Below, piece after piece: positions 1-64,000 of a stretch of 64,000 nt of DNA. The notes beneath the pieces were generated by a model that was not told the origin of the DNA, ran no database searches, and saw only the letters and a list, made by a program, of their open reading frames with translations. This DNA comes from Microbispora sp. ZYX-F-249. Its GTDB lineage: Bacteria; Actinomycetota; Actinomycetes; Streptosporangiales; Streptosporangiaceae. Where the stretch lies: NCBI RefSeq assembly GCF_039649665.1, contig NZ_JBDJAW010000001.1:434001-498000 (forward strand), given 5' to 3'. The position numbers and the translations under genes were made by a program. How positions within the stretch are numbered: the stretch's first letter is position 1; the number at the start of each line of letters is the position of its first letter.

Positions 1-202
1 CGCGCGCCGCTCCGTGAACGGCGACGGCTTCCAACCCGTAGGCGCTGCAGGACGGTTCGAACCGGCACCTCGGCCCCAGCATCGGGCTGATGAAGGCACG
101 GTAGAACTTGATGAGCGCGAGCAGCACGCGAGCGACCGGCCCGGTCGCGGGCCGGCCGGCCTCCCCGGGCACCACTGCCGGGGTCGGTTGCTGCGCTGTC
201 AT
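1..202 (-). CDS. yidD: YidD membrane protein insertion efficiency factor (partial)
   Basis: The reading frame starts at the ATG at 202 and runs off the left edge, so only about 67 N-terminal residues are visible. After a hydrophilic leader it reads [19 protein letters not shown] followed by EPSCSAYG, the hallmark of the YidD family, which is known to help YidC-dependent membrane insertion. The start codon overlaps the rnpA stop as ATGA, so translation is probably coupled, and the order rpmH-rnpA-yidD is the standard bacterial one. The C-terminal part is outside the window. Confidence 0.93.
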
Positions 203-576
203 GACCGTCCATCCGTCGGGGCCCGGGAATCGGACCCGCGCCGCCGGAGTAAACGACTCAGCGCGACGTCGAGTTCGGCGGCCAGGTGCTCGCTGCGCGC
301 GGACGCAGCCGGTGGATTGGCGCGTACCACCAGAAGGCTACCTCTCGGCAGCATCGGCAGGCGGTTCCGCACGAGGTGTCTCAACCTGCGCCTGACCTGG
401 TTCCGCACCACGGCGCCACCGACTGCCTTGCTCACGACGAAGCCGACCAGCGGTGGCTCGTCGGCGTCGCGCAGGTTCAGGTGTGCGACCAGGGTGGGAC
501 GCCCGGCGCGCCGCCCACGGCGAATCGCGTCGGCGAACTCGTCACCCCGCCGCATGCGGGACGCGGACGGCAGCAC
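199..576 (-). CDS. rnpA: Ribonuclease P protein component
   Basis: This encodes a 125-residue basic protein, the usual size of the RNase P protein subunit that assists the catalytic RNA in trimming tRNA 5' ends. The N-terminus [20 protein letters not shown] and the RNR-type helix [15 protein letters not shown] are typical. I place the start at the GTG at 576 because the minus strand has GAGGAAGG just upstream; an ATG 45 bases further upstream would add a tail not expected in the family. The stop overlaps the yidD start by four bases. rpmH lies 65 bases upstream on the same strand. Confidence 0.94.
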
Positions 577-641
577 CGGGCCTTCCTCGATCGACGTACG
601 GCCGCCCGCTCCGCTCGGCACGGGCGGGCGGCGTGTGGTTG

Positions 642-779
642 TCAGACCGTCAGCTCGGCGCGGCCCTTGCGGCGGCGCGCGGCCAGGATGGCGCGGCCGG
701 CCCGGGTGCGCATGCGCAGCCGGAAGCCGTGGGTCTTCGCGCGGCGACGGTTGTTCGGCTGGTAAGTACGCTTGCTCAC
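642..779 (-). CDS. rpmH: 50S ribosomal protein L34
   Basis: This is a 45-residue, highly basic protein beginning [19 protein letters not shown] and ending with a KGRAELTV-like tail, the canonical L34 sequence of actinobacteria. It is part of the large ribosomal subunit. It starts with GTG and is transcribed away from dnaA, heading the rpmH-rnpA-yidD operon. Its promoter must lie in the 780-1212 region shared with dnaA. Confidence 0.97.
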
Positions 780-1212
780 GGGTGGGCTCCAGGCGTCAAG
801 TACGTCCGCGGCGTTCCGCGGGCGCGGTACATTCCATGGTCACGGCTCGTCAGATGCGCGGGCATGCGAAATAGCCGTCGCGTGATTAGCCGACCGGGAC
901 ACGTTACGGGTCCACCGTACGTCAGGTCAAACCGGCACCCGTGCCGCCAAGCGAGTACGGCGAGCGACCATGGCCCATTAGGCTGTGGACAACGCCTTGA
1001 ACGCAGGTTGCGCACACCGCTACTGTCGGCCGTCCGGCTCTTCCCCCCACCAGCGTGAACGTGCCCGGGGAGGACGCGCGGGCTGTGCACATCATGTGGA
1101 TCATATGTGGATGGCATGCGGACGAGGGCCGGTGCCGCGAGGCGTACGGGACTGACACGACACGGATCGCGGCGGGCGAGCGGGGCCGCGCAACGGGAGG
1201 AGGGGCCGAGCC
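780..1212. promoter_or_regulatory. rpmH/dnaA divergent promoter region with DnaA boxes
   Basis: This 433-base gene-free stretch separates the divergent rpmH and dnaA genes. It contains one perfect actinobacterial DnaA box on the minus strand (TGTGGACAA at 984-992) and a degenerate pair, TGTGGATCA at 1095-1103 and TGTGGATGG at 1106-1114, again 11 bases apart. This arrangement is expected for dnaA autoregulation. The dnaA ribosome site GGAGG sits about 12 bases before the ATG. I could not assign -10 and -35 elements with confidence. Confidence 0.75.
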
Positions 1213-2868
1213 ATGGAAGGCGTCGATCTCAACGCTGTATGGGCTCGGGCGCTCAGGACCCTGCTCGACGAGGGCGTCTCGGGGCAGCAGCGGGCGTTCC
1301 TGCAGATGACGCAGCCCTCCGGCCTCATCAACGACACGATTCTCCTGGCGGCCCCCAACGACTTCGCCAAGGAGGTCATCGAGGTACGCCTGCGCCCGCT
1401 GATCGTGCACGCGTTGTCGCAGGAGCTCGGCCGGCCCGTGCGGATCGCCGTGATGGTGGATCCCGGCGCCGGGATGTCCGCCCCGTCCGACCCCGCCCCC
1501 GCACCGGCGGCGGACCATCGTCCACAGTCGCCGTCCACAGGTTATCCACAGGCCGGCTCGCAGGCTCCCCGCTTCCCCTTAGGCGAGGACGGCCCGATCC
1601 GGCGCGACGCGGAGCCGCACGGGCAGCACTATCCACAGGCCCAGCAGTATCCACAGCCTCCACAGCACATGTCCCCGCCGGACCGCCCGCAGCGGCCCGG
1701 CGGCTACTCCCCCGAGCCGCCCCCCGCGCCCAAGCCCGAGCCGGTTCCCGGGCCGGGCCCCGTGTCCGGCCCCGTACCCGGTGCCGGGCAGAACCGGTGG
1801 GACGCCCGGGGCGGCCGCACCTCCGGCGAGCCGGCCCGGCTGAACGCCAAGTACACCTTCGAGACCTTCGTCATCGGCGCCAGCAACCGCTTCGCGCACG
1901 CCGCCGCCGTCGCGGTCGCCGAGGCCCCCGCCAAGGCGTACAACCCACTGTTCATCTACGGCGACTCCGGGCTGGGCAAGACCCACCTGCTGCACGCGAT
2001 CGGCCACTACGCGCAGAGCCTGTACGACGGCGCCCGGGTGCGGTACGTGAGCTCCGAGGAGTTCACCAACGACTTCATCAACTCCATCCGCGACCACAAG
2101 GCCGACGGGTTCCGCTCCCGTTTCCGCGCTGTGGACATCCTCCTCGTCGACGACATCCAGTTCCTCGAGGGCAAGGAGCAGACGCAGGAGGAGTTCTTCC
2201 ACACCTTCAACACCCTCCACAACGCCAGCAAGCAGATCGTCATCTCCAGCGACCGGGCGCCCAAGCAGCTCGTGACGCTGGAGGACCGGCTGCGCAACCG
2301 GTTCGAGTGGGGCCTGATCACCGACGTCCAGCCGCCCGAGCTGGAGACCCGCATCGCGATCCTGCGCAAGAAGGCGATTCAGGAGGGGCTGGCCGCGCCG
2401 CCCGACGTGCTGGAGTACATCGCCAGCCGCATCGCGACGAACATCCGCGAGCTGGAGGGCGCGCTGATCCGGGTCACCGCGTTCGCCAGCCTCAACCGGC
2501 AGTCCGTGGACATCCAGCTCGCCGAGATCGTCCTCAAGGACCTCATCAGCGAGGACGCGAGCCCGGAGATCACCATCTCCCTCATCATGTCCACGACCGC
2601 CGAGTACTTCGGCGTCTCGCTCGACGACCTGTGCGGAAGCTCACGCTCGCGGGCCCTCGTCACCGCCCGGCAGATCGCCATGTATCTGGCCCGTGAGCTG
2701 ACCGACCTGTCCCTGCCGAAGATCGGCCAGCAGTTCGGCGGGCGCGACCACACCACCGTGATGCACGCGGAGCGTAAGATCCGGTCGCTCATGGCCGAGA
2801 GGCGCTCGATGTACAACCAGGTCAACGAGTTGACGACACGGATCAAGCAGCGCGCACGCAACGCTTAG
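1213..2868 (+). CDS. dnaA: Chromosomal replication initiator DnaA
   Basis: This 551-residue ATPase recognises origin DNA boxes and opens oriC. Domain I covers about residues 1-84. Domain II is a long Pro/Gln-rich linker (about 85-207), larger than in most bacteria but usual for actinomycetes. Domain III follows, with Walker [10 protein letters not shown] at 250-258 and Walker [11 protein letters not shown]. Domain IV ends the protein with the DNA-binding signature [15 protein letters not shown]. The ATG at 1213 has a strong GGGAGGAGG ribosome site. The linker contains three YPQ tripeptides (residues 111-113, 140-142, 146-148) whose codons TAT-CCA-CAG are themselves DnaA-box cores. Confidence 0.98.
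1518..1664 (+). promoter_or_regulatory. DnaA-box cluster inside the dnaA linker coding DNA
   Basis: At least five box-like 9-mers lie in the part of dnaA that encodes the domain II linker: TCGTCCACA at 1518-1526, CCGTCCACA at 1531-1539, a perfect TTATCCACA at 1542-1550, CTATCCACA at 1629-1637 and GTATCCACA at 1647-1655. A partial CCTCCACA sits at 1657. They are read in frame as RPQ, PST and YPQ. The clustering is seen directly; a role in origin function or dnaA autoregulation is inference. Confidence 0.6.
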
Positions 2869-3300
2869 TGCACAGCTGTGGATAACTCTGTGGATCAAAA
2901 AATTCGGCCCTCGGCGGCCGCCGCGTCGATACCCACACCCTCTCCGGCTCTCCAACACGCCGTCCCCACTTGGGGACAACTTTGGGGAAAAGCTGGGGAC
3001 TACTTGGGGAACACCCGTGGACGAGCTGGGGACGCCCTGTGCGTACTCGTCACAGCCGACTCGGCTGTCCCTTTTACCCCGTGGACAACCGGTGGAAACA
3101 TGGTGGATTACTCGTGGACAGAGGGCCCTCCGCCTGGGGAACGGGTGTGGGGACAGCGGGTCCACCCACAATCCACAGGGGGTCCGTCCACCTCTCCCCC
3201 ACACCGGCAGTGGATGAATCAGCTCCCGTGAGCTGCGAAAATGCTCGACATCCACATATCCACACTGCCTAATGAGACGACTTGTATCTCTCCCTCTAAA
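2869..3300. other. Chromosomal origin of replication (oriC)
   Basis: The dnaA-dnaN intergenic region is the standard oriC site of actinobacteria. It contains TGTGGATAA at 2877-2885, TGTGGATCA at 2889-2897, an A/T-rich run at 2894-2904, CGTGGACAA at 3080-3088, CAATCCACA at 3169-3177 and tandem ACATCCACA/ATATCCACA at 3248-3264, plus several weaker sites. A block of six G-rich variants (starts 2971, 2983, 2994, 3005, 3016, 3027) is phased at 11-12 bases. Box orientation switches from mostly TGTGGA-like on the left to mostly TCCACA-like on the right. Confidence 0.92.
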
Positions 3301-3392
3301 GAACTCAAGAACCATAGAAGGGGTTCTGGAGGCACACAGGTGCGGGAGAGTGAAGACTTGACGAAGCAGCGACACCCAGGAGGCTGATCCAC

Positions 3393-4532
3393 GTGATGTT
3401 CCGGATCGATCGCGACGTGCTCGCCGAGGCCGTGGCGTGGACGGCACGAAGCCTTCCGGCCCGTCCCTCGGTGCCGGTGCTCGCCGGCATGCGGCTCGAG
3501 GTGACCGACGACCAGAGGCTGAAGCTGTCCGGCTTCGACTACGAGGTCTCCGCCGAGGTGACCCTGGAGGTGCAGACCGGGGAGCCGGGCGTGGTCCTCG
3601 TCTCCGGCAAGCTCCTCGCCGAGATCACCCGCGCGCTTCCCGCACAGCCGGTCGAGCTGGTTGTGGACGGAGCCAAGGCCGTCGTCACCTGTGGCAGCGC
3701 ACGCTTCACACTTCTCACCATGCCTGTGGAGGACTACCCCTCCCTGCCGGCCATGCCCCCGGCCGCCGGACGGGTCGGCAGCGACGTGTTCGCCTCGGCG
3801 GTCGGTCAGGTCGCCGTCGCCGCGGGCAAGGACGACACGCTCCCGATGCTCACCGGCGTGCGGATGGAGATCGAGGGCGACACCGTGACCCTCGCCGCCA
3901 CCGACCGCTACCGCCTCGCCGTACGCGAGCTGAAGTGGCAGCCCGAGCAGCCCGGCTTCCAGGCCGTGGCGATGATCCCCGGCCGGACGCTGGCGGACAC
4001 CGCCAAGGCGCTGGGCGGCAGCGGCGCCGAGGTCGAGATCGCGCTCAGCTCGGCCGGCGGCACCGGCGAGGGCATGATCGGGTTCTCCAGCTCGGGGCGG
4101 CGGACGACGACCCGGCTGCTCGACCCCGAATTCCCCAAGTACCGCTCGCTGCTGCCCACCGAGTTCTCCGCGCGCGCGGATCTGTCCACAGCCTCGTTCG
4201 TCGAGGCCGTCAAGCGCGTCGCTCTGGTCGCCGAGCGCAACACCCCCGTACGGCTGGCCTTCCGCGGCGGAGAGGTCGTCCTGGAGGCGGGCAGCGGCGA
4301 CGAGGCGCAGGCCGTGGAGGCGCTGCCGGTCGAGTTCGACGGCGACGAGATCAACATCGCCTTCAACCACCAGTTCCTGCTGGAGGGCCTGGGGGCGATC
4401 GACTCCGACGTCGCGCGGCTTCAGTTCACCACGCCGACCAAGCCCGCCATCCTCACCGGGGGCAAGCCTGTGGACGACGGCGGAAGCGAGGACTACCGCT
4501 ACCTCATCATGCCCATCCGGTTGTCCAGCTGA
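3393..4532 (+). CDS. dnaN: DNA polymerase III beta subunit (sliding clamp)
   Basis: This encodes a 379-residue clamp that tethers DNA polymerase III to DNA. It begins FRIDRDVLAEAVAWTARSLP and shows the three repeated clamp folds of the family, ending YRYLIMPIRL as expected. Two adjacent starts are possible, GTG at 3393 and ATG at 3396; AGGAGG at 3378-3383 is nine bases from the GTG and twelve from the ATG, so the GTG is slightly favoured. It lies just right of oriC. Several TGTGGACG-like DnaA-box variants occur in its coding DNA, for example at 4182-4190 and 4469-4477. Confidence 0.97.
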   Translation: MMFRIDRDVLAEAVAWTARSLPARPSVPVLAGMRLEVTDDQRLKLSGFDYEVSAEVTLEVQTGEPGVVLVSGKLLAEITRALPAQPVELVVDGAKAVVTCGSARFTLLTMPVEDYPSLPAMPPAAGRVGSDVFASAVGQVAVAAGKDDTLPMLTGVRMEIEGDTVTLAATDRYRLAVRELKWQPEQPGFQAVAMIPGRTLADTAKALGGSGAEVEIALSSAGGTGEGMIGFSSSGRRTTTRLLDPEFPKYRSLLPTEFSARADLSTASFVEAVKRVALVAERNTPVRLAFRGGEVVLEAGSGDEAQAVEALPVEFDGDEINIAFNHQFLLEGLGAIDSDVARLQFTTPTKPAILTGGKPVDDGGSEDYRYLIMPIRLSS

Positions 4533-4648
4533 CCCGGCCCTGACACCCCGGGCGTACGATCTCCTGCGGGCATGGACCCCCGATGCATGGGTACGCGTGC
4601 CTCGGTGGACGACGCTGTGGACGACGCAGAGGTTGAGGGGTGGCTCAG

Positions 4649-5593
4649 ATGCAGATCGGCATGATCGGGCTCGGCAAAATGGGCGGGAACATGGCCGAGC
4701 GGCTGCGGCGCGGCGGCCACGAGGTCGTGGGCTACGACCGCGATCCCTCGGTCAGCGACGTCGGCAGCCTGAAGGACCTCGTGGAGAGGCTTCAGGCGCC
4801 GCGCGCGATCTGGGTCATGGTCCCCGCCGGGGCCCCCACGCGGAGCACGATCGAGCAGCTGCGCGACCTGCTGTCGGAGGGTGACGTCGTCATCGACGGC
4901 GGCAACTCGCACTATCTGGACGACCAGCGGCACGCGGCCGACCTCGCCACCCGCGGCATCGGCTTCGTCGACGTGGGCGTCAGCGGCGGCGTCTGGGGGC
5001 TGGAGTACGGCTACGCGCTGATGGTCGGCGGGGACGAGGAGCACGTCCGCCGGCTCATGCCGATCTTCGACACGCTCAAGCCCGAGGGCGAGGACGGCTT
5101 CGTCCACGCCGGCGGGGTGGGCGCCGGTCACTTCGCGAAGATGGTCCACAACGGCATCGAGTACGGCATGATGCAGGCCTTCGCCGAGGGCTGGGAGCTG
5201 CTCGAGGCGAGCGACGCCGTGACCAACGTCCCCGAGACGTTCAAGAGCTGGCGCCACGGCACCGTCATCCGGTCGTGGCTGCTCGACCTGCTGGTGCGGG
5301 CGCTGGAGGAGGACCCCGACCTCACCGAGCTCAAGGGCTACGCGGAGGACTCCGGGGAGGGCCGCTGGACGGTCCAGGCCGCCGTGGACCACGCCGTGCC
5401 CCTGCCGGCCATCACGGCCGCGCTGTACGCCCGCTTCGCCTCGCGCCAGGCCGACTCCCCCGCGATGAAGATGGTCGCGGCGCTGCGCAACCAGTTCGGC
5501 GGGCACGCGGTCGCCTCCACCGAGGGTCAGAGCGGCAAGGGAGCCGACGCCCCCGGCGCCGACGTCACCCCGCCGGTGGAGACCGAGCGCTGA
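4649..5593 (+). CDS. gnd: 6-phosphogluconate dehydrogenase, decarboxylating (short type)
   Basis: This 314-residue enzyme is predicted to oxidise 6-phosphogluconate to ribulose 5-phosphate with NAD(P). It has the N-terminal Rossmann motif GLGKMGGNMA, the conserved VIDGGNSHYLDD segment, the VSGGVWGLEYGYALMVGG loop and HNGIEYGMMQAFAEG, typical of the short YqeC-like GND subfamily. The ATG at 4649 has GAGGGG eight bases upstream; a GTG at 4640 would add only three residues. A gnd gene between dnaN and recF is a recurrent feature of actinomycete origins and has no known role in replication. Confidence 0.93.
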   Translation: MQIGMIGLGKMGGNMAERLRRGGHEVVGYDRDPSVSDVGSLKDLVERLQAPRAIWVMVPAGAPTRSTIEQLRDLLSEGDVVIDGGNSHYLDDQRHAADLATRGIGFVDVGVSGGVWGLEYGYALMVGGDEEHVRRLMPIFDTLKPEGEDGFVHAGGVGAGHFAKMVHNGIEYGMMQAFAEGWELLEASDAVTNVPETFKSWRHGTVIRSWLLDLLVRALEEDPDLTELKGYAEDSGEGRWTVQAAVDHAVPLPAITAALYARFASRQADSPAMKMVAALRNQFGGHAVASTEGQSGKGADAPGADVTPPVETER

Positions 5594-5706
5594 CCCACGG
5601 CGCCGGTTCTCCACAGCCTGTGGATCACCGACCCGTACCCACCCGCTTGTCCACAGTGCGTCGTGGCCGGGACACGAAGGCCGGGCACCGGCACTAGCCT
5701 GGCGGG
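5594..5706. promoter_or_regulatory. gnd-recF spacer with DnaA boxes
   Basis: This 113-base spacer holds a perfect TTGTCCACA at 5647-5655, TGTGGATCA at 5619-5627 and TTCTCCACA at 5607-5615. It probably carries the recF promoter. The boxes lie about 2.4 kb from the main oriC and may act in DnaA regulation or titration; this is inference. Confidence 0.55.
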
Positions 5707-6894
5707 GTGCACGTGGCGAGCCTGTCCCTCACCGACTTCCGGTCGTACCCGGAGGTCGAACTCGTGCTGGAACCGGGGGCGACGGCGTTCGTCGGGCCGA
5801 ACGGGCAGGGCAAGACCAACCTGGTCGAGGCGCTGGGCTACCTCGCGACCCACTCGAGCCACCGCGTGGCCACCGACGCGCCGCTCGTGCGGCACGGCGC
5901 GCAGCGGGCGATCGTGCGCGGGGCGGTGGTCAGGGACGACCGGCGCGCGCTGATCGAGGTGGAGATCAACCCGGGCCGGGCCAACCGCGCCAGGGTGAAC
6001 CGCTCGCCCGTCCCCCGGCCGCGCGACGCACTCGGACTGCTGCGGACCGTGCTGTTCGCCCCGGAGGACCTCGCGCTGGTGAAGGGCGACCCGTCGGAGC
6101 GCCGCCGTTTCATGGACGACCTGCTCGTGGCCCGTGTCCCCAGGTTCGCCGGCGTGCGGGCCGACTACGAGCGTGTGCTCAAGCAGCGCAACGCCCTCCT
6201 CCGTACGGCCGCGGCGTCGCGGGCGGGACGGCGGCGCGGCGGCCGCAGGCAGGAGGACGACGTGGCCTTCGCCGCGGCGGGCGCGGGTGACGTCATGAGC
6301 ACGCTCGAGGTCTGGGACTCCCACCTCGTGCGTCACGGCGCGGAACTGCTGGCGGCGCGGCTGCGCCTGGTGGACGCGCTGCGCCCCCTCGTGGCGAAGG
6401 CGTACGCCACTCTCGCCCCGTCGTCGGGGCTCGCCGATCTCGAATACCGGCCATCGGGGTTATCCACAGATATCCCCACCTTGGGGACAAACCGGGAACT
6501 GCTGGCCGAGCACCTGCGGGCGGGCCTCGCGGAGGCTCGCCAGTCGGAGCTGGAACGAGGCGTGACCCTCGTCGGCCCGCACCGCGACGACCTGCTGCTG
6601 CGGCTGGGCGAGCTGCCGGCCCGTGGCTACGCGAGCCATGGCGAGTCGTGGTCGTTCGCGCTCGCGCTGCGGCTGGCCGCCTACGACCTGCTGAGAGCGG
6701 ACGGCGGCGACCCCGTGCTGATCCTGGACGACGTCTTCGCCGAGCTGGACGGCCAGCGGCGCAGGCGCCTCACCGAGATCGTCGCTCCGGCCGAGCAGGT
6801 GCTCATCACGGCGGCGGTGCCGGACGACGTGCCCCCCGAGCTGACCGGCGCCCGGTTCGACGTGATGGAAGGGAGCGTGTCCCGTGTCCGATGA
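5707..6894 (+). CDS. recF: DNA replication and repair protein RecF
   Basis: This encodes a 395-residue SMC-like ATPase that helps load RecA at single-strand gaps. It begins [20 protein letters not shown], has Walker [10 protein letters not shown] near residue 40, and ends with the ABC-type signature region and Walker [12 protein letters not shown]. It starts at the GTG at 5707. Its 3' end overlaps the next gene by eleven bases. A perfect TTATCCACA DnaA box (6460-6468) lies inside the coding region. Confidence 0.96.
6460..6468 (+). promoter_or_regulatory. DnaA box inside recF
   Basis: A perfect TTATCCACA lies in recF coding DNA. A second box-like ATATCCACA follows at 6896-6904, at the start of the next gene. 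Both match the strong DnaA-binding consensus; function is inferred from sequence only. Confidence 0.45.
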
Positions 6895-7417
6895 GATATC
6901 CACAGCCGGTGGACAGTCGCCGCAGGGTGCGGTCGCGCGGGGTGCCGCGCTCGCGCGGGAGAAACTGGCCCAGGCGAAGGCCGACGCGCTGAAGCGGGGA
7001 CAGCTTCCGCGGGCCGAGCCGCGCCGCCGCTCCGGGGCGGGCGCCCCACGGCGGGACTCCGGTGACCCGCTGCCGTTCGGGCGGGCGATCCGCGACCTGC
7101 TCGCCGCCCGGGGATGGGAACAGCCGGTCGCGGTCGGCGGCGTGTTCGGCCGCTGGGGGGAGATCGTCGGCCCGGAACTGGCCGCCCACACCAGGCCGGA
7201 GAGCTTCGAGGACGGCGAGGTGCTGGTCGCCGCCGACTCCACCGCCTGGGCGACGCAGGTGCGGCTGCTCGCGTCCACCCTGGTCAGGCGGCTGAACGAG
7301 GAGCTCGGCGACGGCACCGTGACCCGGGTCAAGGTGCACGGCCCCGGCGCCGGGCACCGCCCGGAGGGCGGCCTGCGCGTACGCGGGAGCCGCGGGCCCG
7401 GCGACACGTACGGCTGA
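6884..7417 (+). CDS. DUF721 / DciA-like protein
   Basis: This 177-residue protein has a charged N-terminal half followed by a DUF721 domain ([18 protein letters not shown], then [17 protein letters not shown] and [20 protein letters not shown]). DUF721 corresponds to DciA, the replicative-helicase operator found in bacteria lacking DnaC; a helicase-loading role here is inference from family and position. It starts at a GTG overlapping the recF stop by eleven bases, indicating translational coupling. Confidence 0.88.
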
Positions 7418-9719
<2,302 letters not shown>

Positions 9720-9747
9720 GCAGCGTGGCCGACCAGAAGGACTTTTC

Positions 9748-12245
<2,498 letters not shown>

Positions 12246-12249
<4 letters not shown>

Positions 12250-12308
12250 GCGAGCGTAAAGAGCGACTCGACCAGCACAGCGTGGCGTCAGGCGAGGGCG
12301 TGGCATGA
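12246..12308 (+). CDS. 20-residue coupled mini-ORF between gyrA and the DUF3566 gene
   Basis: An ATG at 12246 overlaps the gyrA stop as ATGA, and this frame ends in a TGA that overlaps the next ATG (12305), again as ATGA. It reads [20 protein letters not shown]. Such a chain of overlaps would let ribosomes pass from gyrA to the DUF3566 gene by reinitiation. The sequence is hydrophilic and resembles nothing I recognise. It may be a true peptide, a translation relay or a remnant of a longer N-terminus. Confidence 0.4.
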
Positions 12309-13156
12309 GTGACACCGGCGGGCCGCGGACACCCGGCGGCAAGCAGAGACCGACGGGCGCCCGCCCGGCGTCGTCCCCGAACGGGGTTACCGCGCGGGCG
12401 CACGATGGCGGTAGCGTCGCCAAGGTGGCTTCCGAAGGAGATGACGTGACCGCCGCCGACAAGGCGAAGGCCGACGACACCATGCGCATCAGGACGTCGG
12501 CCGCCGATCAGCCATGGAAGCGGCAGGCGGCCACGGACGGCGCGTCCGAGAACGGCAGGTCCGACGTCGGCGGGGCGACCGCGCAGTATCCCCGCCCCAC
12601 GGGCCTCGGTACGTCCACACCCTCTGTGGACAACGGGCGCCCGTCTGTGGACAACGCCCGGCCCTCGGTGGACGGCGGATCCGTACGCGGGCTGAGCTTC
12701 GGCCCCGCCGGGGACCGCCCCGCCGAGTCGCCGAAGGAGAAGGACAAGAACAAGAAGTCCGGCTTGCGCCCGCCGCGCAAGGCCCACCTGGTCCTGCGCA
12801 GGATCGAGCCGTGGTCGGCGATGAAGTTCAGCTTCGTCGTGTCGCTGGTGTGCTTCGTCGTGCTGTTCGTGGCCGTCGCCGTGCTGTACGGCGTGCTGTC
12901 GGCGCTCGGCGTCTTCTCCTCGATCACCGAGACCGTCACGCAGCTCACCACGAGCGGTGGCGCCGCCGGCAACGGGGTCGGCACCATCGACATCGGCAGC
13001 TGGTTCGAGCCGGTCCGCATCCTCGGGTACGCGGCACTGCTGGGCGCGCTGAACGTCGTGCTCATCACCGCGCTCTCCACCCTCGGCGCGGTGATCTACA
13101 ACATCTCCGCGGACCTCGTGGGCGGTGTCGAGGTCACCTTCAGCGAAGCGGAGTGA
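12305..13156 (+). CDS. DUF3566 transmembrane protein
   Basis: This 283-residue protein has a long, disordered, charged N-terminus (about 1-150) and a C-terminal DUF3566 domain with two membrane helices (around KFSFVVSLVCFVVLFVAVAV and ILGYAALLGALNVVLITALS). The family occurs right after gyrA throughout actinobacteria; its function is unknown. The disordered part contains PSVDN repeats at residues 106-110 and 113-117 and a third, PSVDG, whose codons contain two perfect DnaA boxes. It is followed by tRNA-Ile. Confidence 0.88.
   Translation: MSDTGGPRTPGGKQRPTGARPASSPNGVTARAHDGGSVAKVASEGDDVTAADKAKADDTMRIRTSAADQPWKRQAATDGASENGRSDVGGATAQYPRPTGLGTSTPSVDNGRPSVDNARPSVDGGSVRGLSFGPAGDRPAESPKEKDKNKKSGLRPPRKAHLVLRRIEPWSAMKFSFVVSLVCFVVLFVAVAVLYGVLSALGVFSSITETVTQLTTSGGAAGNGVGTIDIGSWFEPVRILGYAALLGALNVVLITALSTLGAVIYNISADLVGGVEVTFSEAE
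12625..12654 (-). promoter_or_regulatory. Two in-frame DnaA boxes 21 bases apart
   Basis: Perfect TGTGGACAA sites lie at 12625-12633 and 12646-12654, exactly 21 bases (two helical turns) apart, inside the DUF3566 coding sequence. They are produced by a heptapeptide-like repeat containing PSVDN. A third, degenerate copy follows. Binding by DnaA is inferred from the exact consensus. Confidence 0.5.
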
Positions 13157-13325
13157 CCCCGGCCGCAGCAGGCACGGTACGGCTGGCCGCCCCATCCGAG
13201 CGGCCCGCCGTACGGAGCCGCGCCCGCTGGCACGACCAGGGGCCCGGACACGGTAAGCTTTTCCTCGTTCGGAACGACGGATTCGCCACCGGAAACGGGA
13301 TGCGGTAACGTTCGTTGCGCGGTGC

Positions 13326-13402
13326 GGGGCTATAGCTCAGTCGGTTAGAGCGCTTCCCTGATAAGGAAGAGGTCCCAGGTTCAAGTCCTGGTAGCCCCAC
13401 CA
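13326..13402 (+). tRNA. tRNA-Ile (anticodon GAU)
   Basis: The 77-base sequence folds as a normal tRNA: acceptor GGGGCTA pairs with TAGCCCC, the D-arm contains AGCTCAGTCGGTTAGAGC, the anticodon loop CTGATAA presents GAU, and the T-arm has GGTTCAAGTCC. The CCA end is encoded. Position after gyrA and DUF3566 is conserved in actinobacteria. Confidence 0.97.
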
Positions 13403-13417
13403 CGAAGCACTACTCAG

Positions 13418-13450
13418 AGGCCAGTTCCCACGTCCGGGACCTGGCCTTTT
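13418..13450 (+). terminator. Rho-independent terminator after tRNA-Ile
   Basis: AGGCCAG at 13418-13424 pairs with CTGGCCT at 13441-13447, extended by an inner CCC/GGG pairing, and is followed by a T run (13447-13450). It lies 15 bases after the tRNA. Confidence 0.75.
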
Positions 13451-13687
13451 GGCCGTCATCAAACCGTCGTGACCCCGCACTGATGCGTTCAAGCCGGTTC
13501 TCACGGTACCTGCTCGCGTCTGTGCCGGCAGGAAGAGCCCCGTATACCTCGGTTCCGATTGTGCTGTTACGGTAGGCCGCGGTGCGCCGGGAAGTCTGGT
13601 CGGCAACGTCTTTCAGCGTTGCACTCGGCGGAGGTTCTCGGTGGCACACATGACGGCCTGTAGGCACCACATCGAGGCCGACGTTCG

Positions 13688-14917
13688 ATGAGTGCTCTGC
13701 TGCCGGCGTTCGCCGGTGTCCTGCTGCTGGCCGTGCTGCTGTCCAGCCTGGCCAACCGCACGATCCTGTCCACCGCGGCGTTGTTCCTGGTCGCCGGGTT
13801 CGTCCTGGGCAATGGCGTGCTGGGCGTGATGCCGATCGCTCCGGACGACGAGATCGTCGGCACGCTGGCGGAGCTCGCGCTGTTCGCGGTGCTGTTCACC
13901 GACGGCATGCGGGTCGGCTGGACAGAGCTGCGCGAGGCATGGAAGCTGCCCGGGCGGGCGCTCGGCTGGGGCCTGCCGCTCACGCTGGTGATCACCGCGG
14001 TCGGCGCGCACTACCTGGTCGGGCTGGGCTGGATCGAGTCGCTGCTGATCGGGGCGATCCTCTCGCCCACCGACCCGGTGTTCGCCGCCGCGCTGGTCGG
14101 CAACGAGAAGGTGCCACCCCGGCTGCGCCGGCTGCTCAACGTCGAGTCGGGCGTCAACGACGGGCTGGCCCTGCCGTTCGTGATGGTGTTCCTCGCGGTC
14201 GCCGCGGGCTCGCACAACCTGCACCTCGGTGAGCTCGCACTGGAGCTCGCCGTCGGGGTGCTGATCGGCGTGGCCGTCCCGTGGTTGGCCATCAAACTGG
14301 AGCGCACTCGCTGGTTCTCCGCCTCCACCGCCTACGAGCCGCTGAACGCGCTGGCCATCGGCCTGCTGGTGCTGGCGCTCGGCAAGGCCACGCACGGCAA
14401 CCTGTTCCTGGCCGCCTTCTGCGCCGGCATCACGGTGGCGACCTTCGGCGAGCGGCAGCGCGAGTCGTTCGAGCACTTCGGCGAGTTGATCGCCGAGCTG
14501 TTCAAGCTGGGCGCCCTGCTGGTGTTCGGCGCGTTGATCAGCCCGGCGCTGCTGGGCTCGGTCGGCTGGGTGGGCTGGGTGTTCGCGATTCTGGCGCTGG
14601 TTGTGGCCCGGCCGGTGGCCATCTGGGTGTCCTTCCTCGGCTCGGGCCTGGGCGTGCGTGAGCAGGCCGCGACGGCCTGGTTCGGGCCCAAGGGCTTCGC
14701 CTCGGTCGTCTACGGGCTCATCGTGCTGGGCTCGGGCATCGTCGCCGCCCAGCAGGTCTTCCAGCTCGTCGCGGTGACCATCGTCGCGTCGATCCTGCTG
14801 CACTCCTCCACCGACATCCTGGTGGCCCGCTGGTTCGACGACGAGCGTGAGGTCCCCGCCTGGTATGGTGCCGCCCGCCGGCTGCGCGGACACGTACGCC
14901 GCAGTAATGAGTCATGA
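13688..14917 (+). CDS. CPA1-family cation:proton antiporter
   Basis: This 409-residue integral membrane protein has about twelve hydrophobic segments. It carries SPTDPVFAAAL near residue 125 and GVNDGLALPF near 155, the conserved helix motifs of NhaP/CPA1 Na+(K+)/H+ antiporters. It probably exchanges monovalent cations for protons across the cell membrane. The 237 bases upstream have no recognisable gene. The stop overlaps the next ATG as ATGA, so it is coupled to the TrkH-like transporter; the pair suggests a role in potassium/pH homeostasis. Confidence 0.88.
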   Translation: MSALLPAFAGVLLLAVLLSSLANRTILSTAALFLVAGFVLGNGVLGVMPIAPDDEIVGTLAELALFAVLFTDGMRVGWTELREAWKLPGRALGWGLPLTLVITAVGAHYLVGLGWIESLLIGAILSPTDPVFAAALVGNEKVPPRLRRLLNVESGVNDGLALPFVMVFLAVAAGSHNLHLGELALELAVGVLIGVAVPWLAIKLERTRWFSASTAYEPLNALAIGLLVLALGKATHGNLFLAAFCAGITVATFGERQRESFEHFGELIAELFKLGALLVFGALISPALLGSVGWVGWVFAILALVVARPVAIWVSFLGSGLGVREQAATAWFGPKGFASVVYGLIVLGSGIVAAQQVFQLVAVTIVASILLHSSTDILVARWFDDEREVPAWYGAARRLRGHVRRSNES

Positions 14918-16263
14918 TGCGGGCCTGGGGTGTTCTGGGGTGGTTCCGGCATCCGACGCAGGTCATCACGACCGGTTTCGGGGCGGCGGTCCTCCTGGGG
15001 ACCCTCCTGCTGTCCACCCCGCTCGCCACGACCTCGGGGAAGCCCGCGGGATGGATCACGGCCCTGTTCACCGCGACATCGGCGGTGTGCGTGACCGGGC
15101 TGACCGTCGTCGACACGGCCGCCCACTGGTCGGCGTTCGGCGAGGTGGTCATCGCCGCCCTGATCCAGGTGGGCGGTTTCGGCATCATGACGCTCGCGAC
15201 CGTCTTCACCCTGCTGATCTCCCGCAGGCTGAGCCTGCGCGCCCGATTATCCGCGCAGGCGGAGACCAAGGCGCTCAGCGCGAGTGACCTGCGGCGCGTG
15301 GTGGCCAAGGTCGTGCTGTTCAGCTTGGCGTCCGAAGCGGTGACGGCGTCCGTACTCACGCTCAGGTTGGTGACGGGATATGCGGAGCCGGCCGGTCATG
15401 CCGCCTACCTCGGTGTCTTCCACGCGGTCTCGGCGTTCAACAACGCCGGTTTCGCGTTGTGGCCCGACAGCCTGGTCCGCTTCGTCGGTGATCCGTGGAT
15501 CTGCCTGACCATCGCGGCGGCGGTGATCGTGGGCGGGCTCGGCTTTCCGGTGCTGTTCGAGTTGCGCCGTTCCTGGCGCCGTCCCAGCCGGTGGTCACTG
15601 CTGACCCGCGTCACGCTCGCGGTGACCGCGGTTCTGCTGGTCGGCGGCACGCTGGTCTTCCTCGGCGCCGAATGGTCCAATCCCCGCACCCTGGGGAAGC
15701 TGGACGGGCCGGGCAAGCTGCTGGCGGCGTTCTTCACCGCCGTCATGCCGCGGACCGCGGGATTCAACAGCCTCGATGTCGCCCAGATGCATCCGTCCAG
15801 CTGGCTGGTCACCGACCTGCTGATGTTCGTCGGCGGCGGCAGCGCGGGCACCGCCGGCGGCATCAAGGTCACCACTGTCGGCCTGCTGATGTTCATCGTC
15901 TGGACCGAGATGCGCGGCGAGAGCCGGGTGAACATCGGCCACCGCCGCCTGCCCGAGGCGGCGCAGCGGCAGGCGGTCTCCCTCACCGTGCTCGGCGTGG
16001 GCCTGGTCGCGTTCTCGACCTACATCCTGCTGGTGCTCACTCCGCACAGTCTGGACCGGGTGCTCTTCGAGGTCGTCTCCGCCTTCGGCACGGCGGGCCT
16101 GTCGACGGGCATCACCGCCTCCATCCCGCCGGCCGGGCACCTGCTGCTCGTCGCTCTGATGTTCGTCGGCCGGATCGGCCCGCTCACGCTGGGCTCCGCG
16201 CTCGCCCTGAAAGAGCGCACGCGGCGGTACGAACTCCCGGAGGAAGGCATGATCGTCGGCTGA
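14914..16263 (+). CDS. TrkH/KtrB-family potassium transporter
   Basis: This 449-residue membrane protein has four pore-loop repeats with filter glycines visible in SAVCVTGLTV, FNNAGFALW, TAGFNSLDV and FGTAGLSTGI, the layout of TrkH/KtrB K+ channels. Such proteins need a cytoplasmic TrkA/KtrA gating subunit; none is encoded next door, so the partner is presumably elsewhere. Two adjacent ATGs (14914 and 14917) are possible starts. It overlaps the antiporter gene. Confidence 0.9.
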   Translation: MMRAWGVLGWFRHPTQVITTGFGAAVLLGTLLLSTPLATTSGKPAGWITALFTATSAVCVTGLTVVDTAAHWSAFGEVVIAALIQVGGFGIMTLATVFTLLISRRLSLRARLSAQAETKALSASDLRRVVAKVVLFSLASEAVTASVLTLRLVTGYAEPAGHAAYLGVFHAVSAFNNAGFALWPDSLVRFVGDPWICLTIAAAVIVGGLGFPVLFELRRSWRRPSRWSLLTRVTLAVTAVLLVGGTLVFLGAEWSNPRTLGKLDGPGKLLAAFFTAVMPRTAGFNSLDVAQMHPSSWLVTDLLMFVGGGSAGTAGGIKVTTVGLLMFIVWTEMRGESRVNIGHRRLPEAAQRQAVSLTVLGVGLVAFSTYILLVLTPHSLDRVLFEVVSAFGTAGLSTGITASIPPAGHLLLVALMFVGRIGPLTLGSALALKERTRRYELPEEGMIVG

Positions 16264-16293
16264 CGAGCACGGGCACGCTCAAGGCATCGGCGG

Positions 16294-17586
16294 TCACATC
16301 AGATAACGCAGCCACAGGTACGGCGCGACCAGGGCGACGGTCACCACCGTGACGATGAGTCCGTATTTGGTGAACTGCCAGAAGCTGATCGGGGTGCCGT
16401 TGCGCGCGGCGATGCCCAGGACGACGACGTTGGCGGCGGCGCCGACGGCGGTCGCGTTGCCGCCCAGGTCGGCCCCGAAGGCCAGCGCCCACCACAGCAC
16501 CTGCGCGGGCCCGCCGCCACCGTTCGCCTGGACGAGATCGGCGACGATCGGGCTCATCGTGGCCACGTACGGGATGTTGTCCACGATCGCCGACAGTCCC
16601 GCCGAAGCGCCGAGCAAGCCCATGGTGGTCAGCTCCGTACGTCCGGAGGTCGCCTCCACAGCGGTGTGGGACAGCCGCTCGATGACGCCCGTCTCCACCA
16701 GGCCGCCCACCATGACGAACAGCCCGGCGAAGAAGACCAGTGTGGGCCACTCCACCTCGGCCAGGGCCTGCTGAGTGGTGATCTTCGTGGCCGCCACGAG
16801 CACGCCCGCGCCGAGTAGTGCGACCACCGACGGCTCGTAGTGCAGCACCGGGTGCAGCACGAACGCGGCCATGACCAGTGCGAGCACCGCCAGGCTCTGC
16901 CACAGCAGCCGCCGGTCGGAGATCGCCTCGCGCTCGTTCAGGGCCATGACCTCCTCGGCCCGCTGCGGGTCGTAGCGCAGTGAGCGCCCGAACATCAACC
17001 GGCATAGCCCGATGAAGACCAGCATCAGCACGATGACCAGCGGGGCCATGTGGACGAGGAAGTCGTTGAAGCTCAGCCCGCCCCGGCTGGCGATGATGAT
17101 GTTGGGCGGGTCACCGACGAGTGTGGCGGCGCCGCCGATGTTGGAGGCCATCGCCTCGGCGATCAGGAACGGCGTCGCGGGCAGCGCGAGACGCTCGCAC
17201 ACCAGGAACGTCACCGGCGCGATGAGCAGCACGGTGGTGACGTTGTCGAGCAGGGCCGAGGCACACGCGGTGATGACCACCAGCAGGGCCATCAGCCGGA
17301 ACGGCCGGCCTCTGGCGCGTTTGGCCGCCCAGATGGCCAGGTACTCGAAGATCCCGGTCTCCTTGAGCACCCCGACGATGATCATCATGCCGAGCAGTAG
17401 GAAGATCACGTTCCAGTCGATGCCGGAGTGCGTGGAGAAGAAGGCCGCCTCGGCATCGGTGGCATGGACGAGCAGCATGATCCCCACGCCGCCGAGGGCG
17501 GCCGCGACGCGGTGGACCTTCTCTGTGGCGATCAGCGCGTAGGCCGACAGGAACACCGCCACGGTGACCCAGGCGAGCATGCTCAT
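16294..17586 (-). CDS. ArsB/NhaD-type (SLC13-like) permease
   Basis: This 430-residue protein with about eleven membrane segments contains the ion-transporter-superfamily motif GDPPNIIIAS and its second-half counterpart ending FGADLGGNATAVGAAAN. It resembles the ArsB/NhaD/P-protein group, which moves arsenite, sodium or organic anions; the substrate cannot be set from sequence. There is no arsenic gene nearby, and the neighbouring cation transporters suggest Na+/H+ exchange, which is inference. Its start overlaps the stop of the CBS protein as ATGA. Confidence 0.82.
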   Translation of the reverse strand: MSMLAWVTVAVFLSAYALIATEKVHRVAAALGGVGIMLLVHATDAEAAFFSTHSGIDWNVIFLLLGMMIIVGVLKETGIFEYLAIWAAKRARGRPFRLMALLVVITACASALLDNVTTVLLIAPVTFLVCERLALPATPFLIAEAMASNIGGAATLVGDPPNIIIASRGGLSFNDFLVHMAPLVIVLMLVFIGLCRLMFGRSLRYDPQRAEEVMALNEREAISDRRLLWQSLAVLALVMAAFVLHPVLHYEPSVVALLGAGVLVAATKITTQQALAEVEWPTLVFFAGLFVMVGGLVETGVIERLSHTAVEATSGRTELTTMGLLGASAGLSAIVDNIPYVATMSPIVADLVQANGGGGPAQVLWWALAFGADLGGNATAVGAAANVVVLGIAARNGTPISFWQFTKYGLIVTVVTVALVAPYLWLRYLM

Positions 17587-18026
17587 GCGGCGAGCACCCG
17601 GTCGAGCAGGGCCTGCAGGGTCACCGCGCCCAGCAGCCGACCGTCCTCTGTCACTGCGACCAGGGGACTGTGGGTGCGGGCCATCAGCGCGGCCAGTTCC
17701 AGCACAGTGGCGTCAGGATCGGTGACCGGTAGTTTCCTGGGCGGATCCGGCAGGGCGTCGCGCACTCTGCGGCCGTTCGCGCCCTTGAGGAAGGTGTCGG
17801 CGTGCGCCTCGTCCACGACACGGGCCAGCGCCGGGTCGTCCTGGCAGTAGGCGGGAACGGCTAGGCGCAGGACTTCGGGGCCGGGCAGGATGGTGATCGG
17901 CGCCCCTGTCTCGTCGACCACGACGAGGCCGGGCAGGTCTTGGTGCGCCAGGAGCCCGGCGGCTTCGGGGACGGGCGTGTCCAGGCCGACCGTGGGGAAG
18001 GGGGCGAGCAGATCTCGGGCGCGCAC
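17583..18026 (-). CDS. Paired CBS-domain protein
   Basis: This protein of about 147 residues has two CBS motifs: VRARDLLAPFPTVGLDTPV at the start, and a second ending LVAVTEDGRLLGAVTLQALL. CBS pairs usually bind adenine nucleotides and gate transporters or enzymes. I chose the GTG at 18026 because AAGGA lies seven bases upstream and the first CBS repeat begins here; a TTG at 18164 would add 46 unlikely residues. It is coupled to the ArsB/NhaD-like permease, so it may be its regulatory subunit. Confidence 0.78.
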   Translation of the reverse strand: MRARDLLAPFPTVGLDTPVPEAAGLLAHQDLPGLVVVDETGAPITILPGPEVLRLAVPAYCQDDPALARVVDEAHADTFLKGANGRRVRDALPDPPRKLPVTDPDATVLELAALMARTHSPLVAVTEDGRLLGAVTLQALLDRVLAA

Positions 18027-18196
18027 GTACACGTCCTTCGCGACATAAGGGGGACAGAACGTGCCGACCAGACTTCCCGGCTCACCGGTGGCCACCCTAC
18101 CGGTGATCGCCTGGTTGGTGCAGAGTGGGCCCGTGCCCGCTGTCCACGTCTCGGCTCTGAGCAAGAAGGCACGGTGACGTCGCCGCAGCCGACGAG

Positions 18197-18386
18197 GTGA
18201 CCTTGAGCACCGGCGCGTGGCTGCCGGCCCTGCCCACCACCCGCATGGCGATCGTCGCGGCCAAGTTCGCGGTCGCGGCCGTGCGGTCGGTACTACTGGC
18301 GATCCAGGCGGCCCTGCTCGGCCTGCTCATAAGCATGCGCTCGGCCTGCCGGGCTGGTCGGCCCGGGCGATGATCCACCCGGTTTC
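18197..18386 (+). pseudogene. Remnant of an ABC-2 type permease
   Basis: A short hydrophobic reading, RMAIVAAKFAVAAVRSVLLA and on to LGLLISM, continues in another frame as ALGLPGWSARAMIHP. It reads like the inner part of an ABC-2 permease broken by a frameshift. There is no start with a good ribosome site and no partner ATPase. The rest of the 18027-18400 gap shows nothing recognisable. Confidence 0.35.
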
Positions 18387-18400
18387 GTCGAGACCGGCGA

Positions 18401-19024
18401 TCAACCTACGTGAGCATCCTCCGACGGCTGGGTGAGGCCCGTGGCGACGACGTCGATGAGCAGGTCGAGGATCTTCGGATACAGGTCGGGGGTCGCCAGG
18501 CGGTTCCGGTGCATCGGCATGAGGAGCACGGCCTGCAGCACACCGGTGATCACGTCCGGGTCGGCGTTCACGAGGTCCTCGTCGTGCTGTGCGAGGAAGG
18601 CCGCCAGAGCGGTGACGGGATTCTCCTGCGCCTGCGTCACCCGGGCGGGGTCGAGCTTCCTGATTACGGCATCCATCTCCTCGGGATGCGTCATCAGCCT
18701 GCCGTACAGGGGATTGCTCTCCAGCTCGGCGAGCGTGGCGTGGAGGAAGCGCCGCAGCCCCGCGCGGATGTCGGACTCGCTCAGCAGTGCGTGGTCGATG
18801 ACCTTGCGCTTGACCTCGGCCATCTGGGCGAGCATCAGCTCCAGATAGAGCGCCTCCTTGGAGTCGAAGAAGACGTAGAAGGTGCTCTTGGCGATCCCGG
18901 TGCCTGCGACCAGATCCTCCAGCGAGGTCTTGCGCAGGCCCTGGGTGGTGAACAGGCGCCGGCCGTTGTCCAGGAGGAGCCCGGTGATGCGGGCGCGCTC
19001 CTCGGCGGAGAAGGCGGGAGGCAC
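18401..19024 (-). CDS. TetR-family regulator
   Basis: This 207-residue protein has an N-terminal TetR helix-turn-helix (TSLEDLVAGTGIAKSTFYVF, then FDSKEALYLEL) and a variable ligand domain. It lies 27 bases downstream of, and in line with, the flavin monooxygenase gene, so the two probably form one unit. The likely operator is the AT-rich palindrome at 20224-20246 upstream of that gene. Ligand unknown. Confidence 0.88.
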   Translation of the reverse strand: MPPAFSAEERARITGLLLDNGRRLFTTQGLRKTSLEDLVAGTGIAKSTFYVFFDSKEALYLELMLAQMAEVKRKVIDHALLSESDIRAGLRRFLHATLAELESNPLYGRLMTHPEEMDAVIRKLDPARVTQAQENPVTALAAFLAQHDEDLVNADPDVITGVLQAVLLMPMHRNRLATPDLYPKILDLLIDVVATGLTQPSEDAHVG

Positions 19025-19051
19025 GGGCTTCGTCCTTTCAGATTCGCGGTC

Positions 19052-20197
19052 CTAGCCCTGCAGCTGGAATTTGCGCTCTATCATCCGGCGTACCGGGCCC
19101 CACGACGACAGGCGCAGCGGCAGCTGGGTGAGTTCCAGTACGACGGGGTTGCGCGGCGCGTAGACGCCCTTCACCCGGCGGCCGAGCTTCTGTTTCTTCT
19201 CGGCTTCCGGCCGCACCTGCGCCTCCCACTCCGCCAGCGCGGTGATGACGTCGCCGCCGTGGCGTTCGAGGGCGGCGCCGAGCAGATCGGCGCCGCCGAC
19301 GGCGAGTGAGGAGCCGTATCCGGCGAACAGCGTGACGCACCATGCGGCGTCGCCCAGCAGGACGACCCGGCCGCGGCTCCACCGGTCGACCACCATCTGG
19401 GCGATGTTGTCGAAGTAGACCGAGTCGGCGTGCTTCAGGCCCTCCAGCGCCTGGGGCACCAGCCAGCCCATGTCGCCGTAGACGTCCTGCAACTCCCGCA
19501 GAGCACTCCCTGTCCCGTCCTGGTCGGTGCGGTAGCCGAAGAAGGCGGCCGTACGGCCGTCGCCCACACTCATCATGGCGAACGTCCGGCCGTTGTCGCT
19601 GATCGAGCTCGTGGTCCCTTCCGGCAGTCCGGCAGGCCGCTCCTTCATCATGTAGACCGCGACCCTGTGCCCCATGTCCAGGCGGTAGTTCTCCTCGGGG
19701 CCGAAAACCAGAGCGCGGGTGGCCGAGTGCAGGCCGTCGGCGCCGATGAGCAGGTCGGCCGACTCGACGGCGCCGTCGCTCAAGGTGACGCGCACCGCGT
19801 CCGCGTCCTGGTCGACGGCGGTGATCGTCGTGCCGAAACGGATCGGGGTCGTGTTCCTCGCCGCCTCGTACAGCACCGACTCGATGTCGCCGCGCAGGAT
19901 GTTGAACGATCTGTTTCCCATGGTGGCGGCGATCGTCTGGCCGCCGACCGCGAACCGGCGCTCGCCGTTGGGCTTGCGGTAGACGAGCTCCCGGGTGACG
20001 AAGGCCCGCTCCTTCAGGGCCGGCAGAATGCCCATCCGCTCGGCGCCGTCGTACCCGATTCCCCCGAAGGTGACGCCGTAGCCGCCGCCGCGGCGCTCCG
20101 GCGCCCGCTCGACCACCAGGATCTCCCACCCCGCCTGCGCCAACCGCAGCGCGGCGGCGAGTCCGGCGATTCCTGCTCCACTGATGATCGCGCGCAT
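19052..20197 (-). CDS. FAD-dependent monooxygenase (PHBH/TetX-like)
   Basis: This 381-residue class A flavoprotein has the FAD-binding GAGIAGLAAALRLAQAG at the N-terminus, a DG-type motif in LLIGADGLHSATRALV and the GD motif in VVLLGDAAWCVTLFAGYG. Such enzymes hydroxylate or inactivate aromatic and polyketide compounds with NAD(P)H and oxygen. It sits in a unit with a TetR regulator, a common detoxification arrangement. Substrate cannot be inferred. Confidence 0.86.
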   Translation of the reverse strand: MRAIISGAGIAGLAAALRLAQAGWEILVVERAPERRGGGYGVTFGGIGYDGAERMGILPALKERAFVTRELVYRKPNGERRFAVGGQTIAATMGNRSFNILRGDIESVLYEAARNTTPIRFGTTITAVDQDADAVRVTLSDGAVESADLLIGADGLHSATRALVFGPEENYRLDMGHRVAVYMMKERPAGLPEGTTSSISDNGRTFAMMSVGDGRTAAFFGYRTDQDGTGSALRELQDVYGDMGWLVPQALEGLKHADSVYFDNIAQMVVDRWSRGRVVLLGDAAWCVTLFAGYGSSLAVGGADLLGAALERHGGDVITALAEWEAQVRPEAEKKQKLGRRVKGVYAPRNPVVLELTQLPLRLSSWGPVRRMIERKFQLQG

Positions 20198-20223
20198 GTC
20201 GCACTCTCCCTTCTGTGTCTATA

Positions 20224-20246
20224 AAAACAGATTAAAATTATGTTTT
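20224..20246. promoter_or_regulatory. AT-rich palindrome, candidate TetR operator
   Basis: AAAACA at 20224-20229 and TGTTTT at 20241-20246 are perfect inverted arms around an 11-base AT centre in which more positions also pair. It lies 27 bases upstream of the monooxygenase start in a stretch far richer in A/T than its surroundings. Assignment to the 18401-19024 regulator is inference. Confidence 0.5.
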
Positions 20247-20257
20247 CAACCCGGCGA

Positions 20258-21136
20258 TCAGGACCCAGTGACGGCGCGGCCATGGTCGGCCGCGTACGCG
20301 GCGAACACCTCCGCGGGCGTTCCGTTCGTGTGGAGGAAACGCTGGTCGAGGATGCCGGCGAGGTCTTTCAGCGCATCAGTGAGCACGGTGGCCGTCAGAC
20401 GCACATCTGCCCGCCGGGCCGCCTGCCCGCGCTGAGCGAGGTGAACGGCATAGCCGATCTCGGCCGCCAGAGAGGAGTGATCCTCGCCGTCGTGAAAGTA
20501 GTAGGCCTCGGCGTACTGGGTGAAGTCGATACGGACACGCACCACCTCGGTGGCCAGGCTCTCCAGCAACGAGGCACCCACAGCGCAGTCGAGCTGCTGC
20601 ACGGACGGGTCCGACCGGTGCAGCAGCGCCAACCGGATGGCGAGCACCCGTCGGCGGGTCAGCGTCGGGTAGATCTCCAGCACCCAGGAGACGGTGGCCG
20701 TCAGGAGGACGAAGCCGATGAGAGCCTCCAGAGGCGAGGCCACACGGAGCCAGCCTTCGGCAGGCACGATGTCCCCGAGCCCGAGGGTGGCGACCATGAC
20801 AAGCGACAGGTAGATGGAATCGAGTAGCTCCGGCTCCTGCGACAGCCCGGAACCAGGTGCGAAAGCGAACGCCTCGGGCATGTGGGGCCAGTAGACGATG
20901 GCCCAGCCCAGGATGATGATGAAGGCCCACATGCCGACCACCGTCACCATGGCGAGCGGGCCGACGAGCCCCACCACTCGCCTGCGCGCTCGCAGATGCC
21001 GGGCCAGTTTCCACAACGCCGTCATGACGAGTCGGCTCAGGCCTCCATGGCGGGTGGGGTGCCAGAGCGTGTGGAACAGGTCTCGAAGGGCGGCCATGAT
21101 CAGCGCTGCGCCGAGCAGCGAGACCAACCACTCCAT
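20258..21136 (-). CDS. Two-TM potassium channel family protein
   Basis: This 292-residue protein has N-terminal membrane segments, then a pore helix and filter reading TLGLGD in SLVMVATLGLGDIVPAEGWL, followed by a last TM helix and a soluble C-terminal domain of about 110 residues. The filter departs from the common TVGYGD. It is probably a K+-selective or related ion channel. It is transcribed toward the monooxygenase with a 60-base gap carrying the palindrome. Confidence 0.8.
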   Translation of the reverse strand: MEWLVSLLGAALIMAALRDLFHTLWHPTRHGGLSRLVMTALWKLARHLRARRRVVGLVGPLAMVTVVGMWAFIIILGWAIVYWPHMPEAFAFAPGSGLSQEPELLDSIYLSLVMVATLGLGDIVPAEGWLRVASPLEALIGFVLLTATVSWVLEIYPTLTRRRVLAIRLALLHRSDPSVQQLDCAVGASLLESLATEVVRVRIDFTQYAEAYYFHDGEDHSSLAAEIGYAVHLAQRGQAARRADVRLTATVLTDALKDLAGILDQRFLHTNGTPAEVFAAYAADHGRAVTGS

Positions 21137-21591
21137 TCGTCTCTCCCACGCTTACCTCATGTGAAGCGGCGGGGCGGCTCGTGGCGGCCGTAACCGGCCC
21201 GCGCTTGGAGCCTAGGTTGCACGCCCTGTAGGTGGATGCAGACTCGCCGTATGAGCGGCAGGTGTAGCCGCTCTTGGGCGCGTACAGGGTGCGCAGCAGC
21301 CAGCCCCGCGATGTCCCCATCGCTCGGGCTCGGCTGGAACTGATGCGCGACATGTACGGCTTCGTGGCACGCGAGTTCCCCAAACTGTTGGCCCGATGAG
21401 ATCGGATACGTGGCCACCGTCCCGCTCCGTCCGGCGAATAGCCGCGACCGCTGATCCCATGGCTGGCGCAAGCGGGACGAGGCGATCACCGCTTGCACGA
21501 TGTCGGGATGGGCCCTTCTGTCACCTCGGGACCGCGGTGGCGAAGCCGCAGCGTGTTGACCAAAACGATAGTCGCTGTCAAATTATAGATC
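21137..21591. other. Intergenic region with a possible coding remnant
   Basis: No convincing gene was found here. A plus-strand frame ending at 21399 reads RARLELMRDMYGFVAREFPK before LLAR and a stop, which looks like the C-terminal helix of a lost protein. It has no clear start or ribosome site. The rest is non-coding, with an A/T-richer patch around 21560-21600. Confidence 0.3.
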
Positions 21592-21795
21592 ATGTCAGAA
21601 TTTGGGAGCCGTCGACGACACCCCGGCGGGACCCGGCCGGGCGCGCGGATGCTCAGGCGGCCGGGCGGCTTCCTCATCGCGCCGGGCGGGACCGTCCCGG
21701 CCGTCCACCACGGTCGCCACACCGACGATCAGTGGAGCATGGACGACCTCCGCGTCCTCGCGGCCACCCCCGCCGAATCGGAGCGAGGACGATGA
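21592..21795 (+). CDS. Small hypothetical protein coupled to the TspO-like gene
   Basis: A 67-codon frame starting at ATG 21592 ends in a TGA overlapping the next gene's ATG as ATGA. It is arginine- and glycine-rich and resembles nothing I know; the C-terminal part WSMDDLRVLAATPAESERGR looks more protein-like than the beginning. The overlap is the main argument for translation. It could instead be a remnant. Confidence 0.3.
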   Translation: MSEFGSRRRHPGGTRPGARMLRRPGGFLIAPGGTVPAVHHGRHTDDQWSMDDLRVLAATPAESERGR

Positions 21796-22253
21796 ACTGG
21801 TACGCGGCCACGGTCACCGCCGCCATCACACTCTTCGCCGCCATCGTCGGCAACCTGCTCATCCCCGCGTCGGCGTTGGCCTGGTTCCGCGGTTTGCCCT
21901 GGCCGCGCTGGCTGGTGCCGTACCGGGTCTTCATCGCCGTCGGCCTCATCTACTACGCGCTCATCGCGACCGTCCTGTACCGGGCCCTGGATCGTCAGGA
22001 TCTGTCCGCGATCATCTGGGCCATCGTGGTCATCGTCGCCAATGAGGCGTGGAACGCCGTCTTCTTCGGCCTGCGCAGCACCTTGGCCGGCTTCACCGGC
22101 ATGCTGGCCTTCGCCGCCCCGCTGTCCGCCCTGATCATCGCGGCACGACACGACTTCGTATCCCTGGTGCTGCTGCTCGTCTACGCTCTGTGGGTCGTCT
22201 ACGACATCGCTTGGACCGCCGCGCTCTGGAGAACGTCGCGTTCCAAGCAGTGA
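21792..22253 (+). CDS. TspO/MBR-family-like membrane protein
   Basis: This 153-residue protein has five predicted membrane helices and a tryptophan-rich pattern (LAWFRGLPWPRWLVPYRVF, then IWAIVVIVANEAWNAVFFGL), matching the TspO/MBR tryptophan-rich sensory family, which binds tetrapyrroles. It starts at the ATG at 21792, directly coupled to the small upstream frame. Its function here is unknown. Confidence 0.72.
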   Translation: MNWYAATVTAAITLFAAIVGNLLIPASALAWFRGLPWPRWLVPYRVFIAVGLIYYALIATVLYRALDRQDLSAIIWAIVVIVANEAWNAVFFGLRSTLAGFTGMLAFAAPLSALIIAARHDFVSLVLLLVYALWVVYDIAWTAALWRTSRSKQ

Positions 22254-22422
22254 GGAACATGATCTGCGGGGCCGTGGTCTCGCTAAGCGAGCAATCGCCA
22301 CCGGACTGGAGTACGGCGCTGCACGTTGCCGGCCCACGGCCTTTCGGGTGACTGTCGCCGGCTTCGACATCCGTGCCCAGCGGGTCGTCTACTGCAACGC
22401 CGCGCCGGCCGTCGGGGTGCTG

Positions 22423-22785
22423 TCAGGGCGAGTAGACGGGCGCGAGATCGACGAATATGCGGTAGTCCGAGATCAGGCCGTCGTCGCGGGTGCGCCAGAT
22501 GGATACGGCCACGGCGCTCGCGTCCTTGCCGTCGAGCCTCCGGTAGGTCACCTCGGTCTCGGCGATGATGTCGGCGTCCACCCGCCAGTCGCGGACGAGC
22601 CGGTGCCGCAGGCCGCCGATGGTGGAGTAGAACTCCCGCAGCCCGGCGACGATGGCCCCACGCCCCACCAGTGGCTCGGCATTGCCGAACACCAGCGTCG
22701 CATCCTCGGCCAGCAGTCGCCCGAACTCCTCAGGATCGAACGAATCCACTGATCGGAAAACGCGTCGCACCTCATCGTCGGACAT
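22423..22785 (-). CDS. SnoaL-like / NTF2-fold protein
   Basis: This 120-residue protein has the pattern of a nuclear transport factor 2-like fold: SFDPEEFGRLLAEDATLVFG, then VGRGAIVAGLREFYSTIGGL and a final beta-sheet ISDYRIFVDLAPVY. Members include polyketide cyclases, ketosteroid isomerases and many uncharacterised proteins; no specific activity can be assigned. It stands alone in a region of decayed genes. Confidence 0.75.
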   Translation of the reverse strand: MSDDEVRRVFRSVDSFDPEEFGRLLAEDATLVFGNAEPLVGRGAIVAGLREFYSTIGGLRHRLVRDWRVDADIIAETEVTYRRLDGKDASAVAVSIWRTRDDGLISDYRIFVDLAPVYSP

Positions 22786-22799
22786 GCCGGTCCCTTCTC

Positions 22800-22982
22800 A
22801 CAGACGGGATCACTGAGGGGGACGATACGGGGCGAAGGATGGCGTACAACTAGCGCAAGGGTGGGGATCTCGTCGCCGCGTCCGGGTCGGATCGATGACG
22901 TGGACCAGTAGCCGCCGTCCAACACGACGTCGAAGGGGTCCTCAAACTCGGCCAGCCGCCTGGCATCGTGACGGAGGAACAT
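22800..22982 (-). pseudogene. Possible SAM-dependent methyltransferase remnant
   Basis: A leftward frame reads FLRHDARRLAEFEDPFDVVL then DGGYW, resembling the motif II/III region of class I methyltransferases (…FDxVLDxG). It lacks the N-terminal SAM-binding glycine loop and any C-terminal domain and runs into the SnoaL-like gene in another frame. It is probably a relic. Confidence 0.3.
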
Positions 22983-23045
22983 CCTCGGCGGCCTGGACCT
23001 TGGTGCGGGCCGTTTCGGCGGTGGAGGACGGGACGGTTGGACGAG

Positions 23046-24377
23046 TCATGCGTACTCATTGGTCAGTAGGTGGTGATAGGAGGTCAGGTGGCGTACGAAG
23101 CCGGCGGTCACCGCGCCGACGACGCGTCCGTCACGGTGGTATTCGGCGAGGAATCGACCATCGGGTTCGAGGTTGATCAGGCGCAGCTGGTAGCCGGCGC
23201 CGGTGAAGCCGACGGACTGCAGCCTGTGGCCGTACAGGTGGCACCAGAACGACGGGACCGGGTCGAATGGGGCAGCGATGCCGAGCAGTGACCGGGCCGC
23301 GTGCGCGCCCTGCTGGACGGCGTTGCTGTAGTGCTCCACCCGGATGAGCTCCCCACCGAGCAGGACGGATGGCCGGCGGGCGACGTCTCCGGCCGCGACC
23401 ACCTGCGGCGCGGCCAGCCCAAGGTGGTCGACGACGACACCACGGTCGAGGCGTAGGCCGCCACCGCGCAGCCAGTCGATTTCCGGTTCTGCGCCGAGAG
23501 CCACGACAAGCAGGTCGCACGGTAGTACCGTGCCGTCGTCGAGGTGCACGTGCTCCACCTGACCGGAGCCGGTAGCGGTGACGACGCGGCGGCCGAGCCG
23601 CAGGTCGACGCCGTGAGCCCGGTGCAGGTCCGCGATGACGGCGCCGAGGCGCTCACCCAGGGGCCGGCGGAGCGGCACCTGGTCGGATTCCACCAGGGTG
23701 ACCCGCAGATCCAGGCCACGCAGTGTGGCGGCGAGCTCCGAGCCGAGGAACCCGGCGCCGGCGATCACTACGCGGGGACGGGTGCCGAGGGCGGCGCGCA
23801 GCGCCCGGGCGTCGTCGAGCCCGCGTAACGTGACCACGCCCCGGAGACCGCCGATACCCGGCAGCGTTCTGGCCCGTGCTCCGGTGGCGATGACCAGACC
23901 GTCGAATGCGACTGGCGGCAGGGCGCCCCGGTGCAGTCGGCGGCCGGCCAGGTCGAGGCCGGTGGCCGCATGACCCAGGAGCCAGGTCGCTCCGAGTTCG
24001 TCGGTGCCGGTGAGGCCGACGTCGGCGCCGCGATCGACAAGGTATTCCTTGGACAGGGGCGGCCTTCGGTAGGGCCGGTGGCGCTCGGCGCCGACCATGC
24101 TGATTACGCCGTCATATCCGAAGCGGCGGAGTTCCCGCGCGGCGGTCAGCCCGGCTAGACCGGCACCGGCGATTGCGATGAAGAACGTGTCGGCGGCGGC
24201 GATCCACCGTTGTTGCTCGGCGGTCAGCTGGCCGGTGACGAGCGTGGTCCTGCTTGTCGTGGGTGAGTGGTCGACGTAGGTGCGGGTTTGGATGTACTTC
24301 GGGCAGTTCGCGTACACCTGCTCGGTGTGCACCAGGAGCTGATTTCCGTCGCCGCGAGCGCGACCGTTGACTCGCAT
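23046..24377 (-). CDS. Chimeric flavoprotein: PPOx fragment fused to ferredoxin-reductase-like FAD/NAD domain
   Basis: The first 65 or so residues (with VHTEQVYANCPKYIQTRTYV and LTAEQQRWIAAADTFFIA) match the middle of pyridoxamine-5'-phosphate-oxidase-like FMN proteins. At residue 67 the frame passes directly into the FAD-binding IAGAGLAGLTAARELRRFG of a rubredoxin/ferredoxin reductase, with a second NAD(P)-binding VIAGAGFLGSELA and a C-terminal reductase domain. No start codon is available in frame between the parts, so if the reductase is made it carries the foreign N-terminus. The 5' part of the PPOx gene remains upstream, frameshifted. Confidence 0.7.
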   Translation of the reverse strand: MRVNGRARGDGNQLLVHTEQVYANCPKYIQTRTYVDHSPTTSRTTLVTGQLTAEQQRWIAAADTFFIAIAGAGLAGLTAARELRRFGYDGVISMVGAERHRPYRRPPLSKEYLVDRGADVGLTGTDELGATWLLGHAATGLDLAGRRLHRGALPPVAFDGLVIATGARARTLPGIGGLRGVVTLRGLDDARALRAALGTRPRVVIAGAGFLGSELAATLRGLDLRVTLVESDQVPLRRPLGERLGAVIADLHRAHGVDLRLGRRVVTATGSGQVEHVHLDDGTVLPCDLLVVALGAEPEIDWLRGGGLRLDRGVVVDHLGLAAPQVVAAGDVARRPSVLLGGELIRVEHYSNAVQQGAHAARSLLGIAAPFDPVPSFWCHLYGHRLQSVGFTGAGYQLRLINLEPDGRFLAEYHRDGRVVGAVTAGFVRHLTSYHHLLTNEYA

Positions 24378-24700
24378 CCGTCTCCGGCTGGACGGCTCGA
24401 TCGCGAGAATGCCGATGTCCCGTTCGGTGTCGAACCGGCCGGCGAGCGGATCGCCGGAACCGGGCAGCCGGTCGGCGATGACGGTGCGTTCGTCGGGTGC
24501 GGTGATGAACCCGGGCGGGCCGGTGAGCGCGGTGGCCCATGCGGCGCCCGGTTTCGTCGGCGGCTGCGATCACCACCAGACGCCCGTTGATGTCGATGCT
24601 CTCGACCCTGCCGTCGTTGACGTACGGCGTGAGCACGCCCCCGAACTCGAAACGCTCGCCACCTTCATGGCCGTGCCGGCCACCCCGTGGCTCCACCACT
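24378..24700 (-). pseudogene. Frameshifted 5' part of a PPOx-like gene
   Basis: Upstream of the chimeric gene, one frame reads WATALTGPPGFITAPDERTV and runs in frame into it. Before about 24540 the match moves to another frame (INGRLVVIAAADETGRR). A single extra base near 24538-24541 would account for the break. The result is typical of the N-terminal half of PPOx-like proteins (…VVxAADxxGRxWASLLTGPPGF). The rest of the gap to 24860 shows only a plus-strand hydrophobic reading that I could not identify. Confidence 0.55.
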
Positions 24701-24860
24701 TCTTCGCACTGAAGCTGGTCGGCTTCCCCATCCCCTGGACTGCGGCCGGCATCGCCGTCGTCGCCGCGGCCGCGCTCGAAATGCCCTCCCCCTCCCGGAC
24801 CGGCTCACAGCGAACCGGCCTGGCCTGCTCGTGACGGTCGGTCTCCCTCGCTCGCTTCCG

Positions 24861-26069
24861 TCACGGGTTCCAGGTGACCGGAAGGCTCTTCACCCCGTAG
24901 ATGTCCGCGAGCTCCGGGCGCAGGTCGACATCCTCCGCCGGTACGGCCAGGCGCAGCGTGGGAAAGCGGTTGATCAGCGCGGGGAACGCGACCCCCATCT
25001 CGACGCGGGCCAGCTGCGCGCCCAGGCACTGGTGGATGCCGTGGCCGAAGGCCAGGTGCCCGCCGTCCTGCCTGCGGAGGTCGAGCACGTGGGGATCGGG
25101 GAAGCGCTCGGGGTCGCGGTTGGCGGTGTTGTAGGACAGGATGACGGTCGTACCGGCCTTGATGGTGTGGTCGCCCAGTTCGACGTCCTCCAGCGCCGTC
25201 CTCATGAACGTCTTGGCGACGCTCAGATAGCGCAGCAGCTCCTCCACGGCTCGGTCGGTGAGCGCGGGATCGGCGCGCCACGCGGCTAGCTGCTCCGGGT
25301 GGCGCAGGAGCGCGAAGGCCCCCAGCGCCAGCATGTTCGCGGTGGTGTCGAACCCGGCCGACAGCAGGATCAGGGCGACCCCCTTCAGCTCCTCGTCGGT
25401 CAGATCGCTGTCGGTGAGGTCGCTGAGCACGTCGTCGGTGGGGGTGGCGCGCTTGGCGGCCACCAGTTCGGCGAGGTACTGCTGGGTCGCGGTGTAAGCC
25501 GCGAACAGTTCCTCGTCGCCGGCCTCCCCGCCGAGGAACTTGTCGATGTGTTCCTGGAATGAGCCCCGGTCCTCGTACGGCACGCCCAGCAGCTCACAGA
25601 TGATGACGGAGGGGATGGGCTTGGCGAACGCGGTCACCAGGTCCGCCGGCGGGCCGGCCTTCTCCATCGCGTCCAGGTGCTCGGCGGTGACCTGTTCGAC
25701 GCGCTCGGTGAGCTGCCGCATCCGCCGTACGGTGAACCTGCCCACCAACGGTTTGCGGTAGCGGCCGTGCTGCGGATCGTCCATCAGCAGGAACTCGCCG
25801 GGCGGCGCCGGGGGGACCTCGATGTCGCCGTAGTCGACCAGCGGATGGTGACGCATGAGCTCCCTGCGTGAGCTGAACCGCGAGTCGGCGAGAACCGACC
25901 GGACCAGGTCGTATCCGGTGACCAGCCAGCCCTGGTGCCCGTCCGGGAAGGGGAAGCGACTGATCGGGCCGTGCTCGCGGGCCTGGATCAGCTCCTCGGG
26001 CGGGTCGAAGGGACAGCCGGGCCGGCGCGCCGTCGGCATCGTCGTGACGGTGTGCAGGGATTCAGCCAT
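24861..26069 (-). CDS. Cytochrome P450
   Basis: This 402-residue soluble bacterial P450 has the heme-binding FGHGIHQCLGAQLAR (proximal Cys348), the I-helix AGFDTT at 238-243 and ExxR at 277-280. It is of the CYP105/CYP107 type that hydroxylates secondary metabolites; redox partners are not encoded nearby, though the chimeric reductase lies just downstream. AGGGAGAAAG precedes the ATG. It is the last gene of the leftward PadR-exporter unit, 65 bases after the ABC permease, suggesting drug modification plus export. Confidence 0.93.
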   Translation of the reverse strand: MAESLHTVTTMPTARRPGCPFDPPEELIQAREHGPISRFPFPDGHQGWLVTGYDLVRSVLADSRFSSRRELMRHHPLVDYGDIEVPPAPPGEFLLMDDPQHGRYRKPLVGRFTVRRMRQLTERVEQVTAEHLDAMEKAGPPADLVTAFAKPIPSVIICELLGVPYEDRGSFQEHIDKFLGGEAGDEELFAAYTATQQYLAELVAAKRATPTDDVLSDLTDSDLTDEELKGVALILLSAGFDTTANMLALGAFALLRHPEQLAAWRADPALTDRAVEELLRYLSVAKTFMRTALEDVELGDHTIKAGTTVILSYNTANRDPERFPDPHVLDLRRQDGGHLAFGHGIHQCLGAQLARVEMGVAFPALINRFPTLRLAVPAEDVDLRPELADIYGVKSLPVTWNP

Positions 26070-26134
26070 GTCTTTCTCCCTATTCCTAGGCGTTCATGAA
26101 GCTCCAAGGCTGTGCCGCGATGAACGGCGACGGC

Positions 26135-26896
26135 CTAGGAGATCTTGCGGCGGTAGGTGCGCATGGCGAAGGCGAACGCGACGACGAGGATGCCGACGCA
26201 CCAGGCCAGGGCGGTCCAGATGTCGGTTCCGACCGGCTGCTGGGTGAACAGGGCGCGGATGGCGTTGACGATGGAGGTCACCGGCTGGTGCTCGGCGAAG
26301 GCGCGCACCGGGCCGGGCATGGTGCCGGTGGGCACGAAGGCCGAGCTGAGGAAGGGCAGGAAGATGAGGGGGTAGGAGAACGCGCTCGCGCCTTCCATGG
26401 TCTTGGCCGAGAGGCCGGGGATGACGGCGATCCACGTGAGTGCCAGGGTGAACAGGATCAGGATGCCGGCGACCGCGAGCCATGCGGGCGCCCCCGCCGC
26501 CGAGCGGAAGCCCATGAGCAGGGCGACGAGCACGACGACCACGAGTGAGATCAGATTGGCGACCAGCGAGGTCAGCACGTGCGCCCACAGCACGGACGAG
26601 CGTGCGATCGGCATGGACTGGAAGCGCTCGAAGATGCCGCCCTTCATGTCCATGAAGAGCCGGAACGCGGTGTAGGCGATGCCCGAGGCGACGGTGATGA
26701 GCAGGATGCCGGGCAGCATGTAGTTCACGTACGAGTCCGACCCTGTTCTGATCGCGCCGCCGAACACGTAGACGAACATCAGCATCATGGCGATCGGCAT
26801 GACCGCGGTCGTGATGATGGTGTCGGGGCTGCGCGTGATGTGGCGTAAGGATCGTCCCAGCAGGACGACGGTGTCGCCGAAGAAATGCTTGGCCAT
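26135..26896 (-). CDS. ABC-2 type (DrrB-like) exporter permease
   Basis: This 253-residue protein has six predicted membrane helices and the ABC-2 permease pattern (RSLRHITRSPDTIITTAVMP, FLPFLSSAFVPTGTMP and the late PVTSIVNAIRALF). It is the membrane half of a daunorubicin-type exporter. It follows the ATPase gene by nine bases and is probably co-translated. Confidence 0.9.
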   Translation of the reverse strand: MAKHFFGDTVVLLGRSLRHITRSPDTIITTAVMPIAMMLMFVYVFGGAIRTGSDSYVNYMLPGILLITVASGIAYTAFRLFMDMKGGIFERFQSMPIARSSVLWAHVLTSLVANLISLVVVVLVALLMGFRSAAGAPAWLAVAGILILFTLALTWIAVIPGLSAKTMEGASAFSYPLIFLPFLSSAFVPTGTMPGPVRAFAEHQPVTSIVNAIRALFTQQPVGTDIWTALAWCVGILVVAFAFAMRTYRRKIS

Positions 26897-26905
26897 CGTG
26901 GTTCC

Positions 26906-27715
26906 TTACTGGTCCGTACTGACCTGGGGTGTTGGCCGGGCGGCGCCGTTCCTGCCGTCGGTACCGACGAGGGTGAGGAAGACGTCCTCGAGGGTCGGCT
27001 GCTTCTCGACGTATTCGACCTTGGCGGGCGGGAGCAGCTTCTTGAGCTCGGCGAGGGTGCCGTTGACGATGATCCGGCCCTCGTGGAGGATCGCGATTCG
27101 GTCGGCGAGGTGTTCGGCCTCGTCCAGGTACTGCGTGGTGAGCAGCACGGTCGTCCCCTGGGCGGCGAGTTCCTTGACGGCCTGCCACACTTCGATGCGT
27201 GCCTGGGGGTCGAGCCCGGTCGTCGGCTCGTCGAGGAATATGACCGGCGGGTTGCCGATGAGGCTCATGGCGATGTCGAGGCGGCGGCGCATGCCACCGG
27301 AGTACGTCGCCACCTTCCGCCCGGCCGCGTCGGTCAGCGAGAAACGGGCGAGCAGGTCATCGGCGACCTTGCCCGGGTTCCCGAGGTGCCGCAGCCGGGC
27401 GACGAGCACCAGGTTCTCCCGCCCGCTGAGGATCTCGTCGACGGCGGCGAACTGTCCGGTGAGGCTGACGGACTTCCGTACGTCGGCCGCCTCCGTGGCG
27501 ACGTCGAAGCCGTTGACGCGGGCCGTGCCCGCGTCGGCCTTGAGCAGCGTGGACAGGATCTTCACGGCCGTGGTCTTGCCCGCCCCGTTGGAGCCGAGCA
27601 GGGCGAAGATGCTGCCCCGCGCCACGGAGAAGTCCACACCGCGCAGCACCCGCAGTTCCTTGTAGGACTTCTCCAGGCCCCGCACCTCGATCGCCGGGGC
27701 TTGCTGCGTCGTCAT
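26906..27715 (-). CDS. ABC transporter ATPase (DrrA-like)
   Basis: This 269-residue ATPase has Walker A GSNGAGKTT, the signature YSGGMRRRLDIAMSL, Walker B with FLDEPTTGLDPQ, an H-loop in LLTTQYLDEAEHLADRIA and the C-terminal extension characteristic of DrrA-type drug exporters. The ATG at 27715 follows AGGAGC and overlaps the stop of the DUF1048 gene by one base (TGATG). With the next gene it forms a complete exporter. Confidence 0.93.
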   Translation of the reverse strand: MTTQQAPAIEVRGLEKSYKELRVLRGVDFSVARGSIFALLGSNGAGKTTAVKILSTLLKADAGTARVNGFDVATEAADVRKSVSLTGQFAAVDEILSGRENLVLVARLRHLGNPGKVADDLLARFSLTDAAGRKVATYSGGMRRRLDIAMSLIGNPPVIFLDEPTTGLDPQARIEVWQAVKELAAQGTTVLLTTQYLDEAEHLADRIAILHEGRIIVNGTLAELKKLLPPAKVEYVEKQPTLEDVFLTLVGTDGRNGAARPTPQVSTDQ

Positions 27716-28128
27716 CACGTGCTCCTGTCCTGTCTTCCGGGCTCCTCGTCGGCGGCGCGCTCGACGGCGCTGATGAGGCGGTTGCGCACCCGGCTCCTCC
27801 ACTGTCCGAGCGGGTAGTTGGCCGCGAACGCCTCCACGAACTCCACGGGGTCCTCCCCGAAGAGGTCGCGGATCGGAGTTCCGTCCGCAGCGCTCTGTTC
27901 GAACAGATCGGCCAGGTCCTCGTACATCGCGATCGCACCGGCGCCGTCGGCCGGCCCGAGGAGCATCAGGTAGCGCTCCATCGCCTCGGCCGCCGTTCGG
28001 TAGCTCTCGGGAAGCTGCTTGATGCGCGCCTTGTACTGCCGGTAGCGCCGCTTGTCCTCCAGCGACCCGGTGACCTTCTCCAGGTACTGCAGATAGCGGC
28101 TCTTCGACTCGTCCGGCCCTGTGGCCAT
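27715..28128 (-). CDS. DUF1048-domain protein
   Basis: This 137-residue, mostly helical, charged protein contains KSRYLQYLEKVTGSLEDKRR and an acidic helix typical of DUF1048. The family is found next to PadR regulators and drug exporters in Gram-positive bacteria; its biochemical role is unknown. It overlaps the ATPase start by one base and follows PadR by two bases, so the three are co-transcribed. Confidence 0.82.
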   Translation of the reverse strand: MATGPDESKSRYLQYLEKVTGSLEDKRRYRQYKARIKQLPESYRTAAEAMERYLMLLGPADGAGAIAMYEDLADLFEQSAADGTPIRDLFGEDPVEFVEAFAANYPLGQWRSRVRNRLISAVERAADEEPGRQDRST

Positions 28129-28130
28129 GT

Positions 28131-28460
28131 CTACTTACCTCCTTCGCGGAGCCGTTCAAGCCTCTCGGCGAGGAAGCTCCAGGTCCTCCAGAACTCTTCG
28201 AGGTACTCCCGTCCCTGGGCGTTCAGGGAGTACACCTTGCGCGGCGGCCCCTTCTCGGACGGGACCTTTTCCACGTCGACCAGGCCGCGCTGCTCGACCC
28301 GGACCAGCAGCGCGTAGATGGTGCCCTCGGCGATGTCCGAGAAGCCCTGGTCCCGCAGCCACGCCGTGATCTCGTAGCCGTACGCGGGCCGGCCGGACAG
28401 GATCGCCAGGACGATGCCCTCCAGCGTTCCCTTGAGCATCTCGGTCGCCTGCTTGCCCAT
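28131..28460 (-). CDS. PadR-family transcriptional regulator
   Basis: This 109-residue protein shows the PadR winged-helix: MLKGTLEGIVLAILSGRPAY, GYEITAWLRDQGFSDIAEGT, IYALLVRVEQRGLVDVEK. PadR proteins typically repress the adjacent efflux operon until a drug binds. It heads the PadR-DUF1048-DrrA-DrrB-P450 unit, and the large inverted repeat 19 bases upstream is its likely operator. Confidence 0.9.
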   Translation of the reverse strand: MGKQATEMLKGTLEGIVLAILSGRPAYGYEITAWLRDQGFSDIAEGTIYALLVRVEQRGLVDVEKVPSEKGPPRKVYSLNAQGREYLEEFWRTWSFLAERLERLREGGK

Positions 28461-28478
28461 GGAGACGCCCCCTTTCAG

Positions 28479-28545
28479 CTACTTGGTGTTGCTGAGTACC
28501 GGTACACAGTAACGCTGACTACCGGTACTAAGCAACACCAAGTAG
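28479..28545. promoter_or_regulatory. Large inverted repeat upstream of padR
   Basis: A 26-base left arm (28479-28504) and a 26-base right arm (28520-28545) are inverted copies with a single mismatch, separated by 15 bases. Each arm contains ACTTGGTGTTGCT and a nested palindrome around GTACCGGTAC. The position directly before the PadR gene indicates a double operator for autoregulation. Confidence 0.75.
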
Positions 28546-28806
28546 TTCGGGCATGGATGTGCCCTGATCACTGCTTGTGAGCGAGCCCGTCGCCTGAATG
28601 GCGCGATGCCCGAACGCCCCATCCAGTCCACCATCGCCGAACACGCTGATACGGCGCCGTCACCGGCCTGACGCGGCCGCTGACACGAGACGCAGGAAAT
28701 GGACGCCCGAAGCCTGTGATTCCATCGATGATCACGGGTGGCTTGGCGCCGGCGTGCCGTACGGTCGGCGTTTCGACGACGTCCGGGCGCGCGGCCGACG
28801 GGCTCG

Positions 28807-29070
28807 TCAGTGAGGCAGGGCCTGCGGGTTCACCGACGTGTCGCTTCTGGCGATGCCTTCGCTCCCCGACAGGGCCGTGTCGGCGATGCGTTCCTGCTGC
28901 GCGATCTTGGCGTGCAGCTGCCCAAGGTCGTCGGCGTCGACGGTACGGAAGGCGCCTGCCATTTCCGCCGCACGGCCGAAGGGGCGGTCACGGGTCGCCC
29001 ACAACCGTCCGGCATCGCTCCGCAGAATCCGCCAACCATCGTGCGACCGGGGTTCGGGGAGCCTGTTCAC
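28807..29070 (-). CDS. Small conserved-looking hypothetical protein
   Basis: From a GTG at 29070 the frame encodes 87 residues, including RSHDGWRILRSDAGRLWATR and TVDADDLGQLHAKIAQQERI. The pattern (GWR-x-RSD-x-GRLWATR … AGxxRTVDADDxxxLxxxIAxQE) is one I associate with short uncharacterised actinobacterial proteins. A longer upstream frame exists but has poor coding character. Function unknown. Confidence 0.5.
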   Translation of the reverse strand: MNRLPEPRSHDGWRILRSDAGRLWATRDRPFGRAAEMAGAFRTVDADDLGQLHAKIAQQERIADTALSGSEGIARSDTSVNPQALPH

Positions 29071-29295
29071 GTGCGTAAACGCTATCTGGTCATGATCACT
29101 GCGAGATGCGAGGGGTGTGTTTTTATCCTCCCGTACGGCCGGGATGGAGGCGGCGGGAGAAAAATCCACACCGAGTAGAAGATTTTTGTGCCGGGGTTCA
29201 CGCAAGGAATGGCACACGCGTGGCCGTGGGCTACCGATTGATGCAGTCGAGACGGCATGACCGTCGTTCGTCCGGGACGAGGCCCTCCGAAGCGG

Positions 29296-29330
29296 AAGGG
29301 CCTCCGGACGTGTCGCCGGAGGCCCTTCTT
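29296..29330. terminator. Strong hairpin terminator
   Basis: AAGGGCCTCCGG at 29296-29307 pairs perfectly with CCGGAGGCCCTT at 29316-29327 over an 8-base loop. It lies at the end of the leftward csoR transcript and just past the copper-chaperone remnant; its T run is weak. Confidence 0.7.
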
Positions 29331-29409
29331 ACGCGCGTCCACCGCCTCGACCGACCTCCTCCTTGACGGGGCTGACGCGGTGGCCGCAGGTCATGCCGGT
29401 GGCGGTGTG
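29329..29409 (-). pseudogene. Truncated copper-chaperone (HMA) remnant
   Basis: On the minus strand after csoR a short frame reads TGMTCGHRVSPVKEEVGRGG and stops (TAA at 29331-29329). It matches the first half of an HMA metal-binding domain such as the intact chaperone at 29822, but the second cysteine of CxxC is arginine and the rest of the fold is missing. Confidence 0.5.
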
Positions 29410-29432
29410 ACGCTTCTCCTTCGTTCGATCGG

Positions 29433-29714
29433 TCAGGTGCGGACGAGACGGGCGACGGCGTCCGAGGCTTCCTTGATCTTGACGTCGGCTTCGTTGCCAC
29501 CCTTGGCGATGGCCTCGGCGACGCAGTGCGCCATGTGCTCTTCGAGGAGTTCCAGGGCGAACGCCTGGAGTGCTCTGTTGGCGGCCGAGACCTGGGTGAG
29601 GATGTCGATGCAGTATTTGTCCTCCTCGACCATCCGCTGCAGTCCGCGAATCTGTCCCTCGACGCGGCGCAGTCGCCTGAGGTGGTCTTCCCTGGTCCCC
29701 GTGTATCCGGCCAT
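29433..29714 (-). CDS. csoR: CsoR-type copper-sensing repressor
   Basis: This 93-residue all-helical protein of the DUF156 family has the Cu(I)-binding triad Cys35, His60 and Cys64 in the spacing of characterised CsoR proteins (in EDKYCIDILT and EEHMAHCVAEA). CsoR releases G/C-tract operators when it binds Cu(I). A matching operator, TACCCCCGTTGGGTAT, lies at 29761-29776 upstream. The intact copper chaperone gene follows upstream on the same strand. Confidence 0.92.
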   Translation of the reverse strand: MAGYTGTREDHLRRLRRVEGQIRGLQRMVEEDKYCIDILTQVSAANRALQAFALELLEEHMAHCVAEAIAKGGNEADVKIKEASDAVARLVRT

Positions 29715-29760
29715 CTCCCCGCCTCGCTCTGCCGAGGTCTGCTGACCCCGCCCAACGCCC

Positions 29761-29776
29761 TACCCCCGTTGGGTAT
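29761..29776. promoter_or_regulatory. CsoR-type operator upstream of csoR
   Basis: TACCCCCGTTGGGTAT is a pseudo-palindrome with the G/C-tract pattern of CsoR boxes, placed 47 bases before the csoR start. It suggests autoregulation. Confidence 0.65.
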
Positions 29777-29821
29777 TTCGCGCGGGGGTGCAGGCCGCGG
29801 CCTTCTCCGGGCCTCGATCCG

Positions 29822-30103
29822 CTAGGACCGGCTCGCCAACTCGTAGCCGGCCTTCTCCACCGCGACGCGGATCTCCTCGTCGGTGAATCCCTCGCCGTTG
29901 ACGGTGACCGCGCCGGTCGGCAGGTCGACGGCCACCCCGGTGACGCCGCCGACCTTGCCGATCTCCCCGGACACGGACGAGACGCAGTGGCCGCAGGTCA
30001 TCCCGCTCACCGAATAGACCTTGCCGTCCGCCGCACCCGCCTCAGCGGTCGCCTCGACCTGAGCCGACTCCGTACCGCACGCACATGCAGTGCACATGTC
30101 CAT
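29822..30103 (-). CDS. Heavy-metal-associated (copper chaperone) protein
   Basis: This 93-residue protein has an HMA domain with GMTCGHC (Cys37 and Cys40) followed by VSSVSGEIGKVGGVTGVAVD and the conserved C-terminal AVEKAGYEL. An extra N-terminal cysteine cluster (MDMCTACACG) may add a second metal site. AAGGAGG precedes the ATG. It probably carries Cu(I) to an exporter; no CopA lies next to it. CsoR-like boxes at 30121-30135 and 30153-30169 lie upstream. Confidence 0.9.
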   Translation of the reverse strand: MDMCTACACGTESAQVEATAEAGAADGKVYSVSGMTCGHCVSSVSGEIGKVGGVTGVAVDLPTGAVTVNGEGFTDEEIRVAVEKAGYELASRS

Positions 30104-30120
30104 CCTCCTTCGCTAAAGCC

Positions 30121-30169
30121 TACCCCAGGGGGGTATGTCGTGAGACCGTAGCATACCCCCAAGGGGTTA
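30121..30169. promoter_or_regulatory. Two CsoR-type operators upstream of the copper chaperone
   Basis: TACCCCAGGGGGGTA (30121-30135) and ATACCCCCAAGGGGTTA (30153-30169) are two G/C-tract pseudo-palindromes 32 bases apart, next to the chaperone's ribosome site. They match the operator seen at csoR. Confidence 0.65.
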
Positions 30170-30223
30170 GTCTTCCTCTTCTGGACAGAGCCGGGCGAGG
30201 GCTGTAGGCCGTCCTCGCCCTAT

Positions 30224-30565
30224 ATGACCGGCGCCCTCCCTCGCCATGGCCGGGAGGACCACCGGGCGGTATTGTCCGCCGTCCTGGCCCTGCATCCCGC
30301 TCAAATCGATGACGCGGCGATGCCGATGGCCGGACCCCACGACCGGCGCGGCGGCGAACCCGGCTCTTCCCACCAGGGTCACGCCGGTGGCCAGGTCTGT
30401 CTCGCCCTGGCCGGGTCGGTCCTGCTACTTCTCCTCGTCTCAGTGGGTGCAGGCCGTTTCGGCGCCCCGCCGATCCGGCTGTTCCTGCAGTCGTCCCTCC
30501 CCCGCGGGCCGACCGCCCGTCCCAGAGGTCCGACTCTCACGCAACTCTGTGTGATCCGGGTGTAG
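30224..30565 (+). CDS. Small membrane-anchored hypothetical protein (DUF6153-like C-terminus)
   Basis: This 113-codon frame has one strong hydrophobic segment (VCLALAGSVLLLLLVSVGAG) followed by a Pro/Arg-rich tail ending LTQLCVIRV. That tail resembles small actinobacterial proteins found near DUF305 genes, which end in L-x-LCVLR. The N-terminal half, with several histidines, is less typical and the start is uncertain. The DUF305 lipoprotein gene begins 76 bases downstream. Confidence 0.45.
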   Translation: MTGALPRHGREDHRAVLSAVLALHPAQIDDAAMPMAGPHDRRGGEPGSSHQGHAGGQVCLALAGSVLLLLLVSVGAGRFGAPPIRLFLQSSLPRGPTARPRGPTLTQLCVIRV

Positions 30566-30641
30566 AGGGCGCACTCGACGGTTCGCCTCGCCGTCGAGTC
30601 GCAGCGACCTGTCTTCACCTATACACGGGGAGTGTTCATCC

Positions 30642-31262
30642 ATGAAGCGTCTTGCCATTCCCGCCGCCCTGCTCTCGGCCGGTCTGCTGGTCAGTGCCTG
30701 CGGCTCCACGGACACCGCGGGCCGCGACATGTCCGCCACGTCGTCGATGTCCGCGATGCCTGCCGAATCGCCGGCTCCTGCCACCAGCCCGGCCGCGGAC
30801 CACAACGACCGGGACATCCGGTTCGCGCAGATGATGATCCCGCACCACCATCAGGCCCTTGAAATGGCGAAGCTGGCGGAGGATCGGGCTGGTAGCAGCA
30901 AGGTCAAGGAGCTGGCCAAGCAGATCGAAGCCGCCCAGGATCCCGAGATCCGGACGATGACCGGCTGGCTCGAGAGCTGGGGCGTTCAGGCTCCCGGCGA
31001 GGACGGCATGCCGATGGACCATATGGACCACGGCATGCCCGGCATGATGTCCGCCGAGGACATGAGGAAGCTCGAAGGCCTCAAGGGCGCCGAATTCGAC
31101 AAGGCGTTCCTGACGATGATGATCCAGCACCATGAGGGTGCCATCACCATGGCCAAGGAGGAGCAGGGAGCCGGTGTCCACGAACCTGCCAAGCAGATGG
31201 CCGACTCCATCATCCCCGGTCAGTCCGCGGAGATCAGCACCATGAAGAAGCTCCTGAAGTAG
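30642..31262 (+). CDS. DUF305 lipoprotein
   Basis: This 206-residue secreted protein has a signal peptide with lipobox LVSAC (Cys20) and two DUF305 repeats with paired histidines (MMIPHHHQALEMAKLA and MMIQHHEGAITMAKEEQ). A Met/His-rich loop (DGMPMDHMDHGMPGMM) between them suits copper binding. DUF305 proteins are ferritin-like and frequently copper-linked, in keeping with csoR nearby. GGGAG lies before the ATG. A hairpin terminator follows. Confidence 0.9.
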   Translation: MKRLAIPAALLSAGLLVSACGSTDTAGRDMSATSSMSAMPAESPAPATSPAADHNDRDIRFAQMMIPHHHQALEMAKLAEDRAGSSKVKELAKQIEAAQDPEIRTMTGWLESWGVQAPGEDGMPMDHMDHGMPGMMSAEDMRKLEGLKGAEFDKAFLTMMIQHHEGAITMAKEEQGAGVHEPAKQMADSIIPGQSAEISTMKKLLK

Positions 31263-31271
31263 GACTCCCGG

Positions 31272-31304
31272 CGGGTGGGCGACGGGTCCCTCATCGCCCA
31301 CCCG
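31272..31304 (+). terminator. Hairpin after the DUF305 gene
   Basis: CGGGTGGGCGA (31272-31282) pairs with TCGCCCACCCG (31294-31304), eleven base pairs, ten bases after the DUF305 stop. No long T run follows. Confidence 0.6.
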
Positions 31305-31342
31305 TTCCTCGGATCCCAGGCGCGAGAAGGTGAGAACCGGGA

Positions 31343-31579
31343 GTGGTCGCCGCACTCATCGCCTTGGCCGGATGCGTGTTCCTGCTCGGGCACCTCGCGG
31401 GCCCCCTGCTGCTGCGCGCGCCCGGCCTGCTGGAACTGGCCGCCGACGACCACGCGGCACACCATCACGGAAGGGCTTCCCTGATCGGTGCGCTGCGGAA
31501 GCTCGCCGTCGCCTCTGCGGTCGGCGTCCCCGCCGTACTGGCGACCCTGGGCGTCATGATGCCGCCACTTGCTTGCTGA
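31343..31579 (+). CDS. Small two-TM membrane protein with His-rich loop
   Basis: From a GTG at 31343 this encodes 78 residues: a hydrophobic segment (VAALIALAGCVFLLGHLAG), a loop with DDHAAHHHGR, a second hydrophobic segment and a terminal cysteine. GAAGGTGAG lies about ten bases upstream. The histidines and its place after the DUF305 gene suggest a metal role, which is inference. No known family recognised. Confidence 0.5.
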   Translation: MVAALIALAGCVFLLGHLAGPLLLRAPGLLELAADDHAAHHHGRASLIGALRKLAVASAVGVPAVLATLGVMMPPLAC

Positions 31580-31603
31580 GCGTCTACGGCAGACATGTCG
31601 ATT

Positions 31604-32236
31604 TCACTGTGCGGGGAATTGCGGCCGAAGCATGGCGAGCAGCGTCGAAGTCAGCAGACGGGGAGCGGCATCCTGCGTGACCTTGCCCGCCTCTACTTCG
31701 TCGGCCGCCGTGTGGATCAGGCTGAACAGGCTGGTAACCATCCAGTCGAGCGGCAGGTCCTTGCGGAAGACGCCCTCCTCCTGTCCCCGGGCGACGAGGT
31801 GTTCGACGCGGTGGCGTACCGGGTCGTGGTGCCGGTTGAGCCGCTCGGCTCCCAACGTGGCCATCGCGTGGGTGCGCAGCCGCCGGTAGTGGTTCAGTAC
31901 CTGCCAGGTCGAATCGATCAGGTCCGCCAACGCCCGGTCCGCCGAGCCGTGGGAGCGGGCCAGGCAGTCGTCCGTCGCCTGCTCCGCCTTACTGATCGCG
32001 TGCACGACCAGCGCGTCGATCAGGTCCGCCCGGGAGGGGAAGTGCGCGTAGACGGTGACCCGGCCCAGCCCGGCGGCGCGGGCGACGTCGGCCATGCTGA
32101 CGTTGTCGTTCCTGCCGAACAGATCCAGGGCGGTGGCGAGGATGGTGGCGATGTTGCGCTCGGCGTCGGCCCGGCGGGGCGAGTCGTCCTCGTCCCGCCG
32201 CCCGTCCGCCGTACGGGTGTCGCGTGCCGTGACCAT
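31604..32236 (-). CDS. TetR-family regulator
   Basis: This 210-residue regulator has an N-terminal helix-turn-helix (VSMADVARAAGLGRVTVYAH, then FPSRADLIDAL). It is encoded just downstream of and in line with the MFS exporter gene (17-base gap), so it probably represses that pump together with itself. Two candidate operators lie upstream of the pump at 33758-33814. Confidence 0.9.
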   Translation of the reverse strand: MVTARDTRTADGRRDEDDSPRRADAERNIATILATALDLFGRNDNVSMADVARAAGLGRVTVYAHFPSRADLIDALVVHAISKAEQATDDCLARSHGSADRALADLIDSTWQVLNHYRRLRTHAMATLGAERLNRHHDPVRHRVEHLVARGQEEGVFRKDLPLDWMVTSLFSLIHTAADEVEAGKVTQDAAPRLLTSTLLAMLRPQFPAQ

Positions 32237-32253
32237 GGATGCAGCCTAGGTCC

Positions 32254-33699
32254 TCAGTGCGCGTGCGGCCCTGCGACGTGGTGTGGTCTGCCGCGTGGGA
32301 CCAGGACCAGGGTGACGAGGACGCCGAGAGCGGCACTGACGGCGCTCACGATGAAGGCGGTGCCGAAGCCGGTGATCGTGCCGGTCTCGATGCCCGTGGC
32401 TGCGACGGTGGAGACGACGGCGACGCCGACCGACCCGCCGACCTCGTGGAAGGTGTTGACCACGCCGGACGCAAGCCCGGCTTCCTGGTGGGAGATGTAG
32501 CCGAGCGCGGAGGTGGTGGCTGCGACGAACACCGCGCCGAGGCCGGCCGCGGCCACGGCGAAGCCCGGGACCAGGACCGCCCAGACGCCGGCCTCGGCGG
32601 ACAGGCCGGTGAGCAGCCAGGCGCCGGCGGCGGCGAGCGCCAACCCCGCGGCGGCGATCGGACGGCTGCCGGTGCGCCCGATGAGACGACTGCCGACATG
32701 CGCACCGATGCCGGTGGCCACCGCGACGGGCAGGAACATGAGACCGGTGCCGAGGGCGCTGTATCCCCGGGCGTGCTGCAGGTAGACGGAACCGAGGAAG
32801 AAGAAGCCGATCAGCAACGCGCTGGCGACCAGCATGAGGAATGCGCCCGCGAGGACGGGACGCCGGGAGAGCATGCGCACGTCCATGAGCGGCGCGCGAA
32901 CCCGCCTTTCCACGATCGCGAACCCGGCGTACAGCGCCAGGGCGGCGATCAGCGCCACGAGCGTCGTGGTCCCACCCCAGCCGGCGTCGCCCGCTTCGAC
33001 CAGTCCGTAGATGAGGGAGGCGGTCGCCCCGGTGACCAGCAACGCCCCGAGCAGATCGATCCGCCCCCGCCGAGCGTGGCGTGCCGGGGCCGGAACGGTG
33101 AACGGCAGGGCGATCAGCACCACGACGCCGACAGGGACGTTGATGAAGAACACCCATTCCCAGCCGGGGCCGGCCGTTATCGCGCCGCCCAGGATGACTC
33201 CCGCCGCCGATCCGATGCCGCCCAGAGCGGCCCAGACGCCCAGCGCTTTGTTGCGCTCAGCTCCGTGGAAGGCGGTCGTGACGATGGACAACGCCGCCGG
33301 GGAGAGCAGGGCCGCTCCGACTCCTTGTGCAACACGACCTGCGATCAGCACTGGTCCACTCGCGGCCAGGCCCGTCCCAAGCGACGCGAGGGTGAAGACG
33401 GCGAGACCGGCCAGCAGGGTCCGTCGCGCGCCGAGCGCGTCCGCGAGCCGGCCGCCCAGCAGCATCAGCCCTCCGAAGCAGAGGGTGTAGGCGGTGACCA
33501 CCCACGTGAGCGTTTCGCGGTCCAAGTGAAGGCCGGCGGTCATGCTGGGCAGCGCGACGTTCACGACGGTGACGTCGAGGATCAACATGAACTGGGCCAG
33601 GCAAACCAACGCGAGGGCCGCCCAGCGGCGCCGGTCGGGTGGGGTCTCGGGATGGGCCTGCACGTCATGCGGATGGCGAGCAGAGACGGGATGGCTCAC
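32254..33699 (-). CDS. MFS drug-efflux transporter (DHA2, 14-TM type)
   Basis: This 481-residue transporter has fourteen predicted helices, the DHA2 motif LILDVTVVNVALPSM in TM1, motif A in LLGGRLADALGARR and motif C in GPGWEWVFFINVPVG. It resembles the EmrB/QacA group and probably expels drugs with proton exchange. The GTG at 33699 is preceded by GGAGG eight bases away; an upstream ATG would add 17 residues. It is co-transcribed with the downstream TetR gene. Confidence 0.9.
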   Translation of the reverse strand: MSHPVSARHPHDVQAHPETPPDRRRWAALALVCLAQFMLILDVTVVNVALPSMTAGLHLDRETLTWVVTAYTLCFGGLMLLGGRLADALGARRTLLAGLAVFTLASLGTGLAASGPVLIAGRVAQGVGAALLSPAALSIVTTAFHGAERNKALGVWAALGGIGSAAGVILGGAITAGPGWEWVFFINVPVGVVVLIALPFTVPAPARHARRGRIDLLGALLVTGATASLIYGLVEAGDAGWGGTTTLVALIAALALYAGFAIVERRVRAPLMDVRMLSRRPVLAGAFLMLVASALLIGFFFLGSVYLQHARGYSALGTGLMFLPVAVATGIGAHVGSRLIGRTGSRPIAAAGLALAAAGAWLLTGLSAEAGVWAVLVPGFAVAAAGLGAVFVAATTSALGYISHQEAGLASGVVNTFHEVGGSVGVAVVSTVAATGIETGTITGFGTAFIVSAVSAALGVLVTLVLVPRGRPHHVAGPHAH

Positions 33700-33757
33700 G
33701 AGCGACCTCCGGAAGGGGACGTGAAGGCTGCACGACGAACCCGAGCGCACCGGATAA

Positions 33758-33814
33758 GTCGAACATGCGTGTACGGCTTAGCGTAGCCCAATAACCCGAA
33801 CAATGATGTACGAC
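33758..33814. promoter_or_regulatory. Two tandem TetR-type operators before the MFS gene
   Basis: GTCGAACATGCGTGTACGGC (33758-33777) and CCCGAACAATGATGTACGAC (33795-33814) are related imperfect palindromes of the form GtCGaACA-N4-TGTaCGaC, 37 bases apart, in the promoter of the MFS-TetR unit. Confidence 0.55.
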
Positions 33815-33922
33815 TTCGAGTGGCGGTGGATCGCCGCGATGAATCGGCAGGCCCGGCCTCGCCCGGTCGGCGGCGGCGACTCACGGCCGCCGCTTCGCCC
33901 GGGCCCCGCTTGCGGTCTTGCC

Positions 33923-33941
33923 AATACCCCCTAGGGGTATT
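33923..33941. promoter_or_regulatory. CsoR-type operator before the DUF4396 gene
   Basis: AATACCCCCTAGGGGTATT has 8-base inverted arms around a 3-base centre and is the best CsoR-like box in the window. It lies about 45 bases before the DUF4396 start. Confidence 0.7.
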
Positions 33942-33982
33942 ACCCTCGGGGGCCAGCGAGGCTACCCACACGGGTTGGAGTT

Positions 33983-34525
33983 GTGATGACCGAGCGGCAC
34001 CACCACGACCAGATGGAGCGCGAGTCCGGCGAGCACCCGCCGACCACGGATCACGCAGCCCATCCGCATCACGGCGCGGCCGGAACGAGAGCGTCCTGGC
34101 GGACGGCTGCGTCCGCGACGCTGCACTGCCTGACCGGGTGCGCCATCGGCGAAGTGCTGGGCTTGGTGATTTCCACCGCGCTCGGCTGGACCACCGGCCT
34201 GTCCGTCGCCTTGGCCGTCGTGCTCGCCTTCTTCTTCGGCTACCTGCTGACCCTGCTCCCCCTCCGCAGGGCTGGAGTGGGCTGGGGCAGCGCGATCAAA
34301 CTGGCGCTGGCGGCCGATACCGTCTCCATCATCGTGATGGAGATCGTGGACAACGGCGTCATGCTCGCCGTCCCGGGCGCCATGACCGCTACCCTGACGT
34401 CCGCGCTGTTCTGGGGCACTCTGGCGCTTGCCCTGCTCGTCGCCTTCCTGGTCACCACGCCGATCAACAAGTGGATCATCGGCAAGGGCAAGGGACACGC
34501 CGTAGTCCACGCCTACCACCACTGA
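33983..34525 (+). CDS. DUF4396 membrane protein
   Basis: This 180-residue protein starts with a His-rich segment (MTERHHHDQM and further histidines), then four membrane helices typical of DUF4396, including LHCLTGCAIGEVLGLVI, which has two cysteines. Its tail is also His-containing (VVHAYHH). Together with the CsoR-type box upstream this suggests a copper-inducible membrane protein; the family has no proven activity. Start is GTG 33983 or ATG 33986 after GGAG. Confidence 0.85.
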   Translation: MMTERHHHDQMERESGEHPPTTDHAAHPHHGAAGTRASWRTAASATLHCLTGCAIGEVLGLVISTALGWTTGLSVALAVVLAFFFGYLLTLLPLRRAGVGWGSAIKLALAADTVSIIVMEIVDNGVMLAVPGAMTATLTSALFWGTLALALLVAFLVTTPINKWIIGKGKGHAVVHAYHH

Positions 34526-34635
34526 GCAGCGGTGTGCGCGGCGTGTGCCCGCCAAGAAAAATCAGGGCCGGCGTTCGGCGAGCTCGCCGGCGGCGCGTCG
34601 CCAGGCGGCGGGCGCGGCGGGCCAGAGCGATCACG

Positions 34636-34785
34636 ATGGGGACGGTCTACTACAGCGCCGCGGACGAGCACGTGCGCCGCCTGCTGGCCGAAGGCCTGTT
34701 CCACGCCGATCACATCGACCGCGGCGAAGACCACGACCAGGAGCCGCCGGCCGCTGCGATACGGCCCGCCCGCGCCGCCTCCTGA
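34636..34785 (+). CDS. Small hypothetical protein
   Basis: This 49-residue frame begins MGTVYYSAADEHVRRLLAEG and continues LFHADHIDRGEDHDQEPP. It has strong G/C preference in third positions, unlike its surroundings, supporting translation. No convincing ribosome site and no known family. It lies 110 bases after the DUF4396 gene. Confidence 0.45.
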   Translation: MGTVYYSAADEHVRRLLAEGLFHADHIDRGEDHDQEPPAAAIRPARAAS

Positions 34786-34977
34786 CACAGGCGGCCGGAC
34801 CGCCCCCGCGATCAGCGTTGGCGGCGCGTGCCGGCGTCGCCGCCGTCCACGAGCTTCGCGGTCCGGCTCTTCCCCCGCTGTTCCCCCTGCCGTGTGGCCG
34901 GGCACGCCGTTGCCCCGGCGGCGCTGGAGCTGCACCGGGGCAACGGAGCCGGTTGAGGAGCGGAAAGGGGGACGAGC

Positions 34978-35799
34978 TCAGCGGGTGGAGCCGTAGCCGT
35001 CGCCGGATCCGTAGGCGCGGCCGGTCTCGTCGGCGTCGCCCTCGACGTCGATGCGCTCCTTGCGGACCTCGCCGCCGACTCGTTCCTGGTCGGTCACCTG
35101 GTCCTTGGTCATGCGGACCCGCTCGACCGGCACGGCCCGCTTGTCGACCACGGGGCGCTCCTCGTGCAGTGTCATCTCGTGCTCGGAGCCGGTGATGTCC
35201 GGGCCGCTCAGTGCCTCGTCCCGGTTGGCGTCGGTAATCGGCTCACGCTCGATCCGTACCTTCTCCCGGGTCACGGGTACGTCGACCTGCTCGTGCTCGG
35301 TGACCACGTACTTGCGCAGCCGGGCCTGGCCGGTCCGGTGCCGTTCGGTGCCGACCTGCAGCTGCTCCTCCGAGCGGGTCATCGCGTCGTCGCCGATGCC
35401 CAGGCGCTCGCGCTCCCGGCGTCCGCCGGTGTCGGCCCAGCCGGTCTCACCCGGCTGGTTGGCGCGCTTCCAGGAGGAGTCCCAGTCGATGTCGTAGTAG
35501 CGGTACAGGCGCCGCTCCTGCTCGGGCGGCAGGTGCCCGTCGGCGTCGAGGTCGACGTCGGGGGCGTCCTTGATGCGGTCCTTGTCGTAGGGGACTTCGA
35601 CGTGGTCGGCCACCAGGTCCGCGTCGCGCAGCGGGACGAAGGTCTCCTTCATGTTGAACAGGCCGCTCTTGACGCACAGCCATTCCGGCTGCCCGGTGGC
35701 GTCGTCGAGGAAGACGTGCTTGACCTCGCCGATCTTGTCGCCGTTGAGGTCGTAGACCGGGTGGTCGAGCACCATGGGGATCTGCTCGTGAGTGATCAC
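34978..35799 (-). CDS. PRC-barrel and DUF2382 stress-type protein
   Basis: This 273-residue soluble protein has an N-terminal PRC-barrel (HPVYDLNGDKIGEVKHVFLD, then ETFVPLRDADLVADHVEVPY) and a C-terminal DUF2382 domain (QARLRKYVVTEHEQVDVPVT, REPITDANRDEAL, DKRAVPVERVRMTKD). Such proteins are abundant, often stress-induced, and of unknown mechanism. I chose the GTG at 35799 after AAGGAG. A sigma-B-like promoter sequence lies upstream at 35842-35866. Confidence 0.9.
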   Translation of the reverse strand: MITHEQIPMVLDHPVYDLNGDKIGEVKHVFLDDATGQPEWLCVKSGLFNMKETFVPLRDADLVADHVEVPYDKDRIKDAPDVDLDADGHLPPEQERRLYRYYDIDWDSSWKRANQPGETGWADTGGRRERERLGIGDDAMTRSEEQLQVGTERHRTGQARLRKYVVTEHEQVDVPVTREKVRIEREPITDANRDEALSGPDITGSEHEMTLHEERPVVDKRAVPVERVRMTKDQVTDQERVGGEVRKERIDVEGDADETGRAYGSGDGYGSTR

Positions 35800-35841
35800 G
35801 TGCTTCTCCTTGCGTTGTCGCTTGATCGGTCCTTTGCCGAC

Positions 35842-35866
35842 ATACCGCTCACTTGAGGATGGAAAC
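35842..35866 (-). promoter_or_regulatory. Sigma-B-like promoter for the PRC-barrel gene
   Basis: Read on the minus strand, GTTT (35866-35863), a 15-base spacer and CGGTAT (35847-35842) match the actinobacterial stress-sigma consensus GTTT-N15/16-GGGTAT with one mismatch, 43 bases before the start codon. The remaining 35800-36204 gap contains no clear gene. Confidence 0.5.
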
Positions 35867-36204
35867 AATTTCTCTAGACATTTTTCGGGACATCTCGGCC
35901 TACACTCCGCAGGCGTTCGCCGTCCTGGCGCGACTGCCGGCGACCCTCGCCGTGCTGGTCCTCGCACCGGTCCTCGGCTTGACGTCGCTGGCCGGCATGG
36001 CAAGCGTGACCACGAACCCGGCACTGGCGGTGTCCCTCGGCCTGGCCGTCTTCGCGCCGCGTTCTCCCTCGGCCTGCCGCACCCGCGGCTCGCTGCCGCC
36101 GATGGACGGAGATGTGCGGGCCGTTGGGCTCTATCGGCCGAAAGGGGCTGGACGTTCGGATGGAGGGGAGAACCATCGTCGCCCCTGACGTCTGGAGGCC
36201 CTCC

Positions 36205-38511
36205 ATGTGGCGTTTCCTCAGTGCCGTGGATGATCGGGTGCTCGAGCGGGTGTTCCTGGCGGTGACCGGTGGTGCGCTGGTCGGCGGCGGTGTGGCCTGG
36301 ATGGCCGGGGCTTCGGGGGTCGCGGACGGGTTCTGGACGGCGGGGACCGCGGTGGCCGTCGTGCCTTCGGTGGTGTGGGTGTTCGCCGCCCTGCGGAAGC
36401 GACGGGCGGGTGTCGACCTGATCGCGGCGCTGGCGCTGGCCGGGACCCTGGCGGTCGGGGAGTACCTGGCCGGAGCCTTGATCGCGGTGATGCTGGCCAC
36501 CGGTCGGGCGCTGGACGCGGCGGCGGAGCGCCGGGCGTCGCGTGACCTGCGCGCGCTGTTGGAGCGTGCGCCGCGCTCCGCCCGCCGCCGCAGCGGCGGC
36601 GACGTGGTCGTCGTCGCCCTGGCGGAGGTGCGGGCGGGGGACGTGGTGGTGGTCGGCCCGGGCGAGGTGGTGCCCGTGGACGGCCGGGTGCTGACCGGAC
36701 CGGCGATGCTGGACGAGGCCGCGCTGACCGGGGAGTCGGCCCTCGTCGAACGCGGTATCGGCGAGGCGGTCCGCAGTGGGGTGGTGAACGCCGGCGGTGC
36801 GGTCGACGTCGAGGCGACGGCTACCGCCGAGGACAGCACCTACGCGCAGATCGTCCGGCTGGCCGAGCAGGCGGGTGCGCAGCGGGCGCCGGTGGTGCGG
36901 CTGGCCGAGCGGTACGCCGCCTGGTTCCTGCCGCTGTCCCTGGGGGTCGCCGGGGCGGCGTGGTTGATCAGCGGCTCTGCCGTGCGGGCGGTGGCGGTCC
37001 TGGTGGTGGCGACTCCGTGCCCGCTGCTGCTGGCCGCTCCGGTCGCGATCGTGTCGGGGCTGTCGCGGGCGGCGCGCCAGGGCGTCATCGTCCGGGACGG
37101 TGGCGCGCTGGAACGGCTGGGGCGAGCCCGCACTCTGCTGCTCGACAAGACAGGCACGCTGACCACGGGCCGTCCCCGGGTTCTGCAGGTGGCCGCCGCT
37201 CCGGGCCTGACACCGTCGCAGGTGCTGCGGCTGGCGGCGTCACTCGACCAGATGTCCGCTCACGTGCTGGCTGAGGCGATCGTCGCGGAAGCGCGAGCCC
37301 GCGGCTTGGCGCTGTCGGCCCCCCGGGAGGTGACCGAGGAGCCCGGCCGCGGCGTGACCGGCACGGTGGGCGGACAGCGCGTGAGCGTCGGTAAGACGGT
37401 GATACCCGTCGAGGCCCGTCCCGGCTGGGCTCGCGCCGCCGACAACCGGGCCGCCTTGGACGGCGCCGCCGTCGCCTGGCTCACCGTCGACGGAGTGCTG
37501 TCCGGCGCGATCTTGCTGCTGGACCCGTTGCGTCACGATGCTCCCCGTACGCTGCGACGGCTGCGCTCGGCGGGCATCGACCGCCTGCTGATGCTGACCG
37601 GCGACCGCGCCGAGCCCGCCCGTGAGGTGGCCGCGGTGGTCGGGCTGGACGAGGTACGGGCCGAGCAGTTGCCCGCCGACAAGGTCGCCGCGGTCAGAGC
37701 GGAAACCCCACGGGCGGTGACGGTCATGGTCGGCGACGGCATCAACGACGCCCCGGCGTTGTCGGCGGCCGACGTCGGGGTGGCGATGGGAGCGCGCGGG
37801 TCCACCGCCTCCTCCGAGGCCGCGGACGTGGTGCTGGTCACCGACCGGGTGGACCGGCTCGCCGACGCCATGGAGATCGCGGTGCGCACCCGGCGGATCG
37901 CCGTACAGTCGGCCGCGGGCGGCATGGCCATGTCGCTGGTGGCCATGGCGGCCGCGCTGCTGGGCTGGCTGCCGCCCGCGGCCGGGGCGCTGCTGCAGGA
38001 GGGGATCGATGTGGTGGTGATCGTCAACGCGCTGCGTGCCGTGCTGCCCCGGCGAGGCGCCCGGCCGGTGCTGGAGCCGGCCACCGAGGACCTGATCCGC
38101 CGATTCGCCGCCGAGCATGACGATCTCGCCGACGTGCTGGACGCCGTGCGTGACGCCGCGGGCCTGCTGGCGACCGAGCACGGGCCACGGGTGCTGGGCG
38201 CGGTGCGGGAGGTCGACCGGTTGCTGACCGAACGGCTGCTGCCGCATGAGTACGCCGAAGAGCATGAGCTCTACCCGGCGCTGGCCGATCCCCTCGGCGG
38301 AGTAGAGGCGACCGCGACCATGAGCCGGGCCCACAGCGAGATCGATCGCCTGGCCCGCCGGATCGCCACGCACGTGAAAGTCGCCGACACCGCCGGCCAG
38401 TTGCGGCCCGAGCAACTGGAGGATCTACGCGCCTGCCTGTACGGGCTGCACTCGGTGCTGCGGCTGCACTTCGTGCAGGAGGAGGAGAACTACTTCTCCC
38501 TCGCCCCCTGA
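36205..38511 (+). CDS. P1B-type metal ATPase with C-terminal hemerythrin domain
   Basis: This 768-residue transporter has the P-type ATPase motifs TGES (about 175-178), DKTGT (Asp near 314, the phosphorylation site) and GDGINDAP (near 510). The membrane metal site is TPCPLLL near 270 rather than CPC. After the last helices (about 630) comes a hemerythrin-like HHE domain with LLPHEYAEEHELYPAL, MSRAHSEIDRL and LHFVQEEENYF. This is the P1B-5 layout known from Acidothermus, associated with iron, nickel or cobalt. No N-terminal HMA domain is present. The ATG at 36205 has GGAGG upstream. Confidence 0.88.
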   Translation: MWRFLSAVDDRVLERVFLAVTGGALVGGGVAWMAGASGVADGFWTAGTAVAVVPSVVWVFAALRKRRAGVDLIAALALAGTLAVGEYLAGALIAVMLATGRALDAAAERRASRDLRALLERAPRSARRRSGGDVVVVALAEVRAGDVVVVGPGEVVPVDGRVLTGPAMLDEAALTGESALVERGIGEAVRSGVVNAGGAVDVEATATAEDSTYAQIVRLAEQAGAQRAPVVRLAERYAAWFLPLSLGVAGAAWLISGSAVRAVAVLVVATPCPLLLAAPVAIVSGLSRAARQGVIVRDGGALERLGRARTLLLDKTGTLTTGRPRVLQVAAAPGLTPSQVLRLAASLDQMSAHVLAEAIVAEARARGLALSAPREVTEEPGRGVTGTVGGQRVSVGKTVIPVEARPGWARAADNRAALDGAAVAWLTVDGVLSGAILLLDPLRHDAPRTLRRLRSAGIDRLLMLTGDRAEPAREVAAVVGLDEVRAEQLPADKVAAVRAETPRAVTVMVGDGINDAPALSAADVGVAMGARGSTASSEAADVVLVTDRVDRLADAMEIAVRTRRIAVQSAAGGMAMSLVAMAAALLGWLPPAAGALLQEGIDVVVIVNALRAVLPRRGARPVLEPATEDLIRRFAAEHDDLADVLDAVRDAAGLLATEHGPRVLGAVREVDRLLTERLLPHEYAEEHELYPALADPLGGVEATATMSRAHSEIDRLARRIATHVKVADTAGQLRPEQLEDLRACLYGLHSVLRLHFVQEEENYFSLAP

Positions 38512-38583
38512 CCGCCGGGGGTGTGGGACGTCAACGCTGTTCGCATGCCAGACGCCCGAAGGCGCGACCGATGATCTGTGTCC

Positions 38584-39063
38584 TCACTTCGTCCAGACGG
38601 CTTTCGCTCCGCTGTGGCCCGCTGCCACAACCGCGACAGTGCTTCCCACCCCGCCGACCAGAGCCAGGACGGTCAAGGCCACTGCTGCCGCGATCCGCCA
38701 CCATGGCCTGGGACTCGACGGTTTGCCCGGCGCCCGGCCGTTCCGCCCGGTGACGTAGGTCCGGGCACACGTGGCGACGACGGCCAGCCACAGGACGATG
38801 ACGAACGGCAGCACCAGCTCACCCAGCCCGGCATGCGCTTCGACGAGCTCGCTCTCTCCGACCTGTTCCTCCAGCGTCTCGCCGCTGCTGACCGTCAGAG
38901 GAACGGCTATCAGCCCGATCGTGGCGACGAACAGCACTGCCGGCCACAACCGGCGCGCCGCCGCGGGCCACAGGGCCATCAGGATCGTGCCGAGCGCGGC
39001 CAGCGGAACGAACGCCACGACGGCATGAGCGAACAGTGGGTGCAAGGGCAGACCCAACACCAC
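38584..39063 (-). CDS. DUF2231 membrane protein
   Basis: This 159-residue protein begins GLPLHPLFAHAVVAFVPLAA, the DUF2231 signature, and has four predicted membrane helices. The family is widespread and uncharacterised, sometimes linked to redox or metal genes. It converges with the P1B ATPase gene, leaving a 72-base spacer. Confidence 0.85.
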   Translation of the reverse strand: MVLGLPLHPLFAHAVVAFVPLAALGTILMALWPAAARRLWPAVLFVATIGLIAVPLTVSSGETLEEQVGESELVEAHAGLGELVLPFVIVLWLAVVATCARTYVTGRNGRAPGKPSSPRPWWRIAAAVALTVLALVGGVGSTVAVVAAGHSGAKAVWTK

Positions 39064-39189
39064 GCCCCTCCATCTCCCCGGCCCGGCTCACGACCCGGTG
39101 CGGTACCGAACTCCCCCGGCGCACTCACGGATCGCGGCGTACCCGTCGAGGCGATCGGTAACGGCCGGCCACTTAAAGCCTCTGACAGG

Positions 39190-39307
39190 TGAACGAAGAC
39201 AATCCGGGCAGGAGGTCTACTTCTCGATCACGGTTCCCGGGCCGGACGGCGGGGAGTCGTACGATCTGAACCTCAGCGCTTCGCTACTCGGCGGCGGCTG
39301 GTGCTGA
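39190..39307 (+). pseudogene. Possible C-terminal coding remnant
   Basis: A frame ending at 39307 reads SGQEVYFSITVPGPDGGESY and then DLNLSASLLGGGWC. It looks like the C-terminal beta-rich end of a secreted or enzyme domain, but the part before it has no protein-like character. The remaining 39064-39396 gap shows nothing else. Confidence 0.25.
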
Positions 39308-39396
39308 GGACGGCAGGGCCGCCGGCCTCCCCCTGACGACCAGGCCCTGGAGCGCTTCGTCGGTGGGACCTTCCTGCCGCTACTAAGGTTGTGGAC

Positions 39397-39990
39397 GTGA
39401 GCCCGAGGCCGGTGCGCGCGGTGGACGCAGAGGAGAAAGTCGACCGGCAGGCGCGGATCCTCGAGGCGGCGCTCCGGCTGCTGTCCCTGCAGGGCATATC
39501 CGGAGTCAGCATGCGTGCCGTCGCACGTGAGGCCGGGGTCTCGCTGGGGCTGGTGAACTACCACTACGAGGACAAGACGAGCCTGATCCGGGCGGCCCTG
39601 CACCGCATCGAGGAGCAGGACATCGCGCTGGTCGAGCCGGACCTCACCCTGGAGCCGGAAGAGCGGCTGCGGGCCGCGCTGAAGCGGGTGGCCGACCCGG
39701 AGTTCCTGACGACGGAATACCTGTCCCTGCGCCTCCAGCTCTGGGCGCTCGCCCAGGCCCACGAGGACTTCGAGCGGATCAACACGGCGGCCCAGAAGCG
39801 CTACCGCGCCGGGCTCGCCGCCCTCATCCAGGCGGCCCGCCCCGGGCTGTCGCCCGGCGAGTGCGCCGAGCGGGCCGCCGACGTCGACGTCATCCAGAAC
39901 GGCCTTTGGCTCACGGCCCTGCTGGGGCTCGACCGCGACTCGATCGGCAGGAGCGTCCGTCGCTGTGAGGAGATAGCGCTCGCCGACTGA
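39397..39990 (+). CDS. TetR-family regulator (BetI-like C-terminus)
   Basis: This 197-residue regulator has the helix-turn-helix ISGVSMRAVAREAGVSLGLV followed by NYHYEDKTSLIRAAL, and a BetI-type ligand domain. I chose the GTG at 39397, eight bases after AAGG; the GTG at 39391 is too close. The Rieske oxygenase gene follows in the same direction, with two TetR-type palindromes between them. Confidence 0.9.
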   Translation: MSPRPVRAVDAEEKVDRQARILEAALRLLSLQGISGVSMRAVAREAGVSLGLVNYHYEDKTSLIRAALHRIEEQDIALVEPDLTLEPEERLRAALKRVADPEFLTTEYLSLRLQLWALAQAHEDFERINTAAQKRYRAGLAALIQAARPGLSPGECAERAADVDVIQNGLWLTALLGLDRDSIGRSVRRCEEIALAD

Positions 39991-40010
39991 CCGTCCGCGA
40001 CCACGACGGT

Positions 40011-40063
40011 TCTGAACGAACGTTCAGAAGCATATTGAACGATCGTTCAGGCGCTCGTATGCT
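40011..40063 (+). promoter_or_regulatory. Operators and promoter of the Rieske oxygenase gene
   Basis: Two palindromes, TCTGAACGAACGTTCAGA (40011-40028) and TGAACGATCGTTCA (40036-40049), share GAACGWWCGTTC and are centred 23 bases apart. A promoter TTGAAC (40035-40040), 17-base spacer, TATGCT (40058-40063) overlaps the second one. The predicted transcript start coincides with the ATG at 40070. Confidence 0.7.
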
Positions 40064-40069
40064 CCCACC

Positions 40070-41248
40070 ATGGCACCAGTCACGATGGCCGACGTACGCC
40101 GCGTCGGCGCCGGTTTCCACCCTGACCCCGGACGGTCGTTCTCGCTGCGGTCGGAGGCGTACACGGACCCGCGGTGGCTCGAGGCCGACGTCCGCGCGAT
40201 CTTCGCCCGCACGTGGCAGTGGGTCTGCCACGTGGAGAAGGTCCGGTCACCCGGCAGCTACGTGTCGGCCACCGTGGCCGGCATGCCGATCGCGGTCGTG
40301 CGCGATCGTGACGGAGCGCTGCGCGCCTTCTACAACGTCTGCAAGCACCGCGCCCACGAGCTGCTCACGGGCTCGGGCACCACGCGCACCATCGTCTGTC
40401 CGTACCACGCGTGGACCTACGGCCTGGACGGGCAGCTGAAGGCGGCCCGCCGCGCCGACAGGATGCCGGACTTCGACAAGAGCGAGATCTGTCTCGACCA
40501 GGTCCTGGTGGAGGAGTTCGGCGGCTTCGTCTACGTGAACCTGGACCCGGGCGCCGCGCCCCTGGCCGAACAGGCCGGGGACCTGGCGGCCGAGATCGCC
40601 AGGTGGGCCCCCGACGTGGCCGAGCTGACCCTCGCGAAGCGGTTGACCTACGACATCGCGTCCAACTGGAAGAACGTCATCGACAACTTCCTGGAGTGCT
40701 ACCACTGCCACGTCGCCCACAAGGAGTTCGTCGACCTCGTCGACATGGACACCTACGAGGTGAAGACGCACGGCATCTGGTCGAGCCACTTCGCCGAGGC
40801 CGGCAAGCAGGAGAACGCCGCGTACGACGTCGCGGGCGCGTCGGTCACGGAGCACGCGGTCTGGTGGCTGTGGCCCAACACCTGTCTGCTGCGCTACCCC
40901 GGCCGCGGCAACTTCATGGTCCTGCAGGTGATTCCGGCCGGCCCCGACCGGACCCTGGAGACCTGGGACTTCTACTTCGAGACGCCCGAGCTCATGGACG
41001 CCGAGGTGGAGGCGGTGCGGTACATCGACGAGGTGCTGCAGCAGCAGGACATCACGATCGTGGAGAGCGTCCAGCGCGGCATGAACACCCCGGCCTTCGA
41101 TCAGGGCCGCATCGTCTACGACCCGGCCGGCTCGGGGCTGTCCGAGCACGGCGTGCACCACTTCCACGGTCTCGTGCTCGACGCCTACCGGTCGTGGGTG
41201 GAGGGGACCGCCGCCGGGACACGACTCAGCCGCGCGGCGCGTACATGA
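40070..41248 (+). CDS. Rieske-type ring-hydroxylating oxygenase alpha subunit
   Basis: This 392-residue enzyme has a Rieske [2Fe-2S] site (Cys91-x-His93 in [11 protein letters not shown] and Cys110-xx-His113 in CPYHAWTYG) and a mononuclear iron domain with His212 and His217 in [12 protein letters not shown]. It resembles the carnitine/glycine-betaine or aromatic hydroxylase branch. The required reductase is not adjacent. There is no ribosome site; the promoter places the transcript start at the ATG, so the mRNA may be leaderless. It is probably repressed by the upstream TetR protein. Confidence 0.9.
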
Positions 41249-41558
41249 TGACCAGGACACCCAGCAGGCAGACGGCCGCCCCGATCAGATCCCAGCGGTC
41301 GGGGCGGAAGCCGTCCACCACCATGCCCCAGACCAGCGAGCCCGCGACGAACACCCCTCCGTAGGCGGCGAGGATCCGGCCGAAGTGGGCGTCCGGCTGG
41401 AAGGTCGCCACCAATCCGTAAAGGCCCAGGGCGACGATCCCCGCCCCGACCCACAGCAGCCCGCGCTGCTGTCTCACTCCTTGCCAGACGAGCCAGGCAC
41501 CGCCGATCTCGGCGAGCGCGGCGACGACGAACAGCAGGAGAGAACGCGCGACGGTCAC
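41226..41558 (-). CDS. YnfA-family (UPF0060) membrane protein
   Basis: This 110-residue protein with four membrane helices has the YnfA signature [20 protein letters not shown] and a middle [19 protein letters not shown]. YnfA resembles small multidrug transporters; activity here is unknown. It converges with and overlaps the 3' end of the Rieske gene by 23 bases. Confidence 0.9.
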
Positions 41559-41835
41559 GGCTGCGACTGTAGAGGAACGGTCACGGTCTCCCGCTTCGGC
41601 GGCGGCCGTGGAGGACCCGCCCGCTCAGGCCGGCGGCAAGCGTGCGTCTCGTACCGGGATGCGACTCCCCAATGTGCTTTCTATGGTGGTTCATCCCTGT
41701 TCCTTCGGCAGAGGTATCCTGCTGCGCACTGTCACCGACTTCCCCCGGACATCGGCGGGCCCGCCGCGTGGCAACGGCACGGTACGGGAGTCCGGCGCGG
41801 GTGAGCTGGGCTCGGCGTGAACGGAGGGGTGTCGA

Positions 41836-44800
41836 GTGACGCGCTGCGAGGACGCTGAGCAGCAGCCGCGGGCAGCGGCCGGGGCCGGGGTGTTCGCCGT
41901 CGACGACGAGATCGGCCGGGACCTGGCGGCGGTGGACTGGGCGGCGACGCCCCTGGGGCCGCCGGACGAGTGGCCGCAGAGCCTGCAGACGGCGGTGAGC
42001 ATCCTGCTGTCGACCCGGTTCTCCATGTGGATGGCGTGGGGGCCGGACCTGACCTTCTTCTGCAACGCCGCCTACCGCCGCGACACCCTGGGCCGGAAAT
42101 ACCCGTGGGCGCTGGGCCGGCCCGCCAGCGAGGTCTGGGCGGAGATCTGGGGCGACATCGGCCCGCGGATCGAGAACGTGCTGGCCACGGGGAAGGCGAC
42201 CTGGGACGAGGCGCTCCTGCTGTTCCTCGAAAGGGCCGGCTACCCGGAGGAGACGTACCACACGTTCTCCTACAGTCCCCTGCGGGACGACTCCGGCGCG
42301 GTGGTCGGCATGCTGTGCGTCGTCAGCGAGGAGACCGAGCGGGTCATCGGCGAGCGGCGCATGGCGACCCTGCGGGACCTCGGCTCGGATCCCAGCGTGG
42401 TCCGCACCGAGCAGGAGATGCTGGCCTTCGCCTGCCGGCAGCTCGGCCGCAACCTGCATGACCTGCCGTTCACCCTGACCTACCTGTACCAGGAGGGCGG
42501 CGGCGCGCGGCTGGCGGGGGTCACCGGGATCGCCGCCGGGCATCCGGCCGCCCCCCTCACCCTGCCGGCCGACGATCCGGACGCGATATGGCCCTCGACG
42601 AGGCTGGCCCGGGGAGAGCCGGTGCTCGTCCCGCTCGACGGCGCCGCGTACGCCGGTCTCCCGTCCGGAGACTGGCCGGAGCCGCCCGTACAGGCGCTGG
42701 TGGTGCCGCTGCTCCAGCAGGGCAGCGCGCCGTACGGGTTCCTCGTGACCGCGCTCAACCGCTACCGCCGCATGGACGACGCGTACCGCGGGTTCATCGA
42801 GCTGGCCGCGGGGCACGTCGCGGCGGGCGTCGCGAGCGCGCGCAGCTACCAGGCCCAGCAGCGGCGGGCGGAGGAACTGGCCGAGCTCGACCGGGCGAAG
42901 ACGGTCTTCTTCTCCAACATCAGTCACGAGTTCCGCACCCCGCTGACGCTGATCATGGGGCCGGTGGAGGAGCTGCGGGGCCGTCTCCAGGACGCCGACG
43001 CGCAGGTGCGCGAGGAGCTGGAGGTCATCCGCCGCAACGGGCTGCGGCTGGGCAAGCTGGTCAACACCCTGCTGGACTTCTCCCGCATCGAAGCCGGCCG
43101 GATGCAGGCCAGCTACGAACCGGTCGACCTGGCCACGGTCACCGCCGAACTGGCCAGCCTGTTCCGCTCCGCGATCGACAAGGCGGGGCTGGAGTTCCGG
43201 GTCGAGTGCTCTCCGCTGGGCGAGCCGGTCTACATCGACCGCGGCATGTGGGAGAAGGTGGTGCTCAACCTGCTCAGCAACGCGTTGAAGTTCACCTTCG
43301 AGGGCTCGATCGGCGTCGAGGTGCGCGGGGAGGGCGCCCACGCGGTGGTGACCATCACCGACACGGGCATCGGCATCCCCGCGGCGGAGCTGCCGCGACT
43401 GTTCGAGCGGTTCCACCGCATCGAGAACGCCCGCTCGCGGTCCAACGAGGGCAGCGGCATCGGGCTGGCCCTGGTGCAGGAGCTGATCGGCCTGCACGGC
43501 GGCACGATCACCGCGGACAGCACCGAGGGCGAGGGCACCCGGTTCACCATCCGCCTGCCGTACGGCGCGGCGCACCTGCCCGAGGACGCGATCACGACGG
43601 CCGGCGCCGGCGCCACCGGCACCGTCGCCGACCCCTACGTCGAAGAGGCCCTGCGCTGGCTGCCCGCGGACGACCGGGGCGAGCCCGCCGGGACCGCCAT
43701 GGAGATGGTGTCCCACGAGGGCCTCGCGGCCCGCTCGGGGGACACCGCGGCCCAGGCGCGTGTGCTGGTCGCCGACGACAACGCCGACATGCGCGGCTAC
43801 CTCGTCCGTCTCCTCGAGGGCGCCGGCTACCTGGTCAGCACCGCGGGCGACGGGATGGAGGCCCTGGACGCCATCCACGCGGACGCCCCCGACCTGGTGG
43901 TCAGCGACGTGATGATGCCCCGCCTGGACGGCCTGTCCCTGGTCGCGGCGCTGCGGGCCGATCCACGCACCGCGACCGTGCCCGTCGTGCTGCTGTCGGC
44001 GCGGGCGGGCCAGGAGGCGTCCATCGAGGGACTCCAGGCCGGGGCCGACGACTACCTGGTCAAGCCCTTCGCCGCCGCGGAGCTGCTCGCGCGGCTGCGG
44101 GCCACCATGGACATGGCGCGGCTGCGCCAGCACCAGGCGCGCTGGCGTACGGCACTGGTGAACTCGTTGCAGGAGGGGTTCTTCGTCTGCGACGAGGACG
44201 GCGCCGTCGTCGAGATCAACAAGGCGTTCACCGACATCCTCGGCTACGGCCCCGAGAACCTGCCCTACACGCCGATCCACCCCTGGTGGCCGGACGCCGC
44301 CGGCGATCCCGAGGCCCACCAGCAGGTCGCCGACGCGTTCAGCGGCCTCCTCGGCCCCGGGCAGGGCAGCTACACCATCCCCGTCACCCACAGCGACGGG
44401 CACCGGCTGTGGGTCAGTGTCACCTTCAACCAGGCGCAGGACCCCGACACCGGACGCCGTGTCGTCGTCGGCACCCTTCGCGACGTCACGGCGGAGCACT
44501 ACGCCATCCAGCGCGAGAGCGCCCTCGCCTCCCTGAGCACCAGCCTGTCCCAGGCGGGGAGCCTGTCCGACGCGCTGAGCGGCGCGCTGGAGGAACTGCG
44601 GAATCTGTGGCGCGCGAAGTCCGTGCTGGCCGCCGTCTTCGGCCCGGGCGACGAAGAGCCGGCCCTGACCACGACGGACCCCTCCGTGGACTGGCAGGGG
44701 CTGCCCGCCGGACGCCGCCGGACGCTCGCCGGCATGCCGCAGCGGCCGCTGCTCACCCCGGTCGCCGAGCGCGACGGGGTCGGCGTCCTCCTGGAGCACC

Positions 44801-46008
44801 CCGACGGCCCGATGGCGCTGTGGGTCGACCTGGGCGACCGGTCGTTCACCGCCGAGGACCAGCTGCTGCTGTCGCTGCTGGCCGGGCGGCTGGCCCAGGG
44901 ACTGGTCCGCGCCCACCAGATCGACCAGCAACGCGAGACCGCGATCGCGCTGCAGCGCGCCATCCTCGGCCCCGCCCAGCTGCCCGACGGGTTCGCCGTA
45001 CGCTACGAGCCCGCCACCCGGCCCCTGGAGGTCGGCGGCGACTGGTACGACACGATCGCCCTGCCGGGCGGACGCATCGGCATCGTCGTCGGCGACTGCG
45101 TCGGACGCGGGGTGGAGGCCGCCGCCGTCATGGGACAGCTGCGCAGCGCCTGCCGCGCGCTGCTCCTGCAGGACGACAGCCCGGCCCGCGTGCTCATGGC
45201 ACTCGACCAGTTCGCCGCCGGTGTCCCCGGGGCCCGGTGCACCACGGTCTTCTGCGGGGTACTCGACCCGGAGACGGGGCACCTGTCGTACTCCAGCGCG
45301 GGACACCCTCCGGGCATCCTCGCCCATCCCGACGGCAGCACCGGCCTGCTCGACGGCGGACGGTCCGTTCCCCTGGCCGTCCGGCCGGGCGCGACGCGTC
45401 CCGAGAGCGAGACGGTCATCCCCGCGCGTGCCACGCTCATGCTCTACACGGACGGCCTGGTCGAGCGTCGCCGCCGTCCGCTGTATTCGGGCATCGACCA
45501 GGCCAGTCAGGCCGTCCAGGACGGCAGGAACGTCGCGGTCGACGACCTCGCCACGCAGGTGATGATCCGCCTGGCGCCCGCCGACGGCTACGACGACGAC
45601 GTCGCTCTGCTGCTCTACCGGCACCCGGCCCCGCTGGAGATGACGTTCCCCGCGGAGTCGTCGCAGCTCGCGCCCGTTCGCAAGGCGCTGCGGAGCTGGC
45701 TCGGCCAGTGCGACCTGCCGGCCCAGATCGTGCAGAACGTCCTGGTCGCCGCCGGTGAGGCGTGCGCCAACGCCATCGAGCACGGCCATCGCCACACTCC
45801 CGGCGACATCGTCCGCCTCCGGGCCGAGGCGTCCGTCGACAACCTGCGCCTCACCGTCGCCGACACCGGCCGCTGGAAGGCTCCGCAACCCGAGGTGAAC
45901 ACCCACCGCGGCCGCGGCGTCGCCCTCATGCGCGCCATGATGCAGCAGGTCACCATCACCCCGGGCCCGTCCGGCACCACCGTCGACATGCAGATGAGGA
46001 TCGCCTGA
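41836..46008 (+). CDS. Hybrid signalling protein: PAS-GAF-histidine kinase-receiver-PAS-GAF-PP2C-HATPase
   Basis: This 1390-residue cytosolic protein combines two signalling logics. It has a PAS-like region (about 40-165), GAF-like region (190-335), HisKA with His364 in [14 protein letters not shown], kinase ATPase (455-580; [19 protein letters not shown]), a receiver with Asp691 in [13 protein letters not shown], a second PAS (about 770-890), a GAF-like region, a SpoIIE/PP2C phosphatase ([10 protein letters not shown] near 1065; [14 protein letters not shown]) and an RsbW-like HATPase with [22 protein letters not shown] precedes the GTG at 41836. The stop overlaps the STAS gene (TGATG), its likely substrate. 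Confidence 0.9.
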
Positions 46009-46313
46009 TGACCACGCCGCTCACCCTCACCCCCGGCCATGGCCCTGACGGCGCCGCCCTGCTGACCGTCGCCGGTGAGATCGACATGAGCAACACCGAC
46101 ACCCTGGCCGCCGCCCTCGACCGCACGCCGGGCCCCGTCGTCCTCGACCTGAGCTCCGTCGAATACCTCGACAGCGCGGGACTGAGCGTCCTGTTCGCCC
46201 ACGCCGACCGCATCACCCTCATCGCCAACCCCCTGCTGACCCCCGTCCTGACCATCTCCGGGCTCGCCGACCTCGCCGACGTCAGGGACGGTGGTGGTCC
46301 CGGCGTCCGTTGA
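46008..46313 (+). CDS. STAS-domain anti-sigma factor antagonist
   Basis: This 101-residue single STAS domain has the phosphorylatable serine in [20 protein letters not shown], as in RsbV/SpoIIAA. It overlaps the hybrid kinase/phosphatase stop by one base and is presumably the protein phosphorylated and dephosphorylated by it. The sigma factor controlled is not encoded here. Confidence 0.9.
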
Positions 46314-46359
46314 GGCGGTCGGCGGGCAAATCGGTGAAGGGTTGACGCGAACGGGAGGA

Positions 46360-46505
46360 AGGGATACGTTCCGGTAGATTTCACGATCGTCCAAGGGAAA
46401 TCCGGTGAGATGCCGGTGCGGACGCGCCACTGTATCCGGGACGCAGATCCCGGGAGCCAGGTCGCTTGGGCCTTCGTGACCTCGCATGGTGGGACGCGTC
46501 ATCCC
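46360..46505 (+). ncRNA. Cobalamin (B12) riboswitch
   Basis: The leader of cbtB shows the cobalamin-element hallmarks in order: a GTTCCGGT 5' element, AAGGGAAATCCGGTGAGA followed by TGCCGGTGCGG, the conserved GCCACTGT, and the late GGGAGCCAGGTCGC B12 box. A 3' segment with GCC/GGC pairing leads to the cbtB ribosome site. Cobalamin is expected to shut off cbtB and cbtA. Boundaries are approximate. Confidence 0.9.
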
Positions 46506-46518
46506 TGAGGAGGCCTGT

Positions 46519-46707
46519 ATGAGTGGAATGTCCACTCCTTCTGTCATCCCGATCCCTCGGCTGAGGCTCTGGCTGCTTGCCGTGCCGGTGCTGCTGCTGA
46601 TCGCCTACCTGGTCCTGATGGACAACGGGGCGATCTCGCAGACCGGCGCCTATCTGCACGAGCTCATGCACGACGGGCGTCATCTGCTCGGCGTGCCCTG
46701 TCACTAG
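46519..46707 (+). CDS. cbtB: Cobalt transporter subunit CbtB
   Basis: This 62-residue protein has one membrane helix (LWLLAVPVLLLIAYLVLMDN) and the CbtB C-terminus with HELMHDGRHLLGVPCH, a histidine-rich metal site. GAGGAGG precedes the ATG at 46519. With CbtA and the riboswitch upstream it is assigned to cobalt uptake for cobalamin synthesis. Confidence 0.9.
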   Translation: MSGMSTPSVIPIPRLRLWLLAVPVLLLIAYLVLMDNGAISQTGAYLHELMHDGRHLLGVPCH

Positions 46708-46716
46708 GCGCGGGGC

Positions 46717-47457
46717 GTGGTACGCACCCTGGTGGTCAGGGGCCTGCTTCTGGGCCTGCTGGCCGGCTTCGTCGCGGGCGGTTTCGCCTTCGCCTTCGGC
46801 GAGCCGCGGATCGAGAGCGCGATCGCGCTGGAGGAGGCCCACGACGCGCACGACGCGCACGGTCACGACCACGGCGAGGAGGAGATGGTCGGCAGACCGG
46901 TGCAGAAGGCCGGGTTGTTCCTCGCCACCGGCCTGTACGGGCTCGCCGTGGGAGGGATCTTCGCCCTCGCGTACGCGGGACTGCGCGGACGGGTCGGCCC
47001 TCGGTCGGAGGGCGGGCTGGCACTGGCCGCGGCCGGGACGGCGTTCGTGGCGATGATTCTGGTGCCATTCGTGAAATATCCGGCCAACCCGCCGGCCGTC
47101 GGAGACTCGGAGACGATCAACAGCCGCACCGTGCTCTACGTGGTGATGGTCCTCGTCGGGCTCGCTTCGGCGGTGATCGCGGTTGCGACCGCGCGCAGGG
47201 TCACCGCGGGACCCTGGGCACGGTGGACCGCGGCGGTGGCGGCGTTCCTGGTCCCGGTCGTGGCCGCCTGGACTCTGCTGCCCACCGTCGACGAGGTGCC
47301 CGAGGGCTTCCCCGCCACCTTGCTGTGGCAGTTCAGGCTCGCGTCGCTGGGGACGCAGCTGGTCTTCTGGGCGGCCTTCGGCGTGCTGTTCGGGTGGGTG
47401 AGCGACCGGGCGGCGCGTCGTGCGCGGGCCGTCCCGGCCGCCGCCACGCCGATCTGA
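46717..47457 (+). CDS. cbtA: Cobalt transporter subunit CbtA
   Basis: This 246-residue membrane protein has about six helices and a His/Asp-rich loop (AHDAHDAHGHDHGEEE) near residue 45, as in CbtA. It begins nine bases after cbtB. The pair replaces ECF-type cobalt importers in many bacteria and is typically under B12 riboswitch control. Confidence 0.9.
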   Translation: MVRTLVVRGLLLGLLAGFVAGGFAFAFGEPRIESAIALEEAHDAHDAHGHDHGEEEMVGRPVQKAGLFLATGLYGLAVGGIFALAYAGLRGRVGPRSEGGLALAAAGTAFVAMILVPFVKYPANPPAVGDSETINSRTVLYVVMVLVGLASAVIAVATARRVTAGPWARWTAAVAAFLVPVVAAWTLLPTVDEVPEGFPATLLWQFRLASLGTQLVFWAAFGVLFGWVSDRAARRARAVPAAATPI

Positions 47458-47467
47458 GCCGGGCACG

Positions 47468-48028
47468 GTGCTGCTCGTCCGGCACGCCACCACGCCGGAG
47501 ACGCGGGCGGCCCGATTCCCCCTGCCCGATCGGGACGCCGACCCGGCGAGCCTGGCGAGGGCCGCCGCCGCCCTGGCTCCGATGACGGCGGGCTCGGCCG
47601 GATGGACAGGGCCCGCCGTCGCCGCGCGCCAGACCGCCGCCGCCATCGGATTGGAGGCGCGGGTTGCGCCCGCGCTCGCCGAGGTGGACGTCGGGCGGTG
47701 GCGCGGCCTGCCGTACGAGCGGGTCGCGCGGGAGGAGCCGGACGCCCTGGCGAGCTGGCTGACCGACCCGCACGTGGTTCCGCACGGCGGTGAGAGCCTG
47801 ACCGCGCACGCCGGGCGGGTCGCCCGCTGGCTCGACCTGGTGCGCGCGGAGCCGGGGGTCGTCGCCGTGTGCGACGCGGGCACGATCCGGGCGGCCATCG
47901 GCCATGCCCTGGGGCTCGATCCGCTGGGCGCCGCCCTCTTCGATCTCGCGCCGCTGTCGGTCACCGAGTTGCTCGCCACGCGGGACGGCTGGCGGGTCGC
48001 CTACGTCAACAGGAAGGCCCCGCAGTGA
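47468..48028 (+). CDS. Histidine phosphatase family protein (possible CobC-like)
   Basis: This 186-residue protein carries the phosphoglycerate-mutase-fold motif LLVRHATTPETRAARFP, with the catalytic histidine, and later PHGGESLTAHAGRVARWLD and VCDAGTIRAAIGHALG. The latter position usually has a second catalytic histidine but reads CDAG here. It begins ten bases after cbtA, so it shares the B12-controlled transcript, suggesting an alpha-ribazole phosphatase (CobC) role; this is inference. Confidence 0.78.
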   Translation: MLLVRHATTPETRAARFPLPDRDADPASLARAAAALAPMTAGSAGWTGPAVAARQTAAAIGLEARVAPALAEVDVGRWRGLPYERVAREEPDALASWLTDPHVVPHGGESLTAHAGRVARWLDLVRAEPGVVAVCDAGTIRAAIGHALGLDPLGAALFDLAPLSVTELLATRDGWRVAYVNRKAPQ

Positions 48029-48116
48029 GCCGGCGGTGAATGCGGCGAGCCCGGCGAGGACGGTGGTCACCCCACGGCACGGGCTACTCGCCGGCGTGCT
48101 GGGCAGTGTCGTCCGC

Positions 48117-48944
48117 ATGACTACCCAACACACACTCACCTGGTTCGTGACCGGATCATCCCGCGGCCTCGGGAACGTGTGGACGCGGGCGGCGCTGCGG
48201 CGCGGTGACCGCGTGGTCGCGACGGCCCGGGACGTCTCCGCCCTGAAACCCCTCGCCGACGAGTTCGGCGACGCCGTCCTCCCGCTGTCGCTCGACGTCA
48301 CCCACCGGGAGGCCGCCTTCGCCGCGGTGGCCCGCGCGGTCGAACGCTTCGGCGGCATCGACGTCGCCGTCAACAACGCGGGGTACGGCCTGTTCGGCGC
48401 GGTCGAGGAGGTGACCGAGGCCCAGGCGAGACAGCAGCTGGAGACGAACCTGCTCGGCGCGCTCTGGGTCACCCAGGCGGTGCTTCCCGGCATGCGGGAG
48501 CGCGGGCGGGGCCACATCCTGCAGGTGTCGAGCATCGGGGGCGTCGCGGCGTTCCCCATGCTCGGGCTGTACCACGCGTCGAAATGGGGCCTGGAGGCGT
48601 TCAGCGAGTCACTCGCCCAGGAGGTCGCCTCGCACGGGATCCGGGTGACCATCGTCGAACCCGGGCCCTACGGCACCGACTGGAGCGGTTCGTCGGCCGT
48701 CCACACCGAGCCGATCCCCGCGTACGACGACGTCAGGGAGGCGCGCCGGGCCGGCGCGGCGGGCAGGACCCCGATCGACCCCGAGGTCACGGCGGAGGCG
48801 GTCCTCGCGCTCGTGGACGCGGAACGGCCCCCGCTGCGCCTGTTCCTCGGTGGTTTCTGCCTGCCGATCGCCGAGCGGGTCTACGCCGGACGGCTGGACA
48901 CCTGGCGGGAATGGCGATCCCTCTCCGAGTCGGCCGACGGCTGA
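48117..48944 (+). CDS. Short-chain dehydrogenase/reductase
   Basis: This 275-residue oxidoreductase has the NAD(P) motif TGSSRGLG, NNAG in VAVNNAGYGLFG, catalytic serine in VSSIGG and the YHASK pair. It belongs to the classical SDR family; the substrate is unknown. It stands alone with its own terminator at 48951-48976. Confidence 0.9.
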   Translation: MTTQHTLTWFVTGSSRGLGNVWTRAALRRGDRVVATARDVSALKPLADEFGDAVLPLSLDVTHREAAFAAVARAVERFGGIDVAVNNAGYGLFGAVEEVTEAQARQQLETNLLGALWVTQAVLPGMRERGRGHILQVSSIGGVAAFPMLGLYHASKWGLEAFSESLAQEVASHGIRVTIVEPGPYGTDWSGSSAVHTEPIPAYDDVREARRAGAAGRTPIDPEVTAEAVLALVDAERPPLRLFLGGFCLPIAERVYAGRLDTWREWRSLSESADG

Positions 48945-48950
48945 CTTCGG

Positions 48951-48976
48951 CCGGGCGCCTGCCGAAAGGCGCCCGG
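48951..48976 (+). terminator. Hairpin terminator after the SDR gene
   Basis: CCGGGCGCC (48951-48959) pairs with GGCGCCCGG (48968-48976) around an 8-base loop, right after the SDR stop. Confidence 0.65.
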
Positions 48977-49164
48977 TGTCTCCCGCGGGCCCGCCGAGTT
49001 CCGCCGACATGCGCGAATGCGATTTTTCGCGCCGGACGTGCGCGGGATCCGGCCGGACTTCTTCCCAATCCTTCTTCCGATGAGTGAGTACGGCGGATTT
49101 CCGGCCGGGCCGGGAGTTTCGCGCGGATGATGAATGAGGCGTCACCCGATGAGAAACTTGGGAT

Positions 49165-50361
49165 GTGGAGACTTCGGTGCCAGGGCGAGCGGAAACACGG
49201 CTCCAGGCAAAAATCCTTACGCGATTGCGGGACGCCGGTCCGCAATCTCGCATTCAGCTGTCGGAACACTTCGAAGTGTCACGAACGACGATCGGGACCG
49301 AACTCGGCCGGCTCGCGGCACTCCGGCTCGTCGAGGAAATCGGACCGGCCGCCTCACGCGGAGGCCGCCGTTCGACCGTCATCGATCTCGCCGGTCGCGT
49401 CCGGTTCGTCGGCATCGCCATCGGCGCGACCTCCGTCTCCACCGCGGTCACCGATGGCCGGCTGCGCGTTCTCGCGTTCGAACGCACCGAATGCGACGTG
49501 CGCCGGGGACCTGAGCCGGTGCTCGAACTCGCCGTGGAACAGAGCCGCCGGCTGCTCCTGAAACTGGGAGTGGACAGGCCGCTGGGAGTCGGCGTGGGCG
49601 TGCCCGGCCCGGTGGACTTCTCCCGCGGTATCCCGGTGTCGCCGCCGATCATGCCGGGGTGGGACGGTTATCCGGTCCGCGATCTGCTCGGCGGGCGGTT
49701 CGATTGTCCGGTTTTTTTGGACAACGATGCGAATGTAATGGCGCTGGGCGAACAACACGCCGGTGCGGCGGGCATCGTGGAGAACTTCCTGTTCGTCAAG
49801 GTCGGCACGGGCATCGGCTGCGGAATCGTGGCCAAGGGTGAGCTCTATCGCGGTATGGACGGGTGTGCGGGAGATATCGGCCACATCCCGGTCGCCGATT
49901 CGGACGCCGTCTGCGCGTGCGGCAACACGGGATGCCTGGAGGCGTCCTTCGGCGGCGACGCGCTCGCTCGCGACGCCCTCGCCGCGGCCCGGTCGGGGCG
50001 CTCGCCCCTGCTGCGGGAACTGCTCGAACGCACCGGGACGCTGACCGCCGCCGATGTGGGCGAGGCGGTCGGCGCCGGGGACGCGGCGTCCGTCCAGATG
50101 GTGCGCGACGGCGGACGGCGGGTGGGCGAGGTGCTGGCGGGCCTGGTGTCGTTCTTCAACCCGAGCCTCATCGTGCTGGGCGGCGGGCTCACGCTGCTGG
50201 GCCACGTCCTGCTCGCCGAGATCCGCGGGGCGATCTACCGGCGCTCACTGCCGCTCGCCACCAGGAACCTGCCGATCATGATGAGCGAACTCGGCCCGCA
50301 GGCCGGCGTGATCGGCGCGGCCAGACTCGTGAGTGAGGAGGTCTACGGGGTCGCCGGGTGA
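49165..50361 (+). CDS. ROK-family transcriptional regulator
   Basis: This 398-residue protein has an N-terminal winged helix (LSEHFEVSRTTIGTELGRLA) and a ROK sugar-kinase-like domain with VDRPLGVGVGVPGPVDF, the CxCGxxGC zinc motif in CACGNTGCLEA and DNDANVMALGE. It resembles NagC/XylR-type repressors. No sugar operon is adjacent, so the regulated genes are unknown. Confidence 0.88.
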   Translation: METSVPGRAETRLQAKILTRLRDAGPQSRIQLSEHFEVSRTTIGTELGRLAALRLVEEIGPAASRGGRRSTVIDLAGRVRFVGIAIGATSVSTAVTDGRLRVLAFERTECDVRRGPEPVLELAVEQSRRLLLKLGVDRPLGVGVGVPGPVDFSRGIPVSPPIMPGWDGYPVRDLLGGRFDCPVFLDNDANVMALGEQHAGAAGIVENFLFVKVGTGIGCGIVAKGELYRGMDGCAGDIGHIPVADSDAVCACGNTGCLEASFGGDALARDALAAARSGRSPLLRELLERTGTLTAADVGEAVGAGDAASVQMVRDGGRRVGEVLAGLVSFFNPSLIVLGGGLTLLGHVLLAEIRGAIYRRSLPLATRNLPIMMSELGPQAGVIGAARLVSEEVYGVAG

Positions 50362-51954
<1,593 letters not shown>

Positions 51955-51967
51955 GGCCACGACGTTC

Positions 51968-52001
51968 GCCGAGGGCGCCCGGCATGCCGGGCGCCCTCGG
52001 C
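51968..52001 (+). terminator. 34-base perfect palindromic terminator after argG
   Basis: A perfect palindrome with 17-base arms (51968-51984 and 51985-52001), G/C-rich and starting GCCGAGGGCG, lies 13 bases after argG. It likely acts in both directions. Confidence 0.75.
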
Positions 52002-52072
52002 ACGTCCTCGCCGATCGCCGTGACCACGGGGATCGGCGGGATCGGCCACCGCGCGGGCAGGCGCCCCGTCCT

Positions 52073-52294
52073 CGCGCCTGCGATTCCGCCCCGCCAGACG
52101 CCCGGTTATCGCCGTGGGCTGCGCGCGATTGAGGTGATCGCTCGGACGGCGCTGTTGCGTTCAGCTTCCCAGGAGCCCGTTGATCGCCGGGGGCGGCGCG
52201 ATTGCGGTTCCCCCCCAGCGCCCGGTGATCGCTCGGACGGCGCGATTGCGGTTCGTTCCCCAGAGGCCTGGTGCTCGCCGGGGGCGGCGGGTCA
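52073..52294. repeat. Degenerate tandem repeat, about 45-46 bases per unit
   Basis: Units begin with TGATCGC(T/C)(C/G)GG: 52135-52180 (46), 52181-52225 (45), 52226-52271 (46), a partial copy from 52272 running into the imine-reductase stop codon, and decayed copies before 52135. Shared parts include GCGCGATTGCGGTTC and a C/AGCGCCCGG tail. The block fills the argG-imine reductase gap. Confidence 0.7.
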
Positions 52295-53188
52295 GACGTG
52301 GACTCGGGGATCGAGGATCTCGGTGATGCGGATGAACCCGTCGGCGCCGTGGCCCTGTCCGATCACGCGGCGCGCCCAGCCCTCGGCCGCGCGCATCACG
52401 CTCGCGTCGATGCCGTGCGCCTCGGACACGTGGACGATGTGGGCCATGGACGAGGCCGCCGAGGTGATCGGGTTGCCCTCGCCGGGGAACGCGCCGCTGT
52501 CCACGTCCCGCGCCGCCTGCTCGAAGAGGGGCGGCAGGATCGCGCCGATGCCCTTGGCGAACGGCGCCAGCTCGCGAGCCGTCACCCCCTCGGCCCGAGC
52601 CACCGCGAGCGCGTGCGCGTAGCCCGCCATCGCGGTCCAGAAGACGTCGAGCAGCGCGATGTCGTAGGCCGCCGCGCGGCCGATCTCCTCGCCCAGATGG
52701 GTGTGCGTGCCGCCGAGGGCGTCCAGCACCGGGCGGTGCCGCCGGTAGAGCTCCTCCGGGCCGCTGTGGAGGAACACCGCGGCCGGGGTGCCGATGGTCG
52801 TGGTCGGCGTCATGATCGCGCCGTCGAGGTAGCCGATGCCGTGCTCGGCCGCCCAGGCCCCGGTGCTCCTGGCCCGGCCGGGCGTGTCGGCGGTCAGGTT
52901 CACGAGCGTGCGTCCCCGCAGCGCGCCGGTGACCGCGTCGCGCCGGAGGACGGCGTCCGCCGCGTCGTAGTTCACCACACAGATCACGGTCAGCCCGCTC
53001 GCCGCGACCGCCGCCTCCGGCGTGGGGGCGCTTACCGCGCCCCGCTCGGACAGCTCGCGATCTCTGCCCGGTGTCCGGTTCCAGACCGTGGTCCGGACGC
53101 CGGCGTCCAGGAAGGCGCCGGCCAGGGCCCGGCCCATCGGGCCCAGGCCGAGCACGGTGACGGCAGACTGGTCGGTGTGCTGGATCAT
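52292..53188 (-). CDS. NAD(P)-dependent oxidoreductase, imine-reductase-like
   Basis: This 298-residue protein has the Rossmann motif GLGPMGRALAGAFLDAG, the NRTPGRD NADPH loop and a helical C-terminal dimer domain with AAYDIALLDVFWTAMAGYAH. It belongs to the 6-phosphogluconate dehydrogenase-like superfamily, closest to imine reductases. It faces the HxlR regulator across a 44-base gap, suggesting that HxlR controls it. Confidence 0.85.
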   Translation of the reverse strand: MIQHTDQSAVTVLGLGPMGRALAGAFLDAGVRTTVWNRTPGRDRELSERGAVSAPTPEAAVAASGLTVICVVNYDAADAVLRRDAVTGALRGRTLVNLTADTPGRARSTGAWAAEHGIGYLDGAIMTPTTTIGTPAAVFLHSGPEELYRRHRPVLDALGGTHTHLGEEIGRAAAYDIALLDVFWTAMAGYAHALAVARAEGVTARELAPFAKGIGAILPPLFEQAARDVDSGAFPGEGNPITSAASSMAHIVHVSEAHGIDASVMRAAEGWARRVIGQGHGADGFIRITEILDPRVHV

Positions 53189-53232
53189 GTCTCGACTCCA
53201 TGACGATGAGAGAGTGCTGAACGGGGTGGACG

Positions 53233-53628
53233 ATGACGCGTAGCCGTGCCCGGGACCGGGACGTCTGCGGGGTGACCGCCGCGATCGCGGTGATCGACGG
53301 CAAGTGGAAGACGATCCTGCTCTGGCTCCTGGAATCCGCGCCGCGTCGTCCCGGCGAGCTGGTCCGGCGGCTGCCGGGCCTCACCGAGAAGGTGCTGACT
53401 CAGACGCTCCGGGAGATGGAGGCCGACGGGCTGGTGCACCGCGAGGTGCACGAGGGCCGCCCGCTGAAGACCGTGTACTCACTGACCGAGTTCGGCCGTG
53501 AGCTGTCCCGGGCGCTGGCGCCGCTGTCCGACTGGGGACACCGCCGCCTGGAGAAGCTGGCCCTGGAGACGCCGGCCCAGGAGACGCCGGTCCCGGAGGA
53601 GCCGGCGAAGTCCCGATCGGTCTCCTGA
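53233..53628 (+). CDS. HxlR-family regulator
   Basis: This 131-residue winged-helix protein has the HxlR pattern: VIDGKWKTILLWLLESAPRR, then ELVRRLPGLTEKVLTQTLRE, MEADGLVHREV and VYSLTEFGRELSRAL. The acidic C-terminal tail contains ETPAQETPVPEEP. Such regulators often respond to reactive electrophiles. It is divergent from the imine-reductase-like gene. Confidence 0.92.
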   Translation: MTRSRARDRDVCGVTAAIAVIDGKWKTILLWLLESAPRRPGELVRRLPGLTEKVLTQTLREMEADGLVHREVHEGRPLKTVYSLTEFGRELSRALAPLSDWGHRRLEKLALETPAQETPVPEEPAKSRSVS

Positions 53629-53845
53629 CACACCGCCGGCACCCCCGTTCCGCCTGAAAAGCCGGGCCGGCCCTCCTGCCGCCCGCAACCAAGCTTCACG
53701 CCGCCTCGGCAGCGCGGACAAGTACCCACAAAAAGGTGGGTAGGCCGCACACCTTCGGCAGCCGACACTTCTTTGCACAGTGCATACGTTCCCTTTGCGC
53801 GGGTAGCGCGGCCTTGTTCGCGAGATCGACCCCCGAGGGGGGAGC
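53629..53845. other. GH15 upstream region
   Basis: This 217-base gap holds a hairpin with TACCCAC (53723-53729) and GTGGGTA (53736-53742) around an A-rich loop, which may end the HxlR transcript. A small palindrome TGCACAGTGCA (53774-53784) lies further on. No clear promoter could be assigned. Confidence 0.4.
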
Positions 53846-55669
53846 GTGGTGGCACTGCGGATCGAGGACTACGGGCTGCTCGGTGACCTGCACACGGCCG
53901 CGCTGGTGGGGCGAGACGGGTCGATCGACTGGCTGTGCCTGCCCCGGTTCGACGCGCCCGCGTGTTTCGCCGCCCTGCTCGGCGACGACCGGGCGGGATT
54001 CTGGCGCTTGGCCCCCGCCGCCGGCGGGCTCTGCACGCGCCGCCGCTACCGCGGCGACTCTCTCGTCCTGGAGACGGAGTGGGAGACTCCCGAAGGGTCC
54101 GTACGCGTGATCGACGCGATGCCGCCACGCGGCGAGGCGGCCGACGTGGTGCGGGTCGTGGAAGGCGTCAGCGGGCGGGTGCCGATGCGGATGGCGCTGC
54201 GGCTGAGGTTCGACTACGGGCACGTCGTGCCCTGGGTGCGGCAGCAGGACGGGCGGCTCGCGGCGGTCGCCGGTCCGGACGCCGCCTGGCTGGAGACTCC
54301 GGTGCCGCTCCGGGGCGAGGACATGACCACCTACGCCGACTTCGAGGTGGCCGCCGGGCAGCGGGTGCCGTTCGTGCTGACCTACCGGCCGTCGCACGAG
54401 CGCGTGCCGCGCTCCGTGGACGCGGAGAAGGCCCTGGCCGACACGGAGGCGTACTGGACGTCGTGGATGCGCGGCTTCCGATACCGGGGCCGCTGGGAGG
54501 AGGCCGTACGCCGGTCGCTGGTCGTGCTGAAGGCGCTGACCTACGCGCCGACCGGCGGCATCGTCGCCGCGGTCACCACGTCGCTGCCGGAACGGCCGGG
54601 CGGCCCGCGCAACTGGGACTACCGGTTCTGCTGGCTGCGCGACGCGACGTTCACGCTGCAGGCGCTGCTGGGCACCGGCTTCGTCGCCGAGGCCAAGGCA
54701 TGGCGGGAGTGGCTGCTGCGGGCCGCCGCCGGAGACCCGGCCGACCTGCAGATCATGTACGGGATCGACGGCGCCCGCCGTCTGCCGGAATACCCAGTCG
54801 ACTGGCTGGCCGGTTACGAGGGCTCGGCTCCGGTCCGGGTGGGCAATGCGGCGTCCGGGCAGTTCCAGCTCGACGTGTGGGGTGAGGTCCTCGACGGGCT
54901 GCATCTGGCCAGGACGGCCGGCATTCACGCCGAGGAGCCGGCCTGGGATCTGCAACGGGCGCTGCTGGACTTCCTGGAGGGCCACTGGGACGACCCGGAC
55001 AACGGGTTGTGGGAGGTGCGCGGCGACCGCCGCCACTTCGTGCACTCCAAGGTCATGGCGTGGGCCGGCCTGGACCGGGCCGTGCAGGCCGTCGAACGCT
55101 TCGGCCTGGACGGGCCCGTGGACCGGTGGCGCGCGACCCGCGACACGATCCACGCCGAGGTCTGCGACCGCGGCTACGACCCCGGGCGGGGCACGTTCAC
55201 CCAGTTCTACGGCTCCAGAGGGCTGGACGCCGCGCTGCTGCTGATCCCCCGGGTGGGGTTCCTGCCCTGGGACGACCCGCGGGTTGCGGGCACCGTCGAG
55301 GCGGTGCGGCGCGAGCTGTGCTCCGACGGCTTCCTGCTGCGCTACCGGCCGCGGGCCGACGGCGATGTGGACGGCCTTCCCGGCACCGAGGGAGCGTTCA
55401 TCACCTGCACGTTCTGGCTCGCCGACGCCCTGTACGGCATCGGCCGCCACCGGGAGGCGTACGAGTTGTTCGAACGGTTGCTACGCCTCCGCAACGACCT
55501 CGGCCTGCTGAGCGAGGAGTGCGACCCCGCCACCGGCCGGCAGCTCGGCAACACCCCGCAGGCGTTCAGCCACGTCGGGCTGGTGAACTCCGCCCGTCAC
55601 CTGTCCGGCGCCCGGCCCGCCGAGCACGTCGCGCGCGGCCGCGACCACGTCGGAAGCGGGCACTCGTGA
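53846..55669 (+). CDS. Glycoside hydrolase family 15 protein
   Basis: This 607-residue enzyme has the GH15 pattern IEDYGLLGDLHTAALVGRDG at the start, a beta-rich N-terminal domain and an (alpha/alpha)6 domain with RNWDYRFCWLRDATFTLQAL and the late EGAFITCTFWLADAL, both carrying likely catalytic or binding residues. Actinobacterial members are often trehalases or glucoamylase-like; I cannot decide which. GAGGGGGGAG precedes the GTG at 53846. Confidence 0.9.
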   Translation: MVALRIEDYGLLGDLHTAALVGRDGSIDWLCLPRFDAPACFAALLGDDRAGFWRLAPAAGGLCTRRRYRGDSLVLETEWETPEGSVRVIDAMPPRGEAADVVRVVEGVSGRVPMRMALRLRFDYGHVVPWVRQQDGRLAAVAGPDAAWLETPVPLRGEDMTTYADFEVAAGQRVPFVLTYRPSHERVPRSVDAEKALADTEAYWTSWMRGFRYRGRWEEAVRRSLVVLKALTYAPTGGIVAAVTTSLPERPGGPRNWDYRFCWLRDATFTLQALLGTGFVAEAKAWREWLLRAAAGDPADLQIMYGIDGARRLPEYPVDWLAGYEGSAPVRVGNAASGQFQLDVWGEVLDGLHLARTAGIHAEEPAWDLQRALLDFLEGHWDDPDNGLWEVRGDRRHFVHSKVMAWAGLDRAVQAVERFGLDGPVDRWRATRDTIHAEVCDRGYDPGRGTFTQFYGSRGLDAALLLIPRVGFLPWDDPRVAGTVEAVRRELCSDGFLLRYRPRADGDVDGLPGTEGAFITCTFWLADALYGIGRHREAYELFERLLRLRNDLGLLSEECDPATGRQLGNTPQAFSHVGLVNSARHLSGARPAEHVARGRDHVGSGHS

Positions 55670-55681
55670 CGGCTCTCCGGT

Positions 55682-56230
55682 TCACTGCCACAGGAGCAGC
55701 ACGGCGGTGAGACCGAGGCCCGCCGCCACGAAGCCGGCCGTCCTGGGCTGCCTGGCGGCCTCCCGGCGCGAGGAGACCACCAGTAGGGCGCCGATGGCGA
55801 GCGCCACCACGAGGTGCAGGCCGTACCACACGGGGATCGGCACCCGGGCCAGGAAGGTTCCGGACAGGAGGTCGTCGGCGGACCCGAAGCCGGCGAGTGC
55901 GCCGAGCGCGGCCAGGCCCAGCACCGGGAGCGCGTACCGGTACCGGCCGAGCAGTGCCCAGACGACGGTCCCCAGGGCGAGCAGTATCTGGAAGCGGTGA
56001 TGCAGTTGCCGTGCGATCAGCCCGCCGTGGTCGTCGAAGCTGATGTCGAGGACCGAGTGGTAGGCGGCGGACATCGGGACGCCCCGCAGCGGCTCGTAGC
56101 CGCCGGTGTAGGAGACCGTCTCACCGCTCGGCACATAGGAGAACGCGAGGTAGACGCCGGTGAGCAGGACGAGCACGTACCAATGGATCAACATGTCGCC
56201 CAGCAACTGCCTCGCCCGATTCACCGCCAC
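55682..56230 (-). CDS. Short cytochrome-b-like membrane protein
   Basis: This 182-residue protein with four membrane helices resembles only the N-terminal part of actinobacterial QcrB: HWYVLVLLTGVYLAFSYVPS, YTGGYEPLRGVPMSAAYHSV, LDISFDDHGGLIARQLHHRF. That segment carries heme-ligand-like histidines. The quinol-oxidation and C-terminal helices are absent. It could be a degenerate or repurposed cytochrome b. No Rieske or cytochrome c gene lies nearby, but cydAB is 2 kb downstream. Confidence 0.72.
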   Translation of the reverse strand: MAVNRARQLLGDMLIHWYVLVLLTGVYLAFSYVPSGETVSYTGGYEPLRGVPMSAAYHSVLDISFDDHGGLIARQLHHRFQILLALGTVVWALLGRYRYALPVLGLAALGALAGFGSADDLLSGTFLARVPIPVWYGLHLVVALAIGALLVVSSRREAARQPRTAGFVAAGLGLTAVLLLWQ

Positions 56231-56251
56231 ATTTCAGCAGATGCGGGTGTG

Positions 56252-57052
56252 TCAGGAAGGCGAAAACAGATGGGCCGCCTTCGCGGGCGTCTCCCGGGTC
56301 GTGAACGGAACCGGGCTGAGCGCGTCGAGGCGCTCGGCGAACCCGGCCGCGAGGCCGGTCAGGACCAGCATCCCGGCCGCCGTCTCCGACACGCGCTGGT
56401 GCGCCATGATCAGGGCGGTGATGCCGGTGCTGTCCCAGTAGGTCACCGCGGAGAGGTCGATCACCAGCCCCGGCTCCGGTGTGCCGGAGACGACCTCGCC
56501 GATCGCCGCCGTGATCTTGGGGGCCGCCTGCTCGTCGAGGGCGCCGTCCAGCTCCAGAACCGTGTGCGACCGGAGACGGCGCAGCCGTGGAGTGGCGGAT
56601 GACGACGCGGGGCCGGGGAGGGCGAAGTCGGCCGTGGCGAGGGTGCCGTCCGGGCCGGAATCGATCGTGAACCGGTCCGACAGGTAGCGGGCGAGCCACA
56701 GCCCGTGCCCGTGCCTGACCGGCCACGCGGCGGTGTCGTGCCCCGACGAGCCGGGGTCGCCGACCTCGCACCGCAGCACGCCGCCGAGCTGCCGGATCCT
56801 CGCCCGTCCGGTTCCGGAGCCGTGGAAGACCGCGTTGGTGGCGAGCTCGTGGACGGTGAGCACCAGGTCCACGGACCGCCCGTGCGGGAGCCCGGCGTGG
56901 ACGACGTGTGCCTGCAGCGTCTCCCGCAGGGGGTAGAGCGACCCGCGGTCGAACGCGTGGTCGAGGATCAGCACCGACGTCCCGGCGTTCCGATTTCCGC
57001 TGCCGGGGCCCGCGGCGACGGGGGAGGCAAGGTTGGCCGCGTCATCGCTCAT
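56252..57052 (-). CDS. Anti-sigma-type ATPase fused to a STAS domain
   Basis: This 266-residue protein begins with an RsbW-like HATPase (N-box VHELATNAVFHGSG, G-box GHGLWLARYLSDRFTID) and continues from about residue 160 as a STAS domain (VIDLSAVTYWDSTGITALIM). Kinase and antagonist are usually separate proteins. Its start overlaps the stop of the MEDS-STAS gene by eleven bases, so the two are co-translated. Confidence 0.87.
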   Translation of the reverse strand: MSDDAANLASPVAAGPGSGNRNAGTSVLILDHAFDRGSLYPLRETLQAHVVHAGLPHGRSVDLVLTVHELATNAVFHGSGTGRARIRQLGGVLRCEVGDPGSSGHDTAAWPVRHGHGLWLARYLSDRFTIDSGPDGTLATADFALPGPASSSATPRLRRLRSHTVLELDGALDEQAAPKITAAIGEVVSGTPEPGLVIDLSAVTYWDSTGITALIMAHQRVSETAAGMLVLTGLAAGFAERLDALSPVPFTTRETPAKAAHLFSPS

Positions 57053-57911
57053 GCGCGGTCACCAGGCTGATCCCGGGAATGCCCTGAGCGCCGAGCAGCA
57101 CGAACCGCGGCACGATGGCGGGGTTGCACCGCAGGACGACCGTACGGGCCGGCGCGAGGCTCCGGGCCACGTCGATGATCGTCCGGGTGCAGGACAGGTC
57201 GATGAAGGACAGCTCGGCCATGTTGATCGTGAGGGGGCCGTCCGTCCTGATCGCCTCGCTCAGTGCCAGGGCCAGGGCGTCCTCGGCCGCGCGGTCGATC
57301 TGTCCCGCCATCCGGATGCCGGGCGGCGCGTACTGGCGGCAGATCCGCAGCAGCGGGTCGTCGTAGTAGGTGGCCGCGGCGACCGCCCGGGTGTGGAACG
57401 GGGAGACCGAGGCGAGGGTGACCGGGTCGAAGCGTTCCCGGTCGTACTGGCACAGGACCGACACGCTGCTGTCGGAAAGGACCGTCGCGATCTTCTCCTC
57501 GAAGGCGGGCAGCTGCTCCACACCGTGGACCGGCCGCAGCGCCCAGCCCATGTCGAGGGCCACCCGAAGGCCCGAGTAGCCCTCGCGTGAGGTCAGCTCG
57601 ATCTGGGAGCTCAGCCATCCCATCGCGTGATCCACACTGAAGGCCTGTCCGGACAGCAGGCCGTCCTGAGAGGCGACGACGTCCATCCGTCCGTCGGCGG
57701 TGGCGGACCGCACGGCGATCCCGCGGCGGCTCAGCTCGGCCGCAGCTCCCTGGGGCTCCTCGCACAGCCAGACGACCCGCAGCCCTCCCGACAGCCCGTC
57801 ACGCACGTACGCCGCGGTGAGGTCGAGCAGCTCTTCGGGCTCGCCGAAGGTCAGACACGCGTGATCGTTGATCGTCAAATCAGTGATCTGCACCTCGGCA
57901 CTGACCGTCAC
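57042..57911 (-). CDS. MEDS-domain and STAS protein
   Basis: This protein of about 289 residues has a MEDS (DcmR-type sensory) domain in its first two thirds (NDHACLTFGEPEELLDLTAA, GGLRVVWLCEE, REGYSGLRVALDMGWAL) and a C-terminal STAS domain (LTINMAELSFIDLSCTRTII). I prefer the GTG at 57911 with GAGGATGG upstream; ATG codons at 57953 and 57980 are alternatives. It overlaps the HATPase-STAS gene. Confidence 0.83.
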   Translation of the reverse strand: MTVSAEVQITDLTINDHACLTFGEPEELLDLTAAYVRDGLSGGLRVVWLCEEPQGAAAELSRRGIAVRSATADGRMDVVASQDGLLSGQAFSVDHAMGWLSSQIELTSREGYSGLRVALDMGWALRPVHGVEQLPAFEEKIATVLSDSSVSVLCQYDRERFDPVTLASVSPFHTRAVAAATYYDDPLLRICRQYAPPGIRMAGQIDRAAEDALALALSEAIRTDGPLTINMAELSFIDLSCTRTIIDVARSLAPARTVVLRCNPAIVPRFVLLGAQGIPGISLVTAHER

Positions 57912-58008
57912 CGCGCCACCATCCTCAGGCGGTCCCGCCGCCCACCGCCTCATCGAGGTACCCATCGTAGTGATGGGCATACGTCAAGAATCGGTCTCGG
58001 TGACGGGG

Positions 58009-59016
58009 CTACAGGTACGTCGGCGTACGGCCGGCCCGGTGGCGGAACAGCCACCAGTTCCACGCCTGGGCGAGGAGCATCAGGGGCACCATCACCGCGG
58101 CGAAGCCCACCAGGATCCGCAGCGTGGCCGCCTCCGCCATCGCCTCCGTCAGGCGCAGGCCGGTGCCGGGAGCGCCGGAGGAGACCAGTACGAAGGGGTG
58201 CAGGCCCGCGCCGAGGGCGACGACGGGCAGGGCGGCCGCGCACGAGGTGGCGGCGAAGGCCCGTCCGGTGCGTCCCGCGCCCAGCAGGGCGGCCCCCGCG
58301 AGGAGCGCGACCACCAGGGCCGCGCCGGCCGCGAGGGCGGGAAGGGAGTTGACGACGGCGTGGCGCGCCGAGGAGCCGGCGACGAGGACGGCCGCCGCCG
58401 CCCCGGCCGCCGCGAACAGGGCGCGCCGACCGGCCCGCGCCGCCCGGGCGCCCGTCTCGCCGCCGGTCCGCCAGGCCAGGAAGGACGCGCCGTGCGCGAG
58501 GAACACCGCGGTGGTCGTGGCGCCGCACAGCAGCACGAAGGGGTCGAGCAGGTCGGCCGGACCGAGCGAGAAGGCGTTCCGCGCGTCGAGCGGCACCCCG
58601 GCGAGCAGCCGGCCCGTCACGAGCCCCCATCCCGTGGCGGGCACCAGCCCACCCAGGAAGATCAGCCCGTCCCAGACCCGGCGCGCCGAGGCGCTCCGGT
58701 GGCGGCTCCGCACCTGCACGGCGGTGTTGCCGACGACGATCCCGGCCAGGATCGCCGCGAACAGGAAGTACATCCCCGACAGCAGCCGCCCCTCCAGGAA
58801 GGGGAAGGCGCCGAACAACACCCCCGCCGCGGCCACCAGCCAGACCTCGTTGCCGAGGAAGAACGGGCCGAAGGCGTTGAGCAGCGCCCGGCGCTCACCG
58901 TCGTCGCGGCCGAGCGTGGGGGCGAGCAGCTGCACGCCGTAGTCCAGGCCGGCCAGGACGAAGTAACCGGCGAGCAGCAGCCCGAGCAGGGCCGGCCACA
59001 CGAGTTCGAGAGTCAC
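58009..59016 (-). CDS. cydB: Cytochrome bd oxidase subunit II
   Basis: This 335-residue membrane protein with eight or nine helices begins with the CydB pattern ELVWPALLGLLLAGYFVLAG, then DYGVQLLAP and FGPFFLGNEVWLVAAAGVLF. It is the structural partner of CydA in the high-affinity quinol oxidase. Its ATG overlaps the stop of a frame that continues cydA out of phase (see findings). Confidence 0.93.
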   Translation of the reverse strand: MTLELVWPALLGLLLAGYFVLAGLDYGVQLLAPTLGRDDGERRALLNAFGPFFLGNEVWLVAAAGVLFGAFPFLEGRLLSGMYFLFAAILAGIVVGNTAVQVRSRHRSASARRVWDGLIFLGGLVPATGWGLVTGRLLAGVPLDARNAFSLGPADLLDPFVLLCGATTTAVFLAHGASFLAWRTGGETGARAARAGRRALFAAAGAAAAVLVAGSSARHAVVNSLPALAAGAALVVALLAGAALLGAGRTGRAFAATSCAAALPVVALGAGLHPFVLVSSGAPGTGLRLTEAMAEAATLRILVGFAAVMVPLMLLAQAWNWWLFRHRAGRTPTYL

Positions 59017-59034
59017 GGGTTCCTCTTGGCGGGT

Positions 59035-59106
59035 CGAGCCACAGGCCGAGTCACGGGACGAGCCATAGGACGAGTCACGGGACGGGCCGACGGTCGGGCT
59101 ACAGGG
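59035..59106. repeat. Six 12-base repeats at the cydA-cydB junction
   Basis: Units CGAGCCACAGGC, CGAGTCACGGGA, CGAGCCATAGGA, CGAGTCACGGGA, CGGGCCGACGGT and CGGGCTACAGGG follow without gaps. They cross the cydA stop codon. On the minus strand they encode a repeated RPVA/RPVT tetrapeptide in a frame different from cydA. Confidence 0.8.
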
Positions 59107-60373
59107 CGAGCGACGTGGCAGGCCGTTCCGCGTGCCCGTCGCGAGGCGCTCCGCCCAGGTCGGTGTCGGCCGGGCCGCGGCGGGCGTACCGGATGATCAG
59201 GGCCCAGTCGGCGATCGCCAGCGCGAGGAACACCGCGCCGAACAGGACCAGGGACGTCAGCATCGAGCCGACGTGCGACCGCGCGGCCGCGGTCGTGAGC
59301 TCGCCGTACACCGCCCAGGGCTGGCGTCCCACCTCGCGCAGCAGCCATCCGCCGAGCGCGGCGACGAAGGGCAGGGGAACCGCGACGAGCATCAGGTACG
59401 CCGCCGGGCGGAAGCGGAGATACCGGTCCCGGTGGAGCAGGACCAGAGCCACGACGATCAGCAGGAGGATCAGGTAGCCGACGTCCTGCATGACGTCGAA
59501 GGCGGTGGCGATCCAGGCGGGCGGCCGGTAGTCGCCCGCGCCGAACCGCTGGACCAGCTGGGCCTGCACGTCCTCGACCCGCAGGGAGCCGATGTCGTCG
59601 ACATGGCCCCGCAGGGTCGCCGCCTTCATCGGCTGGGTCTCCACGAGCGTCGGGATCTGCACGAACCCGTAGTAGAGCGCCACGAACGCCGCGGGCGCCG
59701 CCGTGAACAGGCCGAGGCGCAGCGAGGCACGGAAGAACGCACGCTCGGCCGTGCGCTTGAGGAAGTGGTAGGAGCTCACCCCCGCCATGAAGACCCCGCC
59801 GGTCATCAGGGCGGCGGACGCGGCGTGCACCAGCGCGTTGATCGCGTTGGGGTTGGTGAGCATGGCCCCGAAGTCGGTGAGCCGGGCCACGCCGTCGCGC
59901 ACCTCGTGTCCCACCGGATGCTGCAGGAAGCCGTTGGCCACCATGATCCAGTACGCCGAGGCGTACGCGGTGAGCGTGACCAGCCAGATCAGCGTGACGT
60001 GCACCGCCTTCGGCAGCCGGCCCCAGCCGAAGATCCACATGCCGAGGAAGGTCGACTCGGCGAAGAAGGCGACGATCGTCTCGAGTGCGAGCGGAGCGCC
60101 GAAGACGTTGCCCGCGTACTCCGACAGCCCGCTCCAGGCGAGCCCGAACTGGAACTCCATGACCAGGCCGGTGGCGATGCCCAGCACGTAGTTCACGACG
60201 TAGATCTGGCCCCAGAACCGGGTCATGCGCTCCGTGAGCGGTGAACCGCGGAGGGCGTGCCGGGTGTGCGTCACCGCGATCAGCGGGGCGAGCCCGAGGG
60301 TGAGCATCACGAACAGCCAGTGGAAGCCGGCCGTGGTCGCGAACTGCAGGCGCGCCAGCGTCTCGTCCGTCAT
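59099..60373 (-). CDS. cydA: Cytochrome bd oxidase subunit I
   Basis: This 424-residue subunit carries the heme ligands: His18 in TTAGFHWLFV, a central histidine in the VHAASAALMTGG region and the late methionine region. It has GGWLLREVGRQPWAVYG, the conserved GRQPW motif. The Q-loop is of the short type. It reduces oxygen at low tension. It ends in a variable tail (GGAPRDGHAERPATSLAL) inside a 12-base repeat array. An A/T-richer promoter region lies upstream, with a GGATCA/TGATCC hairpin at 60469-60486. Confidence 0.93.
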   Translation of the reverse strand: MTDETLARLQFATTAGFHWLFVMLTLGLAPLIAVTHTRHALRGSPLTERMTRFWGQIYVVNYVLGIATGLVMEFQFGLAWSGLSEYAGNVFGAPLALETIVAFFAESTFLGMWIFGWGRLPKAVHVTLIWLVTLTAYASAYWIMVANGFLQHPVGHEVRDGVARLTDFGAMLTNPNAINALVHAASAALMTGGVFMAGVSSYHFLKRTAERAFFRASLRLGLFTAAPAAFVALYYGFVQIPTLVETQPMKAATLRGHVDDIGSLRVEDVQAQLVQRFGAGDYRPPAWIATAFDVMQDVGYLILLLIVVALVLLHRDRYLRFRPAAYLMLVAVPLPFVAALGGWLLREVGRQPWAVYGELTTAAARSHVGSMLTSLVLFGAVFLALAIADWALIIRYARRGPADTDLGGAPRDGHAERPATSLAL

Positions 60374-60527
60374 CGGCGTCCGTCGTCCGTAGCCCGGAGG
60401 AGGGAGGCCCCGGACGCGTGGTGAAGCGACAAATCAGCCCTTTTCTCGCAAAGTCCGCAAGAGTGGACGGATCATATCTCTGATCCACCTCTCGCCGGAG
60501 CGAGGCCCTCCACCCGCGCCGCGATGG

Positions 60528-61664
60528 CTATTCGGGGCCGATGAGGAAGGTCTGTCCGGGCGCGGAGGCGCAGGGCCGTTCGACGGCCTCCGCCCCGGGC
60601 GCGCCGTCGACTGAGAGGCACAGGTCGCTCGACGCCGGCCGGATCCGGTAGCCGTCTTCGCCGACGGGTTCGAGCCGGAAGCGCTGGTTGGGCCTGGCGC
60701 CGGTGCAGTCGCTCCAGGGCTGCAGCATGCCCGCCGTGGGGCCGGCCGGGATCACCGTCAGGCAGCCGACGCCCTTCGCCGGGTCGGGGTGATCCCATTG
60801 CAGGTGGACCAGCCCGCCACCGGCCGGGGTGAGGAAGGTCCGCGGCGGGACCGCGGTGGCACAGGGGCCCAGGACGGCGACCTCGGGATCGTACGAGACG
60901 TCCCTGGCCCGCCCCGCCGTCAGGCACAGGGACGGATCGGCGGCCGGCCGCACCTGAACCCACCTGCGGGCCGCCACCGATCCGCCTCCCGGTCCGCCCA
61001 CCGATCCGCCCACCGGGCCGGACGGTGCGGCGGCCGGGATCGACGCGGAGGGGCGGGAGGCCGCCTCCCCGGTGGCCATGCGGTCGAACTGCCAGGCTCC
61101 GACCAGGCAGAGCAGGGTCGCGGCCGCGGCGCCCGCCACCAGTCGCCGGGCCGGGGCCTTCCGCCCGGGGGCCTCGCCCACGGCGGGCGAGGCCGGGACC
61201 CGGCCGGTGTTCCTCCCGCCCGCGCCGATGTCGAGGGTCTCGTCCGGCCGGGAGACGTCATGTCCGGGAGCCGGCGGGGTGGACGCGGGTGGCGGCGCCG
61301 CCCGCGTCCCATCGGAGGCCACGAGGTGCGTCCCACCCCCGGGGGCGGCGGGCGTGTCACCGGGCAGCGGGGTGGTCGCCTCGCGGGCGACGGCCAGGCG
61401 CCGGCGGGCGTCCAGCCACTCGGCGACGGTGTCGTCGCCCGCCCCGCATGCCCGTACGAACGCGGCGAGCAGGTCTTCGCGCGGCAGATCCCGGCGACTG
61501 AGCGCGCCGGCCAGGGTGGCGCGCGGCAGGACGTCCCCCACGGCTTCGGCGCGGCGTTCGAGCTGCCGGTAACTGCACCCGCTCCACGCCCGGAGCCGCC
61601 TCATCAGGGCGACGAACTCCGCGGGCGTGGCGGCGGTCCGCGGCTGCGGCCGGGTGTCGGTCAC
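60528..61664 (-). CDS. Helix-turn-helix membrane protein with ricin-type C-terminus
   Basis: This protein of about 378 residues has an N-terminal XRE-like region (EFVALMRRLRAWSGCSYRQL, then PREDLLAAFVRACGAGDDTV), a long Pro-rich linker, one membrane helix (RLVAGAAAATLLCLVGAWQF) and an extracellular beta-trefoil with ricin-like NQRFRLEPV and PGQTFLI motifs. The design suggests a membrane protein linking an outside carbohydrate-like ligand to the cytoplasm; this is inference. The GTG at 61664 was chosen after GGAG; a GTG at 61670 is also possible. Confidence 0.75.
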   Translation of the reverse strand: MTDTRPQPRTAATPAEFVALMRRLRAWSGCSYRQLERRAEAVGDVLPRATLAGALSRRDLPREDLLAAFVRACGAGDDTVAEWLDARRRLAVAREATTPLPGDTPAAPGGGTHLVASDGTRAAPPPASTPPAPGHDVSRPDETLDIGAGGRNTGRVPASPAVGEAPGRKAPARRLVAGAAAATLLCLVGAWQFDRMATGEAASRPSASIPAAAPSGPVGGSVGGPGGGSVAARRWVQVRPAADPSLCLTAGRARDVSYDPEVAVLGPCATAVPPRTFLTPAGGGLVHLQWDHPDPAKGVGCLTVIPAGPTAGMLQPWSDCTGARPNQRFRLEPVGEDGYRIRPASSDLCLSVDGAPGAEAVERPCASAPGQTFLIGPE

Positions 61665-61972
61665 GCTCACTCCATCCCGTAGATCCCCTGTGCTCCCCGG
61701 CAGCCTATGCACGCTTTCCGGGTGTCCGAGATCGTCCGGAAGTGTCCGGGACACCGCCGACGTGTGGACGTGAGCCCGCGGGCCGGGCCACGGTGGCCTT
61801 GCACAACGGCCCGTCGGCGCCGGAGCACGCAGGTGCTCGGTGGCGTCACGGGGGCGCCGTGGCGGCGGACGTGACCGCCCATCCCGGCACCGGGTGGCGG
61901 CGCACGCATTCTTCCCGGCCGACTGGGCGCACGTCCGTCGCCGCATCTCATTCGACATGAGGGATACGAACC

Positions 61973-62578
61973 ATGGGACGCATAGTTCTGTCTGTTTTCA
62001 CCACCCTTGACGGCATCATCGAGAACCCGCACGAGTGGGCTTTCGGATTCGTCAGCGAGGACTCGATGCAGGCCGGCCTCGACCAGATCCGCGCGGCGCG
62101 GGCACTGCTCCTCGGACGGGTCACGTACGAGGGCTTCGCGGCCTCCTGGCCGTCGATGACCGACGAGGTGGGCTACGCCGACGCGATGAACACCCTGCCG
62201 AAGTACGTCGTGTCGACCACGCTGACCGAGGCCGCCTGGAACAACAGCACGATCATCGGCGCGGACGCCGCGGCCCGGATCGAGGCCCTGAAGAAGGAGG
62301 TGGACGGCGACATCCTCGTCTTCGGCAGCGCGGCGCTGGTGCGGTGGCTGCTGCGGGAGAACCTCCTCGACGAGATGCGCCTGGCCGTCTATCCGGTGCT
62401 CGCCGGTCGCGGCGCCCGCCTGTTCGACGACGACTCCGCGGGCCCCGCCACGCTGCGGCTCACCGGCACGCAGGCGTTCTCCTCCGGCGTGGTGCTGCTC
62501 ACCTACGAGCCGACCGGCGAGGGCCTCGCCGACCCGGCCGCCGCACGCCGGGCGGCCGAGGCGACCGCCGGGGGGTGA
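61973..62578 (+). CDS. RibD/dihydrofolate-reductase-like protein
   Basis: This 201-residue protein begins RIVLSVFTTLDGIIENPHEW and has LLLGRVTYEGFAASWP and DILVFGSAALVRWLLRENLL, the pattern of RibD C-terminal/DHFR-fold reductases. These small actinobacterial members bind NADPH, and their substrates are unknown. It is monocistronic. Confidence 0.9.
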   Translation: MGRIVLSVFTTLDGIIENPHEWAFGFVSEDSMQAGLDQIRAARALLLGRVTYEGFAASWPSMTDEVGYADAMNTLPKYVVSTTLTEAAWNNSTIIGADAAARIEALKKEVDGDILVFGSAALVRWLLRENLLDEMRLAVYPVLAGRGARLFDDDSAGPATLRLTGTQAFSSGVVLLTYEPTGEGLADPAAARRAAEATAGG

Positions 62579-62598
62579 TCGAGCGTCCGCGACCCGGC

Positions 62599-63132
62599 TC
62601 AGCGGCGCAGCCGGGTCGCGGCGGCGTACAGGGAGAGGGAGACGGCGGCCCAGGCCACGGTGGCGGCCGTGAGGGACACCCACAGGGGCCAGACGGCCAC
62701 CGTGGTCGTCACCACGGCGGCGAAGCCGATCAGGCCGAGGGCGCCGAAGGTCGCGCCCCACACGTCCTGCCCGGCCTGGCGTACGCCGTCCTCCTTGGCG
62801 ATGAGGGTGACGCTCGCGAGCAGGATCGCCGGGAACGCGAGGAAGAGCCCGCCGGCGCGCGGACCGGCCAGCTCCGACACCACGCCGGCGAGCGCCGACA
62901 CCCCGGCGCCGAACGCGAAGCGGACCACCCAGTCGCGCGGCGGCGGCCGCCTGAGCTCGCCGACGCGCAGCCGCACCTTCTCGCCGCCGTCACGAGAGCG
63001 GCCACTGTCACGAGAGCCGCCACTGTCACGAGAGCCGCCACTGTCACGAGAGCGGCCGTCGCCATGAGAGCGGCCACTGTCACGAGAGCGGCCGTCGCCA
63101 TGAGACCGGCCACCGTCGCGATCGGCGCTCAC
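62599..63132 (-). CDS. DUF3147-like membrane protein with repeat N-terminus
   Basis: This protein of about 177 residues has a repetitive hydrophilic N-terminus (GRSRDS/GRSHGD hexapeptides, about residues 4-48) and a four-helix membrane domain (WVVRFAFGAGVSALAGVVSE, GGLFLAFPAILLASVTLIAK). The membrane part resembles the neighbouring protein, hinting at duplication. The GTG at 63132 overlaps the upstream stop as GTGA. Function unknown. Confidence 0.75.
   Translation of the reverse strand: MSADRDGGRSHGDGRSRDSGRSHGDGRSRDSGGSRDSGGSRDSGRSRDGGEKVRLRVGELRRPPPRDWVVRFAFGAGVSALAGVVSELAGPRAGGLFLAFPAILLASVTLIAKEDGVRQAGQDVWGATFGALGLIGFAAVVTTTVAVWPLWVSLTAATVAWAAVSLSLYAAATRLRR
62989..63120. repeat. 18-base tandem repeat encoding hexapeptides
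   Basis: Seven 18-base units (GTCACGAGAGCGGCCACT and variants) run from 62989 to 63114, with a decayed eighth. On the minus strand they encode Gly/Arg/Ser/Asp hexapeptides in the N-terminus of the 62599-63132 gene. Confidence 0.85.
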
Positions 63133-63470
63133 GGTTCCGGCGCCAGCGCGTACCCGGCGGCCACCGTGGCGCCCCAGACCGCGAGCGCGGCCAGCGCCCC
63201 CCACCAGGCGCCCCACCTGCCCAGAAGGGGAGCGGCGACCAGGCAGTAGAGCACGAAACCGGCCGCGCCGATCCACATGCCGCGAGCCGAGGCGAGGACG
63301 TCCGGGACACCGGCGATGCCCGCGGTGACGATGAGGCTCGCCAGGGCCACGGAAGGGGCGGCGCTGAAGACCCCGGCGAGCCGCTTGGGCGTCAGCGTCT
63401 CGGCCAGCGCCGCGAAGGCCAGCACGAACACGCCGCCGGCCAGGGCTTTCAGGACGACCTTCAGGATCAC
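63129..63470 (-). CDS. DUF3147-like small membrane protein
   Basis: This 113-residue protein has four membrane helices: VLKALAGGVFVLAFAALAET, GVFSAAPSVALASLIVTAGI and two more, ending ALAPEP. The GTG at 63470 follows GGAAG six bases upstream. It is translationally coupled to the downstream repeat-bearing relative, so the two may form a heteromeric membrane pair. Function unknown. Confidence 0.75.
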   Translation of the reverse strand: MILKVVLKALAGGVFVLAFAALAETLTPKRLAGVFSAAPSVALASLIVTAGIAGVPDVLASARGMWIGAAGFVLYCLVAAPLLGRWGAWWGALAALAVWGATVAAGYALAPEP

Positions 63471-63721
63471 GTCACTTCCGTCGCCCACGCCGCGTCCCCT
63501 CCCCGGAACCGGCACGGATGTTCGGGGGGCGCCGCTCCGCCGGTTGAACCGCGTTGATTTCCGGCACGCGAACGCCCGAAACCCCCGTCGTCGCCCGCGT
63601 ACAGGGGGCGTCAATACTCGGTTCGAACCCGTATGGAAGCCGTCAAGAGCGGTCATATGCCCCCGATCTCGGACTTTGCTTGTGCTGAGAGCGCCGAAGC
63701 AATCACAACCGAGGAGTGGGG
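63471..63721. promoter_or_regulatory. kdp upstream region
   Basis: This 251-base divergent spacer separates the DUF3147-like pair from the kdp genes. GAGGAG at 63711-63716 is the ribosome site of the first small kdp peptide. I saw no recognisable riboswitch or operator. Confidence 0.4.
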
Positions 63722-63805
63722 ATGGCGGACGTCGTCTTCGTCGCCCTGACGATCGCGGTCTTCACGATCGTCGGGCTCGTCGTACGGGCGGTGGAGCGCC
63801 TGTGA
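63722..63805 (+). CDS. 27-residue membrane peptide at the start of the kdp operon
   Basis: From the ATG at 63722 this reads MADVVFVALTIAVFTIVGLV and then VRAVERL: one membrane helix with a charged end. GAGGAG lies five bases upstream. It overlaps kdpF as GTGA. It resembles KdpF in size and shape, so the operon has two such peptides in series; it may be a second accessory peptide of the Kdp ATPase. Confidence 0.75.
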   Translation: MADVVFVALTIAVFTIVGLVVRAVERL

Positions 63806-63891
63806 GCGTGGTCAACGCCGTGGGCCTCGGAGTGGCCGCGGCCCTGCTGGTGTTCATGGTGGCGGCCCTGCTGTTCCCGGAGCGCTTCTGA
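63802..63891 (+). CDS. kdpF: Kdp potassium ATPase accessory peptide KdpF
   Basis: This 29-residue single-helix peptide (SVVNAVGLGVAAALLVFMVA … LLFPERF) is typical of KdpF, which stabilises the KdpABC potassium pump. It starts at a GTG overlapping the previous stop and ends overlapping the kdpA ATG (TGATG). Confidence 0.85.
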   Translation: MSVVNAVGLGVAAALLVFMVAALLFPERF

Positions 63892-64000
63892 TGGGCGCGG
63901 CAGCGGCAGGGGCCGTGCTCGTGCTTTCGGTCGTCGCGGTGCTCGCCGTCGTCTACCTGCTGCTGGGCGACTACCTCTACCGGGTCTACACCGGCACCCG
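63891..64000 (+). CDS. kdpA: Potassium-transporting ATPase subunit KdpA (partial)
   Basis: Only the first 36 or so residues are visible: a first membrane helix (VLVLSVVAVLAVVYLLL) and GDYLYRVYTGT, which matches the start of KdpA (…LGxYLxRVYTG). The gene runs off the right edge. It is the K+-binding subunit of the high-affinity Kdp pump. Confidence 0.88.
   Translation, partial: MGAAAAGAVLVLSVVAVLAVVYLLLGDYLYRVYTGT

Follow-up and report, generated by a model that had tools for sequence, protein, structure and literature searches.

Genes and DnaA boxes at the locus

The window, by which we mean the whole stretch of 64,000 nucleotides that was analyzed, has a gene order that we read from its open reading frames as rnpA-rpmH, dnaA, dnaN, a gnd-like gene, recF, and gyrB. 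A phmmer comparison of the window's DnaA with solved DnaA chains gave 8btg_A as the best match (E = 4.1e-141) and aligned the GGRDHTTV stretch of domain IV, and among named DnaA loci the nearest, with 81-83% identity, belong to Planotetraspora, Sphaerimonospora, Acrocarpospora, and Microtetraspora. The genome is probably that of a Microbispora or of a genus close to it. The gap between dnaA and dnaN, the usual place of oriC in actinobacteria, measures 524 bp here and holds a cluster of DnaA boxes, with 15 core sites on the + strand and 7 on the - strand. Cumulative GC skew over the window has only a shallow minimum, at 3001-4000. The features of the region, in the order in which they lie between the two genes, are as follows.

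1213..2868, + strand: dnaA (551 aa; ORF list and phmmer), upstream border of oriC
2877..2897, + strand: pair of consensus DnaA boxes, TGTGGATAA (2877) and TGTGGATCA (2889), 12 bp apart
2971..3035, + strand: array 1, six DnaA-box-like 9-mers at steps of 12-11-11-11-11 bp
3036..3079, no strand: inter-array gap, its sequence nearly unconserved except CCTGTG and TACCC
3038..3046, + strand: cap element TGTGCGTAC, 11 bp past box 6, TGTG present and GGA absent
3080..3121, + strand: array 2, CGTGGACAA, GGTGGAAAC, GGTGGATTA, and CGTGGACAG at 3080, 3091, 3102, and 3113 (steps 11-11-11 bp)
3135..3156, + strand: array 2 resumed past one blank slot, with TGGGGAACG at +55 (3135)
3146, + strand: TGTGGGGAC at +66 of array 2, its TGTG in phase, overlapping the core site at 3148
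3148, + strand: core site TGGGGACAG, 13 bp past 3135 and out of phase
3209..3217, + strand: lone box AGTGGATGA, at +129 of array 2
3248..3264, - strand: two DnaA boxes, TGTGGATGT and TGTGGATAT, overlapping by one base and facing the low-stability stretch on the dnaN side
3266..3320, no strand: candidate unwinding element, made up of a GC spacer, CTAATG (two degenerate DnaA-trio-like triplets), and then an A/T-rich stretch
3393..4532, + strand: dnaN (379 aa; ORF list and dnaN search), downstream border of oriC

Two phased arrays on one strand

The first-pass annotation had described six motifs phased at 11 bases, and their starts at 2971, 2983, 2994, 3005, 3016, and 3027, all on the + strand and at spacings of 12, 11, 11, 11, and 11 bp, proved exact. 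It placed the base in which most of them depart from the strong box at position 2; this was an error, the change from TGTGGACAA to TGGGGACAA, the sequence of box 1, being at position 3. Its picture of a single array was also incomplete in that it passed over the second array, in which all steps are 11 bp, together with the sites at 3135 and 3146-3148, the TGTG at 3038 that follows the last box by 11 bp, and, close to dnaA, the consensus pair with its 12-bp step. The consensus pair lies 82 bp upstream of box 1, and its internal spacing is 12 bp in 64 and 11 bp in one of the 65 sequences, the window among them, whose array 1 scores well. The boxes of array 2 in the window start with C or G rather than T, and array 2 starts 53 bp after box 6 (53 or 54 bp in relatives).

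The core.G[GT]GGA occurs on the + strand 15 times in the 524-bp gap and 194 times in the whole 64 kb, and its longest run at 11/12-bp spacing is six in the gap and two in the remainder of the window. The gap was dinucleotide-shuffled 5000 times; runs reached three at most, once, and never four or more. Random placement of 15 sites (20,000 trials) gave a longest run of five, again once. Three TGGGGA at 11-bp steps occur a single time in the organism's own whole genome, in this array, and the reversed control does not occur there.

Conservation of the spacing

We followed the pattern through several samples. A first set comprised 80 named loci fetched with DnaA, of which 78 gave a dnaA-dnaN gap. 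Among these named loci, runs of at least three at 11/12 bp are found in Streptosporangiaceae, Actinomadura, Thermomonospora, and Nocardiopsaceae, and the longest run is two in six Cellulomonadaceae-type loci, four Nocardioides, and five Frankiales/Acidothermaceae MAGs. An order-wide search of 345 genomes, including 14 further species of the window's GTDB genus, used a four-box pattern at 11-bp steps and its reversed control: the pattern is found in 214 genomes and the control, counted by eye, in 16. The 131 genomes without a run of four include nearly the whole genus g34 (5 of 40 genomes matched), and genus g18 gave 0 of 7. Among the 30 order matches listed, 25 hold dnaA and dnaN, one of these being the window itself.

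In a sample of the class, the pattern is present in 25 of the 41 genomes that belong to the order and in 28 of 353 outside it, where the control, again counted by eye, is found in 10 of 353. Thirteen of the 28 loci outside the order lie at dnaA/dnaN, and 12 of these come from one family, f19; the DnaA DNA of two f19 loci was compared, and the nearest named locus is a Frankiaceae MAG. A 12-bp step comes right before the 11-bp steps in three of six such Frankia-like loci that were inspected, and one of the six has a 23-bp step there, as if 12 + 11 with a lost box; the 11-11-11 itself is the search pattern, so that the preceding 12 (3/6) is the sole new information from these loci.

The main survey took the 700 bp upstream of dnaN from 80 genomes hand-picked among the best-listed of 342 dnaN matches, plus the window, giving 81 sequences from 27 GTDB genera, with near relatives favored and genera g34 and g55 left out. 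The most frequent neighbor spacings are 11 bp (411), 12 bp (149), 22 bp (119), 53 bp (34), and 54 bp (31), counts that are inflated by kinship and not independent; safer are the genus-level figures, with the 11-bp spacing in 25 of 27 genera and the 12-bp spacing in 24 of 27. Loss of the 11-base phase in close relatives had been named beforehand as a result that would tell against the array, and the phase held: of 794 spacings of 6-36 bp in the 81 sequences, 689 fall at 11/12/22/23/33/34 bp and 6 at 16/17/27/28 bp. The usual signature reads 12, about 70-95, 12-11-11-11-11, 53/54, 11-11-11-22, 73, and the frame is kept because lost boxes leave 22-bp steps.

A recent, functionless tandem duplication, with the 11-bp period as a by-product of copying, could account for units that are similar to each other and for linkers that are often alike. 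It would leave unexplained why the spacing recurs in almost every genus although the flanking lengths vary, from 71 to 96 bp between the consensus pair and array 1 and from 310 to 492 bp between array 2 and dnaN. Moreover, units in the same slot are more alike across genera (8.33 of 11 positions) than neighboring units are within a genome (7.44 of 11), and the array is therefore old rather than recently duplicated. We reject slippage on this slot-specific likeness and on the spacing kept while flanks vary, and consider a duplication origin most improbable. Spacer lengths from the consensus pair to array 1 appeared to cluster at about 73, 82, and 94 bp, but helical quantization of these lengths was not significant (p = 0.086, 18 genus medians).

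Rigid distances extend past both arrays, over 3080-3264, in the window and in relatives. Past array 2, 59 of 67 sequences have their first TGKGGA at +55, a box at +128/+129 is present in 60 of 70 anchored sequences, and the equivalent of the - strand boxes, by a strict pattern, at +169 or +176-178 in 44 of the 70.

Array length, slot identity, and the cap

Six slots make up array 1 in 60 of the 81 sequences (109/110 bp to array 2; two of the 60, G328 and G329, score poorly), five in 4, and seven in 5, with 12 unclassed. The five-slot arrays belong to genera g30 and g31 and start 99 bp before array 2; the seven-slot arrays, 120/121 bp before it, come from g61 and from four g18 sequences in which one slot is blank. 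The distance from the end of array 1 to array 2 stays at 53-54 bp in all three classes. The g18 sequences retain the frame despite the blank slot, and their filled slots are TGTGGA or GGTGGA. In g50, which accounts for two of the 12 unclassed sequences, the signature appears farther from dnaN in longer stretches, with one or two slots decayed (12-11-11-11-11-54-11-11-21-22-73 in L221 and 11-11-11-11-53-11-11-22-22-73 in L222), as though extra DNA had come to lie between dnaN and the origin. The inter-array gap has an identity of 0.33 between genera, vs 0.27 when shuffled, and array 2 one of 0.82, for a set of 48 sequences from 12 genera all chosen for the 109/110 distance, so that the gap length is constant by construction.

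Individual slots have their own identities across 58 six-slot sequences. T stands at position 1 of boxes 2, 3, 4, and 6 of array 1 in all 58 and of box 1 in 56, and G at position 3 of boxes 1, 2, 3, 4, and 6 in 48, 56, 46, 45, and 34. Box 5 starts with C or G in 45 sequences, and its third base is T in 55. In array 2, a leading T is absent from boxes 1 and 4 throughout and present in 6 of 58 sequences at box 3 and in 26 at box 2. TGGGGA and TGTGGA replace each other at the same slot (47 and 8 of 58 at box 1; 34 and 22 of 58 at box 6). The slot past box 6 begins with TGTG in 58 of 58 and contains the GKGGA core in none. Behind the final slot, all 4 five-slot and all 5 seven-slot sequences likewise show TGTG with no GGA, and the TGTG cap thus travels with the end of the array. 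An inverted repeat, GTCCCC-ACTT-GGGGAC, lies over the start of box 1 at 2962-2977, where TGGGGACGG on the - strand faces the box; it is found in 6 of the 81 sequences, all from the window's genus.

Array 1 is rich in G, with five GGGG runs in all 11 sequences from the window's genus, and such runs, with loops of 7-8 bases, might fold into a G-quadruplex on the G-rich strand and regulate opening or access of DnaA. We hold this to be highly improbable. In place of four conserved G runs, array 1 has fewer than four in 21 of the 65 well-scoring (well-anchored) sequences and none in G330 (g65); the four seven-slot g18 sequences have no GGGG, and the phase is retained in such GGGG-poor sequences. 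Array 2 in the window has no GGGG either (15 of 58 relatives have one), TGTGGA is accepted in place of TGGGGA at the same slot, and a G-quadruplex needs neither a strict 11-bp step nor a GGA core.

Polarity and comparison with known origins

Box 2 lies at +12 of box 1 in 62 of the 65 well-anchored sequences and at +11 or +13 in none. Read 5' to 3', 12-then-11 occurs in 56 of the 81 sequences and 11-then-12 in 4; for 24 Streptomyces/Kitasatospora loci, the figures are 9 and 2 (one of these loci, L078, is recorded as Streptosporangium nondiastaticum and was counted with Streptomyces), and neither order was found in 21 other named loci.

The same order is found in Escherichia coli. On the R4 strand of K-12 oriC, sites at 390, 378, 367, 356, and 345 give 12-11-11-11. 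We take the sites beyond R4, C1, R1, R2, and R5M to be those named I3, C2, C3, tau2, I1, and I2; with these names, the right array (R4-C1-I3-C2-C3) has 12-11-11-11 in the 5'-3' direction of TGTGGATAA, as does array 1, and the left array (R5M-tau2-I1-I2) has 11-11-11, as does array 2. In both bacteria the arrays consist of weak-looking sites on the same strand, 2 bp apart, and the E. coli site at 290 of L220, TGGGATCAG, has a G at position 3 as the window boxes do. The published gaps are 3 bp between R4 and C1 and 2 bp within the arrays, and growth of the oligomer runs away from R4 (PMC6727663, PMC4451416). In the window, 9-mers of one orientation at 11-bp steps are likewise 2 bp apart, and the 12-bp first step corresponds to a 3-bp gap at the 5' nucleating end. 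By analogy, an oligomer in the actinobacteria would start on the dnaA side and extend toward dnaN. In contrast to E. coli, both window arrays face one way, array 1 has five to seven slots, and the core GKGGA is mostly clear; also, the left array of E. coli faces the same way as R1, the box on its unwinding side, whereas the window arrays face opposite to the boxes on the dnaN side. In step order and polarity, array 1 as a putative DnaA array is equal to the R4 side of E. coli, and is thus of a kind already known, of which the window's predicted tracks are a longer and more rigid variant with length changes by whole units.

Read from the sequence, the pattern says that something would recognize the array slots in register. 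DnaA is the candidate reader because TGGGGA and TGTGGA swap at one slot, as is expected of one reader that also binds TGTGGA, and because the g18 slots are filled with TGTGGA or GGTGGA. Another main reader, such as an AdpA- or MtrA-like regulator or an iteron-type factor, could be suspected from the regular deviation of array 1 from the strong box and from a cap with TGTG and no GGA, and oriC-binding regulators besides DnaA are known in actinobacteria (PMC4285127). The motifs given there for AdpA (TGGCSNGWWY) and MtrA (GTCACAGCG) are, however, unlike the array unit, the g18 slots speak against such a reader, and the spacing is identical to that of known DnaA arrays; we therefore regard it as very unlikely. 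The weak boxes might also be a store that does no more than titrate DnaA or tune dnaA/dnaN transcription, without any oligomer geometry, and further boxes do lie upstream of and within dnaA. Titration requires number and not phase, and it leaves the fixed 12-11 order and the inter-array distance unexplained, making this account quite unlikely as well. Our preferred reading is that DnaA assembles along the arrays as an oligomer.

Other origins share parts of this layout. The Streptomyces oriC, with 19 DnaA boxes in two groups, also lies between dnaA and dnaN, and weak boxes are bound better by S. coelicolor DnaA with ATP (PMC3411110). It differs from the window in its short runs (longest 4, in 23 loci), in having boxes on both strands, and in its longer origin. 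Thermotoga maritima DnaA pairs best on same-direction boxes with a 2-bp gap (PMC10316083), a preference that fits the window arrays, but the T. maritima oriC has five boxes, one of them inverted, and no long array. Arrays such as those in the window are undescribed for these genera in the open-access literature searched; older papers on Streptomyces oriC outside it (Jakimowicz 1998, 2000; Majka 2001) may contain part of the picture.

The probable unwinding side

The least stable 40-bp segment is centered at about 3300 in the window and lies 200-229 bp past box 1 of array 2 in 59 of 70 anchored sequences. This low-stability stretch comes after the - strand boxes, a GC spacer, and a CTA triplet, and by a loose pattern the triplet is present in 80 of the 81 sequences, one of which (G210) is probably spurious. 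The DnaA-trio consensus is 3'-GAT-5', and a published search rule asks for three triplets (PMC8287927); CTA is this consensus seen from the opposite strand. The order of tandem boxes on the dnaN side, GC spacer, CTA triplet, and A/T-rich DNA is that of a Bacillus-type BUS. We nevertheless rejected assignment to this type, because the window has two triplets, below the published three (PMC8287927), and three are found in just 1 of 81 sequences; in 79 of the 80 sequences matching the loose pattern there are at most two, and these are degenerate. Three CTA triplets are seen on the dnaN side of the Frankia-like loci L115, L125, and L126.

An A/T run at 2894-2904, pointed out in the first-pass annotation alongside the array, is indeed there, but the importance hinted at was not borne out: only 5 of 81 sequences carry at least five consecutive A behind the second consensus box, and these all belong to the window's genus (5/11). 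We keep it as an alternative unwinding site because the open complex of M. tuberculosis has been mapped to -500 to -518 from dnaN, i.e., toward dnaA (PMC2607554), a distance from dnaN about that of the A/T run. Unwinding on the dnaN side, at about 3270-3320, is nonetheless the likely arrangement.

A proposed model for assembly of the starter complex

Altogether, we consider it very probable that the region between dnaA and dnaN is the origin from which a Streptosporangiaceae-type actinobacterium copies its chromosome and that its array of weak DnaA boxes would act as a directional track for a DnaA oligomer. The best reading of the region is that it holds two putative same-strand tracks for DnaA oligomerization under a fixed spacing rule; the original idea of a same-face track of weak boxes is in this respect the best supported, owing to the conserved phase, with two arrays in place of one. 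From the sequence we infer that the boxes are weak, as well as the identity of DnaA as reader, the direction of growth, and the site of opening. The strictness of the spacing among near relatives is probably that of a ruler for building the starter complex.

In our model, DnaA would sit on the consensus pair at 2877/2889, and ATP-DnaA would load at box 1 of array 1, cross a 3-bp gap (the 12-bp step), and then continue across 2-bp gaps (the 11-bp steps). The oligomer would resume on array 2 at a fixed distance. The resulting complex, arranged head to tail and close to a single face of the DNA, would point to the - strand boxes and the A/T-rich stretch, and the strands would open in this stretch before dnaN. 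Filling of the weak boxes, TGGGGA in array 1 and [C/G]GTGGA in array 2, would depend on the level of DnaA and its nucleotide state, and we propose that the weak boxes set the timing of initiation because their filling hinges on these two factors. Binding to the TGGGGA boxes may also be too weak to matter.

It is tempting, if doubtful, to go further and speculate that a grammar of 12-11-11-11 from the nucleating end, common to E. coli and these actinobacteria, is ancient or has been repeatedly selected; that the ruler is quantized, with whole 11-bp slots gained or lost (5, 6, 7) and the distance between tracks fixed; that the TGTG cap ends each track and blocks growth; and that the two kinds of weak box fill at different levels of DnaA-ATP.

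Weak DnaA sites are usually hard to spot in sequence, and here weak-looking sites are visible by eye, with conserved step and direction and with natural versions of five, six, and seven slots. The need for a continuous, phased DnaA oligomer on duplex DNA thereby becomes directly testable, with natural origins and with half-turn insertions. A review has expected spacing requirements to become apparent as weak sites are found in more origins (PMC4451416).

DnaA boxes upstream of and within dnaA

Consensus-like DnaA boxes also lie 5' of dnaA, with TGTGGACAA at 984 and a pair 11 bp apart, TGTGGATCA and TGTGGATGG, at 1095 and 1106; their position suggests that DnaA may regulate its own gene. Within dnaA, six TCCACA cores (- strand DnaA boxes, TTATCCACA among them) are found at 1521-1664, in the coding sequence for the linker that joins the N-terminal part of DnaA to its AAA+ part. 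They may form a DnaA-binding cluster embedded in the gene, or may reflect codon use in YPQ repeats. The corresponding part of dnaA has no such core in the 13 Streptomyces/Kitasatospora loci scanned; the Streptosporangiaceae loci L002-L019 and L052 each carry one or more. In Thermomonospora echinospora (L048), five close TGTGGA cores, three of them 15 bp apart, lie at offsets 1046-1139 of dnaA.
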